A DNA stretch of 64,000 nt from Halorussus gelatinilyticus (GTDB lineage Archaea; Halobacteriota; Halobacteria; Halobacteriales; Haladaptataceae), in assembly GCF_023238445.1 (NCBI RefSeq), contig NZ_CP096658.1, positions 1,984,001-2,048,000 of the forward strand, read 5' to 3'. The notes beneath the pieces were generated by a model. That model was not told where the DNA came from and made no database searches. It saw only the letters and a list, made by a program, of their open reading frames with translations. This document shows, piece after piece, positions 1 through 64,000 of the stretch. The first letter of the stretch is position 1. Every line of letters starts with the position of its first letter. A program made the translations under genes and the position numbers.

Positions 1-866
1 TCGAACTCCTCGGCGTTCGGTTGGTTGATGACGTCGTTGTACATCGCCGGGACGCCGTGCATCAGCGTGAGGCCCTCGTCCTCGACCAGCGAGACGGCCT
101 CTTGGGCGTCCCACTCGGGGAGCGGGTAGTACTCGCCGCCGTTGAACAGCGTCGCGTTCATCACCACCGTCATGCCGTAGATGTGGAACAGCGGGAGGAC
201 GCCCAGTTGCTTGTCGTTGGTCCGGATGCCCTCGGGCACGAGGTCCGCCGCCGTCTCGGCGTTCGACGCGAGATTCCGGTGGGTCAACTGCACGCCCTTC
301 GGTTGCCCCGTCGTCCCGCTGGTGTACGGTTGGACTGCGACGTCGTCGTCGGCGCGGTCCACGACCGCGGGATTCTCGGCGCTGTCCGCGACCCCGGAAT
401 CGTCGGCGCTGTCCGCGAGGGTCGGCTCGTGGTCGTCGCCGAGGAACGCCTCGAAGTCGGTTCCCGCTTCGGCCGCCTCGCCGACGGTGACGACGTGTTC
501 GAGGTCGGTGTCGTCGCGGACCTCCTCGACGAACGGCACGAGGTCCGAGAGCGTCACGACGGCGCGCGCGCCGCTGTCGGACAGCAGGTGGGCGATCTCT
601 CGGGATTTGTACTGGGGGTTCATCGGCACGACGACGCCGCCCGCCCGGAGCGTCCCGTGGAACGCGGTTACGAACTGAGGGACGTTCGGCAGGTACACCG
701 CGACGCGGTCGCCCTCGCCGATGCCTCGGTCGTCCAGTCCCGCGGCGAACTGGCCGGTTCGCGCCCAGAACTCGCCGTAGGTTACGTCCCGTCCTCGGAA
801 GGAGAGCGCGACCGCGTCCGGTTGCTCCGCCGCGACCGATTGAATGTTCGTGGCAAGGTTTGCCAT
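1..866 (-). CDS. AMP-dependent acyl-CoA synthetase/ligase, N-terminal part (cut by window edge)
   Basis: The reverse strand reads an open frame from an ATG at 866 to the window edge, about 288 residues. It contains the adenylate-forming motif YTSGTTGQPKGVQLTHRN at about residue 190, followed by a segment reading LPLFHIYGM that is typical of long- or medium-chain acyl-CoA ligases. Family members activate a carboxylic acid with ATP to an acyl-AMP and transfer it to CoA in the cytoplasm. The C-terminal domain is outside the window. An AT-rich element about 27 bases upstream supports the ATG. It reads in the same direction as the liv genes behind it, which suggests the importer may feed it an acid substrate; that link is inference. 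Confidence 0.9.
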   Translation of the reverse strand, partial: MANLATNIQSVAAEQPDAVALSFRGRDVTYGEFWARTGQFAAGLDDRGIGEGDRVAVYLPNVPQFVTAFHGTLRAGGVVVPMNPQYKSREIAHLLSDSGARAVVTLSDLVPFVEEVRDDTDLEHVVTVGEAAEAGTDFEAFLGDDHEPTLADSADDSGVADSAENPAVVDRADDDVAVQPYTSGTTGQPKGVQLTHRNLASNAETAADLVPEGIRTNDKQLGVLPLFHIYGMTVVMNATLFNGGEYYPLPEWDAQEAVSLVEDEGLTLMHGVPAMYNDVINQPNAEEF

Positions 867-890
867 GTAGTTGGGTATCGTATTTCAACC

Positions 891-900
891 TCTAAAGAGT
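891..900 (-). promoter_or_regulatory. Putative TATA element for the acyl-CoA synthetase gene
   Basis: On the minus strand these bases read ACTCTTTAGA, centred about 28 bases before the ATG at 866. This is the usual spacing for a leaderless haloarchaeal promoter. It implies that the ligase gene has its own promoter and is not only read through from the liv operon. Confidence 0.4.
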
Positions 901-989
901 TACCCTCGCCAGAACCAATTTTTCTACTGAGTGCGGTATTCTCTAACAGTCGTAGTCATATCGTCCGGAACCCTTACGGTGGAAGGGAG

Positions 990-1829
990 CTACCCGCCGA
1001 GGTACGCGTCGCGGATGTACTCGTCCCCGCGGAGCGTGTCGGGCGTCCCCTCCCGCTCGAACCGGCCGTTTTCGAGGAGGTAGACCCGGTCGGCGTGGTC
1101 CATCGCGAACGTGACGTTCTGCTCGCACAGCACGACGGTCACGCCGGCGTCTCGTATCTCCTCGATGCCGTCACTGATGTCCTCCAGAATGACGGGCGCG
1201 AGACCGAGCGTCGGCTCGTCCAGCAACAGGAGGTCGGGGTCGCTCATCAGCGCGCGACCGATGGCGAGCATCTGCTGTTCGCCGCCGCTCATCGTCCGGG
1301 CGTTCTGCTCGGCGCGCTCTTCGAGCGTCGGGAACAGGTCGTAGACGAACTCCCGGCGCTCCTCGACGTCGTCGCGGTGGCGGTACGCCCCGAGGTCGAG
1401 GTTGTCGGCCACGCTCATGTAGCCGAACAGGTCGCGCGTCTCCGTGCAGTGAATCAGTCCCTCGGCGACGAGGTCGCTCGCGCTCGTCTCCGCGACCTCT
1501 CGTCCCCGGTACGTGACACTCCCCTCGTAGGGGCGATGCCCGGAGACGGCGTCGGCGAGCGTGGACTTCCCCGCGCCGTTCGGGCCGATGACGGCGACGA
1601 TTTCGCCGCCCTCGACGCGGAAGTCGAGACCGCGAAGCGCAGCCACCTGCCCGTACGAGACGCGCAGGTCCTCGGCGCGGAGGACCGCCTCGTCTCGCCC
1701 CGACGCCGCATCCCGCCCGGATGCCTCGTTTCGTCTCGACGCCGTGTCCCGTCCCGACGCCGCGTCCGAGGCGGACGCGGCGTCGTCGCCGTCCGCGTCA
1801 CCGGTCTCCGCGTCGGAATCCGCGCTCAC
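990..1829 (-). CDS. livF: Branched-chain amino acid-type ABC transporter, ATP-binding protein LivF
   Basis: This 279-residue ATPase has the Walker A motif GPNGAGKST, the ABC signature MSGGEQQML and the Walker B LLLLDEPTLGLAP, in the order and spacing of LivF. The first 45 residues are a low-complexity acidic and Ser/Arg-rich extension that is absent from bacterial LivF. The start is a GTG that overlaps the livG stop by four bases (GTGA), which indicates translational coupling. It would energise import through LivHM at the inner face of the membrane. The transported compound cannot be read from the sequence; Liv systems carry branched-chain amino acids, amides, urea or small acids. Confidence 0.93.
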   Translation of the reverse strand: MSADSDAETGDADGDDAASASDAASGRDTASRRNEASGRDAASGRDEAVLRAEDLRVSYGQVAALRGLDFRVEGGEIVAVIGPNGAGKSTLADAVSGHRPYEGSVTYRGREVAETSASDLVAEGLIHCTETRDLFGYMSVADNLDLGAYRHRDDVEERREFVYDLFPTLEERAEQNARTMSGGEQQMLAIGRALMSDPDLLLLDEPTLGLAPVILEDISDGIEEIRDAGVTVVLCEQNVTFAMDHADRVYLLENGRFEREGTPDTLRGDEYIRDAYLGG

Positions 1830-2620
1830 ACCGTCTCACCCCCCAAGTAGGCCTCTTGGACCTGCTCGTCGGCTTTCAGCTCCTCGGGGCGGCCCTCGGC
1901 TATCTTCGACCCGAACTGGATGACGACTCCGCGGTCGATGAGCGAGAGGAGCCCTCGCATGTTGTGGTCCACGACGACCAGCGTGATGCCGTCGTCCCGG
2001 AGCGACTCCAGCAGTTCTGATATCTCCGCGACCTCCTGGTTGGAGAGGCCGGCGAACGGTTCGTCCACGAGCAGCAGGTCCGGACCGGTCGCGAGCGCCC
2101 GACCGAGTTCGAGTCGAAGCAGGCCCGCGTGGGGCAGTTCGTCCGGGAACTGGTCGAGGCGGTCGCCCAGTCCGACCCGCTCGCAGATTTCGGTCGCGCG
2201 TCGCCGCGTCTCGCCTCGGAGCCCCGAGAGCGACGCGATTTTGTCGGGGATGAGCGCGAGCGCGACGTTCCGGACGATAGAGCGGTCCTCCAGCGGTCGG
2301 AACGACTGGAACGTCCGGGCCATCCCTCGCTCGACCATCTCGTAGGCCGGTTCGCCGGTCACGTCCTCGCCCCGGTACCACACCGTTCCCTCCGTCGGCG
2401 GGTAGGTCCCCGTCACGCAGTTGAACGTCGTGGACTTCCCGGCACCGTTCGGGCCGATGAACCCGAGTATCTCGCCCTCCGCGACCGCGAACGAGAGGTC
2501 GTCCACCGCGGTCAGTCCGCCGAACTGCTTTTTCAGGCCGTCCAGCACCAGGATACCGTCGTCGGGCCCGTACGATTCCGCCGTCATCGTCGCGTCGTCG
2601 GTGGAACGTTCAGTGCTCAT
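1826..2620 (-). CDS. livG: Branched-chain amino acid-type ABC transporter, ATP-binding protein LivG
   Basis: This 264-residue ABC ATPase has Walker A GPNGAGKST and Walker B LLLVDEPFAGLS. At the position of the LSGGQ signature it reads LPHAGLLRLELGRAL, so the Ser-Gly-Gly core is not canonical. LivG proteins often deviate here (for example LPYGxQ), so this may be a family trait, not inactivation. It overlaps livM by 11 bases and livF by 4, a tight operon. LivF and LivG normally form a heterodimer on the LivHM membrane core. The start at 2620 is an ATG. Confidence 0.92.
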   Translation of the reverse strand: MSTERSTDDATMTAESYGPDDGILVLDGLKKQFGGLTAVDDLSFAVAEGEILGFIGPNGAGKSTTFNCVTGTYPPTEGTVWYRGEDVTGEPAYEMVERGMARTFQSFRPLEDRSIVRNVALALIPDKIASLSGLRGETRRRATEICERVGLGDRLDQFPDELPHAGLLRLELGRALATGPDLLLVDEPFAGLSNQEVAEISELLESLRDDGITLVVVDHNMRGLLSLIDRGVVIQFGSKIAEGRPEELKADEQVQEAYLGGETV

Positions 2621-3836
2621 CGTCGGTCTCCTCGGTTCGAGTCTCGTCCGCGCGCCGCGGACCGTTCGTCGTCGGTTGCCGGTCGTCCGACCGCCGCCTC
2701 GGGTCGGTCAGGTGCTCGAACGCCTCCCGGTACGCGCCGAGCGTCCCTTCGAGCGGTTCGGTTCCCCCGTCCGGAGCGACGCGGTCGCCGCGCCGCCCGC
2801 TCCGGTGTAACGCTCGTTGCCCGTTCCGAATCACCCACCGGACGATTCCGCCGGGGAGGAAGAACAGGAGCGCGAGCGTGATTAGCGAGAACAGAAACAG
2901 GTCGAGGTCCGAGACCGGTGCGTTCAGCACCGGCACCGTCCACTTGACGCCGCTGATGTAGTCGCGGAGCATGTAGTAGAACAGGCCGCCGACCGCCGGC
3001 CCGACGATAGTTCCCATGCCACCGAGCACGCTCGCGATTATCACCTCGATGCTGACGGTGAGCACGAGCAACTGACTCGGTTGCGGGCTTCCGACGGAGG
3101 GCGTGTGGACGAACATCGCGCCCCCGAGGCCGCCGACCGCGGCGCTCAACACGAACGCGAATATCTTGAACTTGGCCGGATTGAGACCCGCCGCGGCGAC
3201 CGCCTCCTCGTCCTCGCGGATGGCGGTGAACACCGCCCCGGCGTCCGAGCGCGTCACCGCGAGCAGGAGCAGGAGGACGAACACGAACAGCCCGAACGCC
3301 AGATAGTAGTTGGCGGTGATCACCGTCTCGAAGCGTTCGAACGTGAGCAGCGCTTCGGGGCTCGACAGCCCGAGTTCTCCGCCGAACGTGTCGCTGAACA
3401 CGACGAATATCTGTAGCAGGATGAGCGGTGCGACGAGGGTGACCAGCGAGAGATACGGCCCCTCCAGCCGCAGCGCGGGCACCCCGACGACGACGCCGGC
3501 GACGGCCGCCAACACCGTCCCGACGACCACCGCGAGCGCCGGATCGACGCCCAGTCGGAGGTTGAGCAGGGCCGACGAGTAGCCCCCGACGGTGAAGAAC
3601 AACCCGTGGCCGAAGCTTATCTGGCCCGTGTACCCCGAAACGGCGTCCCAGCTCATGGCGAACACCGCGAAGTACAGCGCGCCGGTGAGCTTCAGGACCA
3701 TCAACCGATCGACGCCGAGCGGGAGGAGGCCCAGCATCACTACGCCGAGGATGCCGAGCTGGTGGCGGAGCGCGAGCGAGGTCGGGTCGAGCAGGTCGCG
3801 GTAGGTGTCCGTCTCGGTGGTGACGTCTTCGGACAT
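2610..3836 (-). CDS. livM: Branched-chain amino acid-type ABC transporter, permease LivM
   Basis: This 408-residue polytopic membrane protein has the LivM pattern. It has an N-terminal pair of hydrophobic helices, the conserved stretch SGYTGQISFGHGLFFTVGGY, and a cytoplasmic coupling segment around AIREDEEAVAAAGLNP. A charged C-terminal tail of about 70 residues, rich in Arg, Asp and Thr, is longer than in bacterial LivM. It starts 3 bases after the livH stop and overlaps livG. Together with LivH it forms the translocation path in the cytoplasmic membrane. Confidence 0.92.
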   Translation of the reverse strand: MSEDVTTETDTYRDLLDPTSLALRHQLGILGVVMLGLLPLGVDRLMVLKLTGALYFAVFAMSWDAVSGYTGQISFGHGLFFTVGGYSSALLNLRLGVDPALAVVVGTVLAAVAGVVVGVPALRLEGPYLSLVTLVAPLILLQIFVVFSDTFGGELGLSSPEALLTFERFETVITANYYLAFGLFVFVLLLLLAVTRSDAGAVFTAIREDEEAVAAAGLNPAKFKIFAFVLSAAVGGLGGAMFVHTPSVGSPQPSQLLVLTVSIEVIIASVLGGMGTIVGPAVGGLFYYMLRDYISGVKWTVPVLNAPVSDLDLFLFSLITLALLFFLPGGIVRWVIRNGQRALHRSGRRGDRVAPDGGTEPLEGTLGAYREAFEHLTDPRRRSDDRQPTTNGPRRADETRTEETDDEH

Positions 3837-3839
3837 TGG

Positions 3840-4706
3840 TCAGGCCTCCGCGAGTTCGCGGCCGAACAGTCCCTCGGGCTTCACTAACAGGACGACGACC
3901 AGAACGACCAGCGACGCCAGACCGCTCAGACTGGAGTCCACGTACGAGACTACGAACACTTCGAGGAAGCCGATGAGGTACGCGCCGAGGACGCTCCCCC
4001 GGATGGAGCCGATACCGCCGAGCACGACGATGGAGAACGAGAGGACGAGCGGTCCGCGGCCCATCGTGTAGCTCGCCGTCCGGTACGACCCGAGGAAGAC
4101 CCCGGCGATACCCGCGAGCGCGCCCGCGAGCAACCACGTGTACAGGTACATGCGGTCGCTCTCGATGCCGACCAGCGCCGCTCCCTTCGTGCTCATGCTC
4201 GTCGCGAGGATGGCCTTCCCGGTCTGGGTGTAGTTCACCGCGAGGAGTAGCCCGCCGATGAGGAGCCACGAGAGCACGAACGTCAGCGCCTGATTCGTCT
4301 GGACGGTGAGTCCGGCGACCGTCAACTGTCCCGGAAGAAGCGAGGGAATCGCCTTCGGCTGGGTGCCGACGGTGACGACGAAGTACTGCTCGATGGCGAT
4401 AGAAGCTACCAGCGTCAGTATCATCACCATTATCGGCTCGTCCTGCACCCAGCGAATCATGCCGAGGTAGAGCACCGCGCTGAACAGGCCGGCGACGACG
4501 AGCGCCGCGAGCGTCCCGAGCCAGATGCCGAGTCCCATCGCGCTGGTGGCGTAGTACGCAGTGAACGCCCCGATGGTCAGAGTCGCACCGTGTGCGAGGT
4601 TCAGGACGCCGCCGACGCCGAAGATGAGCGTGAAGCCGATGGCGACGAGGGCGTACAACGCACTGATCATGACGGCGTTGACTGCCGTAGTGAGAATATC
4701 TACCAT
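3840..4706 (-). CDS. livH: Branched-chain amino acid-type ABC transporter, permease LivH
   Basis: This 288-residue protein has about eight hydrophobic segments. It has the LivH-type N-terminus (ALYALVAIGFTLIFGVGGVL followed by NLAHGA) and the late motif VVLGGIGSIRGSVLGAYLIG. It is the second membrane subunit of the importer and lies between the substrate-binding lipoprotein and livM. Its ATG is 15 bases after the stop of the binding-protein gene. Length and helix pattern match the family. Confidence 0.92.
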   Translation of the reverse strand: MVDILTTAVNAVMISALYALVAIGFTLIFGVGGVLNLAHGATLTIGAFTAYYATSAMGLGIWLGTLAALVVAGLFSAVLYLGMIRWVQDEPIMVMILTLVASIAIEQYFVVTVGTQPKAIPSLLPGQLTVAGLTVQTNQALTFVLSWLLIGGLLLAVNYTQTGKAILATSMSTKGAALVGIESDRMYLYTWLLAGALAGIAGVFLGSYRTASYTMGRGPLVLSFSIVVLGGIGSIRGSVLGAYLIGFLEVFVVSYVDSSLSGLASLVVLVVVLLVKPEGLFGRELAEA

Positions 4707-4721
4707 GGTTGGGGGAGCGGG

Positions 4722-6092
4722 TCAGTTGACCCACGGCGGCGACTGGTACTGCTCGGTCGCGAGATTCTCCGGCCAGATGACCTCTTGGTTGCCCGACTCG
4801 CCGCTCTTCCGCCACTGGAGCCAGACCGGCCACGCGTGCTTCTTGCCGTACTTCACGTCGTGGGGGTACCGGTGGTCCTTGCCGTAGTACTCGAGGGCCT
4901 CGGCCGTCGTTCCCGTGTACGACATGTTCTCCAGTTCGGGGACGACCTGGTCGGACTCCGTACTCCCGGCCTGCTTCACCGCCTTCGCGTACATCTTGAC
5001 GGCGTCGAAGGTGATGTAGCCGGTGTAGACCGGATACTTGCCGTAGGCCTTCTGATAGGCGTTCGCGTACGGCACAGTCTTCTTGGTTATCTCGCTGTTC
5101 GGCGTCGCGGAGTTCTGAGTCACGGCGTACCGGCACGCGCCGTTGACCGACCCGTAGTACGAGGGGAGTTGCATCGGCACGTGGATGCCGCCGAAGCCGA
5201 ACGGCCGCTGCTGTTTGGCCCACTGGACCACCGCCGACGTTCCCGTGTGTGCCATGACGACGTAGGCCGCATCGACGCCCGCGTTCGCCACCTCGTCGTA
5301 GATGGGCGAGAAGTTCTCCGTCCCGCTGGCGTAGCGCTTGTTGACCGGCACGTCGATGCCCGCCTCGCCCAGCGCACCGTTGAGCGCCTCTGAGATGGGT
5401 TCGGTCCACGTGTAGTCCTCGGCGAGGACGGCGACCGAGTCCCACCCCATCGACTCGAAGTTAGCCGTCGCGAAGTCCACCATGTTCTGGCCGAGGTAGT
5501 GGGAGTTGACCGGTCCGGTCCGGAAGTAGTACTTGAACCGCTCGTAGTCCTGCGCGACCTTCCGGGACGTTTCGGGGCTCGCCGCTCCGGTGTTCAGGTG
5601 GAGCGTCCGCTGTTGAGCGATGCTCGACATCAGGTTCAGCATCACCTCGCTGGTGAACACGCCCGTCGTCAGATCGACCTGCTGGCCGACGGTCAGTTCC
5701 TGATACTTGCGCTGGCCCGTCGCCGGGTCCTCCTTCGTATCCTTCACCGAGACTTCGACGTTCGCGCCGAGAACGCCGCCGCCGTCGTTGAGTTGCTTCG
5801 CCGCGAGTTTCGCCGAGTTCGCTATCGACGCGCCGATCGGGTTGTTCCCCGGTTCGGGCGCGAGGACGCCGATCTTTATCGGTCCCTGAAGCTGCTGAGA
5901 TGCCTCGCCCGACTTCGTACTCCCCGTACACCCGGCGAGCGAGGTCGCTGCGACGCCGGTTCCGGCGACCTGCAGGAATCGTCGCCTGTCGAAGACCGAA
6001 TCGACCTCGCTTATTTTATCATTGTTTTGCTCGCAAGCGAGTTTCCTTCCATTTCCGCCCCCATCTGAGTTTGCGTTACCATCGTTAAGCAT
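4722..6092 (-). CDS. ABC transporter substrate-binding lipoprotein (LivK/periplasmic-binding type I), Tat-exported
   Basis: The mature part reads as a type I periplasmic-binding fold (IKIGVLAPEPGNNPIGASI and downstream). The N-terminus has a twin-arginine motif (FDRRRFLQVAG) followed by the lipobox LAGC, so it is probably Tat-exported and lipid-anchored outside the membrane. The frame is open back to a TTG at 6107. The ATG at 6092 is preferred because a TATA element at 6123-6130 places the transcript start just upstream. Even so, about 35 residues precede the twin arginines, which is long. It is the first gene of the liv operon and sets its specificity, which is unknown. Confidence 0.88.
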   Translation of the reverse strand: MLNDGNANSDGGGNGRKLACEQNNDKISEVDSVFDRRRFLQVAGTGVAATSLAGCTGSTKSGEASQQLQGPIKIGVLAPEPGNNPIGASIANSAKLAAKQLNDGGGVLGANVEVSVKDTKEDPATGQRKYQELTVGQQVDLTTGVFTSEVMLNLMSSIAQQRTLHLNTGAASPETSRKVAQDYERFKYYFRTGPVNSHYLGQNMVDFATANFESMGWDSVAVLAEDYTWTEPISEALNGALGEAGIDVPVNKRYASGTENFSPIYDEVANAGVDAAYVVMAHTGTSAVVQWAKQQRPFGFGGIHVPMQLPSYYGSVNGACRYAVTQNSATPNSEITKKTVPYANAYQKAYGKYPVYTGYITFDAVKMYAKAVKQAGSTESDQVVPELENMSYTGTTAEALEYYGKDHRYPHDVKYGKKHAWPVWLQWRKSGESGNQEVIWPENLATEQYQSPPWVN

Positions 6093-6122
6093 CGTTCCGG
6101 GTGACAACTTCCATAACGACCG

Positions 6123-6130
6123 ATATAAAT
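6123..6130 (-). promoter_or_regulatory. Putative TATA box for the liv operon
   Basis: These bases read ATTTATAT on the minus strand. They lie about 30 bases before the ATG at 6092, within the 200-base gap between the divergent liv operon and the MinD-type gene. Confidence 0.5.
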
Positions 6131-6292
6131 GTGTGGGATGATATCACGGTCCATTCACCGGTCTCCGCGCTTCGACGGCGACGACACCCATCGAAGCGGC
6201 GTTCGCTCGCGTCTCCAGCGACGCGATTCGCCGGTCGCTCGGTGCGCGTGACACGTACAGCTTTTTCACACATCGGGCACAACCCCGATTCG

Positions 6293-7072
6293 ATGGTCGA
6301 GGCGTTCGCAGTCGCGAGTGGCAAGGGCGGGACCGGCAAGACCACGACCACGGTGGCGCTCGGGATGGCGCTGGCCGACGAGTACGACGTCACCGTCGTG
6401 GACGCCGACACCGGGATGGCCAACCTGCTGTTTCACACCGGCCTGACCGACGCCGACACGACGCTCCACGACCTGCTGGTCGCCGACCGCGACCCGGACG
6501 TGACCGTCGCCGACGCGGTGTACGACCGGTTCGGCATGTCGGTCGTCCCCTGCGGCACCAGCCTCGCGGCGTTCGAGGACGCCGACCCCGACCGACTCCG
6601 CGAGGTGGTCGCCGAACTCGCCGCCGACACCGACGTCCTCCTGCTGGACTCGCCCGCCGCGCTCGGCTCGAAGAGCGCGGTCCTGCCCGTCGTGCTGGCC
6701 GACCGCGTGGTCGTCGTCCTCCAGCCGACGATTCCCGCGCTCAGCGACGGCCTGAAAGTACAGGAGTACGCCCACTCGTACGGCACCGGCACCGCGGGCG
6801 TCGTCTTCAACAAGGTCCACGACCCCGAGGCGGCCGCCGGAGTCGCCGAGAAGACCGAGCGCTACTTCGACGGCCCGACGCTGGCGAACGTGCCCGACGC
6901 CGACGCCGCGCGCGCGGCCCGACGCGCCGGCGAACCGCTGCTGGCTCACGCGCCCGACAGCGAGGCGGCCCGCGCCTACCGCGAGGCCGCCCGAAAGCTG
7001 GACGTGCGGTCGGGCGAGTCGGACGCCGTGGCCGACCGCTTCCGGAGCGCCGTCATCCCGGACTCACCATGA
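6293..7072 (+). CDS. MinD/ParA-family P-loop ATPase
   Basis: This 259-residue protein starts MVEAFAVASGKGGTGKTTTT, with the deviant Walker A (KGGTGKTTT) of the MinD/ParA/Mrp class. Switch regions follow (VVDADTGMANLL, then LLLDSPAAL). The frame is open upstream to 6101, but the ATG at 6293 places the P-loop at the normal distance from the N-terminus. Haloarchaea carry several MinD paralogues that position surface and motility structures instead of the division ring. It overlaps the next gene by ATGA, so the two are co-translated. Which cellular structure this copy positions is not visible. Confidence 0.9.
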   Translation: MVEAFAVASGKGGTGKTTTTVALGMALADEYDVTVVDADTGMANLLFHTGLTDADTTLHDLLVADRDPDVTVADAVYDRFGMSVVPCGTSLAAFEDADPDRLREVVAELAADTDVLLLDSPAALGSKSAVLPVVLADRVVVVLQPTIPALSDGLKVQEYAHSYGTGTAGVVFNKVHDPEAAAGVAEKTERYFDGPTLANVPDADAARAARRAGEPLLAHAPDSEAARAYREAARKLDVRSGESDAVADRFRSAVIPDSP

Positions 7073-7704
7073 CCTCGGACAGTTCCCTCGATTCGGACCG
7101 GTCCGGCCGACTCGACCTCCCGGACCTCCCCGACGGTACGCTCGTCCGCTCGCGGGTCGAGTCGGACCCGACCGCGCCGCTCTCCGCGGCGCTCGACCGC
7201 CGACTGACGGGCTACGCCGTCCTCGAACCGCAGGACGCGCTCCTGCTGGACGCGGAGGGCGCGGGCGTGGTCGCCTTCGAGGACGGGGTGCCCCGCTTCG
7301 CGTACCACACCGGCACGGACCGAGGCGGTCCCGCGGCGCTGGCCGACCTCGCGGTCCCCGGCCCCTACGACGTGGCGCTCCGGGAGTCCGAGGCGATTCT
7401 CGCGGACCTCGCGGCGCTCGACCGGTCGGACCTCCGCGTCTCGCCGGGACAGGTCGCCGACCGACTCGCGGGCGACCCCGACCTCGCCGAGCGGACGCGG
7501 GAGGTGGCTCCGCCGACGCGGGACGACGACGGGGACGCTGGCGACGGCGCGGACGACGACTCGGCCGGCGCGAGCGGTGCGTCGCCGAGCGCCGTCGAGG
7601 CGTTTCTGGACGACGAGGCGAAGATCGACGCGATTCGGGAGCAGGCCCGCGAGGAAGCCAGAGAACGGGCCGAGGAGTGGGGCTTGGACGGGGAGTTAGA
7701 GTAG
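7069..7704 (+). CDS. Uncharacterised acidic protein coupled to the MinD-type ATPase
   Basis: This 211-residue protein starts in an ATGA overlap with the preceding MinD-type gene. It has no transmembrane segment. The central part (GYAVLEPQDALLLDAEGAG onward) looks like a folded alpha/beta domain. It is followed by a disordered Asp/Gly/Ser linker and a C-terminal charged helix (EAKIDAIREQAREEARERAE) that could be an amphipathic or coiled-coil tail. I do not recognise the family. Strict coupling suggests a partner or cargo adaptor of the MinD protein, which is inference. Confidence 0.8.
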   Translation: MTSDSSLDSDRSGRLDLPDLPDGTLVRSRVESDPTAPLSAALDRRLTGYAVLEPQDALLLDAEGAGVVAFEDGVPRFAYHTGTDRGGPAALADLAVPGPYDVALRESEAILADLAALDRSDLRVSPGQVADRLAGDPDLAERTREVAPPTRDDDGDAGDGADDDSAGASGASPSAVEAFLDDEAKIDAIREQAREEARERAEEWGLDGELE

Positions 7705-7796
7705 GAGCGGACGACTCGCCGACCCACTCGCCGACGGTCTCCGCCGACCGACCCCGCCAGAACCGCTTTCAGCGACGGACCCGTAGGACCGACGTT

Positions 7797-7979
7797 ATGA
7801 CCAATCAGCTCTCTCGGATGCAGGGCCAGACCTCGAACGGACAGATGGGGGCGATCGGCTACGTCATCGCGGCGGGGGTCGCGCTGATTCTGCTGCCGGT
7901 CCTGCCGTTCGTCGCCCTGCTATGGCTCGCCGTGAAGTTCGGCGGTAGCGACGGTCGAAGGGGAGCGTACGGCGGCTGA
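7797..7979 (+). CDS. Small single-span membrane protein
   Basis: This 60-residue product starts at the ATG at 7797 (MTNQLSRMQGQTSN). It has one long hydrophobic stretch, IGYVIAAGVALILLPVLPFV, running into LLWLAVKF, and a short Gly/Arg tail. The frame is open upstream to 7677, but that part lacks protein-like character. It follows the MinD pair by about 90 bases and ends at a GC-rich hairpin. I do not assign a function. Confidence 0.65.
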   Translation: MTNQLSRMQGQTSNGQMGAIGYVIAAGVALILLPVLPFVALLWLAVKFGGSDGRRGAYGG

Positions 7980-8001
7980 ACCGAGCGGGCCGGGTCGCTC
8001 G
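7980..8001 (+). terminator. GC-rich hairpin after the small membrane protein gene
   Basis: CCGAGCG and CGCTCGG are perfect inverted repeats of 7 bp separated by 8 bases, directly after the stop codon at 7977-7979. No T-run follows. It may be a terminator or a 3'-end stabiliser. Confidence 0.35.
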
Positions 8002-8072
8002 GTTCGGTTTCGCGGTTCGGCGACCGTCGTCATGCAGGAAAGTTATTTGGACAGCCGACGGAAGCAACCGGT

Positions 8073-9143
8073 ATGGACTCTCCCGAACTCGTCGAGACGC
8101 TGGAACGATACGGGCTGTCGCCGTATCAGGCGGCCGCCTACGTCACCGTGGTCGAGCGAGGGACGATGGCCGCCCAAGAGGTCGCCGACGCCAGTTCGGT
8201 CCCGCAACCTCGCGTCTACGACATCCTCCGCGACTTGGAGTCGGAGGGGTTCGTCACGACGTTCGAGCAGGACAAGCTCTACGTGCAGGCGGTAGACCCC
8301 GAGGACGCCCTCGACCGCGTCCGGGAGCGCGCCGCGGAACTCGAAGCCGCCGCCGAGGAGATCACCGACCGGTGGCAACAGCCGGCGGTCAAGGAACACA
8401 CGGTCAGTCTGGTCCAGCGCGGTCGGACCGTCTTCGAGAAAGCCCGCGACGAACTCGACCGGGCGGCCGACCACGCCCAACTCGTCTGCAAGACCGACCA
8501 CCTCGATTCGCTCCGGCCCGTGCTCGTGGCCGCCCACGAGCGCGACGTGTTCGTGGACCTCACGCTCTACGACGTGGCCGACGACGAGTCGCTCGCGGCG
8601 TACGACTTCTCGGAGCTCTGCACCCACACTCAGGTCCTCCGACGGCCGCTCCGGTCGGACCCCTTCGGCGCGCTCATCGACCGCAAGCGAGCCTGTTACT
8701 CGTGGTACCCCGCGACCGACGACGAGTACGGCATCTACATCGACGACAGCGCCCACGAGAACATGGTCTGGAGCTACATGATGAACCTCCGGCACGCGGC
8801 CGAGGAACACTACATCGCCACGCCCTACGAACCGCCGCTCCGGTTCGGCGCGCTCCGGGACTGCCTGCACGTCGTGGAACCGCTCGTCCGCGAGGACCGG
8901 ACGCTCACCGCCGACGTCGAAGGGACGTGGGTCGACAGCGGCCGACGGTGCGAGGTCTCGGGGACGATTCTCTCCATCGACTACGCGGGGTTCGACGAGG
9001 GCGAACCGGCGACGCCCCTCAACATGTTTGCCGACGCCCGTCTCACCGTCGACACCGGCGAGGAGACCCACTCCGTCGGCGGGTTCGACGCCATCATCGA
9101 GGACGTGGAGGCGACGCGGGTCGTGATTACGGACATCGAGTGA
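8073..9143 (+). CDS. TrmB-family transcriptional regulator
   Basis: This 356-residue protein has an N-terminal winged helix typical of TrmB (LSPYQAAAYVTVVERGTMAA, then VPQPRVYDILRDLESEGFV). A coiled dimerisation helix and a large C-terminal effector-binding domain follow. TrmB proteins bind sugars or other metabolites and control metabolic operons. A TATA-like element (GTTATTT, about 8042) lies 30 bases before the ATG, consistent with a leaderless transcript. It stands alone, so its targets are not evident. Confidence 0.9.
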   Translation: MDSPELVETLERYGLSPYQAAAYVTVVERGTMAAQEVADASSVPQPRVYDILRDLESEGFVTTFEQDKLYVQAVDPEDALDRVRERAAELEAAAEEITDRWQQPAVKEHTVSLVQRGRTVFEKARDELDRAADHAQLVCKTDHLDSLRPVLVAAHERDVFVDLTLYDVADDESLAAYDFSELCTHTQVLRRPLRSDPFGALIDRKRACYSWYPATDDEYGIYIDDSAHENMVWSYMMNLRHAAEEHYIATPYEPPLRFGALRDCLHVVEPLVREDRTLTADVEGTWVDSGRRCEVSGTILSIDYAGFDEGEPATPLNMFADARLTVDTGEETHSVGGFDAIIEDVEATRVVITDIE

Positions 9144-9233
9144 GTGCGCTCGCTCGTCAGTTCATCTCCTCTTCTATCGGGGACGGCGACCAGCGCGGTG
9201 GGGCTGAAACAAACTGCTCGCAAAAGCAGAACG

Positions 9234-9718
9234 CTATCTAGTCCGAAGAACTAGCGTCAGCGCCTGCTCCGTGTCGTCGGTCGTCACGCGCACGTCGAAG
9301 GCGACCGCCAGCACGTGCGTCCCGCCCGCGCGCTCCTGCACGACGACGCCGCCGTCGGATTCGCACGCGCCGAACTGTCGGTTCGGTCCGCCCGGACAGT
9401 TCGCGTCGCGCCACGCCGCGGCCGCGGTCCGGTTGTACGCGACCTGATACACGGTTCCCGACTCGACGCGCGAGGACCGGAGCGCGTCGAGTCGCGGCCG
9501 GAGGTGGTCGCGCACTGCGGCCGCGGCCGCAGCGCGCTCGTCCCACGCGAACTCGCCGGTCGCCTCGCTCGTGGCGTCGTGGACCGCCCGCGAGAGGAGT
9601 CGCTCGGCGTTCCGGTCGGGCGCGTCGAACTCCGTGCTGGCGGTCACGTCGGCGTGGTAGCCCAGTTGCAGGTAGGCGACGACGACCGGCGCGAGCGCGA
9701 CAGTGATTGGAGATTTAT
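9234..9718 (-). pseudogene. 5'-truncated haloarchaeal pilin-like/secreted protein gene at the edge of inserted DNA
   Basis: The reverse strand encodes the body of a protein with a hydrophobic segment VALAPVVVAYLQLGYHADV followed by a soluble domain (with one Cys-Pro-Gly-Gly and a later Cys). The hydrophobic segment should be preceded by 15-25 residues with a start codon, as in haloarchaeal type IV pilin-like proteins. Here the frame runs straight into the stop codon of the unrelated upstream gene (about 9715-9717). A GTG at 9647 could start a fragment lacking the membrane segment. The intact 5' end is not found elsewhere in the window. The best reading is a gene cut by insertion or recombination. 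Confidence 0.65.
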
Positions 9719-10698
9719 TTTTCAGCGTATTGGTCTGCGCAGGGCGCAGATTGTCTAATACGGACCTCTACTTTGCCGTCGATCGAAAGGGCTGTGAGCC
9801 ACCCGGCGTACTTGAAATGCTTATTACTATCGGCAGGGATAGTGAATTTCACTGCGGGAACTCGCTGTCCCCCTTCACTTAGCTGGATGTTATGCGAGGC
9901 ACCGAACTTGATTGTCGCCTTCTGGCCTTCTTCTGTTGATGCAGAGAACTCTTGATTGAATTCACAGAACCCTTCGCCGCCGCCTCCAACAGCCGATTCG
10001 CCTGTTGTTACTTTCTTGTCGGAGCATTCTTTTTGTTGATCGATACTGACGCGACCGCGTCCACGCATCGAGAATGACGAAATCTTTCCAGCGTACCTAT
10101 AGCCGATAGGGTTCTTACCAGAGACAGAACTGACGCGCTGGCCATTCGGTTTCTCAACTCCACTTGTCGTAGCGAGCTCGAACTGAAGTTGCTCACTATG
10201 CGACCTGATATTTATTCCATTGTCGAATCGACAGAATTCGTCGCTGCCGCCCACTTCTACTTCTTCGGCTTCGCTTTCAGACTCTACGCTTCTACTTGTT
10301 GTGGACTGTGCACCATTGCCGCTATCCTGCTCGATTTGCCGGTGTACGACTGGAGCGTCTGCGTCACAGTCGGCTGGAACGATTTCGTCTCCATTCATCC
10401 GGACTTCCAGCGGCGCGTTCGCACGAACCTCTTGTATCGTCCCGTTGTATGCCCACGTATCGATGCCGCCTTGCGCGACGTAGCCTCTCCCGCCTTCGCC
10501 AGAGTCTATGATTTCATCTTCGTCGTCTGGACTGGGGTCTACGATTTCACCGTCGATTGCGAACTGGTACTTGATCGAATCGCTATTATCCTCACAAACG
10601 TGCTGGAATTCGAGCGTCTGCGCGTCTGCGCTAACAGTTGATACACTGGTCAGTGTTGCTCCTGCGCCAAGGACGGACAATAATTTGCGTCGATTCAT
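9715..10698 (-). CDS. Tat-exported secreted protein of unknown function
   Basis: The ATG at 10698 gives MNRRKLLSVLGAGATLTSVS, a twin-arginine signal peptide ending near VSADAQ. The mature protein, about 300 residues, carries two related domains: cysteine-containing blocks starting CRFDNGINIRSHSEQLQFEL and CEFNQEFSASTEEGQKATIK. A Ser/Glu-rich linker separates them from an N-terminal domain. The repeat of a similar C-x-F-N beta-rich unit suggests a tandem beta-sandwich. GC content is clearly lower than in the genes to the left. Its stop codon sits exactly at the break of the pilin-like gene. I do not recognise the family. Confidence 0.7.
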   Translation of the reverse strand: MNRRKLLSVLGAGATLTSVSTVSADAQTLEFQHVCEDNSDSIKYQFAIDGEIVDPSPDDEDEIIDSGEGGRGYVAQGGIDTWAYNGTIQEVRANAPLEVRMNGDEIVPADCDADAPVVHRQIEQDSGNGAQSTTSRSVESESEAEEVEVGGSDEFCRFDNGINIRSHSEQLQFELATTSGVEKPNGQRVSSVSGKNPIGYRYAGKISSFSMRGRGRVSIDQQKECSDKKVTTGESAVGGGGEGFCEFNQEFSASTEEGQKATIKFGASHNIQLSEGGQRVPAVKFTIPADSNKHFKYAGWLTALSIDGKVEVRIRQSAPCADQYAEK

Positions 10699-10955
10699 AT
10701 TTGGATTCTCCCCCCAATCTGGCTTCCACCGCTCCTCCCCCTCGGAGGTATCGAACATCAAGGCTGATGTGAACCATAATAATCAAACCTTGGTTTTCCA
10801 ACCGTTTGTGGGGGGTGGCTGCTTCACTTAGGAATTTAAATTATAGATGGAATAACATGATGTTTGGTTATAAGATCTGCGAACTGTATTCATCATAGTC
10901 ATCGAAATTAATTATCGTTCGGTGAGTTAAACAGGACAATTTATTCCCATCTATT

Positions 10956-12221
10956 TCAGGCAACGTTGCTTACACCGACCCACTGGAACTTCCCATTACG
11001 TCCAGCCATGACGACGTTATAATCCTCAACAGTGAGCCGATAGAGATCTTGAGTAGCTTCTTCTCTACCTAGATGTACTGCGGACTGAAAGCCGTCGTTT
11101 ACTTCTCGGACGTAAATCTGCCAGATACCCTTTCGGACGGTGTATCGAGGTTTGATTCCGAGTTCGAGACAGAGCTGAAGAATATCATTCGCCAAGCGCT
11201 CACTTGCTGTATAGTAGGTCTGGCGGTCGTTTCCGTCGCCTGCGATGAGTACTTCTAAGAGTAATCGCTGTTGCTTCTGAGAAAGATTCCAGACGAATGC
11301 TGGAAGATGCTTATTATGACTCCCTGCCCCACAGTGATTTTCGAGCAACCTACCGAACACTTTCGATCCCATCTCGAATCGGCGGTCATTAGAGTGGAAA
11401 TCCAACTGCATCCGCTCAAATAATGACGCAATCGACTGACGATGCCTCTCGTTTTCTTGTGCGATCTTGACTTGTGCTGTATCGCTACTACTTGACCAGT
11501 ACACGCTACCTTCGGTGATGAACCAGCCGAGGAACTGAATGAAGTCATCACCGTCGAATCGATACGGCCGACGATGGTGATTCGGTCCGGATCGAATCGT
11601 GATCTCGTCTGCGAGGGCTTCAATGACCGACTGATGCTCTTTGAACGTCTGAGCGTCGAAGTGGTAGCCAGTATGCCCGTTGTTCCGAATCGGCTCACAT
11701 CCGTCCGGGAGCGCTGCCCGGAACGTATGCCCGTGGCCATCGTAGGAGACACAGATTTCGTACTCGTCGAGGAAGTCGGTGATGTCGACTGTTTCAAGAC
11801 GCTTTCTTGGGAGTGACTGCCAGCTATTGATGAATTTGTAGTAGCTTTTCTGCTTGAGGTTCCCAGCTCGCTTGAATCGTATTCTGGAATCCGACTTCGT
11901 TCGATATGGTATTCGGTGATCGGGAGCGACCTGAATGTCTACCCGTCGTGCTTCAATAGTGATGAGTTGACCGTCGAACGGCACTGTCCGAACTGCCGTG
12001 ACAGGTTTCGGTTTGATGATTCGAGAAATCGGATCGAGGGCATAGACCTTCTGGCCTGTCGAAAGGTCGGTGACGGTGGTCAACCCCGTCGTCGTAAGAA
12101 TCTCTGCCTCAGCGGTAAAGCCACCACCAGCTAATTTACAGGCCCTCTTTTTCTTAGTCGAAGACTCGGGCGTTCGCTGGGTATTACGCTTCGTCAGTTG
12201 CCGTTCGACATCTTCAGTCAT
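10956..12221 (-). CDS. Stand-alone intein-like Hint protein with LAGLIDADG homing endonuclease domain
   Basis: The product has an intein block A-like region (GFTAEAEILTTTGLTTVTDL), block B (VAPDHRIPYRT), two LAGLIDADG-type helices (FIQFLGWFITEGSVYW and LLLEVLIAGDGND) and an intein C-terminal block (DYNVVMAGRNGKFQWVGVSN), followed by only Val-Ala and a stop. Residue 1 of block A appears to be Gly instead of Cys/Ser, the penultimate His is Ser, and the +1 residue is Val, so protein splicing should not occur. The frame is open to a TTG at 12263 and a few codons beyond; I use the ATG at 12221. The roughly 35 residues before block A look like a host-protein remnant. It lies beside, and reads with, the VirB4 operon. 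Confidence 0.75.
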   Translation of the reverse strand: MTEDVERQLTKRNTQRTPESSTKKKRACKLAGGGFTAEAEILTTTGLTTVTDLSTGQKVYALDPISRIIKPKPVTAVRTVPFDGQLITIEARRVDIQVAPDHRIPYRTKSDSRIRFKRAGNLKQKSYYKFINSWQSLPRKRLETVDITDFLDEYEICVSYDGHGHTFRAALPDGCEPIRNNGHTGYHFDAQTFKEHQSVIEALADEITIRSGPNHHRRPYRFDGDDFIQFLGWFITEGSVYWSSSSDTAQVKIAQENERHRQSIASLFERMQLDFHSNDRRFEMGSKVFGRLLENHCGAGSHNKHLPAFVWNLSQKQQRLLLEVLIAGDGNDRQTYYTASERLANDILQLCLELGIKPRYTVRKGIWQIYVREVNDGFQSAVHLGREEATQDLYRLTVEDYNVVMAGRNGKFQWVGVSNVA

Positions 12222-12333
12222 ACGGGTCACGACTTTCCCGTCGATAAAATCTCGAAGTCGCAAGTCGAATTACTTCAGGTCAGATCTGGCTCGATACTCA
12301 GGGATTAACGAGTGAGGGTGAGCTACGTCCCGA

Positions 12334-14238
12334 TTAGTCTACGAGTTCCATCTCCTCGGGAAGTCCCGTCACCTTCACCGGGAAGTGCCCTTCGTCCTCG
12401 ATACAGACGAGCGCGTGACTATACCCCCGCTCAGGTGTCCCCGGCTTGGCTTCACGCAGGAAGGTTGCCTCGCGCTCGTTCAGCCCGAGCTTCTGGCGGT
12501 GGTCCCCAGAGAGTCCCGGAAGCCGCTGGAGAATCTTGATTGAGGATTCCTTGGCCAGTACCTCGGCTTTCTCGTGAGCGAAGAAATCGCTCAACTCCTG
12601 CGTGATGAGATGGACGCTCAGGTCGTGGTGGCGCGAGTGGCGATACGCTCGCACAAGCCAGTCGAGCGACCCCTCGTTTTCGAGGAGGTAGTGCGCTTCG
12701 TCGATAGCCAGAATCACTCGCTTCGAGGACTGCTTTGCGCGTTCGTAGACTGCATCGAAGAGCAACTGCATCATTAGCGCAATTTCGTGGTCTGCTTCGC
12801 CCTGCTGGAGGTCGAGATAGGTGACCTTCTCGTCACGAAGATCGATATCGGACTGCCCGCCGAGGTTTGCGTACTCGCCCTGCCCGGTGAAGGGTCGAAG
12901 GCCGATTCGGAGGTCGGCCGCCGCGTCTTCCCATTTCTCGCGCTCTCTCGGCGTGGGGTCGGCCGTCGCTTCGTCCGTGAGGAACGGCGTCGCCTCCTCG
13001 GTCATCTCGCCCAATATATCGAACACCTCACCGACCGTCGTATCCTCATTTCCGTGTGTCGCCGGGTCGCGGGTGATGCCGCGGCGCTCGTAGGCGACTT
13101 GGAGTGCTCGACTGAGAACTGCGCGGCTGGTCGTCTCTAATCCGCTGCCACTCGAATCGAGATGTGCGAAGTACGTCTCGAAAAAGCCCATCGCGCTCGA
13201 AAACCGCTGGCTGAATGGGTCGAGGTCGTCCGTCGCTTCGAGGACTGCCGCTGGTGTCGGCTCGATAGCGAGCGGATTCAGCCGTCGCGTCCCACCGACG
13301 ACGATTCGGTCGGCAGAAAGGGTCTCGGCGAGCCCGCGAAATCCGTCGAGTGGATCCAGTAGGATAAGAATCGTATCCGGGTCGTTTGCGATTTCGCGGA
13401 GGTTCAAGAGCTTCGCTGTCACGGACTTTCCCGACCCGATTTTCGCGGCTGCAAGGATGTTGTATCCGTTCGGCCGCTTGAAGCGGTCGACGATGACTGG
13501 TGCGTCCGTGGTTGCGTGGAACCCGTAGAGGACGCCCGTCTCCTCGATGACGGTCGTCGTCGAGAACGGGAAGGAGGCACCGAGTGCGCCGCCGAGCATC
13601 GGCGTCTTCGCGTCCGGAATTGACGTCCCGATTTCGTCCTTGGCAAGCGGGCTCGCGCTCACCAGTCCCGCGGCTTGCTCGTAATCCACGGTCCGAGTCG
13701 TGAGTTGGCGTTTCGCTAGCTCAGTCTGGATTCGCTGGCAGACACGCTCAACCGTCTTCTTGGTGTCGCCCCGAATCGTGATGTAGACGGTGACGTCGAA
13801 GACCGACTGTGACCCATCGGTGAGCTGGCCGAGGACCTCACGATGGTCACGGAGTCGCCGGTCGGTCACGTCGATGGACGGGTCACCGTTCTTTTCCTTG
13901 CCGAGGCGGACCGTTTCGAGGTCGCGAATCGCGTTCTCGAACTCGGTGATTCCCTCCTCGGTCGCCCGGGGCCGAGCGTGCATTGACAGGTCCACGTCCG
14001 CGCTCGGATGGGCCGTGATGGTCTCTAAGAGGCCGGGGTCGGCGGACTCCGGCCAGTCGAGGACGAACAGCGTCGTCGCCCATCGCTCGCCCGAGCGGAT
14101 TGCGTCTGGCTCGAACTTGACGCTCGACGGTGCGACGAGTCGGGCGTGATGAGCGGTCTCTGCTAGTGCGGACTGCGTTGGCTCGCGTTCGACGGCGGTA
14201 CCACGAAACGACTGGATGAACGTCTGTAGGAGTGACAT
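12334..14238 (-). CDS. VirB4/TraC-family conjugation ATPase
   Basis: This 634-residue protein has Walker A (AAKIGSGKSVTAKLL, near residue 270) and Walker B (RVILAIDEAHYLL), followed by the VirB4/HerA-type segment HLITQELSDFF. The N-terminal 250 residues form the usual VirB4 N-domain without an obvious membrane helix. VirB4 proteins energise pilus assembly and DNA transfer in type IV secretion, at the inner face of the membrane. The gene follows the PrgI-like gene by 6 bases in a five-gene leftward operon. Length fits archaeal plasmid VirB4. Confidence 0.9.
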   Translation of the reverse strand: MSLLQTFIQSFRGTAVEREPTQSALAETAHHARLVAPSSVKFEPDAIRSGERWATTLFVLDWPESADPGLLETITAHPSADVDLSMHARPRATEEGITEFENAIRDLETVRLGKEKNGDPSIDVTDRRLRDHREVLGQLTDGSQSVFDVTVYITIRGDTKKTVERVCQRIQTELAKRQLTTRTVDYEQAAGLVSASPLAKDEIGTSIPDAKTPMLGGALGASFPFSTTTVIEETGVLYGFHATTDAPVIVDRFKRPNGYNILAAAKIGSGKSVTAKLLNLREIANDPDTILILLDPLDGFRGLAETLSADRIVVGGTRRLNPLAIEPTPAAVLEATDDLDPFSQRFSSAMGFFETYFAHLDSSGSGLETTSRAVLSRALQVAYERRGITRDPATHGNEDTTVGEVFDILGEMTEEATPFLTDEATADPTPREREKWEDAAADLRIGLRPFTGQGEYANLGGQSDIDLRDEKVTYLDLQQGEADHEIALMMQLLFDAVYERAKQSSKRVILAIDEAHYLLENEGSLDWLVRAYRHSRHHDLSVHLITQELSDFFAHEKAEVLAKESSIKILQRLPGLSGDHRQKLGLNEREATFLREAKPGTPERGYSHALVCIEDEGHFPVKVTGLPEEMELVD

Positions 14239-14244
14239 TGGTGG

Positions 14245-15312
14245 TTAGCGAGTACGGTGGTTCTCCGAAGCCTGCGACCCAGAGGTAACGAGGCGCGTTC
14301 GGAGGCGGTCGTGGTCGGGCTCGGGGTCGTACTGCGTCCGGCGACCAGTCCACGACTCCTCGACCCAATCTGCGAGTGTCGCGGCCGATACGGGTTCGGC
14401 CGTACAGGAATCAAGCCCACGAATAGCGTCCTCGACGGCTTGACGACGTTCGGTGAGGAGGTCGTGTTGTGCGCGTTCGAGTTCGCTCTCGGAGAGACGC
14501 GTACTCTCAGCACCGAGGACTGCGAGGAGTCCGCCGATGTAGGGCACGGTTTTGAGTCGTGCGAGTGCTCCGCGCTCGGCGAGTTGGACTTCGTGGACCG
14601 AGACTGGAACGAGAATCTGGTACTCGCGGACGCTGGTTCCCCGCCGTCGGAATTCACTCGGGAGTCGTCGGCGATAGACCTCGATGATGCTCCGAAGCTG
14701 GTCGTTCGCTCGCACGTCCGCATCGTCTAACCGCTGGTCGTAGCCTGCGACGAGGTCTGCCGTATCGACTTGGCGTGCAGTTGAGCGAATCTGGATGTCG
14801 AAGCCGAGCGAGTTCAGCGCACGGCCGAGGGCATCGGCTGCGATGTGCCACTCTTCGTCGGTCGCCAGCGCCATGTTTGCGGGTTCGACTACGACGCCGC
14901 CGACGAGCGTTCCATCCTCGCGCCTGACGCCGCCAGCGTCCGCGTCGAATTTCGAGATTTGCATTAAGGTCTCCGTTCGCTCCTCGGGGTTCCGGTTCGT
15001 GAGTGTCCGGAGCTTCGGCTGGCGTTTAAACTGGAGAATCTGCGTGAACCAGTTCTGTGGCGTGCGATGGGGTGGCGTCACGACGACGAGAGTCAGCGTT
15101 ACGGCGAGGATGATAACTGCGCCAAACGCACCGCCGAGAATCGGAAGAATGCCACCCGATGCAACTCCACTCAGTAAGCAGATGAGCGCGAGCGCGACTG
15201 TGGGGATGAATAGCTTCAGGTCGGCGAGCGTGTAGTCCGTGTCGATGCCTGCGATTTCGTCGTCTGCACCAAACTTATCGAGAATTCGTCGTCGGGGGTC
15301 TGTCTGTGTCAT
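14245..15312 (-). CDS. Two-helix membrane protein of the conjugation operon (PrgI/VirB3-like position)
   Basis: This 355-residue protein has two adjacent membrane helices near residues 30-75 (LFIPTVALALICLLSGVASG, then an AVIILAVTLTLVVV stretch), preceded by a short charged N-terminus. A soluble domain of about 270 residues follows, containing the mixed-charge helix ESELERAQHDLLTERRQAVE. PrgI or VirB3 proteins with this topology sit directly before VirB4, sometimes fused to it. It overlaps the previous gene by ATGA and precedes virB4 by 6 bases. The assignment rests on topology and position. Confidence 0.7.
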   Translation of the reverse strand: MTQTDPRRRILDKFGADDEIAGIDTDYTLADLKLFIPTVALALICLLSGVASGGILPILGGAFGAVIILAVTLTLVVVTPPHRTPQNWFTQILQFKRQPKLRTLTNRNPEERTETLMQISKFDADAGGVRREDGTLVGGVVVEPANMALATDEEWHIAADALGRALNSLGFDIQIRSTARQVDTADLVAGYDQRLDDADVRANDQLRSIIEVYRRRLPSEFRRRGTSVREYQILVPVSVHEVQLAERGALARLKTVPYIGGLLAVLGAESTRLSESELERAQHDLLTERRQAVEDAIRGLDSCTAEPVSAATLADWVEESWTGRRTQYDPEPDHDRLRTRLVTSGSQASENHRTR

Positions 15313-16502
15313 TGTTCAAGGTCGTTGTCAGTCTGCTGTTCGGTCGGTGAGTCGTTACCACTCGCGCGTCGCTGGCGGTCTCTCGTGGATACAGTAGGGC
15401 TTGGAAGCAGGGAAATCGGGAGGCGGAGTCGCCATCCCCAACGCCGCTCAACCGTCCGCCGGAGGACGTACAGGCCGCCGACGAGTGGGACGAGTATGAA
15501 CCCTGCCTGCGTGAGCGGTCGTGGAAGTGGCAGTAGACCGGGTCGGCCGACGAGCATCACGGTGAGTTCGAGGAGACCAAAGGCGAGTGCTGTCCGCGAA
15601 GCGAAGACCCACGGCGTTGGACGGACGGGAAAGCCACCCGCGTCGCGGTCCTCGTAGAGCGCCCGTCGAAGAGCGTACGCAACGCCGACTGACCCACAGA
15701 GCCACAAGACGGCGGCACCGACTGGCGATCCATCGCGGAATCCGAGAGACAGGAAGACCCAGTCGAGAGTCCCGAGGAGGGCGAGAATGACGAAGCCAGC
15801 GAGGAGGTGCCAGCGTGGTCTGTTCGTCCCGTCGTACGATGGGAGGTCTCGACCGCCGCCGCGTCGCCGCTCGCGTTGCACGCCCCGGAGATAGTCACGC
15901 TCGCGCTCGGTAACGTGGCCGAAGTAGCCGGTTGCGAGTCCGCCGACGATGAGCCACGGGTTGGCGACGAGGATTGTGCCTACTCCTTGGAGTAGTCTCA
16001 GTACGCTCGTTGACCAGCGGAAGCCCGTCTGTACGGAGACGAAGAGCGTACCGACTAACGTGGCGAGCAGTGTCGTGACTACGAGGAATAGGAGGGCTAC
16101 GCTGAAGACGATGGTCAGTCGCCGGACGAAGAGTACTCGTCCAGCGTAGCTGAAGAGCCGAACTTTCTCGACGAGTGTTCGGAAAAGGGCTCTCGCGTAG
16201 AGCGTCGAAAGACCGGGTTCGGCATTCCGTCGTTGCTCGACGTTCCTGATTTTCTGTTCGACTTTCTCGACGGGTTGCCACTCGAAGCAGTCCCAGCAAA
16301 TAGTAACATGATCGCTTACATCATGAGTGTCACTCAGGCTAGCGGTGTCCCGTACAGAGTGGAGCAAATACATCGTGTGGCCGACATTTCCTTCCGGTAA
16401 CACAATCGAACCACAGATCTGGCAGTTGTAGTTATCTTGCTCAGCAACTTGCGAGATCAATCGACTTCCGCCATCAACTGGCCGAGAATCTTTCTCCCTC
16501 AT
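15309..16502 (-). CDS. Zinc-finger/HNH-like domain fused to a multi-span membrane protein
   Basis: The first 80 residues carry C27-x2-C30 and C69-x2-C72 (NCQICGS and VTICWDCFEW) with His residues between them. This is the metal frame of HNH nucleases, but the catalytic His-His pair is replaced by a LLHSVR segment. At least seven hydrophobic segments follow (for example LTIVFSVALLFLVVTTLLAT), with a charged loop ERERDYLRGVQRERRRGGG. It overlaps both neighbours by four bases in the conjugation operon. Such a fusion is not part of the canonical VirB set. A role as a DNA- or RNA-contacting channel component is speculation. Confidence 0.7.
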   Translation of the reverse strand: MREKDSRPVDGGSRLISQVAEQDNYNCQICGSIVLPEGNVGHTMYLLHSVRDTASLSDTHDVSDHVTICWDCFEWQPVEKVEQKIRNVEQRRNAEPGLSTLYARALFRTLVEKVRLFSYAGRVLFVRRLTIVFSVALLFLVVTTLLATLVGTLFVSVQTGFRWSTSVLRLLQGVGTILVANPWLIVGGLATGYFGHVTERERDYLRGVQRERRRGGGRDLPSYDGTNRPRWHLLAGFVILALLGTLDWVFLSLGFRDGSPVGAAVLWLCGSVGVAYALRRALYEDRDAGGFPVRPTPWVFASRTALAFGLLELTVMLVGRPGLLPLPRPLTQAGFILVPLVGGLYVLRRTVERRWGWRLRLPISLLPSPTVSTRDRQRRASGNDSPTEQQTDNDLEQ

Positions 16503-18352
16503 CGCCTTCCTCGGGTTCCTTCGACGGTATGAACGCTATCTCTATGTCGCTCAGCATATCGAGCGGCTCGGTAACTGTCCTCCGAAGCAATTTTACGTGC
16601 GTCGAAGGCCTTGGATTCCTCAGCAGTGTACAGGACGACCGCTTTATCAGAGCGTCTTTCACTAATTCTGTTGAATCCACCTTCGTCAAGCAACCATCCC
16701 GAATCTGAGGGTCCCTGACTGACCGATTTGAACTCTCCTTGCCTATCGAAGTACCCAGCATCGTATCGTCGCTGGTCTAACTCGTCCCGAGAGCGAACCT
16801 GCTGGAATGACACGCCGTCGGGAATCGTCTTCTCGTACGCGCTCGTCGTCCGTCTTCCAGCAGTAGATCCTGAACTCGTAGATGCACCAGTCGCTTGGCT
16901 GTTCCCAGACGTCTGTGCCTGCTCAGGTGTCCGAGCAAGCCCGCTCTTCGACTGCGTTCCGCCTTCCAGCGCGCCAGCAGTCTGCGTTCCGCCAAGAGAC
17001 CCGCCAAAGCCGCCACTATTCGTCCGAGTGAACGGTGACCCGTCGAGCGGGTCAACCCGACTACCTGCACCAGCGTTCGGAGCGACCGACGAACGTGACC
17101 CACTGCCGAAAGACGGTGACGGAATCCGGTCTCGGAGTCGCTGCGCCCCGCGACTAATCTGTGCGCCTGATGCAGCGCCGAGCGCACCTGCTGTGAGCAT
17201 CGCGAACGGTCGGAGTCGTCTGCTCCCGACAAACAGGAAGACCGGTGAGAGCGCCGCACAGAACCACATCACTAACACGAGGAGAATGTAGGCGAACGAA
17301 TCGACGCCCGCGAAATCCGAGAGGCCGCTGTCGAGCGAGGAGTGAATCGCGTTTATCACTGGATAGCCGACGCCGAGGATGACGGCCGCGGGAAACGGCA
17401 CGAACGCGGCCGGGACGAACAGTTCTCGGAGTCGCTGACCGATGCTCGCGACTGGTTGGAAAATCCAGACTGCTGGGAGCGAGAGTGCGATAAGCACAGG
17501 CATCGCAGGAATCAAGACGTAGACGGCGAGCCACGACAGTCCGAAGATGAGCGCGACGAAGACGAATAGGACGCCGGTTGAGAGCCACAGCAGGATGGCC
17601 CCGAGTCCGGCTGCGACCGCGCCCGAGAGGATGCGCTCGAAACTCGTTGCGATTTGTGCACCAGCAGGTGCGAACCAGTCGGCTAGCCCCGACGAGAGGT
17701 AGAGCAGGAATGCACACCAAATCCACGACCCGAGGATGCCAAAGAGCGCGAGCCACCCCTTAAGTTCGAGAACTTTCGCCTGCCGCGCGGTGACGACGTG
17801 GCCCGGAAGGAGTGCCCCAGCACGGAAGAACAACATGAACAGCGCCCAGATGCCAAGTCCCGCGGGAAGACCGAGCGTGAACCAGAGGTCGTAGACGGTG
17901 TCCATCGGCGCGTTCGTCGGACGGTCGATGAACTCCGGTGTTCCATCGCGGACTGGAACGGGTCGGCTCACGAGGAACTCGACGGCCCACTCGGCGATGT
18001 CACGCGAGAATTCGAGGAACCCTCGCGCGAGGTCGTTCACTGCGGCGAGAACGCCGTTACAGATATTTCTGCTAAACGGCCCGAGACCGCTACATGTACC
18101 GTCGAAGGCCGCGGGTTCTGCGGTGGCGAACGGGTTTCGAGATTCCGTCGTCTCCTCGGGGGAGTTCGTATCTGTTACTGGATTCGTCGTTGGAGTTGGA
18201 GTCGTGGGACTCCTGGTTTGGGTCGACTCGTCGCTGTTTGTCGGGCTTCCGTTGAACGGTTCAATTCGCGGACCCGGTGGCAGGCCGAGGACAGGGGTCG
18301 CAACGCTGGTAAGGACGAAGACAACCACGACGACAGTGGGAAGTGAACGCAT
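16499..18352 (-). CDS. VirB6/TrbL-like polytopic membrane protein
   Basis: This 617-residue protein has an N-terminal signal-type helix (MRSLPTVVVVVFVLTSVATP). A Thr/Pro-rich linker and a core of about eight membrane helices between roughly residues 150 and 400 follow. A 200-residue Gly/Ser-rich, then charged, hydrophilic C-terminus closes the protein. Large polytopic proteins with such tails are the VirB6/TrbL component of type IV secretion channels. It overlaps the next gene by ATGA and follows the small VirB2-like gene by 6 bases. The assignment is by topology and context. Confidence 0.75.
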   Translation of the reverse strand: MRSLPTVVVVVFVLTSVATPVLGLPPGPRIEPFNGSPTNSDESTQTRSPTTPTPTTNPVTDTNSPEETTESRNPFATAEPAAFDGTCSGLGPFSRNICNGVLAAVNDLARGFLEFSRDIAEWAVEFLVSRPVPVRDGTPEFIDRPTNAPMDTVYDLWFTLGLPAGLGIWALFMLFFRAGALLPGHVVTARQAKVLELKGWLALFGILGSWIWCAFLLYLSSGLADWFAPAGAQIATSFERILSGAVAAGLGAILLWLSTGVLFVFVALIFGLSWLAVYVLIPAMPVLIALSLPAVWIFQPVASIGQRLRELFVPAAFVPFPAAVILGVGYPVINAIHSSLDSGLSDFAGVDSFAYILLVLVMWFCAALSPVFLFVGSRRLRPFAMLTAGALGAASGAQISRGAQRLRDRIPSPSFGSGSRSSVAPNAGAGSRVDPLDGSPFTRTNSGGFGGSLGGTQTAGALEGGTQSKSGLARTPEQAQTSGNSQATGASTSSGSTAGRRTTSAYEKTIPDGVSFQQVRSRDELDQRRYDAGYFDRQGEFKSVSQGPSDSGWLLDEGGFNRISERRSDKAVVLYTAEESKAFDARKIASEDSYRAARYAERHRDSVHTVEGTRGRR

Positions 18353-18358
18353 CGCCGT

Positions 18359-18829
18359 TCAGAAGAACGGGATGATGTTCACGCACTCGGCGAGGCCGAC
18401 GCCCGTCGACTGGATAAGCAACTGGATGACGACGGCGAACAGCGGCGTTGTCACCGCACTGAATGTAGCGCGATTCCGCCAGTTCTTCACGGATTCGACA
18501 GATTGGGGATCTTTCGGAAAGGCCGCAGCGTTGTGTAGGATGTAGGCGAGAATCGCTGAGGCGATCATGAGCAAGCCGACGAACAGCGGTGCGGCGAAAT
18601 TGATTGTATCTGCCAGCGGCGTCCCGCAGAGATCGCTTCCGACGACCTGTTGTGCGCTGGCAGTGTTCGAGACGAGTGCTAAACCGGCGACGCTACCGAG
18701 TGCGTACGCCGCAACTGGTTTCGAGAAGCGACGAGGGCTCTCTGGCATCGAGGACAGAACGTCTGGAAGTCGAACGCGATTCGTCAGTATCGGAATGGGG
18801 GTGGGAAGTCGCATGGAACGATGACCCAC
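18359..18829 (-). CDS. Small two-helix secreted/membrane protein, VirB2/TrbC pilin-like
   Basis: The protein has a signal-peptide-like segment (KPVAAYALGSVAGLALVSNT then ASAQQ) and two further hydrophobic helices (FAAPLFVGLLMIASAILAYI and TTPLFAVVIQLLIQSTGVGL) joined by a short charged loop. This is the topology of VirB2/TrbC-like conjugative pilins. The longest frame is given. An internal ATG at 18748 (MPESPRRFSKP) would put the signal peptide nearer the N-terminus and may be the real start. It is the first gene of the operon, downstream of a strong AT-rich promoter. Confidence 0.7.
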   Translation of the reverse strand: MGHRSMRLPTPIPILTNRVRLPDVLSSMPESPRRFSKPVAAYALGSVAGLALVSNTASAQQVVGSDLCGTPLADTINFAAPLFVGLLMIASAILAYILHNAAAFPKDPQSVESVKNWRNRATFSAVTTPLFAVVIQLLIQSTGVGLAECVNIIPFF

Positions 18830-18911
18830 CGCAGGCTCTGTGAGGCGCGTATGGACAGGCTATCGTCAATTTCCTCCGAACCTGCGGGGGTAAGTTAGCA
18901 GACGATGCCCT

Positions 18912-18925
18912 ATATAATAAACCTG
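18912..18925 (-). promoter_or_regulatory. Probable promoter of the conjugation operon
   Basis: The minus strand reads TTTATTATATAG in an otherwise GC-richer 225-base gap. It is the best TATA box before the five co-directional genes ending at virB4. The predicted transcript start near 18885-18890 would leave a 5' leader of 60-140 bases, depending on the start codon of the first gene. Confidence 0.5.
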
Positions 18926-19054
18926 TATTATGAACGTGGGGAAAATCAGCCAGAATGAACAGAGTAACGCGCTAATACCTCTGCTTCGCTGTCTTTTTCT
19001 AAGTGAGTTTGCTGAATACTTCGAAGGATTTTGGTCAGACAGTCGGTCGTGACT

Positions 19055-19981
19055 CTATCGAAACTCCTCGCGGAGTTCTCGTGAGCGTGTCCGAATCGTC
19101 ATCGTGGTCACGTCTGCCGCTTCGGCGACGCTCCGCTGTGTGAGGAACCGGTCTTCGCGTTCCGATGCGAGATACAGACACGCTCCCGCGAGTCCGACGG
19201 GCTTACGACCCACGTGGAGATTCGCGTTGACCGCTTGTTTTGCGAACTTCATCGCTTGATATCGAATTGCAGTCGGAGCGTCGCACATCGACGCGAGTCG
19301 CGGGACGAACTCGGTCGGAAGCGGTGGCTTCGCTTGCAAGCCGAGTTCAGCGTTCAGGAACTGATATTGACGCCGAAGTGTTTGCTCTTCACAGCCAGCG
19401 ACTTCTGCGACTTCCGAGAGGACTCGCGTACAGTCTCCACACCGGCACGCGGCATAGACGCTCGCGGCCGCGACGGCATCAATCGACCGACCTTGAAGAC
19501 CGTCCCGATGAGCACTCCGGAAGTAAGTGCAGGCTCGCTCTCGGACTGAGTACGGCAAGTCGAGAGCGCTCGTGAGACGACCGATTTCCGTGAAGGCAAC
19601 CATGAGATTCCGTTCTGATTTCGACCGATAACGGGCACTACCGTGGTGACGCCGTAACCGTGAGAACTTCCGTCGCTTCGCGGACGAGAGTTCGTTTCCG
19701 CGTCCGTCTCGCCACGACCCGATTTCACTCGAGAGGCCCCGGTCGTGACGCGTCGCCGAGAGTGGACTGCCGGTCTGTTCGGTGGTCTCCTCGTCGGGAT
19801 AGCTGGCTTGGGTCGCGCTGTGGTCGATTCGGTACTCGTCGGCGATGAGACCGCACTCCTCGCACGTCGTCTCGCCGCCGACCGTTCGGAGTACGCCGTC
19901 GCACTCGGGACACGTTTCTCGATTAATCGTCTTTCCGTCGTCCTCGTCGAAGCTTCGCTCGTAGATACGTTGAACACTCAT
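19055..19981 (-). CDS. tfb: Transcription initiation factor IIB (TFB), element-encoded
   Basis: The N-terminal zinc ribbon reads CPECDGVL then CEECGLIADEY. The B-finger region has RHDRGLSSEIG, and two cyclin-fold repeats follow, including GRKPVGLAGACLYLASE. TFB recruits RNA polymerase to TBP-bound promoters. The ATG at 19981 (MSVQRIYERSF) is preferred over the 13-codon-longer frame. Haloarchaea carry many TFB paralogues. This copy lies next to the conjugation operon and a SWIM protein, as often seen on haloarchaeal plasmids, so it may redirect polymerase to element promoters. Confidence 0.93.
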   Translation of the reverse strand: MSVQRIYERSFDEDDGKTINRETCPECDGVLRTVGGETTCEECGLIADEYRIDHSATQASYPDEETTEQTGSPLSATRHDRGLSSEIGSWRDGRGNELSSAKRRKFSRLRRHHGSARYRSKSERNLMVAFTEIGRLTSALDLPYSVRERACTYFRSAHRDGLQGRSIDAVAAASVYAACRCGDCTRVLSEVAEVAGCEEQTLRRQYQFLNAELGLQAKPPLPTEFVPRLASMCDAPTAIRYQAMKFAKQAVNANLHVGRKPVGLAGACLYLASEREDRFLTQRSVAEAADVTTMTIRTRSRELREEFR

Positions 19982-20129
19982 TTGTTGGCTCCACGAGGCA
20001 CTATTCGGGGTGCCCCGCACCTCTCAGGGGCACAAAACCGACGGAAGACGCTCGTCGCTATTACAGCCTACAGCGAGCCGATATGAGAATCAAATAGAGA
20101 AGGTTTCGATCACAGAAAAGTGAAGATTC

Positions 20130-20585
20130 TCAGTAGCCATCCGGGAAGTCTTTTCGCCCGCTTCGGTAGCACTCCCAACAGGGGAAGTCACTCCGAAGGT
20201 CCGCACAATCGCACTCCTCTGCTTGCTCTTGGTCGTCGCTGTCTCCGTCTTCTCTCGGGGTGTTCTCCTCGTGCTTCGATGCGGAGGAGATGCCACCGTC
20301 CGCGACGAGTTGCTGGCGGCGGACGGCGTTGAGAATCGGTCGCCGAATCGCGACGGCGATTCGATGCTTACACGCGCCGTCGTATTTCGCGTCTGCCGGG
20401 CAGGTACATGTAGTCGGCACACCCTCAATGACTTCAACGAGATATTCGTGATCTTCAGGATTGGCGTAGCTATTGTTCCGGACCTGAACGCCGTCCGCTG
20501 AGAGCGCGAATTCAAGCGCCTCATACTGCGCTCGCTTGACTGTTCGATTCGTTACGTCTAGTTCTCCGAATGGATTTGTCGACAT
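20130..20585 (-). CDS. SWIM zinc-finger protein
   Basis: This 151-residue protein has the SWIM pattern C-x-C-x(n)-C-x-H in TTCTCPADAKYDGACKHRIA. An N-terminal helix-rich part and an acidic linker precede a second cysteine cluster (ECDCADLRSDFPCWECY). SWIM domains bind DNA or proteins. It lies upstream of tfb in the same direction, with an AT-rich element near 20640 as the likely promoter. Small SWIM proteins are frequent on haloarchaeal plasmids. The function is unknown. Confidence 0.82.
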   Translation of the reverse strand: MSTNPFGELDVTNRTVKRAQYEALEFALSADGVQVRNNSYANPEDHEYLVEVIEGVPTTCTCPADAKYDGACKHRIAVAIRRPILNAVRRQQLVADGGISSASKHEENTPREDGDSDDQEQAEECDCADLRSDFPCWECYRSGRKDFPDGY

Positions 20586-20826
20586 TGGTTCTACGAGGGG
20601 ATTCGATGTCTTTGAGGCCCCTCGCCCATCAGGGGTCGATATAATTGGGAGTGCGAACTCGTGGCTAAGTAGGTCTTGGAGGAATTTTAGGGGAGTTTGG
20701 CTCTGTTGAAATCCTATTGGTTAGACATCTTTCTCGCCGAAACAGCCGTTAGGTAGGACTGCGTGTCGAGCAAGTCGAAGCTTAAATCTACAGAAAGAGT
20801 TTATGCCGTTTTGTCTATGGAAATGT

Positions 20827-21261
20827 ATGGTCGTTGAATTGCGCAACAAGATTCTGGTTGCCGGCGGTGCAGTTGCCGTTGCAGTCGGTGCGTATCTTCC
20901 TTGGCTGAGGATAAATCCAAACCTGCCTCCTGACGCCGAGGTCCCGACAATCAACTACACCGGTATGGGTGCCGGATTTGAGGGGTTCGACTTCGTACTA
21001 CTCGGTGCAGTCGGGCTTGTCCTTCTACTCCATAGTAGCAGCTTCTGGACCCCGATACGTATTGTGACGGGAGTTGGAGTGGCGGTGTTTCCGGTGTACT
21101 ATCTTTCCTACTCTACGTTGTTTAGATTCTCCGCCACGTTCGTGCCCGCACTTGGTTGGTACCTCACCGTTCTTGGTGGCACTCTGCTCTCTCACGGCGG
21201 AGGACGCCAACTACCATCCCTGATTCACCGGCTGAAGGCGACAGCAACTCTGAGAGAGTAG
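20827..21261 (+). CDS. Four-helix membrane protein of unknown function
   Basis: This 144-residue protein from the ATG at 20827 (MVVELRNKILVAGG) has four hydrophobic segments: AVAVAVGAYLPWLRI, FVLLGAVGLVLLLHSS, IVTGVGVAVFPVYYLSY and LGWYLTVLGGTLLSHGGG. The frame is open back to 20803. A TATA-like GCTTAAATC near 20780 fits a short-leader transcript. I do not recognise the family. It sits alone between the element's regulators and a broken insertion sequence. Confidence 0.6.
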   Translation: MVVELRNKILVAGGAVAVAVGAYLPWLRINPNLPPDAEVPTINYTGMGAGFEGFDFVLLGAVGLVLLLHSSSFWTPIRIVTGVGVAVFPVYYLSYSTLFRFSATFVPALGWYLTVLGGTLLSHGGGRQLPSLIHRLKATATLRE

Positions 21262-21366
21262 TCGGCTGTGTTGTTCAACCTGTTCTCTCTATTGAACGGT
21301 CAGAGTGTCTTGTCGATGTTGGAGTGAGACAGCCGACAGCGAGTTCACGGAACTACTTTCATTAGT

Positions 21367-21866
21367 GTCGTAAACGGACGAATGCACCATATTTCCGGTT
21401 CAGGCGAGAGTTCAACGTCTCGCTCTGACTGCGTTGCCCGGAGGGATTGGTGTCCAGCCGAGCGTTCCACGCCTTGTGGAGTGACGAAAATTCACGGTGC
21501 TTGATAAGCGGACGAGCACCCTCCTCGCGGGCTAACGTGCGAATCTTCTGGTCGTCGTAATGTGGATATCGAGGATAGCATTCGCTCTCGTGTCCATGAG
21601 GAGTGTCACTTTCAACTATTGAATCGTCAGCTTCGGTCGTTTTGTGTAGTGTTTTGAGGCGTAACTACGGTCAAAGACGGAGGCATCAATCCCGACAAAC
21701 TGTTAGTCGGGAGGAGTGTGACCGAGAGGTTGAGAAGGACGCGCCAAACTAGCATATCGAGTCGGTTGAACGCCTTACACAATGTCGAGGGAGAGGTGGC
21801 ATTCATCATGATTGCCGTTCTGCAGTATCGACACTCGTAGGCTACGGTGGTCGAATTTTGCTGTCC
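21367..21866 (-). pseudogene. Decayed IS5-type (ISH) transposase
   Basis: The minus strand carries two recognisable parts. Near 21640-21830 it reads NATSPSTLCKAFNRLDMLVW, then after a +1 frameshift VGIDASVFDRSYASKHYTKR, which is the DDE-1 region. Near 21367-21560 it reads YDDQKIRTLAREEGARPLIK, then RSQSETLNSRLNRKYGAFVR, which is the C-terminal D-E part. The middle of the protein and the N-terminus are missing, so it cannot be active. No clear terminal inverted repeats were found. Confidence 0.75.
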
Positions 21867-22413
21867 AAGAAGTAACTGCCCCTAAGGCCGTCTCTTAATA
21901 GTCATGTCTTTGGTTAAGGGTTCGGTCGCGCTGGGTAGGGTTCCACGCTTTCGAAATATAAAAATCATGTCACTATACAACATTTCCGTTATGACGTAAA
22001 ATATATGTATTGTGGGGATACAATACCTACCTGCGTTATTCGGTCGACACGGCGATGCTCGAGGCTCTGGGCAAGTCTGGCACCTTGCACGTTACTTTCC
22101 AACCTCGGACGAAATTTTTGGTTCCATGTCGGCCACTTTTTATAATGGATGCTACGAGTTTGTCAAATCTGTGAGTCGGCAACTGAGTAATTTCTCTCCC
22201 AGTATCTACAGTATGTGGAGAGCGGAGTCTCTTACAAAAAGATGGATGGTGAAATAAATACATAAAATTTTCCCTAAATATAATTTTACGTTATCGCTGG
22301 CTTCTAAACGTGCTTCTTAATGCCAGACAAAGCATTCCATCGACGGCTCATTTTGACACCTGTATTAGTCAGTAGCCATAAAAGATATTACGCTGTTCTG
22401 TTTTGAGCGAACT
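21867..22413. other. AT-rich gap without a convincing gene
   Basis: An 81-codon frame at 22012-22257 on the plus strand lacks family resemblance and balanced composition. The stretch is far more AT-rich than the chromosome. Near 22376 the sequence CATAAAAGATATT is a likely TATA box for the zinc-finger microprotein that follows. Confidence 0.4.
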
Positions 22414-22569
22414 ATGCCAAAGTGCCAGAATTGTGGTGGGTTCGTCACAAAAAGATACGTGAGAGTCTTCACACCCTCTGATGTTGAAAAACCTCGAGTT
22501 TGCCCATCATGTGAAGACCTCGTCCGAGAAGGAGCAGACGTGAGAGAAGCACGATCACCGCGCCAATAG
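22414..22569 (+). CDS. Zinc-finger microprotein (DUF7563-like)
   Basis: A 51-residue protein starts MPKCQNCGGFVTKRYVRVFT and has a second pair, VCPSCEDL, giving a C-x2-C...C-x2-C ribbon. An Arg-rich end (REARSPRQ) follows. The pattern, including the YVRVF-P core, is familiar from abundant haloarchaeal single-domain zinc proteins. Such microproteins are often regulatory, but this one's partner is unknown. The ATG lies about 30 bases after a TATA box. Confidence 0.8.
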   Translation: MPKCQNCGGFVTKRYVRVFTPSDVEKPRVCPSCEDLVREGADVREARSPRQ

Positions 22570-22624
22570 AACAATACTTGGGGGGTGACAAGTCAACACA
22601 TTCATCACCAAAAAAGAGGGAATG

Positions 22625-23695
22625 TCAACGACGGTGAAGGAACACCCCTGCTATTAGTAGTGTTCCTATTGCAGTCATAAGGTCGAATCCTGGGACTCCC
22701 TTTTCAGAATTCGTCGATGTGGCGGTGTCAGTCGCTGTCTTATTTGGAGTGATGAGCGAAGAACTCGTTGTCTTAATAGACGTTGTCGTTTCCGTAGCAG
22801 TCGTTGTGGACGATATATCTGGGGTGGTAGTCGGCGTCTGGGCTGACGTTGTGGAGGTAGTGTTCTTTGAAGTGGTTCGTGTCGTGGTTGACTGAGTAGT
22901 TACTGTCGTTTTGGTAGTGTCGGCAGTAGTAGTACTAGTTTCTTCAGCTCCGCTATTTGAACTACTAGTAGACGTGGTTGTCTTTTTGTCTGTGACCGTT
23001 AGAGCCACGCCGTTGCTAATTCCGAGTATTTCTTTCTTTCCTTCTTTGAACGCAGTGTCACTTCCTTGAACGTATGCATACAGTCGGTGGTCACCCGTCG
23101 GAATATCCTCAAGTGAGACTGATGCTTGATACGAATCGGAGCCACTTTCTGCAGCTTGGACCTTCTTTGTCTTCCCATCGGTCGTGAAGACGACATAGAC
23201 TGCGTTCGGTGATTCAACATCTGTACTCTTTGTCGCTGAGATGTCAACTGTGACCGTAGACCCAGACGTGGCTGTCTTTGGTGCGTCGACGCTAATGTCA
23301 TAGCCACTTACGACGACCGGGAAAATGTCTTTGTACTCGCCATTTTTGTACAATAGGAGCATGTACGACCCTGGCTTGTATCCCGTGAAATCGAAGGTAA
23401 CTTGGCCGTCTCCCGTGCCATCTCTATCAGTGGTGATCTGGCGTTTCCGATTACGGAGTTGAACGGTGTAGTCTGTCGCTTCGGGAGCCGAGACTGAAAC
23501 CGTAAGTGTGCTCCCAGGAGCTGTTTTTGCAATGCTTGACACTGTATGTTGGGTGCCATCAACGGTCACCTGACTAGTGGGTGTGTCGACGCTATTAGAA
23601 ACGGTAAGGCTATATGATTCGGTGAGTGCGGTCGGGGCCCCGACACTGAGGCAGAGACCGATAATGAGTATTCCGAGGACGAGGCGGCGTTTCAT
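22625..23695 (-). CDS. Secreted surface protein with PGF-CTERM anchor
   Basis: A signal peptide (MKRRLVLGILIIGLCLSVGA) is followed by about 230 residues of beta-rich, Ig-like sequence. An 80-residue Thr/Ser stalk that should be heavily O-glycosylated comes next. The C-terminus reads GVPGFDLMTAIGTLLIAGVF plus LHRR. The PGF tripeptide, hydrophobic helix and basic tail are the PGF-CTERM signal processed by archaeosortase A, which attaches the protein to membrane lipid. It is divergent from the next surface-protein gene, with which it shares a 178-base promoter region. Confidence 0.85.
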   Translation of the reverse strand: MKRRLVLGILIIGLCLSVGAPTALTESYSLTVSNSVDTPTSQVTVDGTQHTVSSIAKTAPGSTLTVSVSAPEATDYTVQLRNRKRQITTDRDGTGDGQVTFDFTGYKPGSYMLLLYKNGEYKDIFPVVVSGYDISVDAPKTATSGSTVTVDISATKSTDVESPNAVYVVFTTDGKTKKVQAAESGSDSYQASVSLEDIPTGDHRLYAYVQGSDTAFKEGKKEILGISNGVALTVTDKKTTTSTSSSNSGAEETSTTTADTTKTTVTTQSTTTRTTSKNTTSTTSAQTPTTTPDISSTTTATETTTSIKTTSSSLITPNKTATDTATSTNSEKGVPGFDLMTAIGTLLIAGVFLHRR

Positions 23696-23873
23696 AGCGT
23701 GTCCATTCCTTCTGAGGAACTGTAAATAAATATTCTTCTCTGAGTACAGGAGCTCGGAGAGCAGATGAAACTACAATGGAAGTTCTCTAATATTGTATTT
23801 GAGAGTTTGTCGTAATTCTCCAACAGAGAAAGCCTTATACTTGTTCGTTATGAGACATCCAATGAGACTGTAG
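23696..23873. promoter_or_regulatory. Divergent promoters between two surface-protein genes
   Basis: On the minus strand ATATTTATTTA (about 23724-23734) lies some 30 bases before the ATG at 23695. On the plus strand CTTATACTT (about 23833-23841) lies about 33 bases before the ATG at 23874. Both spacings fit leaderless transcripts, so the two exported proteins may be controlled together. Confidence 0.5.
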
Positions 23874-26480
23874 ATGTTCAAAAAACCAATCAAAGGATTG
23901 AGTCAATTTATAACTGTCTCACTGGTTGTAATGCTCGTCCTTGCACCGCTCTCAGCACCGGTCGGTGCGACATCCGACTGGACGGTGCCCGACGACGAAA
24001 CAATAGAAGCCGGAAATGTATCCGTATGGGAACAATCAATTCTCCCACTCCGAACGGATACATCAAACGCAGACACAAAGATTGACAACGCCGCATGGTA
24101 CGTCGAGAAACCAAGCTCGGACTTCGGATCAGACAGTACCTCCCTCAACAAAGAAACCGTTGGTGTCTTCGACGACGAAACCTCGATTAAGGTTCGGTTC
24201 AACGCAGACTACACCTCAAAACCGAGCCAACTTGCAGGCGAAGACATGACGATCGTAGCTGCGCGAGTTAGTCCGGATACGACGACCACGTACCCAAGCA
24301 TCGACTCATACACGGATATCTTGGACATCCTAAACGCAACGTCCGAAGACGATGTCCGAGATAACGCCACGACCGAGAAACTGAACCGGAACGTCACGTT
24401 CCTCAGCAAAAACCCACTCACAATCGATAGCCACGGCGATGGACTGTTTGCCTTCGACCCGCCGCGAGCCGGTGAATACGTATTCTTCGTTGCAGACGGC
24501 ACGATGGCTAACTCCGGGCTTGACGTGAACAACGGCAACCTCACCATAACTGGTAAGCCGACGATTGTCGGTGTTGAACGAGCGATGGTTCACAACAAGC
24601 CATCGAGTGCGTCCCTCGAAACCCCATCGCCCGCACGCGGAGATGACCTGACGTTCGGTGTTGACAAAATCTCTTCAATGAACGGCGACGATGTTCAGCA
24701 AGCTGTTCTCGTCTACGACGAAGAGACTGGATTCGAAGACCAGCGGTTCACCCTAAACGTAACCGGCAACCCATCGAACATCACTGAACTCTCCGAAAAC
24801 ACGACACTCAAACACTCGATTAGCGAGGTCAACGGTGTCGCCCGCGTTGAAGAGGGCACCACGTTCTTAGATAAGGACGTGTCCGGCCAGTACAAAGGTT
24901 CACCTGGAGTCACCTCCATCATTAACTTCGTCACGGAGAATACGGATCGAACTATCCCGGACAACGAAACCATCGACGGCGTAGGCGACCCCACGCTTGA
25001 CGGGTCCGTAACCGCCGTCTCCGGAAAAGACACGACGATTACCGTCCAGACATTGACGAACTGGTCGTCAGACACCTACCGCTGGGTTCACGTCGCGGTC
25101 AACGAAGATGGTGACATCCGGACTAACACGGACACCTTCACGCTCGAGAAATCCGTCTACAGTGTCTCGAACGTCCAGTTCACGCCCGACAAAATCAAGG
25201 CTGGCAAGTCCATTAGCATCACTGCAGACGTCACGAACATCGGGAACGAGAAAGTCACTCGTGACGTTTGGGCGTCCTACCGGAAGACCGGCACATCTGA
25301 TTGGACCGAACTCAACCGGACACAGGTCACGCTGGCAGGTAAAGCATCGAAGACGGTCACCCTGACTGGCGCAATCCCGAAGAAGGGCACCTACGAGATC
25401 AAGGTCAACGGTAACATTGCATCTGACACTGTCACCGTCAAAGCCAAAGGCGGCAATGGCGGCGGTGGCGGCGGTGGCGGTGGCGGTGGCGGTGGACTTG
25501 AACCGCCGCAGTCCGTCGAGACGATTCAAAAATCCGATGGTAGTGTCGTCGCTGATATTCGAGGCGGTCAGGCTGGCGAGAGCATTCGAGTGAACATCCC
25601 GAGCCAGCAGGCGACGAAGGTGAGCGGCATCACCTTCGACAACCTTGAGGTTAAGCTGAAGAACAGCAACGCACACTTCAAATTCAATATTAATTCCTTC
25701 TCGAGTCGGCCCGCCTCGGTGCCGTCGGATCCGTCCAACGTCGCAGTGAAGGGCTACCTGCAGGTCGAGAAGAGTCTCATCTCGAACTCCGAGATCGAGC
25801 AAGCAACAATCAGCTTCAGTCTGTCGTCGAGCCAACTCAGCGAATACAGTACGCCGAATAACGTTGTACTGTACCGCTACCACGACGGCTCGTGGCAAGA
25901 GCTTGAGACCACGTTCATTGGGCAGGAAGGCGGCCAGTACAACTTCGAGGCTGTGACGCCTGGCTTCTCGGTGTTCGCGATTGGCGAGAAGCAACCCTCG
26001 ATTAGCGTCTCGAACGCTGAGCTCGGTCGTTCGGAAGTCACCGTTGGTGAGACGGTTGAGGTGACTGCCGAACTCACGAATGACGGTAATGGCGAAGGCA
26101 CGTACACTGTAGAACTCACCGTTGGCGGTGACGTTGTGGCAACGAAAGACGTGACCGTCAAAGGCGGCGAGACGAAGACAGTGACGTTCAACTACGAGGC
26201 GAGTGAGACAGGTGAGTTCGAGGTGTCGGTCGATGATGCCTCGGCTGGCACGCTCACCGTCGTCGAAGATGACGACTCGGACTCCGACGACTCGGATTCG
26301 GACTCCGACGAAACGGAGACAACGACCGCTGGACCCGGTGACGACAAAGATTCAGACGGTGGCATCGGTGCCATCGGCATCTCGATCGCCGTTCTCGTCA
26401 TCCTCGGTCTCATCGGTGGTGGACTCTACTACTTCCGCGACGACGTTGAGATGTACCTCAACGATTACGTCGGCAAGTAG
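23874..26480 (+). CDS. Large secreted surface protein with PGF-pre-PGF and CARDB-like domains
   Basis: This 868-residue protein starts with a signal peptide (FITVSLVVMLVLAPLSAPVG). Long beta-rich repeats follow, then a poly-Gly run of about 12 residues encoded by simple GGT/GGC repeats near 25460-25497. Next comes a PGF-pre-PGF-type domain (from GSVVADIRGGQAGESIRVNI to EAVTPGFSVFAIGEK), a CARDB-like domain (VEVTAELTNDGNGEGTYTVE), an acidic Asp/Ser linker and a C-terminal membrane helix (ISIAVLVILGLIGGGLYYF). It is probably membrane-anchored with a large exposed part. No PGF-CTERM is present on this protein itself. Many N-x-S/T sites suggest N-glycosylation. The exact role is unknown. Confidence 0.85.
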   Translation: MFKKPIKGLSQFITVSLVVMLVLAPLSAPVGATSDWTVPDDETIEAGNVSVWEQSILPLRTDTSNADTKIDNAAWYVEKPSSDFGSDSTSLNKETVGVFDDETSIKVRFNADYTSKPSQLAGEDMTIVAARVSPDTTTTYPSIDSYTDILDILNATSEDDVRDNATTEKLNRNVTFLSKNPLTIDSHGDGLFAFDPPRAGEYVFFVADGTMANSGLDVNNGNLTITGKPTIVGVERAMVHNKPSSASLETPSPARGDDLTFGVDKISSMNGDDVQQAVLVYDEETGFEDQRFTLNVTGNPSNITELSENTTLKHSISEVNGVARVEEGTTFLDKDVSGQYKGSPGVTSIINFVTENTDRTIPDNETIDGVGDPTLDGSVTAVSGKDTTITVQTLTNWSSDTYRWVHVAVNEDGDIRTNTDTFTLEKSVYSVSNVQFTPDKIKAGKSISITADVTNIGNEKVTRDVWASYRKTGTSDWTELNRTQVTLAGKASKTVTLTGAIPKKGTYEIKVNGNIASDTVTVKAKGGNGGGGGGGGGGGGGLEPPQSVETIQKSDGSVVADIRGGQAGESIRVNIPSQQATKVSGITFDNLEVKLKNSNAHFKFNINSFSSRPASVPSDPSNVAVKGYLQVEKSLISNSEIEQATISFSLSSSQLSEYSTPNNVVLYRYHDGSWQELETTFIGQEGGQYNFEAVTPGFSVFAIGEKQPSISVSNAELGRSEVTVGETVEVTAELTNDGNGEGTYTVELTVGGDVVATKDVTVKGGETKTVTFNYEASETGEFEVSVDDASAGTLTVVEDDDSDSDDSDSDSDETETTTAGPGDDKDSDGGIGAIGISIAVLVILGLIGGGLYYFRDDVEMYLNDYVGK

Positions 26481-26500
26481 GCAGTCCGCTTCGACACACT

Positions 26501-26515
26501 ACTTTCATTTTTTGA
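26501..26515 (+). terminator. T-rich terminator after the large surface-protein gene
   Basis: ACTTTCATTTTTTGA contains a run of six T, about 25 bases after the stop codon at 26480. This is the usual form of an archaeal intrinsic terminator. Confidence 0.45.
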
Positions 26516-26530
26516 CGCGCTCCCTCATGC

Positions 26531-27047
26531 TTAGTCGTGGACTATCTGAATTGAGGCGCTAAGGACCTTCCTCAACGAGCGACCGAAGGGAGTGAGTCGG
26601 GAGGGGATACAGCGCCGCACAGTCGAGGATTTGGACGCGAAGGGTCTGATCGAACTGCCGGGCAACTCGCGGAATCGAGCAGGCGCGGCGTGGGGAACGT
26701 TCCTGCGGATGCTCGAATACAAGTGTGAACGCGAAGGGACGCACTTCGTCGCGGTAACTCCGCGCGGAACGACCAAAGAGTGTGCATCCTGCGGCGTCTC
26801 AACAGACAAGCCGTTGTGGGTGCGCGAACACTCGTATCCGGCGTGTGGGTTCGAGGCGGATAGAGATGCAAACGCGGCGTGGAATATTCGTTCACGCGCT
26901 ATCAACAAGCGGTTAGGAGCGGGATGCTCCGAATCAACGCCTGTGGAGACTGCACTCCTTACGGATACGTCGGTATCTGCAAAGCGCGTCGTGGAAACAG
27001 GAAGCCCCACCTTCAAGGAGCGAGTCGCGTCAGCGGCGAGCGAGTAG
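26531..27047 (+). pseudogene. Truncated TnpB (IS200/IS605 or IS1341-type) fragment
   Basis: Only the last third of TnpB remains: FVAVTPRGTTKECASCGVST, then ADRDANAAWNIRSRAI with the last RuvC aspartate, and a Ser/Glu-rich tail. The zinc ribbon should have four Cys, but the third is Tyr (HSYPACGF), so the finger is broken too. The upstream bases from about 26550 resemble the start of haloarchaeal IS1341-like elements. No TnpA is present. A GTG at 26592 opens the longest frame. It is a non-functional remnant inserted behind the surface-protein gene. Confidence 0.75.
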
Positions 27048-27058
27048 GGTGGGGTAGT

Positions 27059-27316
27059 TCACTCGTTGTCCGGTGTCGGTTGCGTCTGAGTATCTTCTTT
27101 CAGGTAGTAGTACATCGAGAGGGTGATGAGTGGTGTGACGATGAGCCAGAGGACGTATTCGAACCACATCTCCTCAAAGACATTGATTTGCAGTGATATC
27201 TGGCCCCCTTGGTAGAATGCAAGCCACCATACGAGGTAGACGAACACACTGAGTGCGAACATCGAGAAAATGCCGAGGATTTCGATAACTTCCTTGAGCG
27301 TCGATTTCGAGACCAT
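27059..27316 (-). CDS. Two-helix membrane protein of unknown function
   Basis: This 85-residue protein has helices IFSMFALSVFVYLVWWLAFY and EYVLWLIVTPLITLSMYYYL, separated by an amphipathic loop, with short charged ends. It begins with an ATG at 27316 and ends 11 bases from the TnpB remnant. The composition is protein-like and both helices are well formed, but I recognise no family. Confidence 0.6.
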   Translation of the reverse strand: MVSKSTLKEVIEILGIFSMFALSVFVYLVWWLAFYQGGQISLQINVFEEMWFEYVLWLIVTPLITLSMYYYLKEDTQTQPTPDNE

Positions 27317-27726
27317 TTGTGACTGGTAGTGAGTTTTAGCTGGGTTGGGTCAGTTGAGTTCTGGTTGGCTTGGAGACCGGATGTAGACTCCCGCTTGCGT
27401 CACGCAATATACCATGGGGATAACGGTGTTTTGTTGTATGGGTCCTGAGATACGCTAAGCCTCGACTCAACTATGTTAGCGTCAAATTGGCCGTACTCGA
27501 CATCGAGCGTGGCAAATTACTATCGGTGAGTGTTTCTGAGACCCGTCTCAGTGAACAGCGTTAGTGCGAGATTGGAGGGGTGTGCATGAGGTAGATACTG
27601 TAGCTGTGAGTACGTCTCAATCCTTGAACCAGCAGTACGATAACATTTAACTGTGGTTCCCCGAAACGGTCAGAACAACCAAGATATAGGGGTTCGCTAT
27701 CCCCGACTCACTTTGTTAAGCAAGCT
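27317..27726. other. Intergenic region before the ABC exporter operon
   Basis: No gene was seen. An AT-rich element, AAGATATAGG near 27679-27688, lies about 40 bases before the ATG at 27727 and is a candidate promoter. The bases GGGGTTCGCTATCCCC at about 27688-27703 could form a 4-bp GC hairpin next to it. Confidence 0.35.
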
Positions 27727-28488
27727 ATGCAACATCAAAACGCCCCACCCTCCACATCCGAATCATCCCCGTCCACGCCCGTGATTGCAGACTGTGAGAA
27801 CGTCACGCGAACATACACACGCGGTGGAAACAGCCGGTTCTTCGGATCCTCGTCAAACGACCGGCCGACGGTAACGGCCCTCGAGGACGTGAGCCTTACA
27901 GTACATCGAGGTGAAATCATCGGACTCGCGGGCCCGAGCGGTAGTGGCAAATCTACACTCCTCCATCTACTTGCCGCACTCGACACCCCAACCGATGGGA
28001 CGGTCACCGTCGATGGAAAGGATACGAGCACGCTCTCCGGTCGAGAGCGAACCAGACTGCGGCTTACGACAATCGGCATTGTCTTCCAGCGCTTCCATCT
28101 ACTCCCCGCCCTCTCGGCAAAATCGAATGTTGCACTACCTCTTGTTGAACAGGGGCTTGGGAAAAGGGCGCGCCACGACCGTGCGACTGATCTCCTCGAG
28201 AAGGTTGGCCTTGGTGATAGAGCTACCCACAAGCCCGGTGAATTGAGTGGCGGAGAGCAACAACGGGTTGCGATTGCGCGCGCACTTGCGACGGATCCCG
28301 ATCTCATTATCGCAGACGAACCGACCGGCGAACTCGACACCGAGACGGCGGGGGCGATTCTTGAGGTCTTCGAGGGGCTTGCGAACGACCGCGCAGTCGT
28401 TGTGGCGTCCCATGATGACCCGACGCTCGCGATTGCTGACCGCCGAATCGACCTCCAGGATGGACGCGTGGTATCCAATGGCGACTAA
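27727..28488 (+). CDS. ABC exporter ATP-binding protein (MacB/LolD type)
   Basis: This 253-residue ATPase has Walker A GPSGSGKST, the MacB/LolD-type Q-loop region TIGIVFQRFHLLPALS, the signature LSGGEQQRVAIARAL and Walker B LIIADEPTGELD. The first 35 residues are a Ser/Pro-rich extension. Family members energise mechanotransmission transporters that extract lipoproteins or drive peptide and drug efflux without passing the substrate through the membrane. Its last codons overlap the start of the first permease gene by 11 bases. Confidence 0.92.
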   Translation: MQHQNAPPSTSESSPSTPVIADCENVTRTYTRGGNSRFFGSSSNDRPTVTALEDVSLTVHRGEIIGLAGPSGSGKSTLLHLLAALDTPTDGTVTVDGKDTSTLSGRERTRLRLTTIGIVFQRFHLLPALSAKSNVALPLVEQGLGKRARHDRATDLLEKVGLGDRATHKPGELSGGEQQRVAIARALATDPDLIIADEPTGELDTETAGAILEVFEGLANDRAVVVASHDDPTLAIADRRIDLQDGRVVSNGD

Positions 28489-29740
28489 TTCATCACACGG
28501 GCGACCGTCGCGAGTGAAGCGATGGCTTGGGCTCGTTGGCGTTGGCCTGCGACGCGTCCGCGAGAAAGCGTTCGTCACCGAGTCTCGTCGAGTCGCGTTG
28601 AGCGTCAGTGGTGTCGCCATCGCCATTGCGCTCATGCTCATCGTTACTGGTGTTGCACTTGGACTGTCCTCCCAAACGACCGTAGGTGGGGATTCAGTTG
28701 ATTACTGGATTACACCAGAAGCAGGCTCAACCTCGACAATGGTCGTCTCCACGGACGCCCCACAGTTCGGGGCTGTTCATCCGACCACTGCACAACTCAC
28801 CCAGAAAGAGGAGGTGAGGTACGCAACGCCAGTGCTCATGCACGCAATGGAGATGCATACGCCCGGTGGTGAAGACGAGAGTGAGTACGTCATCGTCATT
28901 GGTGTTGTCGCTCACTCCGACGTAGAGGTCGCCGGGTTATCCGCAGGTCCGATGCACGCTGGTGACCCCTATTATGCGAACGGCACCTACAACGGAACGT
29001 GGACCGGGGAAGCAGTGGTGTCGCCTGCGGCCGCAGAACTTCTCAACGTCACGAACGGCACGTCCTTGATTCCGACAAGAGGGGCACGGGGGAATCAGAC
29101 ACTCACGGTGACTTCGATTGGCCGTGAGGGCGTCAGCACTGGAATGGGCCAACTACCGGTCGTTCTCGTCCATTTGAGTGAGGCCCAGCAGTTGACGGGG
29201 GCGACAACCGGCGACCAAGCCGACCAAATCTTAGTTGATACGAACGCACGCAATGTGAAGTCTCAGTTGGAGAACGTCTATCCGCGCTCAACAGTGATGG
29301 CCCGAAGCGGATTAACGGCACAAAACATGTCGTCAGGACTTCCGCTCGCGATGAGTGTCGCCGCATTGTGCGTGGCCGTCATTGTCGGCACGCTCTTCGT
29401 CGGGACGACGATGGGTCTCGAGATCACGGCTGACCAACAGCAGTATGCACTGATGGGCGCGCTCGGCCTCCCCTGGCGTAGTCGTGCCGTTGTCGTGCTC
29501 GTCCAAGCTCTGATGGTGACGATTGTCGGCGGTATCTTTGGGCTTGCATTAGGGTATCTGGGTATTGAGGTGACGAACCACCTCGCCCAGCAGTACATCG
29601 CACCGTCTGCCATCGCTGTCGCCCATCCAATACTTGGTGTGTGCGGAGTTGGTGTCGCCGTGCTCATCGGGTTGCTCGCCGCACCCTATCTGTTGTGGCT
29701 CACGAAACGAACGTCGATTCTCGACCAGCTCAACACCTAA
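28478..29740 (+). CDS. ABC exporter permease (FtsX/MacB type), first copy
   Basis: The ATG at 28478 gives 420 residues; the frame is open further upstream only because it shadows the ATPase gene. It has one N-terminal helix (VALSVSGVAIAIALMLIVTG), an extracellular domain of about 250 residues and three C-terminal helices (for example RAVVVLVQALMVTIVGGIFG). That is the MacB/FtsX topology. With the neighbouring permease it would form a heterodimer driven by the preceding ATPase. The substrate is unknown. Confidence 0.9.
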   Translation: MATNSSHGRPSRVKRWLGLVGVGLRRVREKAFVTESRRVALSVSGVAIAIALMLIVTGVALGLSSQTTVGGDSVDYWITPEAGSTSTMVVSTDAPQFGAVHPTTAQLTQKEEVRYATPVLMHAMEMHTPGGEDESEYVIVIGVVAHSDVEVAGLSAGPMHAGDPYYANGTYNGTWTGEAVVSPAAAELLNVTNGTSLIPTRGARGNQTLTVTSIGREGVSTGMGQLPVVLVHLSEAQQLTGATTGDQADQILVDTNARNVKSQLENVYPRSTVMARSGLTAQNMSSGLPLAMSVAALCVAVIVGTLFVGTTMGLEITADQQQYALMGALGLPWRSRAVVVLVQALMVTIVGGIFGLALGYLGIEVTNHLAQQYIAPSAIAVAHPILGVCGVGVAVLIGLLAAPYLLWLTKRTSILDQLNT

Positions 29741-29741
29741 C

Positions 29742-30980
29742 ATGCGCCCACTCACCAAACTTCGCGCCGTCCTCGGCATCACGGTCGCACAGCTCACCCA
29801 CGAACGAACACGGACCGTCTTAGCCATCTTCGGGATTGCACTCGCCGTCCTCTCAACGACACTTCTCGCAAGTGTTGGATATGGTGTCGTCGAGACTGGC
29901 CAACAGAAATTCGACGCCTCCGGGCGCGACCTCTGGATAACCGGTGGGCCCGTACAATTGGCCCCCGGAAGTGTCGGTGGATTCGAGAACACACTAACGA
30001 ACGCACATGGCATTGCAAGGAATCTCACCGCTCGTGAGGACATCCGGACTGCGGAGCCGATGGCCTTCCAAACAGTGTACGTCGGCACAAACCCAGATGA
30101 CCTACAGACGATTGTCGGAGTAGGGGTTCGAGGAACAGGTAGTAGTGGTTCTGCCCAGATTACCAGGGGAGCGGGCTTTACTGGTCCTGACCGCCATTAC
30201 GCTGGTGGAAGTTACGATGGGAAAATGACCAGAGAGATTCTTATTGGGCCGAGAACAGCAAATCTGCTTAATGTCTCGGTCGGGGATACAATCCATGTTG
30301 GAGGCACGGTTGTGAGTGCTCGTCAGAACGAGTTTACCGTGATTGGTATCTCGCCGACGTTCTCGCGGTTCCTTGGAACACCGAGTGTCACGCTACGATT
30401 GAGTGAACTCCAGGAGCTTACAGGCACAACTCAGACGGATCCTGCGACGATGATCACGATTGACCTTCGTTCGGGAGTAGATACGGCTGCTATCGAACAG
30501 GAGCTTCAACAGAAGTATCCACAGTATGATGTTCGCACGAACCGCGAGCAGCTACAGTCGATTCTTGCGGATAAAGCCGTTGTTCTCGCAAGTGGCCTGG
30601 TGCTTGTCATTTTGGCTGTTCTTGCGGGTGTTGCGTTGACGGCGAATCTACTCGCGTTGCTTGTGTATCAGCAACGCCAGCAGTTAGCTGCGGCAAAGGC
30701 ACTCGGCATCTCTTCGTCAGTGCTTATCGGGACTGCAGCAAGCCAGGGACTCTTGCTCGGCCTGCTTGGTGGCGCTGTCGGACTTGGGATTACGCCATTT
30801 GCCGGTGCGGGGTTGAATATGGTTGCCGCCCGACTCGTTGGATTCGAGGGGCTTGTTCAGACACCGGATCTCGTGTTCGGCATTGGTGCCGTTGTCGCTG
30901 TCGGGATCGGGATGATCGGCTCGCTCGTTGCCGGATGGCGGGTAGGTCGAGTCCAGCCGTTAACGCATCTCGAAAGCTAA
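29742..30980 (+). CDS. ABC exporter permease (FtsX/MacB type), second copy
   Basis: The ATG at 29742, one base after the previous stop, gives 412 residues (MRPLTKLRAVLGITVAQLTH). Topology repeats that of the first permease: a helix at residues 25-45, a large outside domain, then three C-terminal helices with LAGVALTANLLALLVYQQRQ and a GLLLGLLGGAVGLGITPFAG segment. Two non-identical FtsX-like subunits with one ATPase resemble LolCDE-type systems. The surface-protein genes upstream raise the possibility of a role in surface-lipoprotein handling, which is inference. Confidence 0.9.
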   Translation: MRPLTKLRAVLGITVAQLTHERTRTVLAIFGIALAVLSTTLLASVGYGVVETGQQKFDASGRDLWITGGPVQLAPGSVGGFENTLTNAHGIARNLTAREDIRTAEPMAFQTVYVGTNPDDLQTIVGVGVRGTGSSGSAQITRGAGFTGPDRHYAGGSYDGKMTREILIGPRTANLLNVSVGDTIHVGGTVVSARQNEFTVIGISPTFSRFLGTPSVTLRLSELQELTGTTQTDPATMITIDLRSGVDTAAIEQELQQKYPQYDVRTNREQLQSILADKAVVLASGLVLVILAVLAGVALTANLLALLVYQQRQQLAAAKALGISSSVLIGTAASQGLLLGLLGGAVGLGITPFAGAGLNMVAARLVGFEGLVQTPDLVFGIGAVVAVGIGMIGSLVAGWRVGRVQPLTHLES

Positions 30981-31493
30981 TGTCGGTTGCTGGTTAGTCG
31001 CTCTGTGTTACCGGCCAGCGGTCTTCACCCCGCGAGAAGCCTACGAACTCGAAGCACGCCAAGATTGAGAAGCTCGATACAGTACTGAGGAAACGCAGCC
31101 GGACTCAGCATGCGGAATAGCCGCTTCGAATTGCTGGATACACGCATCTCGTCCTCTATATGGGTCTTGATTTGCTAGCAGTTATCGCTCAAACAGCGAT
31201 CACAGACGAGGAGACGCCCTTGGATACTGGCCGCTGAGGACGAACCTTGGTGTGAGACATCAATAGGTGTAACGGGCACGTATTCCCGGTAGTACACACA
31301 CCGCTCGATTGCAGCAATACAGTCGGTCATACCAGCCAGTTCCCGTCATCGTATGCAAATCTTCCCCTTTCCAAATAGTTGGATTATTCCTCACCTCTGA
31401 TGATACTCTCGATTCGTTGTCCCGAGAATTTGCGTCTCGCTACTGGAGAAGAAGACGAAAGACCCACAACGGCGCTCTTTGAAACCCGAATCA
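30981..31493. other. Intergenic region after the ABC exporter, possible microprotein
   Basis: Mostly non-coding. On the minus strand 31175-31330 is a 51-codon ATG frame (MTDCIAAIERCVYYREYVPV...) with a CDRCLSDNC end. It could be a cysteine microprotein or a remnant, and I cannot decide. No inverted repeats or tRNA were seen. Confidence 0.3.
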
Positions 31494-32051
31494 ATGTGGC
31501 CATGGGGACATCTGGGCGTGGGCTATCTCTGTTACGTATTTTGGGTTCACGGAAGTGATAGCCGTGAGCAGACATTTCTGACGCTCCTCGCTATGGGGTT
31601 TGGGACGCAGTTCCCCGACATCATCGACAAGCCTCTTGCATGGAGCTTTGAACTCTTACCTTCTGGTCGCTCGCTTGCTCACTCACTGCTTACAGCATCG
31701 CTTATCCTTGCAGTAGTATACTGGATTGGGCATCGCCGCCATCGCACAGACCTTGTTACCGCATTCGGTATTGGCTATCTCTCGCACAGTTTCGCGGACC
31801 TCGGCCCGACAGTCGTATTCGGTCTTCTCTACGGTGATATGAGTCAGGTACAGTGGACAACGTATCTGCTCTGGCCTGTGCTTCCGTCACCGCCGTATCC
31901 AAGCGATAGCGCATTCATGGACCACCTCATGGCATTCAGGTTTGAACCATATGTGATCGTACAGTTCCTCATATTTGGTGTGGGCATCTTTGTCTGGATA
32001 GCGACCGGGACGCCAGGCCTCAACTCGGTCCGTGACCGTATCACGCGATGA
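31494..32051 (+). CDS. YdjM-like membrane-bound metal-dependent hydrolase
   Basis: The 185-residue protein from the ATG at 31494 begins MWPWGHLGVGYLCYVFWVHG. It contains the family's metal-ligand pattern: an early His, then FGTQFPDIIDKPLAW, RSLAHSLLTA and YLSHSFADLG. Four or five hydrophobic helices embed it in the membrane. The family (PF04307, LexA-regulated inner-membrane hydrolase) is thought to be related to phospholipase C-like zinc enzymes. It stands alone upstream of the CetZ gene. Confidence 0.85.
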   Translation: MWPWGHLGVGYLCYVFWVHGSDSREQTFLTLLAMGFGTQFPDIIDKPLAWSFELLPSGRSLAHSLLTASLILAVVYWIGHRRHRTDLVTAFGIGYLSHSFADLGPTVVFGLLYGDMSQVQWTTYLLWPVLPSPPYPSDSAFMDHLMAFRFEPYVIVQFLIFGVGIFVWIATGTPGLNSVRDRITR

Positions 32052-32148
32052 TTGCGTGAGAACGCCTGCAATCGTGGTTGATGGCCGGAAGCGAGATATC
32101 CGTTGACGAAGTGAGGTTTAAGTTCTGCTCTCCAAACATATACCTATC

Positions 32149-33246
32149 ATGAAGGTCGCAGCTATCGGCGTCGGCGGTGCAGGTGGCCGCATCGTCGATG
32201 AACTCGCCCGAGAGAACAAGAGCCGCTCAGTCTCATATCTCACCACCGCTCAGGTCCTCGACACAGAGTTTGAAGACCTTTCAGCGCTCACGACGATTCC
32301 CGACGACGCATGCCACAACTTTGGCCATCTTGAGACACACGGGACCGGGACGGACGGCAATCGGACAAGTGGTATTGCGGCCATCAAAGAAGACCTTCAA
32401 GAAGTGCGTCGTGAAATTGAGTCAGCAATTCCGTCCGAGACTACTGCTATCTTTGTCGTCGCAGGACTTGGCGGTGGGACAGGCTCAGGTGCCACATCCC
32501 ATTTGGTGCAAGCGCTCCGAGAAATCTTCGAGATTCCACTCTATGCCGTCTCTGTTCTCCCGGCCGGGAACGAATCGATTCCCCCTGAAAACACGGCTCG
32601 TGGACTCAAGACAGTCAGTGAAGTCGTAGACGCCCAAATCGTCTTCGATAACGACAACTGGATTGGAAGAGACGACACGATCTCCGAGAACACTGCTGAA
32701 CTGAATCGTGTGCTGGCTGAGCGACTTGGGACGCTCTTTGCTGCTGGTGAGGCTGAGACGGCTTCAGCTGTCGGTGAGCGCGTCATCGACGCGAGCGAGA
32801 TTATCGCGACACTCGACCGGAGTGGGTTCGCGACACTTGGGTATGCTCAACAAGATCTCCAACCTGACTCTGCAGACCAGACTGGATCACTTCTTAAAAC
32901 GGTTCGCGAACGTCTGTTTGGCGGAGAGAATGACACCGTTGATGAGGTAAAGGCGATTAAGGCAGTTGAGACGACACTGCGGCGAGCCGTGAAGGGAAAA
33001 CTCACGTTGGAGTGTGATCTTCCGGCCGTAGAGACTGGCCTCCTGATTGTCTCTGGACCATCGGAGTGGCTTCATGGAGACGCGATTGCTGATGGTCGTG
33101 CGTGGCTCTCCGAGGAAATCGAATCTGCTGAGTTACGAAGTGGTGATGCTCCACTACAGACGGAATCACAGCTCATGATACTCGTCTTGTTAGCAGGCAT
33201 TTCGGCGCATCCTCGAATTGAAGACTTGCAAGCAGTCAAGGAGTAG
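32149..33246 (+). CDS. cetZ: CetZ-family tubulin-like GTPase
   Basis: This 365-residue protein has the tubulin/FtsZ signature GLGGGTGSGATSHLVQALRE, the N-terminal nucleotide loop GVGGAGGRIVDEL and the later VLPAGNESIPPENTARGLKT region. Length and motifs place it in CetZ, the haloarchaeal family that controls cell shape and motility. It is separate from FtsZ, which has a different C-terminal domain. A TATA element (GTTTAAGT, near 32113) lies about 30 bases before the ATG, so the transcript is leaderless. It resembles the divergent CetZ paralogues of accessory regions more than CetZ1, but that is a judgement by eye. Confidence 0.88.
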   Translation: MKVAAIGVGGAGGRIVDELARENKSRSVSYLTTAQVLDTEFEDLSALTTIPDDACHNFGHLETHGTGTDGNRTSGIAAIKEDLQEVRREIESAIPSETTAIFVVAGLGGGTGSGATSHLVQALREIFEIPLYAVSVLPAGNESIPPENTARGLKTVSEVVDAQIVFDNDNWIGRDDTISENTAELNRVLAERLGTLFAAGEAETASAVGERVIDASEIIATLDRSGFATLGYAQQDLQPDSADQTGSLLKTVRERLFGGENDTVDEVKAIKAVETTLRRAVKGKLTLECDLPAVETGLLIVSGPSEWLHGDAIADGRAWLSEEIESAELRSGDAPLQTESQLMILVLLAGISAHPRIEDLQAVKE

Positions 33247-33899
33247 TGGTCTCTGCTTTTCGCGTCTGCGCGGGGTTATGTGAGAACCGGTCGGGAATAC
33301 CGGTTCGAAAACGGTAGTCCGAGTCTATCTACCGATAACGCATACCTGCTGTGTCGTACGCTTGCTGCCATCCGAGTTCCGCTTTTTTGCTATATGACGT
33401 GACTCGCTGTAGTGAATGCCTTCTACAACGACCACACCCCAACGATGACAGTTTCTATACAAATAATTGGCTATTGATAGCAGTGACTACTTTAACAAAA
33501 ACAATACTCAATCCTGGATGAAACGGCAATTTCCAGAATTTACCGATCCTGGAGCAGGTCTCACTAGGCACGATTTTTGTACGCGTCGAAAACGTTAGTA
33601 TATTTAGTATTGTATTGATGGGTGATAAATACGGGGCACGTACTTATCGATACTAGCGATCCAGTTACAGATATTGTTCTGAATAAAGAATTGCATTACC
33701 AAGTGCTGTTAATCGGGGCTCGCAGCGGCGGAATTCTTGTGATTGTTTTCGGTTGGGTCTGCCGGTTGGGAAACCATCCTATTCGCGCGGGTTGGTCCGA
33801 GATCAGCGATCTTTCGTTCTGTAGCACCTCGGACGGTTCGGTAAGTTCCTAAATTGGTAGTCGATGGCACCGAAGCGTTGATAATTAGATTCTGACTAG
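33247..33899. other. Non-coding or decayed stretch after cetZ
   Basis: The frame at 33622-33852 (76 codons) has one hydrophobic segment (VLLIGARSGGILVIVFGWVC) but no start signal and no recognised family. The rest is AT-rich and holds no convincing feature. Confidence 0.35.
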
Positions 33900-34139
33900 T
33901 GGGTCGCTGACGACGCCCACCCCGCGGGTTCCTCAAAGCACTTTGGAGTACTCGCAGACGAACAGGCTACTGCACACGAGGCAGAAAGGGAACCGCGATT
34001 GTGCCATATCGACTTCTATCCAGACGACGAACGGCTCATGCTCGTCGACCTGGACGACGTGATTGATGTTCGAGACGACGGGACTGGTGTGATGACGCGT
34101 GAGGGGTGGGACGTCATCCAGTCACTCGGCGGGGACTAG
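33900..34139 (+). pseudogene. Coding remnant 1 of a decayed plasmid/virus-like gene
   Basis: An open frame without a start codon encodes 79 residues of clearly protein-like, acidic sequence: LCHIDFYPDDERLMLVDLDD, then GVMTREGWDVIQSLGGD and a stop. It is the C-terminal part of a small haloarchaeal protein whose front was lost after a TAG at 33897. Confidence 0.5.
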
Positions 34140-34227
34140 AGATGCCGCGGTCGATGACCAACATGCACGTCTTCGTGAAGGGACATTCCTAGCGACGTAG
34201 ACCGGCGGAAGATTATAGAGGATCTGA

Positions 34228-34395
34228 ACGAGGGGGCACGTCGAGATCTACGGCTATCCGGCCAACGGTCGGGTAATCTGGACGACTTGGCTGCACATCA
34301 AGGACACACCGCAGCATACTGTCCCCGAAGCGCAGGACGTGACCGACGAGTTAGTCGATAAGTACGTCGATGAGGAGGATCATCTAAGCGACTAG
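34228..34395 (+). pseudogene. Coding remnant 2 of a decayed plasmid/virus-like gene
   Basis: After a TGA, an open frame encodes VEIYGYPANGRVIWTTWLHI, then PQHTVPEAQDVTDELVDKYV and an acidic end. The sequence is protein-like and halophilic in composition but has no start. Further bits continue in shifted frames to about 34640, for example KYYDLNPVPIANIR. Several frameshifts make this a graveyard, not an operon. Confidence 0.5.
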
Positions 34396-34780
34396 GAACA
34401 GGCCGATTCCGTGATTGAACGGTACAAGTCCAAGTCCGAGTCGATCAGAGTGGGGGTCATCAGTCGAAATACTACGACCTCAATCCGGTTCCGATAGCGA
34501 ACATCAGACTGTTCCGGAAGTACAGGAGGAACGGGCAAGGTCCGCATCCCGTCCACGGGCAACGACGCCCCATGACAATCCCAGGCCGGACGACAAGGAC
34601 AGTACGAACTTCGGTGTGGATAGCCAGAAGGGGTGAAAGTGCTGGGCCCACGACGACGGTGGGGGTGCGCTCCAGTTGATTGCGGTCCTTGAAGACATCA
34701 GGGACTGCGGGAACGCAGTAGACGTGATGCAGGATTGGGAGAATTCGCTTCGAGTCTGTTTAGCAGCACGGGACGGGTAG

Positions 34781-34903
34781 AGTTCTGACTTGGATGACGA
34801 AGATCCGCCTACGATAGCGTTGAAAGGCGTGTGTGAGGTGGAGAATCTGGATTATCCTGAGGATGGGGTGCTCGATAGTGGGACGTACAGGATTGCACGC
34901 TGA
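34781..34903 (+). pseudogene. Coding remnant 3 of a decayed plasmid/virus-like gene
   Basis: Directly after a TAG, 40 codons encode DLDDEDPPTIALKGVCEVEN, then LDYPEDGVLDSGTYRIAR and a stop. It is an acidic C-terminal fragment without a start. It borders the glycosyltransferase cluster, whose first gene ends at 34928 on the other strand. Confidence 0.45.
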
Positions 34904-34927
34904 TTGTACGATGCGGTGAGCTACTGA

Positions 34928-36067
34928 TCACCAGGTACCGTCGATTGCGCGTTGATACACGGTTTCTGCTTGGTCGGCGACCGTATCCCAGTCGTATCGC
35001 TGCGCGCGTTCGACGGGTTTCGTCGGTGGTCGTTCACCGTGTAGTGCGTCGTCGAGCGTCTCAGTCATGGATTCGACCGTGGGATCGACGAGGAGACCCG
35101 CGTCGTCGATGACTTCGTCCGCCGCTGAATCGGGGTGATCGGCAGCGATGACGGTACAGTCAGCGGCCATTGCTTCGACGAACGTGATGCCGAATCCCTC
35201 TCTGGTGCTCGGGGAGGCGAAGACGTCGGCGGCGCGCATGTGACCGAGGACACCCTCATAGTCATCGAGAAACCCGAGAAACTCGACACGGTCGGCATGG
35301 GTCAGTGACTTGCGTTTCGCTTCGAGGCGCTCGCGTTCGGGACCGTCGCCCACGATGCCCAGCGTGGCGTCGTGTGTACTAGTGATTTGGTCAAACGCGT
35401 CGAGGAGGACGTCAACGTTTTTGTGTTCGATGAGTCTGCCCGCGAAGAGGATATCGTAGCCCTGCTCAGGGAGCGGAGCGTTTCTGACCTGTTCGACGTT
35501 GATGCCGTTCGGAACGATTTCGATGGTCTCGCGTGCTGGCCTGATGGCCGCGAGGCGGTCGGCCGTGATAGACGATATCACTATTGGATGTTGGGGGGTG
35601 TGAGCAGTGATGCGCTCAGTGAGCTTACCGAACGGGGAGAGGTGACCGAGGTATTCTTCCCAGTAGTCGCCCCAGACCTCGTGCCAGGTCGTCACGAGTG
35701 GCGTGTCCGTGCGGAGACCGGCGAGCTTCGTGGCGAGGACAGGGAAGTACGGGAACACACTGGCGACGACGATGTCGTGCTCGTCGCGGCGGAGGTGTCT
35801 ACGGAGTTGTGGGAGCGCTCGGGCTGCGAAGTCTATGGCTTCTGTGATAGAACGACGGTCTTCGGCGTAGAGGTCGGCTTCGGGAGCGACTGCGCGCAGC
35901 GTCATCCCCTCGTGCGTGGTTTCACGAGGTCCGTCCCAGAAGTGACGACCGTAAATCGTGACGTCGTGGCCTTTGTTAGCGAGGCGGGTACCAATCTCGT
36001 GGATGCGTTTTTCCGCACCACCGGTGACAAACGGATAAACTACGTTCGAGACGAAGGCCACGCGCAT
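34928..36067 (-). CDS. Glycosyltransferase family 4 protein (GT-B fold)
   Basis: This 379-residue enzyme begins MRVAFVSNVVYPFVTGGAEK with the glycine-rich acceptor loop of GT4. The C-terminal domain has IVGDGPERERLEAKR and the E-x7-E donor-site motif in STREGFGITFVEAMAAD. GT4 enzymes transfer a sugar from a nucleotide-sugar donor to a glycan or lipid carrier at the cytoplasmic face. It is divergent from the next glycosyltransferase. Donor and acceptor are unknown. GC content is higher than in the glycan genes to the right, so it may have another origin. Confidence 0.9.
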   Translation of the reverse strand: MRVAFVSNVVYPFVTGGAEKRIHEIGTRLANKGHDVTIYGRHFWDGPRETTHEGMTLRAVAPEADLYAEDRRSITEAIDFAARALPQLRRHLRRDEHDIVVASVFPYFPVLATKLAGLRTDTPLVTTWHEVWGDYWEEYLGHLSPFGKLTERITAHTPQHPIVISSITADRLAAIRPARETIEIVPNGINVEQVRNAPLPEQGYDILFAGRLIEHKNVDVLLDAFDQITSTHDATLGIVGDGPERERLEAKRKSLTHADRVEFLGFLDDYEGVLGHMRAADVFASPSTREGFGITFVEAMAADCTVIAADHPDSAADEVIDDAGLLVDPTVESMTETLDDALHGERPPTKPVERAQRYDWDTVADQAETVYQRAIDGTW

Positions 36068-36182
36068 TAGCTATGTAGATTCAGTTGTCCAGTATTTGAC
36101 TTACGATTCTGTGTGGTCTCGTTGAAACTCATCAGTCAAACATCTATGCGTATCGAATCATTATTACTTGCTTGCTCACAAA

Positions 36183-37343
36183 ATGCCTGTAATGCATATC
36201 CTGCAAACGCCAGTACGATTTTCTCCTCATATCGGTGGAGTTGAGACGTACGTTCACGACCTCTCGAAAAATCTCATCAAGCTAGGCCACGACGTCAGCG
36301 TCGTTTGTGCGAAGGTCAACCCGATAACAGACCATCACGAACAAATGGATGACATTGATGTCCATCGGCTTTCTAGCATAGGCAGCATAGCGAATACAAA
36401 CCTCACACCAACATTACCGATAGCGCTGTACCGGCAGGCCCAAGCTGCGGATATCATCCACACGCATCTTCCCACACCATGGAGTGCCGATCTTAGCGCA
36501 TTAGTTGGGGCTGCCACTGGGACACCAGTCGTGCTGACCTACCATAACGATATTATCGGCGAAGGGCTTGCGGACTACGTCGCCCGACTGTACAACCAGA
36601 CGATGCTACAGATCACACTCCGGTTGGTAGACACTATTATTATCACTCAACCAGATTACTGCGACGATTCACCGCATCTCCGTCCGTATCAGAATAAAAT
36701 TGAAGTTGTCCACAACGGGGTTGATGTCAATCGTTTTCGACCTGTCACTATTGATGATGCCGAGCGTAGTCGGTTAGGATTTGATACGGATCGACCGAAC
36801 GTGTTCTTCCTCAGCGTTCTTGATGGGCATCACGGCTACAAAGGATTGGATGTCTTGCTAAGGGCGTTTTCGCTTCTGGCCGACCGAAGTGAGACTGTTC
36901 CGCACCTGCTTGTCGGTGGCGGCGGGGAGGCACGAGCCCAGTATGAACAGCAGGCCAAGGTGCTTGGCGTTGAAGACTACGTCACTTTCTTGGGATACGT
37001 TGAGGAGGATGACCTTGTTGCCTATTACTCGGAAGCGGATCTGTTTGGTCTTCCCTCGCTGTCGTCAGATCAAGAGGGATTCGGCCTGGTTCTCCTAGAG
37101 GCGCTGGCCTCCGGGACACCCGTAGTCACGACCGATGTTGTGGGGGTCTCCGATGCAGTAAGCAGCAACGATATTGGTGAGGTTGTTCCGCGTGACGACC
37201 CGGCAGAGCTGGCTACCGCAATTGACCGTTTATTGTCTTCGGGATTTGATCCTGATGATGCTCGCACACTTTGCAAGGACGAATACTCATGGCGGTCAAG
37301 CGCTGAGCAAATTGAGCATATCTATTCAGAACTCTGCCGCTGA
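36183..37343 (+). CDS. Glycosyltransferase family 4 protein (GT-B fold)
   Basis: This enzyme of about 386 residues starts MPVMHILQTPVRFSPHIGGV with the GT4 acceptor loop. The donor domain contains HLLVGGGGEARAQYEQQAKV and the E-x7-E motif SSDQEGFGLVLLEALASG. A second ATG at 36192 is equally possible. The TTG at 36168 that extends the frame is unlikely. It converges with the next gene, with a 22-base 3' overlap. It probably acts in assembly of a surface glycan. Confidence 0.9.
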   Translation: MPVMHILQTPVRFSPHIGGVETYVHDLSKNLIKLGHDVSVVCAKVNPITDHHEQMDDIDVHRLSSIGSIANTNLTPTLPIALYRQAQAADIIHTHLPTPWSADLSALVGAATGTPVVLTYHNDIIGEGLADYVARLYNQTMLQITLRLVDTIIITQPDYCDDSPHLRPYQNKIEVVHNGVDVNRFRPVTIDDAERSRLGFDTDRPNVFFLSVLDGHHGYKGLDVLLRAFSLLADRSETVPHLLVGGGGEARAQYEQQAKVLGVEDYVTFLGYVEEDDLVAYYSEADLFGLPSLSSDQEGFGLVLLEALASGTPVVTTDVVGVSDAVSSNDIGEVVPRDDPAELATAIDRLLSSGFDPDDARTLCKDEYSWRSSAEQIEHIYSELCR

Positions 37344-38401
37344 ACGACTGATTCGTATATCTCTACTGTTTCGGATGCGCACGTAGCCCAACTAAAACTG
37401 TCATACTGTTTGTATCCCTTTTCTACTATCGCTTCCCGCTTCTCCTTATCTTCCAGCATTTCGGCAATAGCTGTTGCCCACCTCTTCGGTTTCTCAGGAT
37501 CCACTAGTATCGCTGCGTCGTCCAGTATCTCCGGGATCGCCGTCGCTGTTGACGCTACGACGGGTGTTCCAACGGACATTGACTCTAGCGGTGGTCGTCC
37601 ATACCCCTCGTACTTTGACGGGAAAACAAAGGCCGAAGCGGAGTGGAATAGCCGAGCGAGCACAGACTGTTTGACGAATCCAGTTCGAAGGACACGATCC
37701 TCTACACCATTCTTTTTTGTATAGTACGTAGTTCTAAGTGACTGTAGCGGATTTCCTGGTGTCCCTGCAATGACAAAGTCAACGTCTTCATCTAGCGATT
37801 TCAGCGCCTCAATAATGACTTCAATATTCTTTTTGCTTCCTTGTTGACCAACATACAGAATATAGGGCTCAGTGATGTTGTACTCGTTAAGAACTTCTTT
37901 TGGAGCTGGATCGGTTAAATGTGACCCATCCACTGACGGATAAACGACTGAGATGTTCTCACTCGAAATAGTTGTGTTGTTGACCAGATCCGATTTCGTG
38001 TATTCTGAGATAGTAATTAGATGGTCCGCCTCAGCTAATCCTCTCACGTATACCGGTGCAAACGTTCTACTGAGAATGTTCCCGTGTTTGGACGTAATAT
38101 ACGGTATTATGTCATGTACTGAAACAACTACTTCCGATTCAATATCGGTGTTGAGCAATCCTGCTGCTTGAAATTGATTTGGTAAGTGAATAACGTCATA
38201 CTCATCACTAATATTAGTTAATGCTTGGCTTACACCCTGTGTGAACGACACGTAATCCCCGACTATTGGAACTACGAACTCAACGGGAGTAATTGTCTCA
38301 ACATCGACTGAGGCGCTCCTTGAGAGGTGGTGTAATAGTTCGTACTCGTAGTTTCCAATTCCACTGCCTGTTTCTGGCTCTGAATAGAATCCGACTTTCA
38401 C
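37322..38401 (-). CDS. Glycosyltransferase family 4 protein (GT-B fold)
   Basis: This 359-residue protein starts MKVGFYSEPETGSGIGNYEY. It has the donor-site stretch FVFPSKYEGYGRPPLESMSV (E-x7-E) and ILYVGQQGSKKNIEVIIEAL at the domain interface. These are typical of GT4 mannosyl- or rhamnosyl-type transferases. Its 3' end overlaps the convergent neighbour by 22 bases. Codon use is AT-richer than in the chromosome. The specific sugar is unknown. Confidence 0.9.
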   Translation of the reverse strand: MKVGFYSEPETGSGIGNYEYELLHHLSRSASVDVETITPVEFVVPIVGDYVSFTQGVSQALTNISDEYDVIHLPNQFQAAGLLNTDIESEVVVSVHDIIPYITSKHGNILSRTFAPVYVRGLAEADHLITISEYTKSDLVNNTTISSENISVVYPSVDGSHLTDPAPKEVLNEYNITEPYILYVGQQGSKKNIEVIIEALKSLDEDVDFVIAGTPGNPLQSLRTTYYTKKNGVEDRVLRTGFVKQSVLARLFHSASAFVFPSKYEGYGRPPLESMSVGTPVVASTATAIPEILDDAAILVDPEKPKRWATAIAEMLEDKEKREAIVEKGYKQYDSFSWATCASETVEIYESVVQRQSSE

Positions 38402-38952
38402 TGTGTGAGAGTTACATCTAAAGAATTTATAGACTTTTCCCTTACCAAAGTCACGTGTGAATCAGGAGCAGCTGAGTTCTTCGAGAAGGTTATTAAAAGA
38501 TCTTTCAAAATCGCCCCAGATCGACGAAATTACTCTCGATATCCTGACTAAATGGGGCTATTCCTATGCGTCGGTTTCTAGTGTGGGGAGTCCAGACCGC
38601 TTCGCCCCAAGTTTCACAGCAGGGGAATCTACGGATCTTCTTGAACACACCTATAATAATCACGAAATATTTAAATAAGTATATTACCGATATCGAACCC
38701 AAAAGGATTTTTATTCTGTCATTTTATACTATTGAATCAATGGGCTCTGTAGTTTCAGTACACAGCGGTCGATTTCGTGGATATCTGACGCTCCAGCGGA
38801 GGTTGTAGAGGGTGACTTCCAGCCGCATTTCACGGAACTCCAGCCACCAGCTTCGCGAACACATGGCAGCGCTGAGCGTACGCTTGATGCTTGAGGTTTA
38901 TTATAATCTAAACCAAAAGTTGTATTACCCTATCCCAATAGGGTGCAATACA
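38402..38952. other. AT-rich gap with a doubtful small frame
   Basis: A GTG frame at 38457-38678 on the plus strand would encode 73 residues (NQEQLSSSRRLLKDLSKSPQ at its start) with protein-like composition but no recognised family. The part at 38745-38900 is markedly GC-richer than its surroundings and may be a fragment of imported DNA. I could not identify it on either strand. Confidence 0.3.
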
Positions 38953-40032
38953 ATGAACCAAGGACCATTCTCAAATCCTGTTATTATCCATGATCCATTT
39001 GATATTCATGGAGGATCACAGGAGTACATTTCACATCTCGCAGAAACAATTGAGGCACCAGTCTACACCCTAACAAACGAGACCAACCTAGATGAAAATA
39101 TAGAAATGAACTCATTTGGATCAACCCTAACTACAAAATTGGATTCAATTCCCGCATTAGGTGAGGTAGTACGAATTGTTGAATACGAAAATTTCCACGT
39201 GCCCGAAGAACATGACGTAGTTATAACATCGGGAACTTTTGGACAGTCTGTCATACATCATCCAGAGCAGCACCGAATTCACCTCTTACATACGCCAACC
39301 CGTTGGTTATTTGATTTAGCTCCTGGGAAGTTTAATGATAGTATATATATTCCAAAAATTGCTAAATATTTGTACCAATCAGCTAGAAGAGTACATGAGA
39401 TATCAACTATAAGCAGAATAGATGAATTTATAGTGAATTCTGAAATCATCGAAAATCGACTCAAATCATATTATCAACGAGATGCGACCGATATTATCTA
39501 CCCCCCAATCCAGGTAGATAAATATTATAACAAGGACCCCAAAGGATTCCTGTTATACTTAGGGCGAATTACACCAGCTAAAGGAATCAAGCAGATTATT
39601 AGCGCCGTGTCGGATTCAGATTATTTACTCAAGGTTGCCGGGAGTGGACCACTAGAAAACCCCCTACGTCGGAGTTCAGGCGACAACATAGAGTTTCTAG
39701 GGTTCGTCTCTGAGGAAAAAAAACACGAGCTGCTGGCGACCTGTGACGGTTTGATATTCAACTCTAAGCACGAAGATTTTGGGATTGTACCAATAGAAGC
39801 ATTCGCAAGTGGGAAGCCAGTAATAGGAGTTAACGAGGGGTTTACAAAATTCCAAATCGAAGACGGGAAAAATGGAATACTATATGACCGGGGAGTAGAG
39901 AACCTCCAACAAGGAATACAAGAAATGTATACGAAAGATTGGGATATAAACCAGATTCAATCAAGCGTGAAACCGTATAGTATAGAAAAATTCGAAAATG
40001 ACTGGAAGAGGTTGATTTCGCGCAATGACTGA
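38953..40032 (+). CDS. Glycosyltransferase family 4 protein, AT-rich
   Basis: The ATG at 38953 gives 359 residues starting MNQGPFSNPVIIHDPFDIHG. The upstream frame to 38812 is not protein-like. The donor domain has LLYLGRITPAKGIKQIISAV and the E-x7-E motif KHEDFGIVPIEAFASGKPVI. Base composition is strongly AT-rich for a haloarchaeon. It overlaps the flippase gene by 8 bases, so both are co-expressed. It likely adds a sugar to a lipid-linked glycan. Confidence 0.9.
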   Translation: MNQGPFSNPVIIHDPFDIHGGSQEYISHLAETIEAPVYTLTNETNLDENIEMNSFGSTLTTKLDSIPALGEVVRIVEYENFHVPEEHDVVITSGTFGQSVIHHPEQHRIHLLHTPTRWLFDLAPGKFNDSIYIPKIAKYLYQSARRVHEISTISRIDEFIVNSEIIENRLKSYYQRDATDIIYPPIQVDKYYNKDPKGFLLYLGRITPAKGIKQIISAVSDSDYLLKVAGSGPLENPLRRSSGDNIEFLGFVSEEKKHELLATCDGLIFNSKHEDFGIVPIEAFASGKPVIGVNEGFTKFQIEDGKNGILYDRGVENLQQGIQEMYTKDWDINQIQSSVKPYSIEKFENDWKRLISRND

Positions 40033-41515
40033 GGACAAAAGATCCTCAGGAAACTTTATACGGGATTTTAGCTTTTATTCGCTGGCCGACGCTATTCCAA
40101 GCCTTGTTGGATTTATTGCGTTAATCACTGTAACACATATATTTAGCACCACAGAATATGGGAAATATACCTTAACGATAGCGTTTGTGACAATCTTATC
40201 GACTGCCCTATTTGACTGGCTCAGACAGTCTATCCTTCGATTCGAATCCAGTTCAGAAGACATAACCCCAACATCTCTATCTTTGCTGGTAGTTTTAACT
40301 TCCTTAATTGGACTTGGAGGTATTGTAGGGTACTATGTTTTAAAGCCTCAATTAGGGAACTATGCACCATTCTACGTTGCTGGTGTGATCGCACTGATTG
40401 GAATGGGATTATTTAAGGTTTTGAGCTCTATATTCCAAGCTCGCTTGCAGTCCGGCCATGTTCTCCGTTTCAAAACACTAAACGGAACCCTTCGGCATGG
40501 TTTAGGAGTTATTCTATCCATCTATGTATTCGGGACAACTGTGGGATGGATATGGGGTGCTGCAGTTGGAAGTATAGTATCGGTTATTGGTATTTTATCT
40601 CAGCTCTCCTCCCTCCGATTATCATTTAATCCTGATATTGCCCGTAAATTAGCCAGATATGGCGTCCCTATGATTGGATGGTTATTTGGATTAACACTTC
40701 TTAACTTTATAGATCGAGTATTGATTGAGACACTTCAAGGAACTGCGGCAGTTGGTATATATTCCGCTAATTATATGCTAGTTCAGACTGGCTTGCCACT
40801 TGTTCTAACCCCTATAATTGAAGCTTCTCATCCCGTAATTATGGAAAGATGGAACGGGGATAATGAAAAGACGGTGTCAAAATTGATATCAGAGTATAGC
40901 CGATATTATCTGATACTAGGGGTACCTGCTGCAATCTTTGCAGGAGCAATTAGTCAACCCTTGAGTTTTCTTGTCTTAGGCGAAGAATATCAGGTTGGAT
41001 TTGTTGTAATACCGATCATCTCTGCCTCGTTGTTCTTCTGGAATTTCTCAATGATTGGGCACAAAGGACTTGAGATACATGATAGAACTTCGATTATGAC
41101 TACCGGGATAGTGCTCTCAGTAGTTGTGAATATAATCTTAAACTTTATGCTTATACCAGACTTCGGTTACGTCGGCGCTTCCTTTGCAACTCTATTTAGC
41201 TCAGCGATATATATGGTGTTTTCATATTTTATGTCACTCAAAACTGTGAAATGGAGAACACCTACAACAACAATACTTCGAGTGGGAGCCTCCGCAGTAG
41301 CTATGACATTCATATGTATTCTGTCATATATTATCACGACTACGGAAATAGTCATTCCGACGCTGGCAGCTATTTGTGGCTTCATCATCTATGCTACCTT
41401 ACTTACTATTTTGGGGGAAATACAAGAGGAAGATATGCAGATATTCAAAACTGTTCCATTTATCTCATATAATACCATCTATTCAACCTGGAAAATACTC
41501 CAAATTACAGAATAG
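40025..41515 (+). CDS. Polysaccharide/lipid-linked glycan flippase (Wzx-like, MATE/MOP superfamily)
   Basis: This 496-residue protein has about 14 hydrophobic helices in the Wzx pattern. It includes an N-terminal FYSLADAIPSLVGFIALITV segment and the middle region GTAAVGIYSANYMLVQTGLP that is typical of polysaccharide biosynthesis proteins. It would flip lipid-linked oligosaccharide across the membrane. It is translationally coupled to the GT4 gene before it and equally AT-rich, which suggests transfer of the pair as a unit. Confidence 0.9.
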   Translation: MTEDKRSSGNFIRDFSFYSLADAIPSLVGFIALITVTHIFSTTEYGKYTLTIAFVTILSTALFDWLRQSILRFESSSEDITPTSLSLLVVLTSLIGLGGIVGYYVLKPQLGNYAPFYVAGVIALIGMGLFKVLSSIFQARLQSGHVLRFKTLNGTLRHGLGVILSIYVFGTTVGWIWGAAVGSIVSVIGILSQLSSLRLSFNPDIARKLARYGVPMIGWLFGLTLLNFIDRVLIETLQGTAAVGIYSANYMLVQTGLPLVLTPIIEASHPVIMERWNGDNEKTVSKLISEYSRYYLILGVPAAIFAGAISQPLSFLVLGEEYQVGFVVIPIISASLFFWNFSMIGHKGLEIHDRTSIMTTGIVLSVVVNIILNFMLIPDFGYVGASFATLFSSAIYMVFSYFMSLKTVKWRTPTTTILRVGASAVAMTFICILSYIITTTEIVIPTLAAICGFIIYATLLTILGEIQEEDMQIFKTVPFISYNTIYSTWKILQITE

Positions 41516-41584
41516 AGCCCAGTTATAATGGCTTTTGAGAGATGCTCACTCCAGTGCTAATAGTTTCTACTCACTCCTGCTCTA

Positions 41585-41840
41585 TTATTCGGTGTGCCAG
41601 TCTTGGAAGCTATTGTCGGCGGCGACGGACCAGTGGTCGTCCGCGTTCCGACGGATGACCTGCGGTTTAGCCTTCGTATCGGGCTCACGTTCGATACGGC
41701 AGTGTACGTCCTTAAGATTATCAGGTGTCCAAGATAGCCGTTATCGAGTGCGATGACTTCGTTTTTATCACAAGCGAATTCGCAAGGTTCGACCCAATAA
41801 TTCCTGCTCCACCAGTCACGAGGATACGAGCACCCTGCAT
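41585..41840 (-). pseudogene. Chimeric remnant of an NAD-dependent epimerase gene
   Basis: From an ATG at 41840 the minus strand reads MQGARILVTGGAGIIGSNLA, the Rossmann start of a sugar epimerase. After a frameshift it reads NEVIALDNGYLG, and after another shift PDNLKD, matching residues 25-45 of the intact epimerase at 44881-45801. Then it diverges into unrelated sequence (EREPDTKAKPQVIRRNADDH) ending in two stops. Two frameshifts and the switch of homology show a recombined, dead fragment. Confidence 0.65.
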
Positions 41841-42179
41841 ACACCCAACATATTAATTTACTAAATCCCATAACTGCCATCTATATCACCCACAGCAAAT
41901 AGAAGTCCGCGTAACCGAAAGAGTGTGTGGTGGAGAGATTATCGCTTCCAACGTGATTGCCGACGAGAACGTGTAAGAAGGTCTACCCGGATGTTGAATA
42001 GAGCAAGAGCGCGGATGAGACACTTAACAGCGCTGCTCCTGCGCTGATCACAGAGCTTGACGAGGAATTCAATACGATGGCGACGCTGGTGGTAATCGAC
42101 GGCGAGATACAATCGATTGCCGCAACGAAATTATCTACGAAGGGCTGGTCGGTAGCCACTCGGACAGGACATGGACTAC
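41841..42179. other. Gap with no recognised gene
   Basis: Frames here are short and broken. The protein-like part of the minus strand belongs to the integrase remnant to the right. Nothing else was identified. Confidence 0.3.
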
Positions 42180-42540
42180 CGAGAACCTCGCTCACGAAAC
42201 ACCGTCCTGATCTGGTTCCAGTCCGTCGAGACCTACTTCCTCGTCGTGACCCGCTTCCGGTGTCCGAGAACCTAGGCCAACATGTGAACGGGAATCCCGT
42301 CTCCGTTTGGATCGGCAGGGTGCGTCCCGTTCGCTGAGTGGGATGCCATCGAATGGCGAAGCGTGTGTATGTGTGTGTGGTCACGAGCCACCTCGTGTTT
42401 CCGTTCGTATCTTCGGTGATGGGCTCGTTGACGCCCGACTCCTTAGCCTGTTCTTTCACGATCCGGCTGATATAGATTGGCCGCACCTTCGGCTTCTACT
42501 GGGTGAGAAAGAGATAGTCAGAGTCGGCAGCGGGGGCGTA
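42180..42540 (-). pseudogene. Decayed tyrosine recombinase (XerC/phage integrase type), C-terminal part
   Basis: On the minus strand the frame reads DSDYLFLTQ, an in-frame TAG, then RPIYISRIVKEQAKESGV and NTRWLVTTHTYTRFAIRW, the region of the first catalytic His/Arg. After a frameshift it reads NGDGIPVHMLA-stop-VLGHRKRVTTRK, the conserved LGH box. These blocks follow the order of a tyrosine recombinase catalytic domain. At least two stops and a frameshift make it inactive. It marks a former site-specific integration here. Confidence 0.6.
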
Positions 42541-42905
42541 TGATTGGCGCTATTTCTTCACCATTTACGCATCAGGTAGTCCAGGTTCGTGTGGTAGTAA
42601 ACGTATCGGATGTAGTTCTCGTCGCCCGCGCTTGCTTTCGCCGACGTGATACGGATCTCTCATTTCCCGAAGTCGATTTTCCGAGCCGAATATAGGAAAG
42701 TTCAACTCATAACGATAGATATAGTCCTACACTGGTTGGCCAGATTTGGCAATTATTTTATATCGAGCGGGATTCGAACTCAACCGATTAAGTCATCACT
42801 GATCATGATATTTGTGTTAATGTCGGACACTCTTCCCCGACTCTGATTGATTTCATGTCCTTAGAAATTTATTTCAAAAGTATACAAAAGGACAGCAAGT
42901 CTCGA
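42541..42905. other. AT-rich gap next to the integrase remnant
   Basis: No intact gene was seen. The frame at 42646-42846 on the plus strand is unconvincing. A 34-base stretch at 42764-42797 resembles a tRNA 3' part and is listed separately. Confidence 0.3.
42764..42797 (-). other. tRNA 3'-end-like fragment, possible old attachment site
   Basis: The minus strand reads GAGTTCGAATCCCGCTCG, preceded by GACTTAATCGGTT. This resembles a T-loop (GTTCGAATCCC) and an anticodon-stem remnant. The T-stem does not pair fully and no D-arm or acceptor is present, so it is not a functional tRNA. It lies about 220 bases from the integrase remnant, where an attachment site would be expected. Chance similarity cannot be excluded. 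Confidence 0.25.
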
Positions 42906-44138
42906 CTACTCGTTGCTAGCGATAATACTGAGGAAGAACGAGTAGAAGATCGTTTGAAGTCCGAGAACGAGTGCCGTAAAGGCCACGAGATTAGTGGCAA
43001 TCACCGGCAACTGCGTGAAGCCACTCGTCACCCAGGTGTATGCGAGGTAGCCCGTGTGAAGCGTACCAGCAGCGAATATAACTACCCCCAGTGTTGCACC
43101 ATGCTCGAGCTTGAAGTTCTCAAGTACCCACTCTGTGATTGGGTCCTGGGGTTTTCGAATTGGATTTCCAGCCACTGCACTAAAGATGGCAAGACTGCCG
43201 AGTTGGTAACTAGCAATTGTGAAGAGACTCCCGGCAATCATCGTGTAACTGCCAAACGTCACTCCACTCACCTCGACTCCGGTCAAGGAAAGACCCATAG
43301 TCAGCAACCCAAGAGCAAGCGTCAGTACTGCGGGCACTGAGAAGAGATACCCCGGCGCGTTCTCGAGCATGAACCGGACGTGGCGCCAGCCATCCCGGAA
43401 ACTCTCGAGCGTCGCTTCACCTTCGCGTTCGTGGTACGTAATCGGGACCTCTTCAATCGTCAGATCCTTCGCCCCGGCCTCCATGATCATCTCGCTAGCG
43501 AACTCCATGCCCGTCGTCGTACAGTCCAATGTCTCAAGTGCCTCCTTGCTCATTACCCGAAAGCCACTGTGGGCGTCCGACACACCAGCCCCGTAGAAGA
43601 CGTTTAGGAACTTGGTCAACAACGGATTTCCAACATATTGGTGGAGTTTGGGCATCGCCCCAGGTTTGATCTCGCCCTCAAGACGGCTGCCCATCACCAT
43701 ATCCGCATCGCCATGCACCACCGGCTCAAGCAATCGCGGAAGGTCCTCGAAATCATAGGTGGTGTCGGCATCCCCAATCGCGATATAATCGCCGCGCGTC
43801 CGCTTGAACGCGTAGCGATACGCATAGCCGTAACCTCCCTTATCGGGTTCGACGACCCGAGCCCCCATCTCACGGGCGATCTCGGGCGTGCGGTCGGTCG
43901 AACTGTCGCTGATAAGAATCTCGGTGGTGATGCCGAACGCTTCGATCCCATTCGTGATGCGCTCGATACATTCGGCAATCCCCTCCTCCTCGTTGAGCGT
44001 CGGCATCACCACGCTCAATGCGGGTTTGACGTCACTCTCTTCGCCGACGAGCAGCCCGTCTGCTGGGGCCGGTCGCTGGTCGGGTGGGGCGGTCTCTACT
44101 GTCTGGTCGTCGTGTCGTCGCGTGCCTTGTGTTGCCAT
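42906..44138 (-). CDS. Membrane-anchored GT2 glycosyltransferase (dolichol-phosphate sugar synthase type)
   Basis: The GT2 domain starts at about residue 38 (ALSVVMPTLNEEEGIAECIE). It has the DxD-like motif in DYIAIGDADTTYDFEDLPRL and the acceptor region NVFYGAGVSDAHSGFRVMSK. It resembles DPM1/AglJ enzymes that charge dolichol phosphate. About four C-terminal helices (from YLFSVPAVLTLALGLLTMGL on) anchor it. A zinc-ribbon microprotein gene lies 21 bases upstream in the same direction. It probably supplies lipid-linked sugar for surface glycosylation. Confidence 0.9.
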   Translation of the reverse strand: MATQGTRRHDDQTVETAPPDQRPAPADGLLVGEESDVKPALSVVMPTLNEEEGIAECIERITNGIEAFGITTEILISDSSTDRTPEIAREMGARVVEPDKGGYGYAYRYAFKRTRGDYIAIGDADTTYDFEDLPRLLEPVVHGDADMVMGSRLEGEIKPGAMPKLHQYVGNPLLTKFLNVFYGAGVSDAHSGFRVMSKEALETLDCTTTGMEFASEMIMEAGAKDLTIEEVPITYHEREGEATLESFRDGWRHVRFMLENAPGYLFSVPAVLTLALGLLTMGLSLTGVEVSGVTFGSYTMIAGSLFTIASYQLGSLAIFSAVAGNPIRKPQDPITEWVLENFKLEHGATLGVVIFAAGTLHTGYLAYTWVTSGFTQLPVIATNLVAFTALVLGLQTIFYSFFLSIIASNE

Positions 44139-44159
44139 GCGTGCCAGCTCCGTGTCTCG

Positions 44160-44327
44160 TTAGTCGTCTGCCGCGGTCGGCGTGGTGTCGGCGACCGACG
44201 TCGGTGTAATCGGTGACTCGCCACATTCAACACAGACGTACCGGTCGTCAACGGTCTGAATGACCGGTGCGTTGCAGGAGATACATTTGAGGGCTGCATC
44301 GCGTGCAGTGCGTGGGTAGCGTGCCAT
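44160..44327 (-). CDS. Zinc-ribbon microprotein upstream of the GT2 gene
   Basis: A 55-residue protein starts MARYPRTARDAALKCISCNA and continues to YVCVECGESPITPTS, giving a C-x2-C...C-x2-C ribbon with a Thr/Ala-rich tail. It ends 21 bases before the GT2 start, so both are likely co-transcribed. An AGGAGGT sequence lies about 20 bases before the ATG, too far for a classical ribosome site. The function is unknown; the linkage suggests a regulator or accessory of the glycosyltransferase. Confidence 0.7.
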   Translation of the reverse strand: MARYPRTARDAALKCISCNAPVIQTVDDRYVCVECGESPITPTSVADTTPTAADD

Positions 44328-44612
44328 TAGACAAGTAACCTAACTACCTCCTAAAAGTTTTTACTATTTTTACAAGTCCTTCAGACCTTCTAGCCGTATA
44401 GTATAAATATTTCACCGTAGAAATAAATTAGGGGGGGTCTCCGGACCCGGTTCGTCAATAGCGACTATTTCTTAACTATAGTTACCGAGCGGTCAAGGAG
44501 ACACCGAACCACACCAAAGCGGTGGCAGCAATGCGACCAGAGACACTGAGCACGTGGTCCCAATCGCGTGCCCCCCAAACCACTTAAATAACAGAGTTGT
44601 GATGAGCCCGGC

Positions 44613-44708
44613 ATGACCGACGGAACGTGTCCACAGTGTGGCTGTGCGCTTGAGGAGTATCCAACGAAAACACGGTGTATCAATTCCGGGTGTGCCTACC
44701 AGTACTAG
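44613..44708 (+). CDS. 31-residue zinc-finger microprotein
   Basis: The ATG at 44613 encodes MTDGTCPQCGCALEEYPTKT, then RCINSGCAYQY and a TAG. The C-x2-C and C-x4-C pairs form a minimal zinc ribbon with conserved aromatic end. A TATA element (CTTAAATAA, about 44582-44590) sits 25-30 bases upstream, giving a leaderless transcript. The good promoter spacing and cysteine pattern favour a real gene despite the small size. Confidence 0.6.
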   Translation: MTDGTCPQCGCALEEYPTKTRCINSGCAYQY

Positions 44709-44880
44709 AGCCACTACGTCTAGCGTTTGCGACCACACAGGTATGTCCCTCGGAGCAGGTTGCTGCCAGCGACTCAGTTTCCGCTTGAGGCGTTCTTGTT
44801 CACCCAGCGACTACAGAACGACGGATGCCTCACGGGGTACACCGCTACTCCCAATCCCCTTTCGATGACAACAATTCAGC

Positions 44881-45801
44881 TTACTGATACGATGTGCACA
44901 CCAGCTTGATTCCTTCTTCAAAGCTAATTTCGGGCTCCCAGCCAGTGGCCGCCTGCATCTTGGTCGTATCGGCCATCGTGTCGTGCACGTAGACGTCGTC
45001 CGGAATCGGGTTCTCGACGTACTCAGGGTCAATGTTCGTTCCGAGTTCGGTATTGAGCATGTCGACGACGGTGTTGAAGTCATAGCTCTCGCCCGTCCCC
45101 AGATTGTAGGTGCCAGTTAACTGGTGGTCAGCTGCGAGTTCCAATCCACGGACGATATCCGTGACGTAAGTAAAGTCCCGCGTCTGGGTGCCGTCACCGT
45201 AAATTGCCGGCGACTCACCACTCGCCATATCATCAGCAAACTGTGCGATGATGTTGGCGTACTCGCCTTTGTGCTCTTCTGCACCACCGTAGCCCTGATA
45301 GACCGAGAAAAAGCGCATCCCCGCCATGTGCATATCATAGTGGTTGGCGAAATACTCGCCGTACTGTTCGCGGGCGAGCTTCGACGCCTCATAGCCCGTC
45401 CGGACTTCAACATCCATCTCTTCAGGCGACGGTTCGGTTCGATTCCCGTAAATCGAGGAGGTCGATGCGTACACCACGGTGTCGCAACCATCCTGACGGG
45501 CTTGTTCGACAACATTCACGAATCCCTCAATGTTCACGCGAGCACCTTTCGTCGGGTCTTCCTCGTGCATTGCATATGAGGAGAGCGCCGCGAGGTGGAA
45601 CACCACGTCTACATCAGTGGGAAGGTCGTCTTCAACGACACTCCGGTTGCGGAACTGGACACCGTCTTCAAGATTTTCTGGAGTGCCGAGATAGCCGTTG
45701 TCGACTGCGATGACATCGTTTGATTCGGCTAAGTAATTTGCGAGGTTCGATCCAATAAATCCACCACCACCGGTCACAAGCACTCGCTTGTTTTCTACCA
45801 T
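44881..45801 (-). CDS. NAD-dependent sugar epimerase/dehydratase (extended SDR, GalE-like)
   Basis: This 306-residue enzyme begins MVENKRVLVTGGGGFIGSNL. It has the catalytic Y-x3-K as YEASKLAREQYGEYFANHYD after the Ser/Thr of ASTSSIYGNRTEPSPEE, and QTRDFTYVTDIVRGLELAAD near the end. It is typical of extended SDRs that epimerise UDP- or GDP-sugars. The ATG at 45801 is preferred over a frame five codons longer. A decayed paralogue lies at 41.6-41.8 kb. It supplies a nucleotide sugar to the surrounding glycosyltransferases. Confidence 0.92.
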   Translation of the reverse strand: MVENKRVLVTGGGGFIGSNLANYLAESNDVIAVDNGYLGTPENLEDGVQFRNRSVVEDDLPTDVDVVFHLAALSSYAMHEEDPTKGARVNIEGFVNVVEQARQDGCDTVVYASTSSIYGNRTEPSPEEMDVEVRTGYEASKLAREQYGEYFANHYDMHMAGMRFFSVYQGYGGAEEHKGEYANIIAQFADDMASGESPAIYGDGTQTRDFTYVTDIVRGLELAADHQLTGTYNLGTGESYDFNTVVDMLNTELGTNIDPEYVENPIPDDVYVHDTMADTTKMQAATGWEPEISFEEGIKLVCTSYQ

Positions 45802-46193
45802 ATCAAAACTTCCCAAGAAGACAGTGATAAAAGATACGATAATACGATTAAAGAGATGAAGTAGTTAGTCGGTGGTCGCGGATTTCGAGGCAGACTTACA
45901 GTCCTGTTGACAAATGGTTGAAGGGTTTCCAATGTCCGACTAATGTCTTCTATTTCATTGTTCACCGCCGTTTGAAAATTTAGAACGTGGTCGGTCGTGG
46001 TAGCGCCAGATGGAGTCGATTCTACGAGATTTTCAGATTCCAAAATCTGAATCGAATAGCGAATCTTATGTTTAGGATAGGAGATACGGTTGTTTAATGT
46101 AGTGAGTCCAACCGGCTCGTAGTCAGTGACTGCCTCTAAGACGCAAAGATGGCGTTCTAAAATCTCAACCTCGTTTCCTACCCGCTCAATCAT
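45795..46193 (-). CDS. Winged-helix transcriptional regulator of haloarchaeal type
   Basis: This protein of about 132 residues starts MIERVGNEVEILERHLCVLE and contains a winged helix (LTTLNNRISYPKHKIRYSIQ, then ILESENLVES). A dimerisation helix (NNEIEDISRTLETLQPF) follows. Its last 30 residues become hydrophobic and overlap the epimerase start, so a small 3' frameshift or readthrough extension is possible. Homologues are often found beside glycan genes in haloarchaea. It probably regulates the epimerase region. Confidence 0.75.
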   Translation of the reverse strand: MIERVGNEVEILERHLCVLEAVTDYEPVGLTTLNNRISYPKHKIRYSIQILESENLVESTPSGATTTDHVLNFQTAVNNEIEDISRTLETLQPFVNRTVSLPRNPRPPTNYFISLIVLSYLLSLSSWEVLIW

Positions 46194-46365
46194 CAAGTAA
46201 ACCACATAACTCCGCCCTCATCAATGTTACTCAGTGATAAAATTGAGAGCACTAATATGCACCATAAGAGTAGAAAAGAAGAGAAATAGACTGTTCTCTA
46301 ACCTCGAGGGTTGAACTTAGAGAGACTTTCATTACCGGCAATTAGACAACAAGAGAATGAGTCTA

Positions 46366-46578
46366 CTATTTTTCAAGCTCTTCGCATGCTACTTCTCGCA
46401 ATTCATCCAAAAGATCCGGATGATGTTCCGCTAAAAGTTCGACATCCTCGGGGATTCGTTCACGAATCCGTCTCCGTACTCGTGAAATGGCTTGATATCG
46501 CTTTTCGTTTTCTACATCTTCTTTGCCAGAAATCCTCGCTGCTTCTGTATCCGTAATCAGTCCTCTTGACTTCGCCAT
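46366..46578 (-). CDS. Small charged protein of haloarchaeal plasmid type
   Basis: A 70-residue, highly charged helical protein starts MAKSRGLITDTEAARISGKE and continues RYQAISRVRRRIRERIPEDV, then an acidic end. Similar proteins are common on haloarchaeal plasmids and proviruses, but the function is unknown. The RVRRRI segment and helical character suggest nucleic-acid or protein binding. A palindromic operator lies about 70-90 bases upstream. Confidence 0.75.
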   Translation of the reverse strand: MAKSRGLITDTEAARISGKEDVENEKRYQAISRVRRRIRERIPEDVELLAEHHPDLLDELREVACEELEK

Positions 46579-46644
46579 AGCAGAGTCTATGAAACTCTTC
46601 CCTGTAGTAGTTCCTTATATCTATCTTCAATGATTATATATTCT

Positions 46645-46669
46645 CGCAATGGTTGCGAATATTCGCAAC
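46645..46669. promoter_or_regulatory. 18-bp perfect palindrome with an extra half-site, probable operator
   Basis: GTTGCGAATATTCGCAAC at 46652-46669 is a perfect palindrome. A third half-site CGCAA lies at 46645-46649, so CGCAA/TTGCG occurs three times at close spacing. A TATA-like TTATATA (46634-46640) adjoins it. It lies between divergent genes at 46578 (minus) and 46770 (plus), as expected for a repressor operator. Confidence 0.55.
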
Positions 46670-46702
46670 TATTAAGCGCGGTGCATTCTATTATCTAGAT
46701 AA

Positions 46703-46770
46703 GAAGCACGGCATGCCGGCAAAACTAGGCCGGTGCTGGAGACACCAACCGTGCTTCGGGACACGAAGCA
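46703..46770 (+). ncRNA. Structured leader with two mutually exclusive hairpins
   Basis: GAAGCACGG (46703-46711) pairs with CCGTGCTTC (46749-46757) over 9 bp and encloses smaller hairpins (CCGG/CCGG and GGTG/CACC). TGCTTCG (46752-46758) pairs with CGAAGCA (46764-46770) over 7 bp with a GGACA loop. The two stems share bases 46752-46757, so only one can form at a time. The second ends on the A of the start codon at 46770. This is the layout of a translational switch. Function is inference. Confidence 0.4.
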
Positions 46771-46979
46771 TGTCAACAAATACTACCGCAAGTCCTGAAT
46801 TTTGCGACGAATCGCCGCTAACTACCACTTCTCTTTCGAGAGAAATCACAGGCCCTCTCACGGGCTATGACGGCAATGGGGATGCCGAGTACTCGTTCTA
46901 CTGCTATGAGGCGTGTGGCCGGGAATCTGCCAACGGCGCAAGAGACATCCTGCACATCACGTACTGCTTCGGGAACTAA
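46770..46979 (+). CDS. Cysteine-containing microprotein of plasmid type
   Basis: This 69-residue protein starts MSTNTTASPEFCDESPLTTT and has GYDGNGDAEYSFYCYEACGR near the C-terminal half, followed by a final Cys. Related haloarchaeal proteins show C-x2-C zinc ribbons; here the spacing is C-x3-C. The start is chosen because a strong hairpin ends there and no better ATG follows. The gene may be near the edge of decay. Confidence 0.5.
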   Translation: MSTNTTASPEFCDESPLTTTSLSREITGPLTGYDGNGDAEYSFYCYEACGRESANGARDILHITYCFGN

Positions 46980-47000
46980 CCACCGTTCTCACTATACTCT

Positions 47001-47354
47001 ATGTCTGAACGTACTAACGAGACGGCGGTGAACTAGGTGCCCGAAGGACTGCAGGTCGGCGAGCAACAATGATGTGATTGGTGTTGTAGCTGTGGCCGGC
47101 AATTACAGGGCGGCCATGCAGTAACTGCGTTCGCCTCGAAACCTGCGGGCGAGATACCATGGATGGTCACGCGCGTGTACTGCAGGATGTGCGAGCAAAC
47201 CGAAATTGTGACATCCACACTTGGTACGAGAGAAGTGTTGGTGTCGACGTGTTTGGTGCTCACGCACTTACCTGCCCGCCAGACAACTCGGCTCGTCCTT
47301 TTGGAGGATGAACTGTACACCCAAAGCGCACTGAGCGACGTGAACAGCCCTTAA
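47001..47354 (+). pseudogene. Cysteine-rich small protein gene with two in-frame stops
   Basis: A continuous frame from ATG 47001 to TAA 47354 is interrupted only by a TAG at 47034 and a TGA at 47070. It reads MSERTNETAVN-stop-VPEGLQVGEQQ-stop-CDWCCSCGRQLQGGHAVTA, then MVTRVYCRMCEQTEIVTSTL. The zinc-ribbon cysteines are preserved. Either the gene died recently, or a shorter protein starts at the GTG at 47037 or later. Neighbouring genes are clearly dead, so decay is more likely than recoding. Confidence 0.6.
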
Positions 47355-47507
47355 CGCCCTTCTCCTCTCAGAATCACACCCCCTCCACCAACAAACCTAC
47401 GAGAGCTACCCAACACCCAGTCAAACCCCGAATACCCAGCTACCACATCTACCGCAAGCCACTCACGGAAGCGCACACGACCAGCAACCGAGCGGGAAGA
47501 TAGCGAT

Positions 47508-48363
47508 GAACACACAACGTCGCGTACACTCGACGACTATTGAGGAACTCGCCTCTCACGTCCAGCAACTCACCGAGCGCCTCAATGACCTCGAAGCAGC
47601 ACTTGAAGAGAAACTAGCTAGATAGACACTCTCGAAGCTGACTTCCAAGAGGAACGTCAGAAACGCCAGGCAGTCGAAGTCCAATTCACCGAGGCTGAAG
47701 AGACACTCAATCAAATCGAGTTCAGGGGTGTTGACCACCCCGAAGAAGCGAACGCACCGAACCTGTTCATCGCAGGCATCCCAATCCGCCAGATGGTCGA
47801 AAGCCACGGCGACGCCATCGACCGCCTCGAACACCAACGTGACACCACCACGAAACCATCCAAAACAAGATTACGAGCGAGGAGAACACGCGCGTCAAGG
47901 AAGATAGTAAGATTCGGCGTCGTCTCTCACATGTCGAGGATGAAGTCGACATCACGCTACCAGAAGCTATTTAGACCGCGGCAGGCGGCGACACACGCCA
48001 TCTCTCGAAGCTCGAACGTTCATCCGGCATGGCCCAGAAGCCGTGACTGACGGCCGCGTGTATCCTGTCCACGAGCGTGCGCGCAAGATTGCGCTCAACC
48101 TCGCCGACTGGGGCACCAAGATTAATGACGCGTACGGCAAACGCGCTCGGTTGCGCTCGGTCAAGGATAACGTCAAAACGCATCTCGAGGCCGTGTTCGA
48201 TCGGTCATTCCAATGGGGTGAAATCTATCGTGCGATGGAGAAACTCGCTGACATCGCGGAAGGCAGCCAACTTCGCCTGCAGGTAGGCAACCGGGATGAA
48301 GGCAAGTATGTTCTTGAACTGCGATTCAATGACGGTCGTCCCACCATCACGGAGAACCGATGA
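47508..48363 (+). pseudogene. Frameshifted coiled-coil plasmid/virus-type gene
   Basis: Pieces in three frames join to one protein. It has a coiled-coil start (MNTQRRVHSTTIEELASHVQ, stop at 47627) and a second part (LEADFQEERQKRQAVEVQFT, IEFRGVDHPEEANAPNLFIA). A third part follows (SEENTRVKEDSKIRRRLSHV, with a further TAG), then a C-terminal part (VTDGRVYPVHERARKIALNL and on to 48363). At least three frameshifts and two stops are present. Similar proteins occur on haloarchaeal plasmids and proviruses. The last 110 codons remain open from about 48043 and might still be translated. Confidence 0.7.
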
Positions 48364-48652
48364 CGCCCCCACATACACGTGGTGTAACCGGGACAACCCC
48401 GCGGCCGTGTAACCAACCCACGCTCGTCCACCAACCAGAACCACGGTAGGCCACCCACCACCTCACTCATGAGGACCTCGGCTTTGTTTAGAAGGGTTGG
48501 ATAGCTGTATGTGTGGTTTCTCTATCGGTCGTCTACGGTCGTAGTGGTGGCAGTCGCGGCGGTTTCGCGCCTTTCATCACGTGTAAGCCGGCGATTTGTC
48601 TGTATTTTATTGGCGAAAAATCACGATTCTTATGACATAGCTCTTGGAAGGG
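48364..48652. other. Short gap without a gene
   Basis: I see only short frames of unbalanced composition. The bases CTTGGAAGGGATG at the right end could serve the small gene that follows. Confidence 0.3.
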
Positions 48653-48835
48653 ATGATTACTATGAGAACCGAGATTGTGAACAGTATTGGTCAGAAAGCA
48701 CTGGCTTTCAGAGAGGCTATAACCGAAACCTATCACAAAGAAGGTCTGCCAACCGCGCTCATAGGTATCGGATCCTTCTTTCCGATAGTCTTGATGGAGT
48801 TTGTACTCAAATTCAAACGACCCCCACGAAATTAA
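48653..48835 (+). CDS. Possible small single-span membrane protein
   Basis: An ATG frame encodes about 60 residues: MRTEIVNSIGQKALAFREAI, a hydrophobic segment LIGIGSFFPIVLMEFVL, and a basic end. The ATG at 48662 is an alternative start. The amphipathic helix plus one membrane span looks real, but there is no family match and the area is decaying. Confidence 0.35.
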   Translation: MITMRTEIVNSIGQKALAFREAITETYHKEGLPTALIGIGSFFPIVLMEFVLKFKRPPRN

Positions 48836-48993
48836 TATCTCGACTACTCATGTAAATGAAGTGCCATCTGCCCAGAACTGTAATTCTATATATGAGTTAG
48901 TGACGGTTGGATTTGCAGGCGGGTTATCGTGATAGAGGAGGAACGCCAGTCGTATCCACTGGCCTTCCATCGTAGGCGAAATCGGGACTTATC

Positions 48994-49902
48994 TCAGCCA
49001 CGTTTCGTCTGCGCCGACAGAAGCCCGGAATCGGGTGATTTTTCCTCTGCTTGGATCTTGGCTGTAATATTAGTGACTCTATGAGCAGATCCGTCTTTTG
49101 TCCGGACTAGCGTTGTATTGTTTGCCACCGTCACCTTTTGCAGTTCTACCACAACCATATAGTTCCTCTCGCGGTGTTCGTGGTTCCCGATACTGACGTG
49201 GAGCGGCTGTGATTCGCCGACTGTGAACTCAATTGGATACTCATCTGCGAGGAGGTCTCCAGTCTCGTTTTCAGTCAAAATATAGAACTCGGTGAACGCT
49301 TCACCTTGCTTGGGAACGGCGACGGCATAGGTGACACTCACACCGGCAAAAAGAATACTACAGACGAGCAGAAAATTAAGTATCTTGTCGGTCCGGTCAG
49401 CTGGCTCAAACAATTCGCTCTGGGCCCTTTCCATCCCGTTCCCGTACGGGACGTAAAAGCGGTCCTCTGCAGGGAGTTTCTATCGTCGTGTTGCGGCTAT
49501 CCAAGTCGCGAGAGCGGTGAATCCACTCACTGTGAGTAACACTGGAACGAGTCGAATTCCCCACGGAGTGAAGTTGAGAATGAGCCCGAGGAGTGGAACG
49601 ATGGCGATACTCGTATCAAGCGAAAGTGCAGTTCGCTCAAGACCATCGATACTAGAACCCGAGCGGCGCTCAGGGGTGTCCGTCTCGTGGGGTCCACCTG
49701 CTTCCGGGAAAAGAGCGGCAATGAACGCATAGCCTGGGACGAAGAGAACGAATGACAGGCCGATGAGCGCTCGAATTGGCGTCTCATTAATTCCTGGCGT
49801 TAGGACTGCGAGACAGGTGAGAACAACGACTCCGAGGATGACTGCGAAGTCAGCAGGAAGGCGATGGACCTCCGTGGGAGCAAGAACCAGACCCGCGGCA
49901 TA
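48994..49902 (-). pseudogene. DUF1616 membrane protein gene interrupted by an in-frame TAG
   Basis: The 5' part on the minus strand encodes PTEVHRLPADFAVILGVVVL, several helices with FVLFVPGYAFIAALFPEAGG, and LDTSIAIVPLLGLILNFTPW. A TAG then follows two Arg codons at about 49487. The frame continues KLPAEDRFYVPYGNGMERAQ and into the C-terminal domain TEFYILTENETGDLLADEYP with VSIGNHEHRERNYMVVVEL. Together this is one DUF1616 protein split by one stop. The start codon is also missing. The distal part could be translated from ATG 49434 as a 146-residue protein. DUF1616 proteins occur near surface-glycan genes. Confidence 0.75.
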
Positions 49903-50120
49903 CGGTCGGAATTAGACGCGGAGCCCGGAAGATTGGAACGGTAAACGTCAGTCTAACAGCAGAGAGCTGTAACTTCGCGGCGTTCATCGCTGAAGTCGCC
50001 GGTGAAGCCTCCGTTGATGCAGTTTCGACAGGAGCGGCAGACACAGCGGTGGAGTTCTACAACTGCAACGAGATTTCGGCAACTGGGACGGCAACAGGGG
50101 GAGGAGCAGGCGTGAAGGTA
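49903..50120 (+). pseudogene. Coding fragment of an unknown secreted-type protein
   Basis: An open frame without start encodes GTVNVSLTAESCNFAAFIAE, then GAADTAVEFYNCNEISATGT and a Gly-rich end. The regular alternation and two Cys look protein-like. It abuts the broken 5' end of the DUF1616 gene, so a recombination junction lies near 49.90 kb. Confidence 0.35.
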
Positions 50121-50145
50121 TTACCTCATTCTAAAATATCTATAC

Positions 50146-52050
50146 TTAACAATTGTTTATCTTATATACTACGAACTGATTAATTGTGTCGACTTTGGAG
50201 AAGTCCGGACTCTGAGAAAACTTATTGTATGCAGCATCTGAGATGGGTCGGCGCGGGTGATTCCCAACCCAGAACTGATCACGGTAGACGTCACGACTGA
50301 GAATAAAGTACTCGGCCGACCCCATCTGTTGGCAGGCTGCGGTTGCATTTGTTCCGTGCCAGACAGCCTTGATTGAATCTTTAGTAGCTGGATAAGTCAG
50401 CTCAATCTCACGATGACCCCCCTCTCCAAGGAGATACGCTCCAGTCTTCAGGTCAGTATAAACTGGCGTTGACGAGGTGATACTCGACTCATCGAGGCCT
50501 CCCACTAGCTGTCCATATCCTTCAGAATATCCATCACGAGTTGTCGTGATCTGGACCGCCGAAACCGAAGACACAAACAACCCGATAATAGCAATCGCCA
50601 TCAGAGCTTTCCGGAGTCGACCGCGAGAAAGAGCTGATACTTCCACAGAGAAAAGGACTGCCGCTGCATATGACGCCTCAGCGACAACTCGGGATCGGAA
50701 GAAGGAGAGAAGTAGGCCAGCTGGAAGATAAGTCAAGACGGCAGCAATAGGCCAGACCACGAGAGGATGCGCAAACGCACGATGCTGGAGTCGGCGGAGT
50801 ATCAGGATGCCCCCGACAATTGCGAGCACCGCAAATGTCGGATAAAACGGAAGCGGAGTCGTACCTACTGCTTGATACGGGACTTCAGATGGGGACATCA
50901 AAATCTCCCCTAATCCCCCTGATGCCACGGTAGAAGCTATCAACGCACGTTCTACGATTGGGATTAGCTGGCCGGTAACAAATATAGTCGCTGCAAGGAT
51001 TCCGGCCGCGGATATCCGTGTCGTGTTTCGGCTCACGAAGACATTGACGATAATAAAAGCAGTTGCGACACCCAGAAAGAGCAAGGCACGTGGCGCGTAG
51101 GTGACGGAGAGAAGTCCAATCGAGATTAGCAAGCCAATAATCCACGTAGTATCTCCGCGTTGCCATCGGATTAGTGTGTAAATTCCGGCAAGGAAGAAGA
51201 CAAGTGAGAGTCCCTTGGCCTGAGTGAGGTAGAGTGGACTATAATCCATTCCAACAAACAGTAGTGCCGACCCAAGGATAATTAATACCGAATCACGAGT
51301 GAATCGACGGATAATTGCCGCGGTTATCAGGAATTTCGCAATAGCTGTTGGTATGAAGTAATGACGGAATGACCCAGTAAAATCTAATCCAGTCAATCGG
51401 GTTGATGTCACCGTTGCATATACCGGAAACGGAGCCCGAAGTCGTGTGCAGATTTTATCCGCAAGATAAACTGGATAAACACCGAGTATCTCGCCACAGG
51501 TCGCTGTTATTGCTCCCGTGCTAATTAACTGAGACTCTAAAAGCCATTTCGCGTATTGCCATCGGTCAACGTGGCTAGAGACTGTAACGCTTGCTGTGAG
51601 GACCAGTAGGCAAGCGATAAGGGACAGGAAAATTATAGCGATGTCAAATCTGGAGTAGTTTTGGACCGACGGGCGCGGAAGCCATTCTGCTGGTTCTGCT
51701 AAGTAAAGCAAACCAAGCGTAATACCATCTAGAGAGATGAGGATCCAGTTTGCGCTAAGTCCTATGTATTCGGCCGTAACAAACCCCAGTGTAGGATAGA
51801 GCGCCAAACTGAGAACACATCCGATGGCAATACATTCAAGCTGGGAGCAATCTCGGGGGCTGAGAGCTAAGAGAAGTGCGTATCCGGGGCAGACCGAGAT
51901 GAAGATTAGTACCGAAGCTGGTTGGAAAACCGGTATTGAGAGTAGATACGCCATGTTTGCGATGGCTGTGAATATCAAAACCACGAGTTTCTCAGGGCCG
52001 ATATTCTGGATATTTGGTGAGAGGAGAAGGGGTATGTCTTCCATTTCCAT
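50146..52050 (-). CDS. Large polytopic membrane protein, possibly a glycan-related enzyme
   Basis: This 634-residue protein has about 12-14 hydrophobic helices over the first 480 residues and an outside C-terminal domain of about 140 residues (YSEGYGQLVGGLDESSITSS onward). This topology is shared by GT-C-type sugar transferases and O-antigen polymerases. I see no clear catalytic motif, so the function is not assigned. It is moderately AT-rich and stands between decayed genes. A role in surface-glycan assembly is suggested by the nearby island only. Confidence 0.7.
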   Translation of the reverse strand: MEMEDIPLLLSPNIQNIGPEKLVVLIFTAIANMAYLLSIPVFQPASVLIFISVCPGYALLLALSPRDCSQLECIAIGCVLSLALYPTLGFVTAEYIGLSANWILISLDGITLGLLYLAEPAEWLPRPSVQNYSRFDIAIIFLSLIACLLVLTASVTVSSHVDRWQYAKWLLESQLISTGAITATCGEILGVYPVYLADKICTRLRAPFPVYATVTSTRLTGLDFTGSFRHYFIPTAIAKFLITAAIIRRFTRDSVLIILGSALLFVGMDYSPLYLTQAKGLSLVFFLAGIYTLIRWQRGDTTWIIGLLISIGLLSVTYAPRALLFLGVATAFIIVNVFVSRNTTRISAAGILAATIFVTGQLIPIVERALIASTVASGGLGEILMSPSEVPYQAVGTTPLPFYPTFAVLAIVGGILILRRLQHRAFAHPLVVWPIAAVLTYLPAGLLLSFFRSRVVAEASYAAAVLFSVEVSALSRGRLRKALMAIAIIGLFVSSVSAVQITTTRDGYSEGYGQLVGGLDESSITSSTPVYTDLKTGAYLLGEGGHREIELTYPATKDSIKAVWHGTNATAACQQMGSAEYFILSRDVYRDQFWVGNHPRRPISDAAYNKFSQSPDFSKVDTINQFVVYKINNC

Positions 52051-52184
52051 TATCCCGGTTCACAAACACCAGATATATATCGGTTCTGGTGTTTTCTTTA
52101 AATCTACTTAGCAGTTCTTTCACTTGTCCACGCCGTGAATTAGTAGCCCGAATCTCATTTTGGATTGCTGGAACCGAATCCTTT

Positions 52185-52470
52185 TTAGTCTCCGTGAACG
52201 GCGTTCAATGCTTGAGCGGTCGCACCACCTGAGAGACGGATGTACTTTTGCGCAGTCGCCATATCCGCCCAACCCATCAAAGACTGTAGTGGCACGACGT
52301 TCAGTCCTCGAAAAGCGTAAAACGTCGCGGCAGTAGCTCTCAAGCAGTGTGGGTATAGTTTTTCGCGATCCATGCTCGCGATGTCGGCCAGAGCGTCCAT
52401 TCGACGGTTCATCAAGGACCTAAATCGCGAGTATTGCTCGTACTCATCGAAGACTCGCGGAGCGCCGCTT
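52185..52470 (-). pseudogene. C-terminal fragment of a tyrosine recombinase
   Basis: The frame reads FDEYEQYSRFRSLMNRRMDA, then LYPHCLRATAATFYAFRGLN (catalytic H-x2-R), VVPLQSLMGWADMATAQKYI (LMGW in place of LGH, with the catalytic Tyr of KYI) and a normal end. The N-terminal half is missing. The break lies near 52.46 kb, inside the end of the next gene. It is a remnant of an integrase different from that at 42.2-42.5 kb. Confidence 0.7.
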
Positions 52471-54624
52471 CGATTCGCTCGTCGCTTTTGATTTCTCAGA
52501 CAGTATGGTCGTCGCTTGCTGGACCACGGTCTGAGCGTGCTCGTCGTCAATCTGGCCCGTGGTGAATCGAGCGCGTTCGTAGAGTTCTGTGAGCGACTTC
52601 AGTTCCGTTGAGTGAAGCAGTTGTGTGTCCCCGTGGTCGTGGTATGCTCGATAGAACTCCCAGTGGGTCTGGGCTGGCGACGCTTCGAACGTCTCGGTGT
52701 TTCCAGCAATCTGATGACGAACAGACTGATAGGCTAACTGTACTGCCTCACTATAGTTTTCGGCTGTGAGTTGGCTTGACGCCTGTTCGGCTAATGTTTC
52801 GCTAACGGATACTACCGAGTCACTCTCACCAGACGCAGTAGAAGCCACAGATCCGGACTCTGCTTGCTCACTTGCTGTCGACTCTGATTGGGCATCGCCA
52901 GTGTAACTGCGGAATGCAAGGACTCCAATCACGCCAATCCCGAGTAAGCCAGTTCCCAGTATGAGTGGTGAGACAGGAAGACCGTTCCCTCCTTCCGCAC
53001 TCTCAACTTGGATAGCACGTCGAGCAGTAGTTTGTTCTAGATTCCCTGTCCCATCAAAGACCATTGTCGCATTCAGTGCGGAGTCAGCCGTGCCACCAAA
53101 CACAGTGGAGGTATTCACGAGCGTAGAATAGCCACCGCTCTCGTTCGTCAGTACCGTTGTGACCGTCCGACCATTGAGCTGAACCGAAAGTGTTTGATTG
53201 GCGATTGCTACTCCTGTATCCGTCGTGAGCTTGCCAGAAAGACGAACGCGATTCGAGGCCTGCTCAATAGCAGTCAACGAGAGTGTAGTCGGTGTTTCGA
53301 CGATACGGAGTTGCGCAGTTGTATTCGATGTTTTGAGCGACTGGTTCTCAAGCGGGAGTGAGAGCCGGATTTCTTGGGTTCCTGGCGATACTGCGGCAGG
53401 AATCGACGTATCGAGGGTGAATACGCCAGTCGAATTTGTCTGGGTTGTTCCGAGATATGTTGCCCCGAGTATAACTCGAACTGGAACTGCTTTCGGACTA
53501 TTAGAGACGTTCGCGATGGTCACACGACCCGTAATCGAGATATTCTGATTGAACCGTGTTTCATCTGGCAGCTGGGTAAGCGTTATTCTGGCAGGTACTG
53601 CGCTTACATTGATTTGAGTGGTGGTCGTCGATCCAAGATATTTAGAGACGTTCGCTGGAAGGTAGTGCACAGTAACCGACTGTGGGCCGCGCTGAGAGCG
53701 TGTGGGACGTACCGTAACGGTAAATGACCCGTTGGCCGTCGTATTCGTTTGCACTACTTGAGGGCCGAGTTCAACAGCGATAGTCTGGTTCTCGAGGGCA
53801 GTGCCGTTAGCTGATTGGAGTCGTCCTGTGATGACGAGCGGCTTGCGGAACGAAACGTTAGTTGTCGCTCTTTTAATCGTGATGTTCGTCTGGGTGAACT
53901 CTGTCTGTCGAATTACGGTCTGTTGGGTCGAGACGTTCTGCTCAGACTCGGAGACCGAGCGTTGTACTGAGGTAAAGTTCGAGCCAGTAGAGTTCGCGAT
54001 GGTCTCATATGATCGAGTGAGATTCGTTCCAGTTTGATTGATTTGGCTATGGAGTTGCTCGAGTTCCCGCGCAAGTCGTTGGGCGCGTGTCTCGTTCCCA
54101 CGCTGTTTGGCTTCGCGATATGCTTCTTGGGTCTGGCGGTACCGCTCAAGGGAGGATAAATACTCTCGATGTTCTGAAGTCGTATTCTGAAGCTGTTTTG
54201 CGACCTCGTCGTCTTCAGTGCTTTCAGTTCGTTCAGCGAGGTCACTATATCGTTCGAGCGTTTGATTGTAGTCTTCGCCGAGTACTGCACGCGCTGTTTC
54301 GTATTCTCCCTGACTTAGGTTGACACTGCTATTCCCGAGTTGTGAGCGCAGGCGACTGGCAAACCACTGTTGAAGAGCGCCCGTATTACCGTCGTTTTTG
54401 ACATCAGAGGGGTTCTCGTGTTGGACGGTAGATGAATTGTTGGCGGTGGCTTGCCAAGCAATTAGAGTGCGTGGAGCGTCTTTCACGTCAACTTTAGACG
54501 ACTCATCCAGGACCGCATTTTCGGTGGACGAACTTACGCCAAGTGCTTGTCCCGACACGCCCGTAGTGAGTACAATAAGGATAAGCAGAGAAAGAAGCGA
54601 TGTGCGAACCCTGGTCGGAAGCAT
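52444..54624 (-). CDS. Exported Ig-repeat membrane protein with a DUF4129-like C-terminal domain
   Basis: A signal peptide (SLLSLLILIVLTTGVSGQAL) is followed by a helical, coiled-coil domain to about residue 235 and then about three Ig-like beta repeats (for example PLVITGRLQSANGTALENQT). A membrane helix at about residue 570 (LILGTGLLGIGVIGVLAF) and a cytoplasmic helical domain follow. That domain (LTAENYSEAVQLAYQSVRHQ, ELKSLTELYERARFT) resembles DUF4129. Many N-x-S/T sites occur. It is divergent from the DUF58 gene. In MoxR clusters such proteins are co-inherited with DUF58. The last residues run into an integrase remnant, so the exact end may be altered. Confidence 0.82.
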   Translation of the reverse strand: MLPTRVRTSLLSLLILIVLTTGVSGQALGVSSSTENAVLDESSKVDVKDAPRTLIAWQATANNSSTVQHENPSDVKNDGNTGALQQWFASRLRSQLGNSSVNLSQGEYETARAVLGEDYNQTLERYSDLAERTESTEDDEVAKQLQNTTSEHREYLSSLERYRQTQEAYREAKQRGNETRAQRLARELEQLHSQINQTGTNLTRSYETIANSTGSNFTSVQRSVSESEQNVSTQQTVIRQTEFTQTNITIKRATTNVSFRKPLVITGRLQSANGTALENQTIAVELGPQVVQTNTTANGSFTVTVRPTRSQRGPQSVTVHYLPANVSKYLGSTTTTQINVSAVPARITLTQLPDETRFNQNISITGRVTIANVSNSPKAVPVRVILGATYLGTTQTNSTGVFTLDTSIPAAVSPGTQEIRLSLPLENQSLKTSNTTAQLRIVETPTTLSLTAIEQASNRVRLSGKLTTDTGVAIANQTLSVQLNGRTVTTVLTNESGGYSTLVNTSTVFGGTADSALNATMVFDGTGNLEQTTARRAIQVESAEGGNGLPVSPLILGTGLLGIGVIGVLAFRSYTGDAQSESTASEQAESGSVASTASGESDSVVSVSETLAEQASSQLTAENYSEAVQLAYQSVRHQIAGNTETFEASPAQTHWEFYRAYHDHGDTQLLHSTELKSLTELYERARFTTGQIDDEHAQTVVQQATTILSEKSKATSESKRRSASLR

Positions 54625-54811
54625 TACACGGATTTCGTCTCAACCCCACCCTAAAATACCTTCCATCTTCGCTGTCACGTCAAATCCTACAAATTCCTGT
54701 AGAGAAGGGTGCTTTGCTCAAGGTTAGAGTAGAGCAGAATCTCAAAACGTGTTCCTCACTATGCACACGAGACCAATAGATTCAACTAATGGCCATTAGT
54801 CGGTATCGCGC

Positions 54812-56260
54812 ATGCAGGTCACGTACCGGTATTGGGCTGCCGCAGGATTGGCAAGCCTTCTTGCTGTGACCGCTATCGTCTTTGCACAGCCACTCTTGGT
54901 CAGTGGCGCAGCAACAATCGGTGCGTGGCTTCTCATTCAACAACTCCAATTCCTCAGAACGGTTCGTCAGGTGAATGACCGCCTCATCGTCACGCAAGCA
55001 GTTGCTCGCGAACGCATTCTTACCGATGATGCGGTCCCGGTCATCCTTGAAGCAACTTGGTCCTCGGCGCTCGAATTAGACGTCGATGTTGGCATTGTCG
55101 CTGAGCTCCCACCAGGACTCACACATTCGGAGCGTTCTGCTCGGCAACTTGACTGTGACACAGACACAGAGAAGGTATCGACGACGTTCACAGTCGATAT
55201 CCCTGTCGCGGGGCAGTTTGAGCTCCGACCCCCAACTGTCACAGTCACCGATACACAGGGGTTGTTCCGGTCGACGTTCCCTGCCTCAACCTCGGAGACA
55301 CCGTCTCTCACTGCACTCCCGAGACGACCACGGGACTTACATGTCGGACAGGGCGGTGATGAAGTCGTCTCGGCATTTGGCGATCACAAAACCGGTGACT
55401 TTGGACTTGGGCTAGATCCCGGTGAAGTCAGAGAATACGTGCCGGGGGATACAGCACGCCAAATTGACTGGAAGGCAACTGCACGGTCGACAAGCCCGCA
55501 CGTGCGTGAGTTCGAGCAAGAATCCGACCGACAGACGGTCCTGTTTTTCGATCACCGCGGTTCTATGCAGACTGGCACTGCAGGTGAACGGAAGCTCGAT
55601 TACCTCAGGCAGGTGGCGCTCGCGTTCGTCGATAACGCCCAACGGAATCGTGAACCAATCGGCATGTACACGGTTGGCGATGACGGTATCACAACTCGCC
55701 AACCCCCCGCGACAAAACCAGCGACGTATCCAGACCTGCAGACGACGCTTCACGACCTCGAACCAACAGACTCACCGCCAGAAACGAGTGCGTCTGCGAC
55801 ACCAGCCCCACCACGGGAGGTACGCCAGACTGCCGAGCGCCTCTCTACGAGGGACTCCGCGTTTGCAAGTCGGCTTCAGCCCTACTTTGAGGCATCCCGA
55901 ACGTATGTCCAGCGGATTGCCTCCCAGCCGCTCTACAATACGGTTCGCACGCAACTCACCGATAGTCAGAACACGATCAGTGCAATCATCCTGACCGACG
56001 ACCAGCACCGGGGTGAGATTCGTGAAACCGTTAAGCTCGCACGCAAACACCGAGGAGATGTTCTTGTCTTTCTCACCCCGACTGTGCTCTTTGAACCGAA
56101 TGGATTGAGTGATGTTGACGAGGCGTATGACGAGTATTCGGATTTTGAGGCGTTCCGTCGTAATTTGACTCGGTTAGAGAGTGTGTCGGCATTCGAGATT
56201 GCACCGGGTGATCGACTTGATGCATTGCTAGCAAGACAGGCGGGTTCTAACGTAGCTTAA
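54812..56260 (+). CDS. DUF58-domain protein of a MoxR cluster
   Basis: This 482-residue protein has one or two N-terminal helices (AAAGLASLLAVTAIVFAQPL). A beta-rich region (residues 60-170) and the DUF58 signature REYVPGDTARQIDWKATA follow. A von Willebrand A-like fold starts TVLFFDHRGSM, where the MIDAS-type D-x-S-x-S is degenerate. DUF58 proteins work with MoxR AAA ATPases as chaperone-like complexes. The next two genes follow within 2-3 bases, so they form one operon. Confidence 0.9.
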   Translation: MQVTYRYWAAAGLASLLAVTAIVFAQPLLVSGAATIGAWLLIQQLQFLRTVRQVNDRLIVTQAVARERILTDDAVPVILEATWSSALELDVDVGIVAELPPGLTHSERSARQLDCDTDTEKVSTTFTVDIPVAGQFELRPPTVTVTDTQGLFRSTFPASTSETPSLTALPRRPRDLHVGQGGDEVVSAFGDHKTGDFGLGLDPGEVREYVPGDTARQIDWKATARSTSPHVREFEQESDRQTVLFFDHRGSMQTGTAGERKLDYLRQVALAFVDNAQRNREPIGMYTVGDDGITTRQPPATKPATYPDLQTTLHDLEPTDSPPETSASATPAPPREVRQTAERLSTRDSAFASRLQPYFEASRTYVQRIASQPLYNTVRTQLTDSQNTISAIILTDDQHRGEIRETVKLARKHRGDVLVFLTPTVLFEPNGLSDVDEAYDEYSDFEAFRRNLTRLESVSAFEIAPGDRLDALLARQAGSNVA

Positions 56261-56262
56261 TC

Positions 56263-56733
56263 ATGAAATCGATAAGACGCAAACAGGGTCGAACGTGGCT
56301 TGGTGCGGTTGGAGCACTTGTCGCACTTGGGGCCCTTACAGTCCTCCATGGTGTGCTCGGATTCGTTGGCGGAGTAGCTATCGGACTTAGCTGGTATATG
56401 CTGCCGTCCGTATATGCATTCACAATTGGACAGTTTGTGGTTATTGCGGTAATACCCGGGAATGGAACAAGTCTGGTTCAGGTCTGGCTTCTCGAACTTG
56501 GGCTGATTAGCATCCTCGTTGAACCAGGTGTAACCCAAAAACAGCAACTTCGGAAGACCGTTCTCATCGGACTTGGAATCAGTCTCGGTGTGAGTCTCGT
56601 CTGGGAGATTGTTGATGGAGTGCGTCCGCTCTGGCAATCCGTTCTCGTCCTCGCAGTCATCTTTATGACGCTTACATACGGCTTGCACCGATACGAACAA
56701 CTTGAACTCGGGCTCATCGAGGAGGCTCCTTAA
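56263..56733 (+). CDS. Multi-span membrane protein in the DUF58 operon
   Basis: This 156-residue protein has four or five helices: LGAVGALVALGALTVLHGVL, YAFTIGQFVVIAVIPG, LLELGLISILVEPGV and a final LVLAVIFMTLTYGL. It lies 2 bases after the DUF58 gene and 3 before the next one. I do not recognise it outside this kind of cluster. It may anchor the MoxR-associated complex. Confidence 0.8.
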   Translation: MKSIRRKQGRTWLGAVGALVALGALTVLHGVLGFVGGVAIGLSWYMLPSVYAFTIGQFVVIAVIPGNGTSLVQVWLLELGLISILVEPGVTQKQQLRKTVLIGLGISLGVSLVWEIVDGVRPLWQSVLVLAVIFMTLTYGLHRYEQLELGLIEEAP

Positions 56734-56736
56734 CAG

Positions 56737-57654
56737 ATGAGTATAGATGCAAATCAATCTACGAGCGACCCAACAGTTGAAACCGAAGCACAATCAGAGA
56801 GTGATAGTGACACGGACCGTGATCCGGATATCGCCGCCAGGGTTGAGGTTCTGCGTGAAGAAAATCGTCGACTCCGCACCGCGTACGCTCACGCTCGGCG
56901 AACTGAGTATCGACGTGCAGCCCTCGGAGTCGGCATCTTAGGTGTGATTGCGGGTATTGGTGGTATTGTCTTCCCTGCCTCACAGTCAACACTATTTGCA
57001 CTTTCCGGAATCGGCCTCTTCACGAGCGTTCTCACGTATTATCTCACACCTGAGCGATTCGTCGCGGCCTCAGTTGGTGAACGAACATACGCCGCACTAG
57101 CATCCCTCGGCGACGACATAGTTTCTGAACTCGGGTTACAGCAAACCCGGATTTACGTGCCAACGGAGGGAGTAACCGATGAAGCCACTGCTGATGTCCG
57201 ACTTTTCATTCCAGAGCACACAAACTATCGCACTCCTTCCCCCGCAGAACTACAGTCACTGTTCGTCGTTCCTGACGACGATAGGGGACATGGAGTTGCA
57301 GTCCCCCCGACTGGTGGGACGCTCTTCGAGGAGTTCACCAGGACTATGGTAGATTCTGTTGCAGAGACTCCCCAAGACTTAGCAAATCAACTCACAGAAG
57401 CGGTTGTCGAAGGCTTTGAACTGGCGGACACTGCAGAACCAGAACTCAACGTGGAAACGGGGCAGGTGACGGTTGGGATTAGTGGTAGTGCGTTCGGCGC
57501 TGTCAACCGGTTCGACCATCCGATTACGTCGTTTATTGCGACTGGATTAGTAAGGGGGTTAGAGACGCCAGTTCACGTTGAGACAGTTGCTGCCGATGAT
57601 GATCAATTCGAGTACGTCCTTACCTACTCGTGGGATGTCGATAGCACTGAGTAG
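56737..57654 (+). CDS. Coiled-coil membrane protein in the DUF58 operon
   Basis: This 305-residue protein starts with an acidic stretch and a coiled coil (IAARVEVLREENRRLRTAYA). Two helices follow (AALGVGILGVIAGIGGIVF and TLFALSGIGLFTSVLTYYL), then a soluble domain of about 200 residues (FIPEHTNYRTPSPAELQSLF onward). The domain has no motif I recognise. It is the last gene of the three-gene DUF58 operon and ends before two intergenic hairpins. Confidence 0.82.
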   Translation: MSIDANQSTSDPTVETEAQSESDSDTDRDPDIAARVEVLREENRRLRTAYAHARRTEYRRAALGVGILGVIAGIGGIVFPASQSTLFALSGIGLFTSVLTYYLTPERFVAASVGERTYAALASLGDDIVSELGLQQTRIYVPTEGVTDEATADVRLFIPEHTNYRTPSPAELQSLFVVPDDDRGHGVAVPPTGGTLFEEFTRTMVDSVAETPQDLANQLTEAVVEGFELADTAEPELNVETGQVTVGISGSAFGAVNRFDHPITSFIATGLVRGLETPVHVETVAADDDQFEYVLTYSWDVDSTE

Positions 57655-57747
57655 CGTTATTGACGTCGTTTTCGTATTACGGCAATAAACAGCAGTTCTC
57701 ATCGAACTATCCCATCTACTTATTGTGGCAAGTCGTGTAGGATGATA

Positions 57748-57763
57748 TGCACCGAAAGGTGCA
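57748..57763 (+). other. Tight hairpin with GNRA-type loop
   Basis: TGCACC, GAAA, GGTGCA: a 6-bp stem closed by a GAAA tetraloop, with ATAT/ATAT outside as a further possible pairing. It lies in the 3' region of the DUF58 operon. It could stabilise the RNA end. Confidence 0.4.
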
Positions 57764-57799
57764 ATATGGGAATACCGTCGGGCAGCAACGGTTCTTCCC

Positions 57800-57828
57800 G
57801 TCATCACGCCCATACTAGGCGTGATGAC
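57800..57828. terminator. Strong hairpin between convergent operons
   Basis: GTCATCACGCC and GGCGTGATGAC form a perfect 11-bp inverted repeat with a 7-base loop (CATACTA). It lies between the stop of the DUF58 operon (57654) and that of moxR (57862), where a bidirectional terminator would be expected. There is no long T-run. Confidence 0.5.
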
Positions 57829-57861
57829 TCCTTCGCGCAAACAGAGGGTTCTAACCGCAAG

Positions 57862-58890
57862 CTACTCTCGACCAGACGAAACTCGTGTTCCACCATCGCT
57901 ACTCACCGTTGCTTCCGGTGACTGTGGTTCTGGGTCACCCCCTGGAGCAGCGACTGTCTCCACTATCTCTTCGATAATTTCTCGAGCAGATTGGTCGCTC
58001 AACTCCGCATCAGTACTTAGTGCGACTCGATGGGCGAGCACGGATTCAGCGAGTGCTTTCACGTCATCCGAAATGACGTAATCACGACCGTGAATCGCCG
58101 CGCGTGCCTTTGCTGTCTGCATGAACAAAAGCGTCGCCCGTGGGGATGCACCGTACTCCAGTGCCGGGCTTTCACGAGTCGCCGCGATGATTTCACGGAT
58201 ATATGATTTAATGGATTCGTCTACGTATACTTCCGTAACTGTCTCCCGTGCGGCAGTGATGTCTTCCTCTGAGACAACTGCAGAGATGTCGTTTGGGCCA
58301 AGTTCGGGAGTGCCATCGAATCGATTCATCAACGCGATTTCCGATTCCTCGTCAGGGAGGTCGACAGTGAGTTTAAGCTGGAAGCGGTCACGTTGTGCTT
58401 CCGGCAGCCCATGCGTGCCTTCCATCTCGATCGGGTTCTGTGTTGCAATCACCATGAACACAGACGGCAACGAGAGTGTCTCTCCCTCAATGGTCACTGA
58501 TCCTTCCTGCATTGCCTCAAGAAAAGCACTTTGGGTCTTTGGCGTTGCACGATTGATCTCGTCCGCAACAACGAGATTCGTGAAGATCGGGCCTCGCTGC
58601 AGACTAAATTCACCAGTTTGCTCACGATAGACGCTCGTTCCCGTGACGTCTGCGGGAAGCAAGTCAGGCGTCATCTGAATCCGTGACACGTCTAAGCCAG
58701 TCGCAGACGCGAACAGATTCGCAATCGTCGTTTTCGCAACCCCAGGGACACCTTCTAAGAGTACATGACCACGAGTAAGCAGCGCAACGGTAAGCCCTTC
58801 GATGATCTGTTCGTTACCGATTAAAACAGAATCAACTTCGTCAGAGACGGCTGAATAGAGTGCCTTTGGATTAGCGAGTTCTTTCGTCAT
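57862..58890 (-). CDS. moxR: MoxR-family AAA ATPase
   Basis: This 342-residue protein has Walker A GVPGVAKTTIANLF, Walker B LVVADEINRATPKTQSAFLE and the MoxR sequence ATQNPIEMEGTHGLPEAQRD. A C-terminal lid domain and an acidic, Pro/Ser-rich tail follow. MoxR ATPases form hexameric rings and act with DUF58/VWA partners to remodel proteins. It is convergent with the DUF58 operon and is followed upstream by DUF4350 and a membrane protein gene. Confidence 0.93.
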   Translation of the reverse strand: MTKELANPKALYSAVSDEVDSVLIGNEQIIEGLTVALLTRGHVLLEGVPGVAKTTIANLFASATGLDVSRIQMTPDLLPADVTGTSVYREQTGEFSLQRGPIFTNLVVADEINRATPKTQSAFLEAMQEGSVTIEGETLSLPSVFMVIATQNPIEMEGTHGLPEAQRDRFQLKLTVDLPDEESEIALMNRFDGTPELGPNDISAVVSEEDITAARETVTEVYVDESIKSYIREIIAATRESPALEYGASPRATLLFMQTAKARAAIHGRDYVISDDVKALAESVLAHRVALSTDAELSDQSAREIIEEIVETVAAPGGDPEPQSPEATVSSDGGTRVSSGRE

Positions 58891-58952
58891 TGAGCGAGGG
58901 CTTCTTACTACTAATTGATAAAGTATCAGGGTCGCTCGTCAAACAAATAGTA

Positions 58953-60023
58953 TTAGTTCTCTCCAGCGTCCCTATTCGGTTCGTTTCGGCGTGCGTTCAC
59001 AACTCGTTGAATTCGTTCCTCGTCCCAATCTGGATGCTCGGCACGGAGACAGTTGGCCAACTCATTATCACTTACCTGCACTCCCTCTCGGGATGATTGA
59101 GTACCACTCACCCGCTGTTTCAGCCTCTTAATCACGTTCGTCTGGAGAACCCCGAGGATGGCGAGCGTACTGAGTACTCCACCGACGAACTGGAGGAGTG
59201 CTGAATTTCTGATGATGAGAAGGGCAACGGCAAGTGGGGGAAGACTCGATGTATGTGAGTAGTCAAGGATGACGTGCTGATGGGAGGTGAAAAGCGCACG
59301 CGCGAACGCCCGGTTGTCTGATTGGTCGAGCATCGTATTGATGAACAGACTGGGGTCACCGACGACGACAACGGTTCCGTCACCGATTTGCTCGCTCGTC
59401 ACGACCGGATATGAGCCGACCGCTTCGTTCGAATCAAGCGTCTCGTTCTGATTTGTATCGAGATACGCATACACAGAGGTGGTGAGTAGGACGGAGGAAT
59501 TGTTTGGATTGACTGCAGTCCCGTGATTCAGGGTCACTGCTGAAACGTTTTTGAGAGCTGACCGATTCGTGATGTTGTTCACGACCGGCATCGCGGGAGA
59601 ACGGTAGTTGGACTGTTCGTCTCGAAGCGGCTGGCCATCCAAGCGAGCCTCTGTGTTGAGACTTGCAAGAAGTCTGTTTGCATGTGAGCCGTAATCACCG
59701 GCAACGATGAGTGTCCCTCCATTCTGGACGAAGGAATAGAGTCGCTGGCGTTCCTGCGCTGTGTACGGTTGGTCGGGTGAGAGAATCACCCCGATCGTTT
59801 CGGTTGGTGGTGTCTGGCCGTAGGCGGTCGTCTCACGAGCAATGGTCGTTGTTGCACCCGTGGCTGTTGCAGTGGCTTCTAACTTCGATGTCCCGTCCCA
59901 ATTGCTATTGTAGATGCCGAACGCAGCACTCGACGTACTTGCAGCGACGAAGAGAGTAACGACTGTGAGAATCCCGAAGCCGAGGAGAAGCCGTTTTGGT
60001 GAGACGAGTGACTTAGTGCTCAT
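58953..60023 (-). CDS. DUF4350-domain membrane protein
   Basis: An N-terminal helix (LLLGFGILTVVTLFVAASTS) leads to an outside domain of DUF4350/GATase-like fold (IGVILSPDQPYTAQERQRLY, then NGGTLIVAGDYGSHANRLLA). A second helix (NSALLQFVGGVLSTLAILGV) and a charged cytoplasmic tail with EEIGR-type helices follow. DUF4350 proteins are regular members of MoxR/DUF58/DUF4129 clusters. It begins one base after the stop of the small upstream membrane gene. The function is unknown. Confidence 0.88.
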   Translation of the reverse strand: MSTKSLVSPKRLLLGFGILTVVTLFVAASTSSAAFGIYNSNWDGTSKLEATATATGATTTIARETTAYGQTPPTETIGVILSPDQPYTAQERQRLYSFVQNGGTLIVAGDYGSHANRLLASLNTEARLDGQPLRDEQSNYRSPAMPVVNNITNRSALKNVSAVTLNHGTAVNPNNSSVLLTTSVYAYLDTNQNETLDSNEAVGSYPVVTSEQIGDGTVVVVGDPSLFINTMLDQSDNRAFARALFTSHQHVILDYSHTSSLPPLAVALLIIRNSALLQFVGGVLSTLAILGVLQTNVIKRLKQRVSGTQSSREGVQVSDNELANCLRAEHPDWDEERIQRVVNARRNEPNRDAGEN

Positions 60024-60299
60024 TTATATCACTCCTGGGGGAAGGATGGCGAGGATTCGACGGATGACGATTAGCCCGAAGATGAGAAGTCCAAGGCCAA
60101 TAATCCATTTGAGGCGTCGACGCCATTGTGGAGTAACAGAAAATGGCGCAGTCAACTCGACAGTGATGAGAAACCCGATGAGTGATATGACAAAGACGAG
60201 TTCGAGGGTGACTGAGTTGAGGAGCGTAAGGATGAAGACTGCAAGTAGCATCCATGCGGTGAATCCGTAGATGAACCGGAATCGCCGCTGTGTGGCCAT
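60024..60299 (-). CDS. Small membrane protein at the head of the moxR operon
   Basis: This 91-residue protein starts MATQRRFRFIYGFTAWMLLA and has three hydrophobic helices (VTLELVFVISLIGFLITVEL; WIIGLGLLIFGLIVIRRILA). It ends exactly where the DUF4350 gene begins, so the three minus-strand genes form one operon. I do not recognise the family beyond this context. Confidence 0.75.
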   Translation of the reverse strand: MATQRRFRFIYGFTAWMLLAVFILTLLNSVTLELVFVISLIGFLITVELTAPFSVTPQWRRRLKWIIGLGLLIFGLIVIRRILAILPPGVI

Positions 60300-60427
60300 A
60301 TGGGCTACGCAACCGAGTCATCCTTTACAAACATACCGGTTTTCCTGTTGACTTAATAGATTCTCCGTGAGTCCACTTTCACTCGACACCGATTCTATTT
60401 GGTATTCAATAGCGAACCCGTCTAGTA

Positions 60428-60595
60428 ATGAAGATATTCGAGCACGTTAGCTGGTGGAGTGAAAACGATTCATCGGCATCGCTCGTGTTTCAGTGCACAA
60501 GCTGTAACACATGTTTTGAGGTTCAGCGACAAGTGTGCCCGGAGTGTGGTGGATACGATATCGACCGACGAACTTGGACCGACGTATCGGAGTAA
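60428..60595 (+). CDS. Zinc-ribbon microprotein
   Basis: A 55-residue protein starts MKIFEHVSWWSENDSSASLV and has FQCTSCNTCFEVQ and QVCPECGGYDI, a rubredoxin-like C-x2-C...C-x2-C ribbon similar to FmdB-type regulatory proteins. It is divergent from the moxR operon across a 128-base gap, so shared regulation is possible. The short length and good cysteine pattern support a real gene. Confidence 0.7.
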   Translation: MKIFEHVSWWSENDSSASLVFQCTSCNTCFEVQRQVCPECGGYDIDRRTWTDVSE

Positions 60596-61059
60596 CTGCA
60601 ATGATTAGTCGTGCGAGCGAAGCGTCGTCCTCAGAACCCATAGTGACAAAGCTGCTGTGCAAAGCGACTGACTGCCCTGCTGGCGATCAGAGCGTGAAAG
60701 TGACTGGTTGAGCGAAAGCTGGTGAGCAGACGGTTGTTGCGTACATATCTGAAAGATAAGATAGGGGGTCGGCTGGGAGAAACGTGACTGGGTGAATAAT
60801 GGAGTCCCGATACTGTATGTTTATATACTGGGAACAGAACCAATCGAGGCGTGGGATACCCAGTTTCTCCCCAAATCCCCCAGCTGGGGTATCCCACGCC
60901 TGAGCCTGTTCTTATTGAGCAGTAGAATGTAAACGAAATATCTGAAGTTATGTAAATAAGAATGGTTAGCGGTATCAATCTCTTGGTGGTATTATAACTC
61001 TTAGTATGGAATATAGAAAGATATATTATATCTCTAGATTAAGTGTGCCTTGGTATAGC
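60596..61059. other. Intergenic region containing a long inverted repeat
   Basis: No gene was recognised. It holds the inverted repeat at 60847-60901 and AT-rich stretches that include TTTATATA (near 60820) and TATAGC (61053-61058) before the next gene. Confidence 0.4.
60847..60901. repeat. Long near-perfect inverted repeat
   Basis: AGGCGTGGGATACCCAG (60847-60863) and CTGGGGTATCCCACGCCT (60884-60901) match with one bulged base. They flank a 20-base C-rich loop. Outside, AACAG (about 60833) and CTGTT (about 60906) extend the pairing after a gap. This could be a terminator, a REP-like palindrome or a protein-binding site. Confidence 0.6.
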
Positions 61060-61536
61060 ATGACTCTTGAGCTGGAATCGGACCGACTCGTCATCGCGGC
61101 ACTCGCCACATTGTTGGTAATGCTCGGTGCGATGATGCTCGGCGGATCGCTTGGGCAAATACTGTTCTCGTACACCATCATCGCGTTCTTCGGAATGTAC
61201 GTCCTTCTCGGTGTGAAATCGACCGCCGAGCGACACGGCTGGAGGCCGTTTCTCATAACGGTTGTGACAGTCGTCGGCATCCTCGCAGTGGTGTTTTCCG
61301 CGCTCTGGCACTTCCACCATTTGAATCCAACCTACACCGATCCCGTCTACTGGCTCGGCTTCCCGCGTGCCACCGCCATCGTCGTATATGCACTCTGGAT
61401 GCCGCCAGCGCTCGTCCTGATGTTCGCCTACCCGTATCTCTTCGACGACTACATCTGGGACTCGAAAGAGATAGAGAAGTTCGACGAAATGGAGCGGACG
61501 CGGGCCACAGCGAGTGCTACTGGAGGTGACGATTGA
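61060..61536 (+). CDS. Small multi-span membrane protein coupled to the symporter
   Basis: The ATG at 61060 gives 158 residues starting MTLELESDRLVIAALATLLV. It has four helices, including FLITVVTVVGILAVVFSALW and VVYALWMPPALVLMFAYPYL, and a charged C-terminal tail ending near EKFDEMERTRATA. It overlaps the sodium/solute symporter gene by ATGA. Small membrane proteins paired this tightly with SSS symporters are known as subunits in some bacteria. The same role here is inferred. Confidence 0.8.
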   Translation: MTLELESDRLVIAALATLLVMLGAMMLGGSLGQILFSYTIIAFFGMYVLLGVKSTAERHGWRPFLITVVTVVGILAVVFSALWHFHHLNPTYTDPVYWLGFPRATAIVVYALWMPPALVLMFAYPYLFDDYIWDSKEIEKFDEMERTRATASATGGDD

Positions 61537-63017
61537 TGGCTGTCGACACGCTCGTCGCGGGCATCGTCATGGTCTACCTCCTCGGTATGTTGGGTATCGG
61601 CATCTGGGCGACCCAGAAAACCAAGAGCACTGCGGACTTCCTCATCGCTGGAAAGCGATTCGGCATCTGGGCAGTAGCATTCTCGGCGTTTGCGTCCATC
61701 ATGAGCGGGTTCGGCTTCATCGGCGGCCCCGGCCTGTTCTACCAGGGCGGGTACGCCTTCCTCTGGATCGCCATCGTCGCGCCGCTTGCCTTCCCTGTCT
61801 CATGGTTCGTATTGGGCAAGAAAATGCGACTCATGGCCGAAGTCCGGGAAATTCTTACGATTCCCGACGCGGTTTACGCCCGTTACGACAGTCAAGCCGC
61901 GCGTGGTCTCACCGCCGTCTCCGTTCTCCTCGGCGTCATTTCATATCTCGCAGTTCAGCTCAAGGCGATGGGTTTCGTGTTGAGCGAGATTCTGGGTACA
62001 AGCCAATTCGTCGCACTCGCAATCGCGGTCGGCGTCATCACCGTCTACACGGTCGGCGGGGGCATGATCGCGGGCGTTACCACCGACCTTGTCCAGGGTG
62101 TCGTGATGGTGATCGGTAGCATCATCGTGTTCGGACTCGCGCTCGACTACGGTGGTGGGCTTTCCCAGATGAGCCGCGATATCGCAGTGAATGATCCGCA
62201 GATGGCAGGTGCCTTCGGTAGCTTCCCCGTCATGCTGACGCTCTGTTGGTACTTCCTGTTCACTGTCGGCAACTCTGGCCAGCCCCACATGGCGCATAAG
62301 CTCTACATGATTCGCGACGTGAAGCTCCTCAAGTGGGGTGCACCCATTGCGGGCCTCTCCTACTTCGCGTCTTCGCTCATGATGCTTGGCATCGGCATCA
62401 GCGTTCGAGCGAGCGTTGAGACCGGTGCTATCGAAGCGCTCCAGAGCGCCGACAACGCCGCCCCCTACTTCCTGACCAACTTTACTCCGTCGCTACTTGC
62501 AGGGGTCGTGTTCGCCGCGGCGCTCGGTGCTATCATGAGCACGAGTGACGCGTTCATCAACATCGGCGCGGCGAACCTCGCTCGGGACATTCCCGAGAGC
62601 CTCGGCATCCACTTCGACACCGACCGTCAGGAACTGTGGGCACACCGAATTGCTTCCGCGACGATAATCGCTGGGTCGTTGTTCCTCGCTTACTACGCCG
62701 AGATTCTGGTCGGCCTCCTAGGCGTCGTTGGTTGGGCACTGTTCGCCAGCGCGCTGGTTCCGCTGCTCGGCATCGGACTCAATTGGGACGGCGCGACCAA
62801 GGAGGGTGCGGTCGCGTCCGCGTTCACCGCGCTTGTCCTCAATATCGGCCTCGCGATTGCCGGCGAGTTCTACGGCTTCTCGCTCCCGAATAGTGTAGTC
62901 ATCGGCGCGTTCACGCTCGTCGTCGCATCCATCGTTATGATTGTCGTCAGCTTCGCGACGTCGTCGGTGTCGCGAGAGCAGATTGCCAGTGACGTCCACA
63001 GCGTCATCACAAGTTAA
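61533..63017 (+). CDS. Sodium:solute symporter (SSS/SSF family)
   Basis: This 494-residue protein has about 13 hydrophobic helices and SSS motifs. These include TADFLIAGKRFGIWAVAFSA near the N-terminus, SGFGFIGGPGLFYQGGYAFL, and the conserved region ALGAIMSTSDAFINIGAANL. It imports a small organic solute with sodium. The substrate cannot be read from the sequence. It is translationally coupled to the small membrane protein before it. GC content returns to the chromosomal level, so this flank is probably core genome. Confidence 0.92.
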   Translation: MMAVDTLVAGIVMVYLLGMLGIGIWATQKTKSTADFLIAGKRFGIWAVAFSAFASIMSGFGFIGGPGLFYQGGYAFLWIAIVAPLAFPVSWFVLGKKMRLMAEVREILTIPDAVYARYDSQAARGLTAVSVLLGVISYLAVQLKAMGFVLSEILGTSQFVALAIAVGVITVYTVGGGMIAGVTTDLVQGVVMVIGSIIVFGLALDYGGGLSQMSRDIAVNDPQMAGAFGSFPVMLTLCWYFLFTVGNSGQPHMAHKLYMIRDVKLLKWGAPIAGLSYFASSLMMLGIGISVRASVETGAIEALQSADNAAPYFLTNFTPSLLAGVVFAAALGAIMSTSDAFINIGAANLARDIPESLGIHFDTDRQELWAHRIASATIIAGSLFLAYYAEILVGLLGVVGWALFASALVPLLGIGLNWDGATKEGAVASAFTALVLNIGLAIAGEFYGFSLPNSVVIGAFTLVVASIVMIVVSFATSSVSREQIASDVHSVITS

Positions 63018-63043
63018 CGAGGGACAACCCGGACTTTCCCGAG

Positions 63044-63715
63044 CTATTTTTCTCCATCGACGCCGATTTCGCTGTCGAACCGCGTGAAGAACTCGTTCAT
63101 GAACTGCCACCGGGACTCGCCGAGGCGACCTCCTGGTGCCGTATACAACTTCTCGAGTCGTTCCGCCGCCCATTCCCGAAGGAGTGTTACGTCCGGGTGA
63201 TTCGACGCCTCCAGGTCAGTCACAGTCGAGTTATCGATGACCGCATGTTTCTCTCCCGTTCTTCCCGATCGTTCGCCGACGATACAGGCGAGTCGAACGA
63301 TTCCGCGCGCCCCTGTGGCCTCTAATTTGTCCGCGTCGAAGAGTAACTTCGCCTCAATCGTCTCGGGATCGGGAGAGCTCGACCGGATGCTATGTGCCTC
63401 GATGCAGTGTGTGATGGCGTCGATTTGGTCAGTCGTCATCTCCACTTCCTCGGTTTCGAGGAGGGCCGTCGCTTCGCTCGCGCCCCACTCGTTATGGTCG
63501 TCGATTTCCCCGGTCCGCTCGCGCGGTCGTCCGATATCATGTAACCACGCCGCCGCAGAAAGCACGTCCCTATCGACGCTGGTTTCACACTTGTTTGCTA
63601 ACCGGAGTGATAGATCTCGGACGCGGTTAGCGTGGAAGCTGTCGTGGGCTGGGAGGGCATCCTCGTAGTAGGGCAACGCTAGTGTTCTAACGAGCGGACC
63701 TAATTCCGGGGGCAT
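63044..63715 (-). CDS. HD-domain metal-dependent phosphohydrolase
   Basis: The ATG at 63715 gives MPPELGPLVRTLALPYYEDA. The HD motifs are HDSFHANRVRDLSLRLANKC, AAAWLHDIGRPRERTG, HCIEAHSIR and LLFDADKLEATGARGI, the standard metal ligands H...HD...D. Such proteins hydrolyse nucleotides or related phosphates in the cytoplasm. It converges with the symporter gene with a 26-base gap. No specific substrate can be given. Confidence 0.9.
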   Translation of the reverse strand: MPPELGPLVRTLALPYYEDALPAHDSFHANRVRDLSLRLANKCETSVDRDVLSAAAWLHDIGRPRERTGEIDDHNEWGASEATALLETEEVEMTTDQIDAITHCIEAHSIRSSSPDPETIEAKLLFDADKLEATGARGIVRLACIVGERSGRTGEKHAVIDNSTVTDLEASNHPDVTLLREWAAERLEKLYTAPGGRLGESRWQFMNEFFTRFDSEIGVDGEK

Positions 63716-63924
63716 CGTTATTCGAGAAGTCAAATCCCAGATAGTATAGTCGTTATGGCATTCTGCCAGGTATTAAGAAACGCTCTTGCCCAGGACTCTC
63801 CAAGAAACGCATCGTAGTTTGCTTCCCTACTCGATTCGACTGCCCACCCACAACTCGGGGGGAGAGAGACGACGCCACTGTTGCGCATTTACAGTAATAG
63901 CGAGGCGAAAGCGGTGGGAGGAGG

Positions 63925-64000
63925 TTAGAGCAACATGCCGCGCTCGCTATGGGAGACTTCGACATCGGCGTCTGCGTAGAGGGGCGTCAGTAATTTCACG
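63925..64000 (-). CDS. C-terminal end of an unidentified gene (cut by window edge)
   Basis: The minus strand is open from the edge and reads TPLYADADVEVSHSERGMLL and a TAA at 63925-63927. Only 25 codons are visible. The sequence is acidic and protein-like. I cannot name the product. Confidence 0.45.
   Translation of the reverse strand, partial: VKLLTPLYADADVEVSHSERGMLL

Follow-up and report, generated by a model that had tools for sequence, protein, structure and literature searches.

A putative repressor-operator and two-state RNA leader heading viral and mobile-element early genes in haloarchaea

Introduction

The closest described counterparts of the locus considered here come from the haloviruses phiH1 and phiCh1, for whose Rep repressor (phiH/phiCh1) operator binding has been described (PMC4284463); in the GenBank record of phiH1, the early lytic transcript T4 starts at the first G of the stem that we term P1 (L188:657). 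The phiH1 T4 and phiCh1 L-region leaders resemble a leader in Halorussus gelatinilyticus in that a divergent repressor gene and an operator region accompany an RNA core in which three helices, P1, P2 and P3, make up a three-way junction, one strand of which is able to pair forward. The viral leaders differ in that two extra strands separate the forward hairpin, P4, from the start codon and in that their repressor is winged-helix/MarR-like, the counterpart in H. gelatinilyticus belonging to the phrog_26393 family; the first phiH1 gene begins ~174 nt past the start site, unlike the arrangement studied here.

The H. gelatinilyticus leader lies in a stretch of 64,000 nucleotides (hereafter, the window), which is part of a 3.67 Mb haloarchaeal chromosome. 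A preliminary description had proposed that an 18-bp perfect palindrome with a third half-site, followed by two stems sharing bases, the second ending on a start codon, places transcriptional and translational control in front of a small protein. Here we report a comparative analysis of this leader and its homologues, which confirms, so far as sequence can, that a repressor site is followed by an RNA with two predicted folds, one of which would cover the start codon.

Results

Architecture of the leader

The features of the locus are collected in Table 1. P1 comprises nine base pairs, Watson-Crick throughout, and P4 (46750-46758/46764-46772) likewise has nine, including one G-U pair, with the entire ATG (46770-46772) inside the stem, such that the second stem does indeed end on the start codon. 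Both stems of the preliminary description are present, although it overlooked P2 and P3 within P1 and counted six shared bases where there are eight (46750-46757). Because of these eight bases, P1 and P4 are mutually exclusive. P2 is short in the window copy, in which an alternative GCCGGC/GCCGGU pairing is also possible.

Table 1. Predicted features of the leader locus, in window coordinates
Feature	Position	Strand	Basis
70-aa gene, phrog_26393 family, candidate cognate repressor	46366-46578	-	phrog_26393 E=6e-26; operator association
Third half-site CGCAA	46645-46649	.	Sequence
Perfect palindrome, 18 bp, GTTGCGAATATTCGCAAC, putative operator	46652-46669	.	Sequence; operator-family association
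TATA-like box TATTAA	46670-46675	+	RNA-relative -31..-26; family profile peak -30..-26
Predicted transcription start	46699-46702	+	Promoter spacing (143 homologues); phiH1 T4 mapped start = P1 base 1
P1 5' strand (a) GAAGCACGG	46703-46711	+	Pairing, homologue alignment
P2 hairpin, short in the window (GCC/GGC)	46715-46730	+	P2 covariation in homologues
P3 hairpin GGTG-CTGGAGA-CACC	46732-46746	+	Covarying in homologues
P1 3' strand (b) CCGTGCTTC, common to P4	46749-46757	+	Pairing, homologue alignment
P4 alternative hairpin CGTGCTTCG-GGACA-CGAAGCATG, holds start codon	46750-46772	+	Pairing, covariation, forced-state energies
69-aa Zn-finger-like protein	46770-46979	+	HMM built without the window protein, E=2.4e-8
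+25..+37 motif within the ORF, partly conserved in the window	46794-46806	+	All-leader comparison

Taken singly, the window copy is moderately unusual (fold z = -2.3 over 341 nt), and a strict within-window search for three-strand layouts did not pick it out; the case for the leader therefore rests on its homologues. When either state is forced, the energy difference E(P1)-E(P4) across copies has a median of 0.1 kcal/mol (middle half -1.8 to +2.1, totals near -33), as computed with parameters for 37 C and 1 M NaCl for a cytoplasm that holds multi-molar KCl. This near-equality is partly built in, because strand c, the downstream half of P4, resembles strand a.

Two observations concern the loops. 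The first and last bases of the P3 loop (columns 67 and 72 of alignment A4) covary as C.A and U.G, wobbles of similar shape, which suggests an ordered hexaloop, perhaps a binding site. Shine-Dalgarno-like 4-mers occur in the P4 loop of 27 of 143 copies, compared with 10.5 in shuffles.

Distribution of the RNA family

Leader DNA (46700-46789) matches many haloarchaeal genomes at ~73-82% identity, ahead of different ORFs. Searched at the DNA level with this leader, known phages gave no halovirus match, sequence identity being too low, and covariance models were needed. The window leader scores 71 bits with model R1, of which it is a training member. With the broader model R2, consisting of P1, P2 and P3, it scores 56.2 bits, compared with 42.1 for phiCh1 (E=2e-8) and 29.0 for phiH1 (E=3e-5), the window and phiCh1 being in the training set and phiH1 outside it; by the R2 score of its P1-P2-P3 core, the window leader is of the phiH1/phiCh1 T4 type.

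R2 matched 272 of the 391 Halobacteria genomes scanned at E<=0.5 per genome, and >100 of its matches were better than 1e-5. At E<=0.05 it matched 11 of 24 genomes inside the class and none of ~124 that belong to other classes of the phylum. The leader occurs in the haloviruses phiH1, phiCh1, ChaoS9, Humcor1 and HRTV-DL1, as well as in plasmids and chromosomes. A degenerate pattern scan also located it in IMG/VR contigs, ChaoS9 among them; the genome-contig figure of that scan is ~49 of 120, a count of record titles in a collection of which haloarchaea are a small minority.

Rfam 15 (4227 families) had no match to the leader RNA in the window or at 12 related loci, and no description of it was found in a literature search, beyond the reach of which lay the phiH papers of 1992-1994. 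The phiH leader fold may, reportedly, already appear in the work of Stolt and Zillig (NAR, 1993) on a Halobacterium RNase. What appears to be new is the RNA family, together with its spread in haloarchaea and its coupling to viral operators; the mechanism class to which it belongs, alternative pairing that hides a start codon, is known.

The source genome carries a second leader (G000:C1:1449339-1449396; L002:1408-1465; E=0.008) ahead of a paralogous Zn-ribbon gene. It lies in the chromosome close to ORFs resembling, by eye, those of a replication-protein-A operon and represents the host counterpart of the viral leader. Some short elements, including those in Haloferax sp. Q22 (L184, 4439+ and 7224-), G112:C18 and L312, have two or three leaders, two of them facing each other across ~2-3 kb and differing in operator type.

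Conservation and covariation of the stems

In 49 leaders aligned blind to structure, pairing was retained in 99.3% of cells for P1 and 98.6% for P4, compared with 32-55% when the partner was slid by 1-3 columns. One P4 pair, 83/96, occurs as five pair types with 19 double changes and is the sole individually significant pair of this alignment (E<0.005, tree-aware null). P1, P2 and P3 base pairs make up six of the seven and seven of the eight best covarying column pairs in alignments of R2 matches, which were fitted to the model, such that these ranks are supporting rather than independent evidence; it is solely there that P1 is top-ranked. When the broad family was put to a tree-aware test in fixed, register-blind blocks, no signal emerged; shifting registers are the probable cause. 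Within P1-P3, G-U pairs outnumber A-C mismatches by 176 to 62, an excess that fits an RNA of the + strand.

In 169 of 182 non-identical copies, strand b can pair with a strand ending 0-3 nt ahead of the start codon (ATG in 166, GTG in 3), with the stem abutting the codon directly in 113. P4 is kept in 27 of the 34 distinct copies that lack GCTTC, among variants such as GGGUUC/GAACCC, UGGCUU/AAGCCA, GAGUUC/GAACUC and GCUUGG/CCAAGC; when b and the downstream half were swapped between copies, a mean of 8.6 and a maximum of 16 kept P4 (300 trials). HRTV-DL1 and Humcor1, records found via their divergent protein, have GCUGUC/GACAGC followed by AUG, and some leaders of Zn-finger gene homologues have wholly different P1 and P4 sequences around the same inner core. 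The preliminary description had named a covariation search as a check, and homologues without compensatory changes as evidence against its stems; in the event, pair 83/96 covaries significantly, P4 persists with new sequences and P1-P3 pairs are among the top covarying.

Promoter, operator and divergent gene

Relative to the RNA, 143 non-redundant copies have AA at -34/-33, a TATA peak at -30 to -26 and TA at -11/-10. From this conserved spacing, transcription is deduced to begin with the first bases of P1, ~46700 in the window, in agreement with the mapped start of phiH1 T4. A transcript beginning after 46711, which the preliminary description had named as evidence against its reading, is not what these data point to.

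The palindrome and the third half-site are present as first described, the former immediately 5' of the TATA-like box. The window holds two perfect 18-bp palindromes, compared with 0.27 expected; the other, CTGCGGCCGCGGCCGCAG, lies at 9515-9532. Perfect palindromes with arms of at least 6 occur in 19.6% of the regions upstream of leaders and in 4.2% of shuffles. A divergent ORF of at least 50 aa is present within 350 nt of 164 of 169 leader copies (mechanical ORF calls), and in the R2-independent virus records (phiH1, ChaoS9, Humcor1, HRTV-DL1) the leader adjoins a divergent regulator gene. A phrog_26393 member stands divergently upstream of 43 leaders, that in the window included, and a winged-helix protein at ~40. 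A GTT-n12-AA[CG] frame located -48 to -50 from the RNA, mostly at exactly -49, occurs at 19 of the 43 phrog_26393 loci and at none of the 40 winged-helix loci. The restriction of this frame to phrog_26393 loci in that comparison links the palindrome in the window with its divergent neighbor and, together with its fixed position, lends weight to its reading as an operator.

The divergent product, modeled by AlphaFold as four helices (pLDDT 89), would be predicted from this association to bind the palindrome as a repressor; a fold search with the model returned no PDB match and no recognizable DNA-binding fold. The layout, a divergent regulator gene with operators between it and the leader, is that of a viral repressor-operator immunity region. 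Four phrog_26393-positive records lack an adjacent R2 match, i.e. HJTV-4 (L325) and the plasmids L326, L327 and L328, of which L328 has a weak R1 match despite the absence of one to R2.

Genes behind the leader

The first genes behind the leaders fall into ~79 unrelated protein groups, including SWIM proteins and the Zn-finger family of the window 69-aa protein, which stands behind ~20 other leaders. Control of a microprotein, as first proposed, is in this respect too narrow a description: the control module is supported, but it is a widespread viral and mobile-element module rather than a microprotein-specific one. The 69-aa protein has no close relative in genome or viral contigs, with weak class matches only; as protein homology alone is uninformative, it is informative only through its leader. 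Upstream, its frame stays open as far as a TTG at 46653, such that gene callers could set the start ahead of the RNA. A reading of the leader as coding was rejected; the frame is open in 108 of 169 copies, plausibly since GC-rich sequence has few stops. In ChaoS9 (NC_054953), the annotated start of gp64 (L187:3581-4186) lies upstream of the RNA, such that the leader is read as coding, and the ATG behind P4 (L187:3680) is the better start.

A motif of approximate form GAARA-n-n-n-UANCG lies at a fixed distance from the start codon (+25 to +37) inside unrelated ORFs. Position +37 is G in 89%, and codon 13 encodes chiefly D, G, A, E or V, residues whose codons are all GNN. Its conservation looks like that of RNA rather than protein; neither clear covariation with the RNA core nor a pairing partner was found.

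Beyond the 69-aa gene, the region 47000-48000 has no convincing sizeable ORFs and looks like a decayed mobile element, flanked, as judged by eye, by glycosyltransferase- and epimerase-like genes; given this decayed look, the window copy may be an orphan.

Predicted folds of the phiH1 and phiCh1 leaders

At the free-energy minimum of the phiH1 and phiCh1 leaders, P1 is formed and c is paired to a further strand, d, with the start codon outside these stems; when b:c pairing is forced, a later stem reaches the AUG. The two extra strands thus appear to keep the same logic, in which formation of P1 leaves the start codon free.

Discussion

The overall results make it probable that the leader belongs to a module that precedes early genes of viruses and mobile elements, in which a repressor and operator are coupled to an RNA that switches translation ON or OFF. 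The proposed stacking of transcriptional and translational control is borne out by the position of the operator, the stems and their covariation; the switching itself we infer. In the proposed mechanism, the small divergent protein would turn the + transcript off by binding the palindrome, which overlaps the promoter at its upstream edge. Transcription from ~46700 would give an RNA beginning with P1, of which the P1-P2-P3 domain would fold first, during transcription, leaving the start codon free (ON). Strand c, just 5' of the start codon, copies a and could displace it from b, giving P4 and burying the AUG (OFF). Stabilization or weakening of the P1-P3 junction, on which a host-wide factor may act, would then set translation of the first gene. 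Repressor binding, the direction of the switch and the involvement of a host-wide factor at the junction are all steps that we infer from these patterns.

The nature of the trigger is less clear. The leader resembles a riboswitch in having a conserved, aptamer-like domain coupled to alternative pairing; the genes of one pathway typical of riboswitches were not found among the 79 unrelated downstream groups, and no ribosomal protein, as would mark a ribosomal-protein leader, was recognized among the listed downstream proteins. Since the downstream proteins are unrelated, a common signal should be host-wide, i.e. a metabolite, an ion or salt effect, or a host protein. We tentatively suggest, as a possibility rather than an expectation, that the leader is an unrecognized archaeal riboswitch or host-factor sensor by which viruses and mobile elements tie early translation, and with it lysis or persistence, to such a signal; the module would then work behind many different repressors and ahead of many different early genes. 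A variant differing in the trigger, in which the junction is bound by a protein, either the product of the gene or one of the host, seems somewhat unlikely. The ~20 leaders ahead of one Zn-finger family, and others ahead of SWIM proteins, are in its favor, but the ~79 unrelated groups behind the same core rule out the product as a shared ligand, which leaves a host protein as the possible one.

That the 5' structure serves mainly in transcript stability or processing, by nuclease protection or as a cleavage guide with P4 secondary, we regard as improbable. The location of P1 at the mapped phiH1 start and the work on structure-specific RNase action on phiH transcripts, as cited in PMC8707807, are consistent with such a role, which, however, leaves unexplained both the retention of P4 in the 27 divergent copies and its 0-3 nt adjacency to the start codon. 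Alternative hairpins are typical of transcription attenuators, but P4 as a terminator stem is very improbable, as a start codon and no U-run follows it in the same 169 copies. Least credible is a DNA-level element (a cruciform, replication origin or recombination site), which the presence of the leader in viruses and plasmids might suggest, but which does not account for a fixed promoter upstream, a start codon directly downstream and the G-U excess on the transcribed strand.

The switch reading, if correct, would be of consequence in several respects. A leader with two states, carried by ~70% of the haloarchaeal genomes sampled and by model haloviruses whose transcripts have been mapped, would add to the lysis/lysogeny decision of archaeal viruses an RNA layer open to direct testing, and would offer a natural salt-adapted switch for genetic tools.

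With respect to known systems, the leader shares with translational riboswitches, such as the fluoride riboswitch, a conserved multi-helix 5' domain and alternative pairing that would hide the start codon, and sequestration of the start region is likewise employed by synthetic theophylline switches in Haloferax (PMC8241225). It differs from translational riboswitches in being placed behind viral operators and in not being tied to one metabolic pathway. In lambda-type immunity regions, too, operators lie between a repressor gene and a divergent early operon; from these regions the haloarchaeal module is distinguished by its archaeal promoters and by the addition of a putative RNA switch in the early leader.
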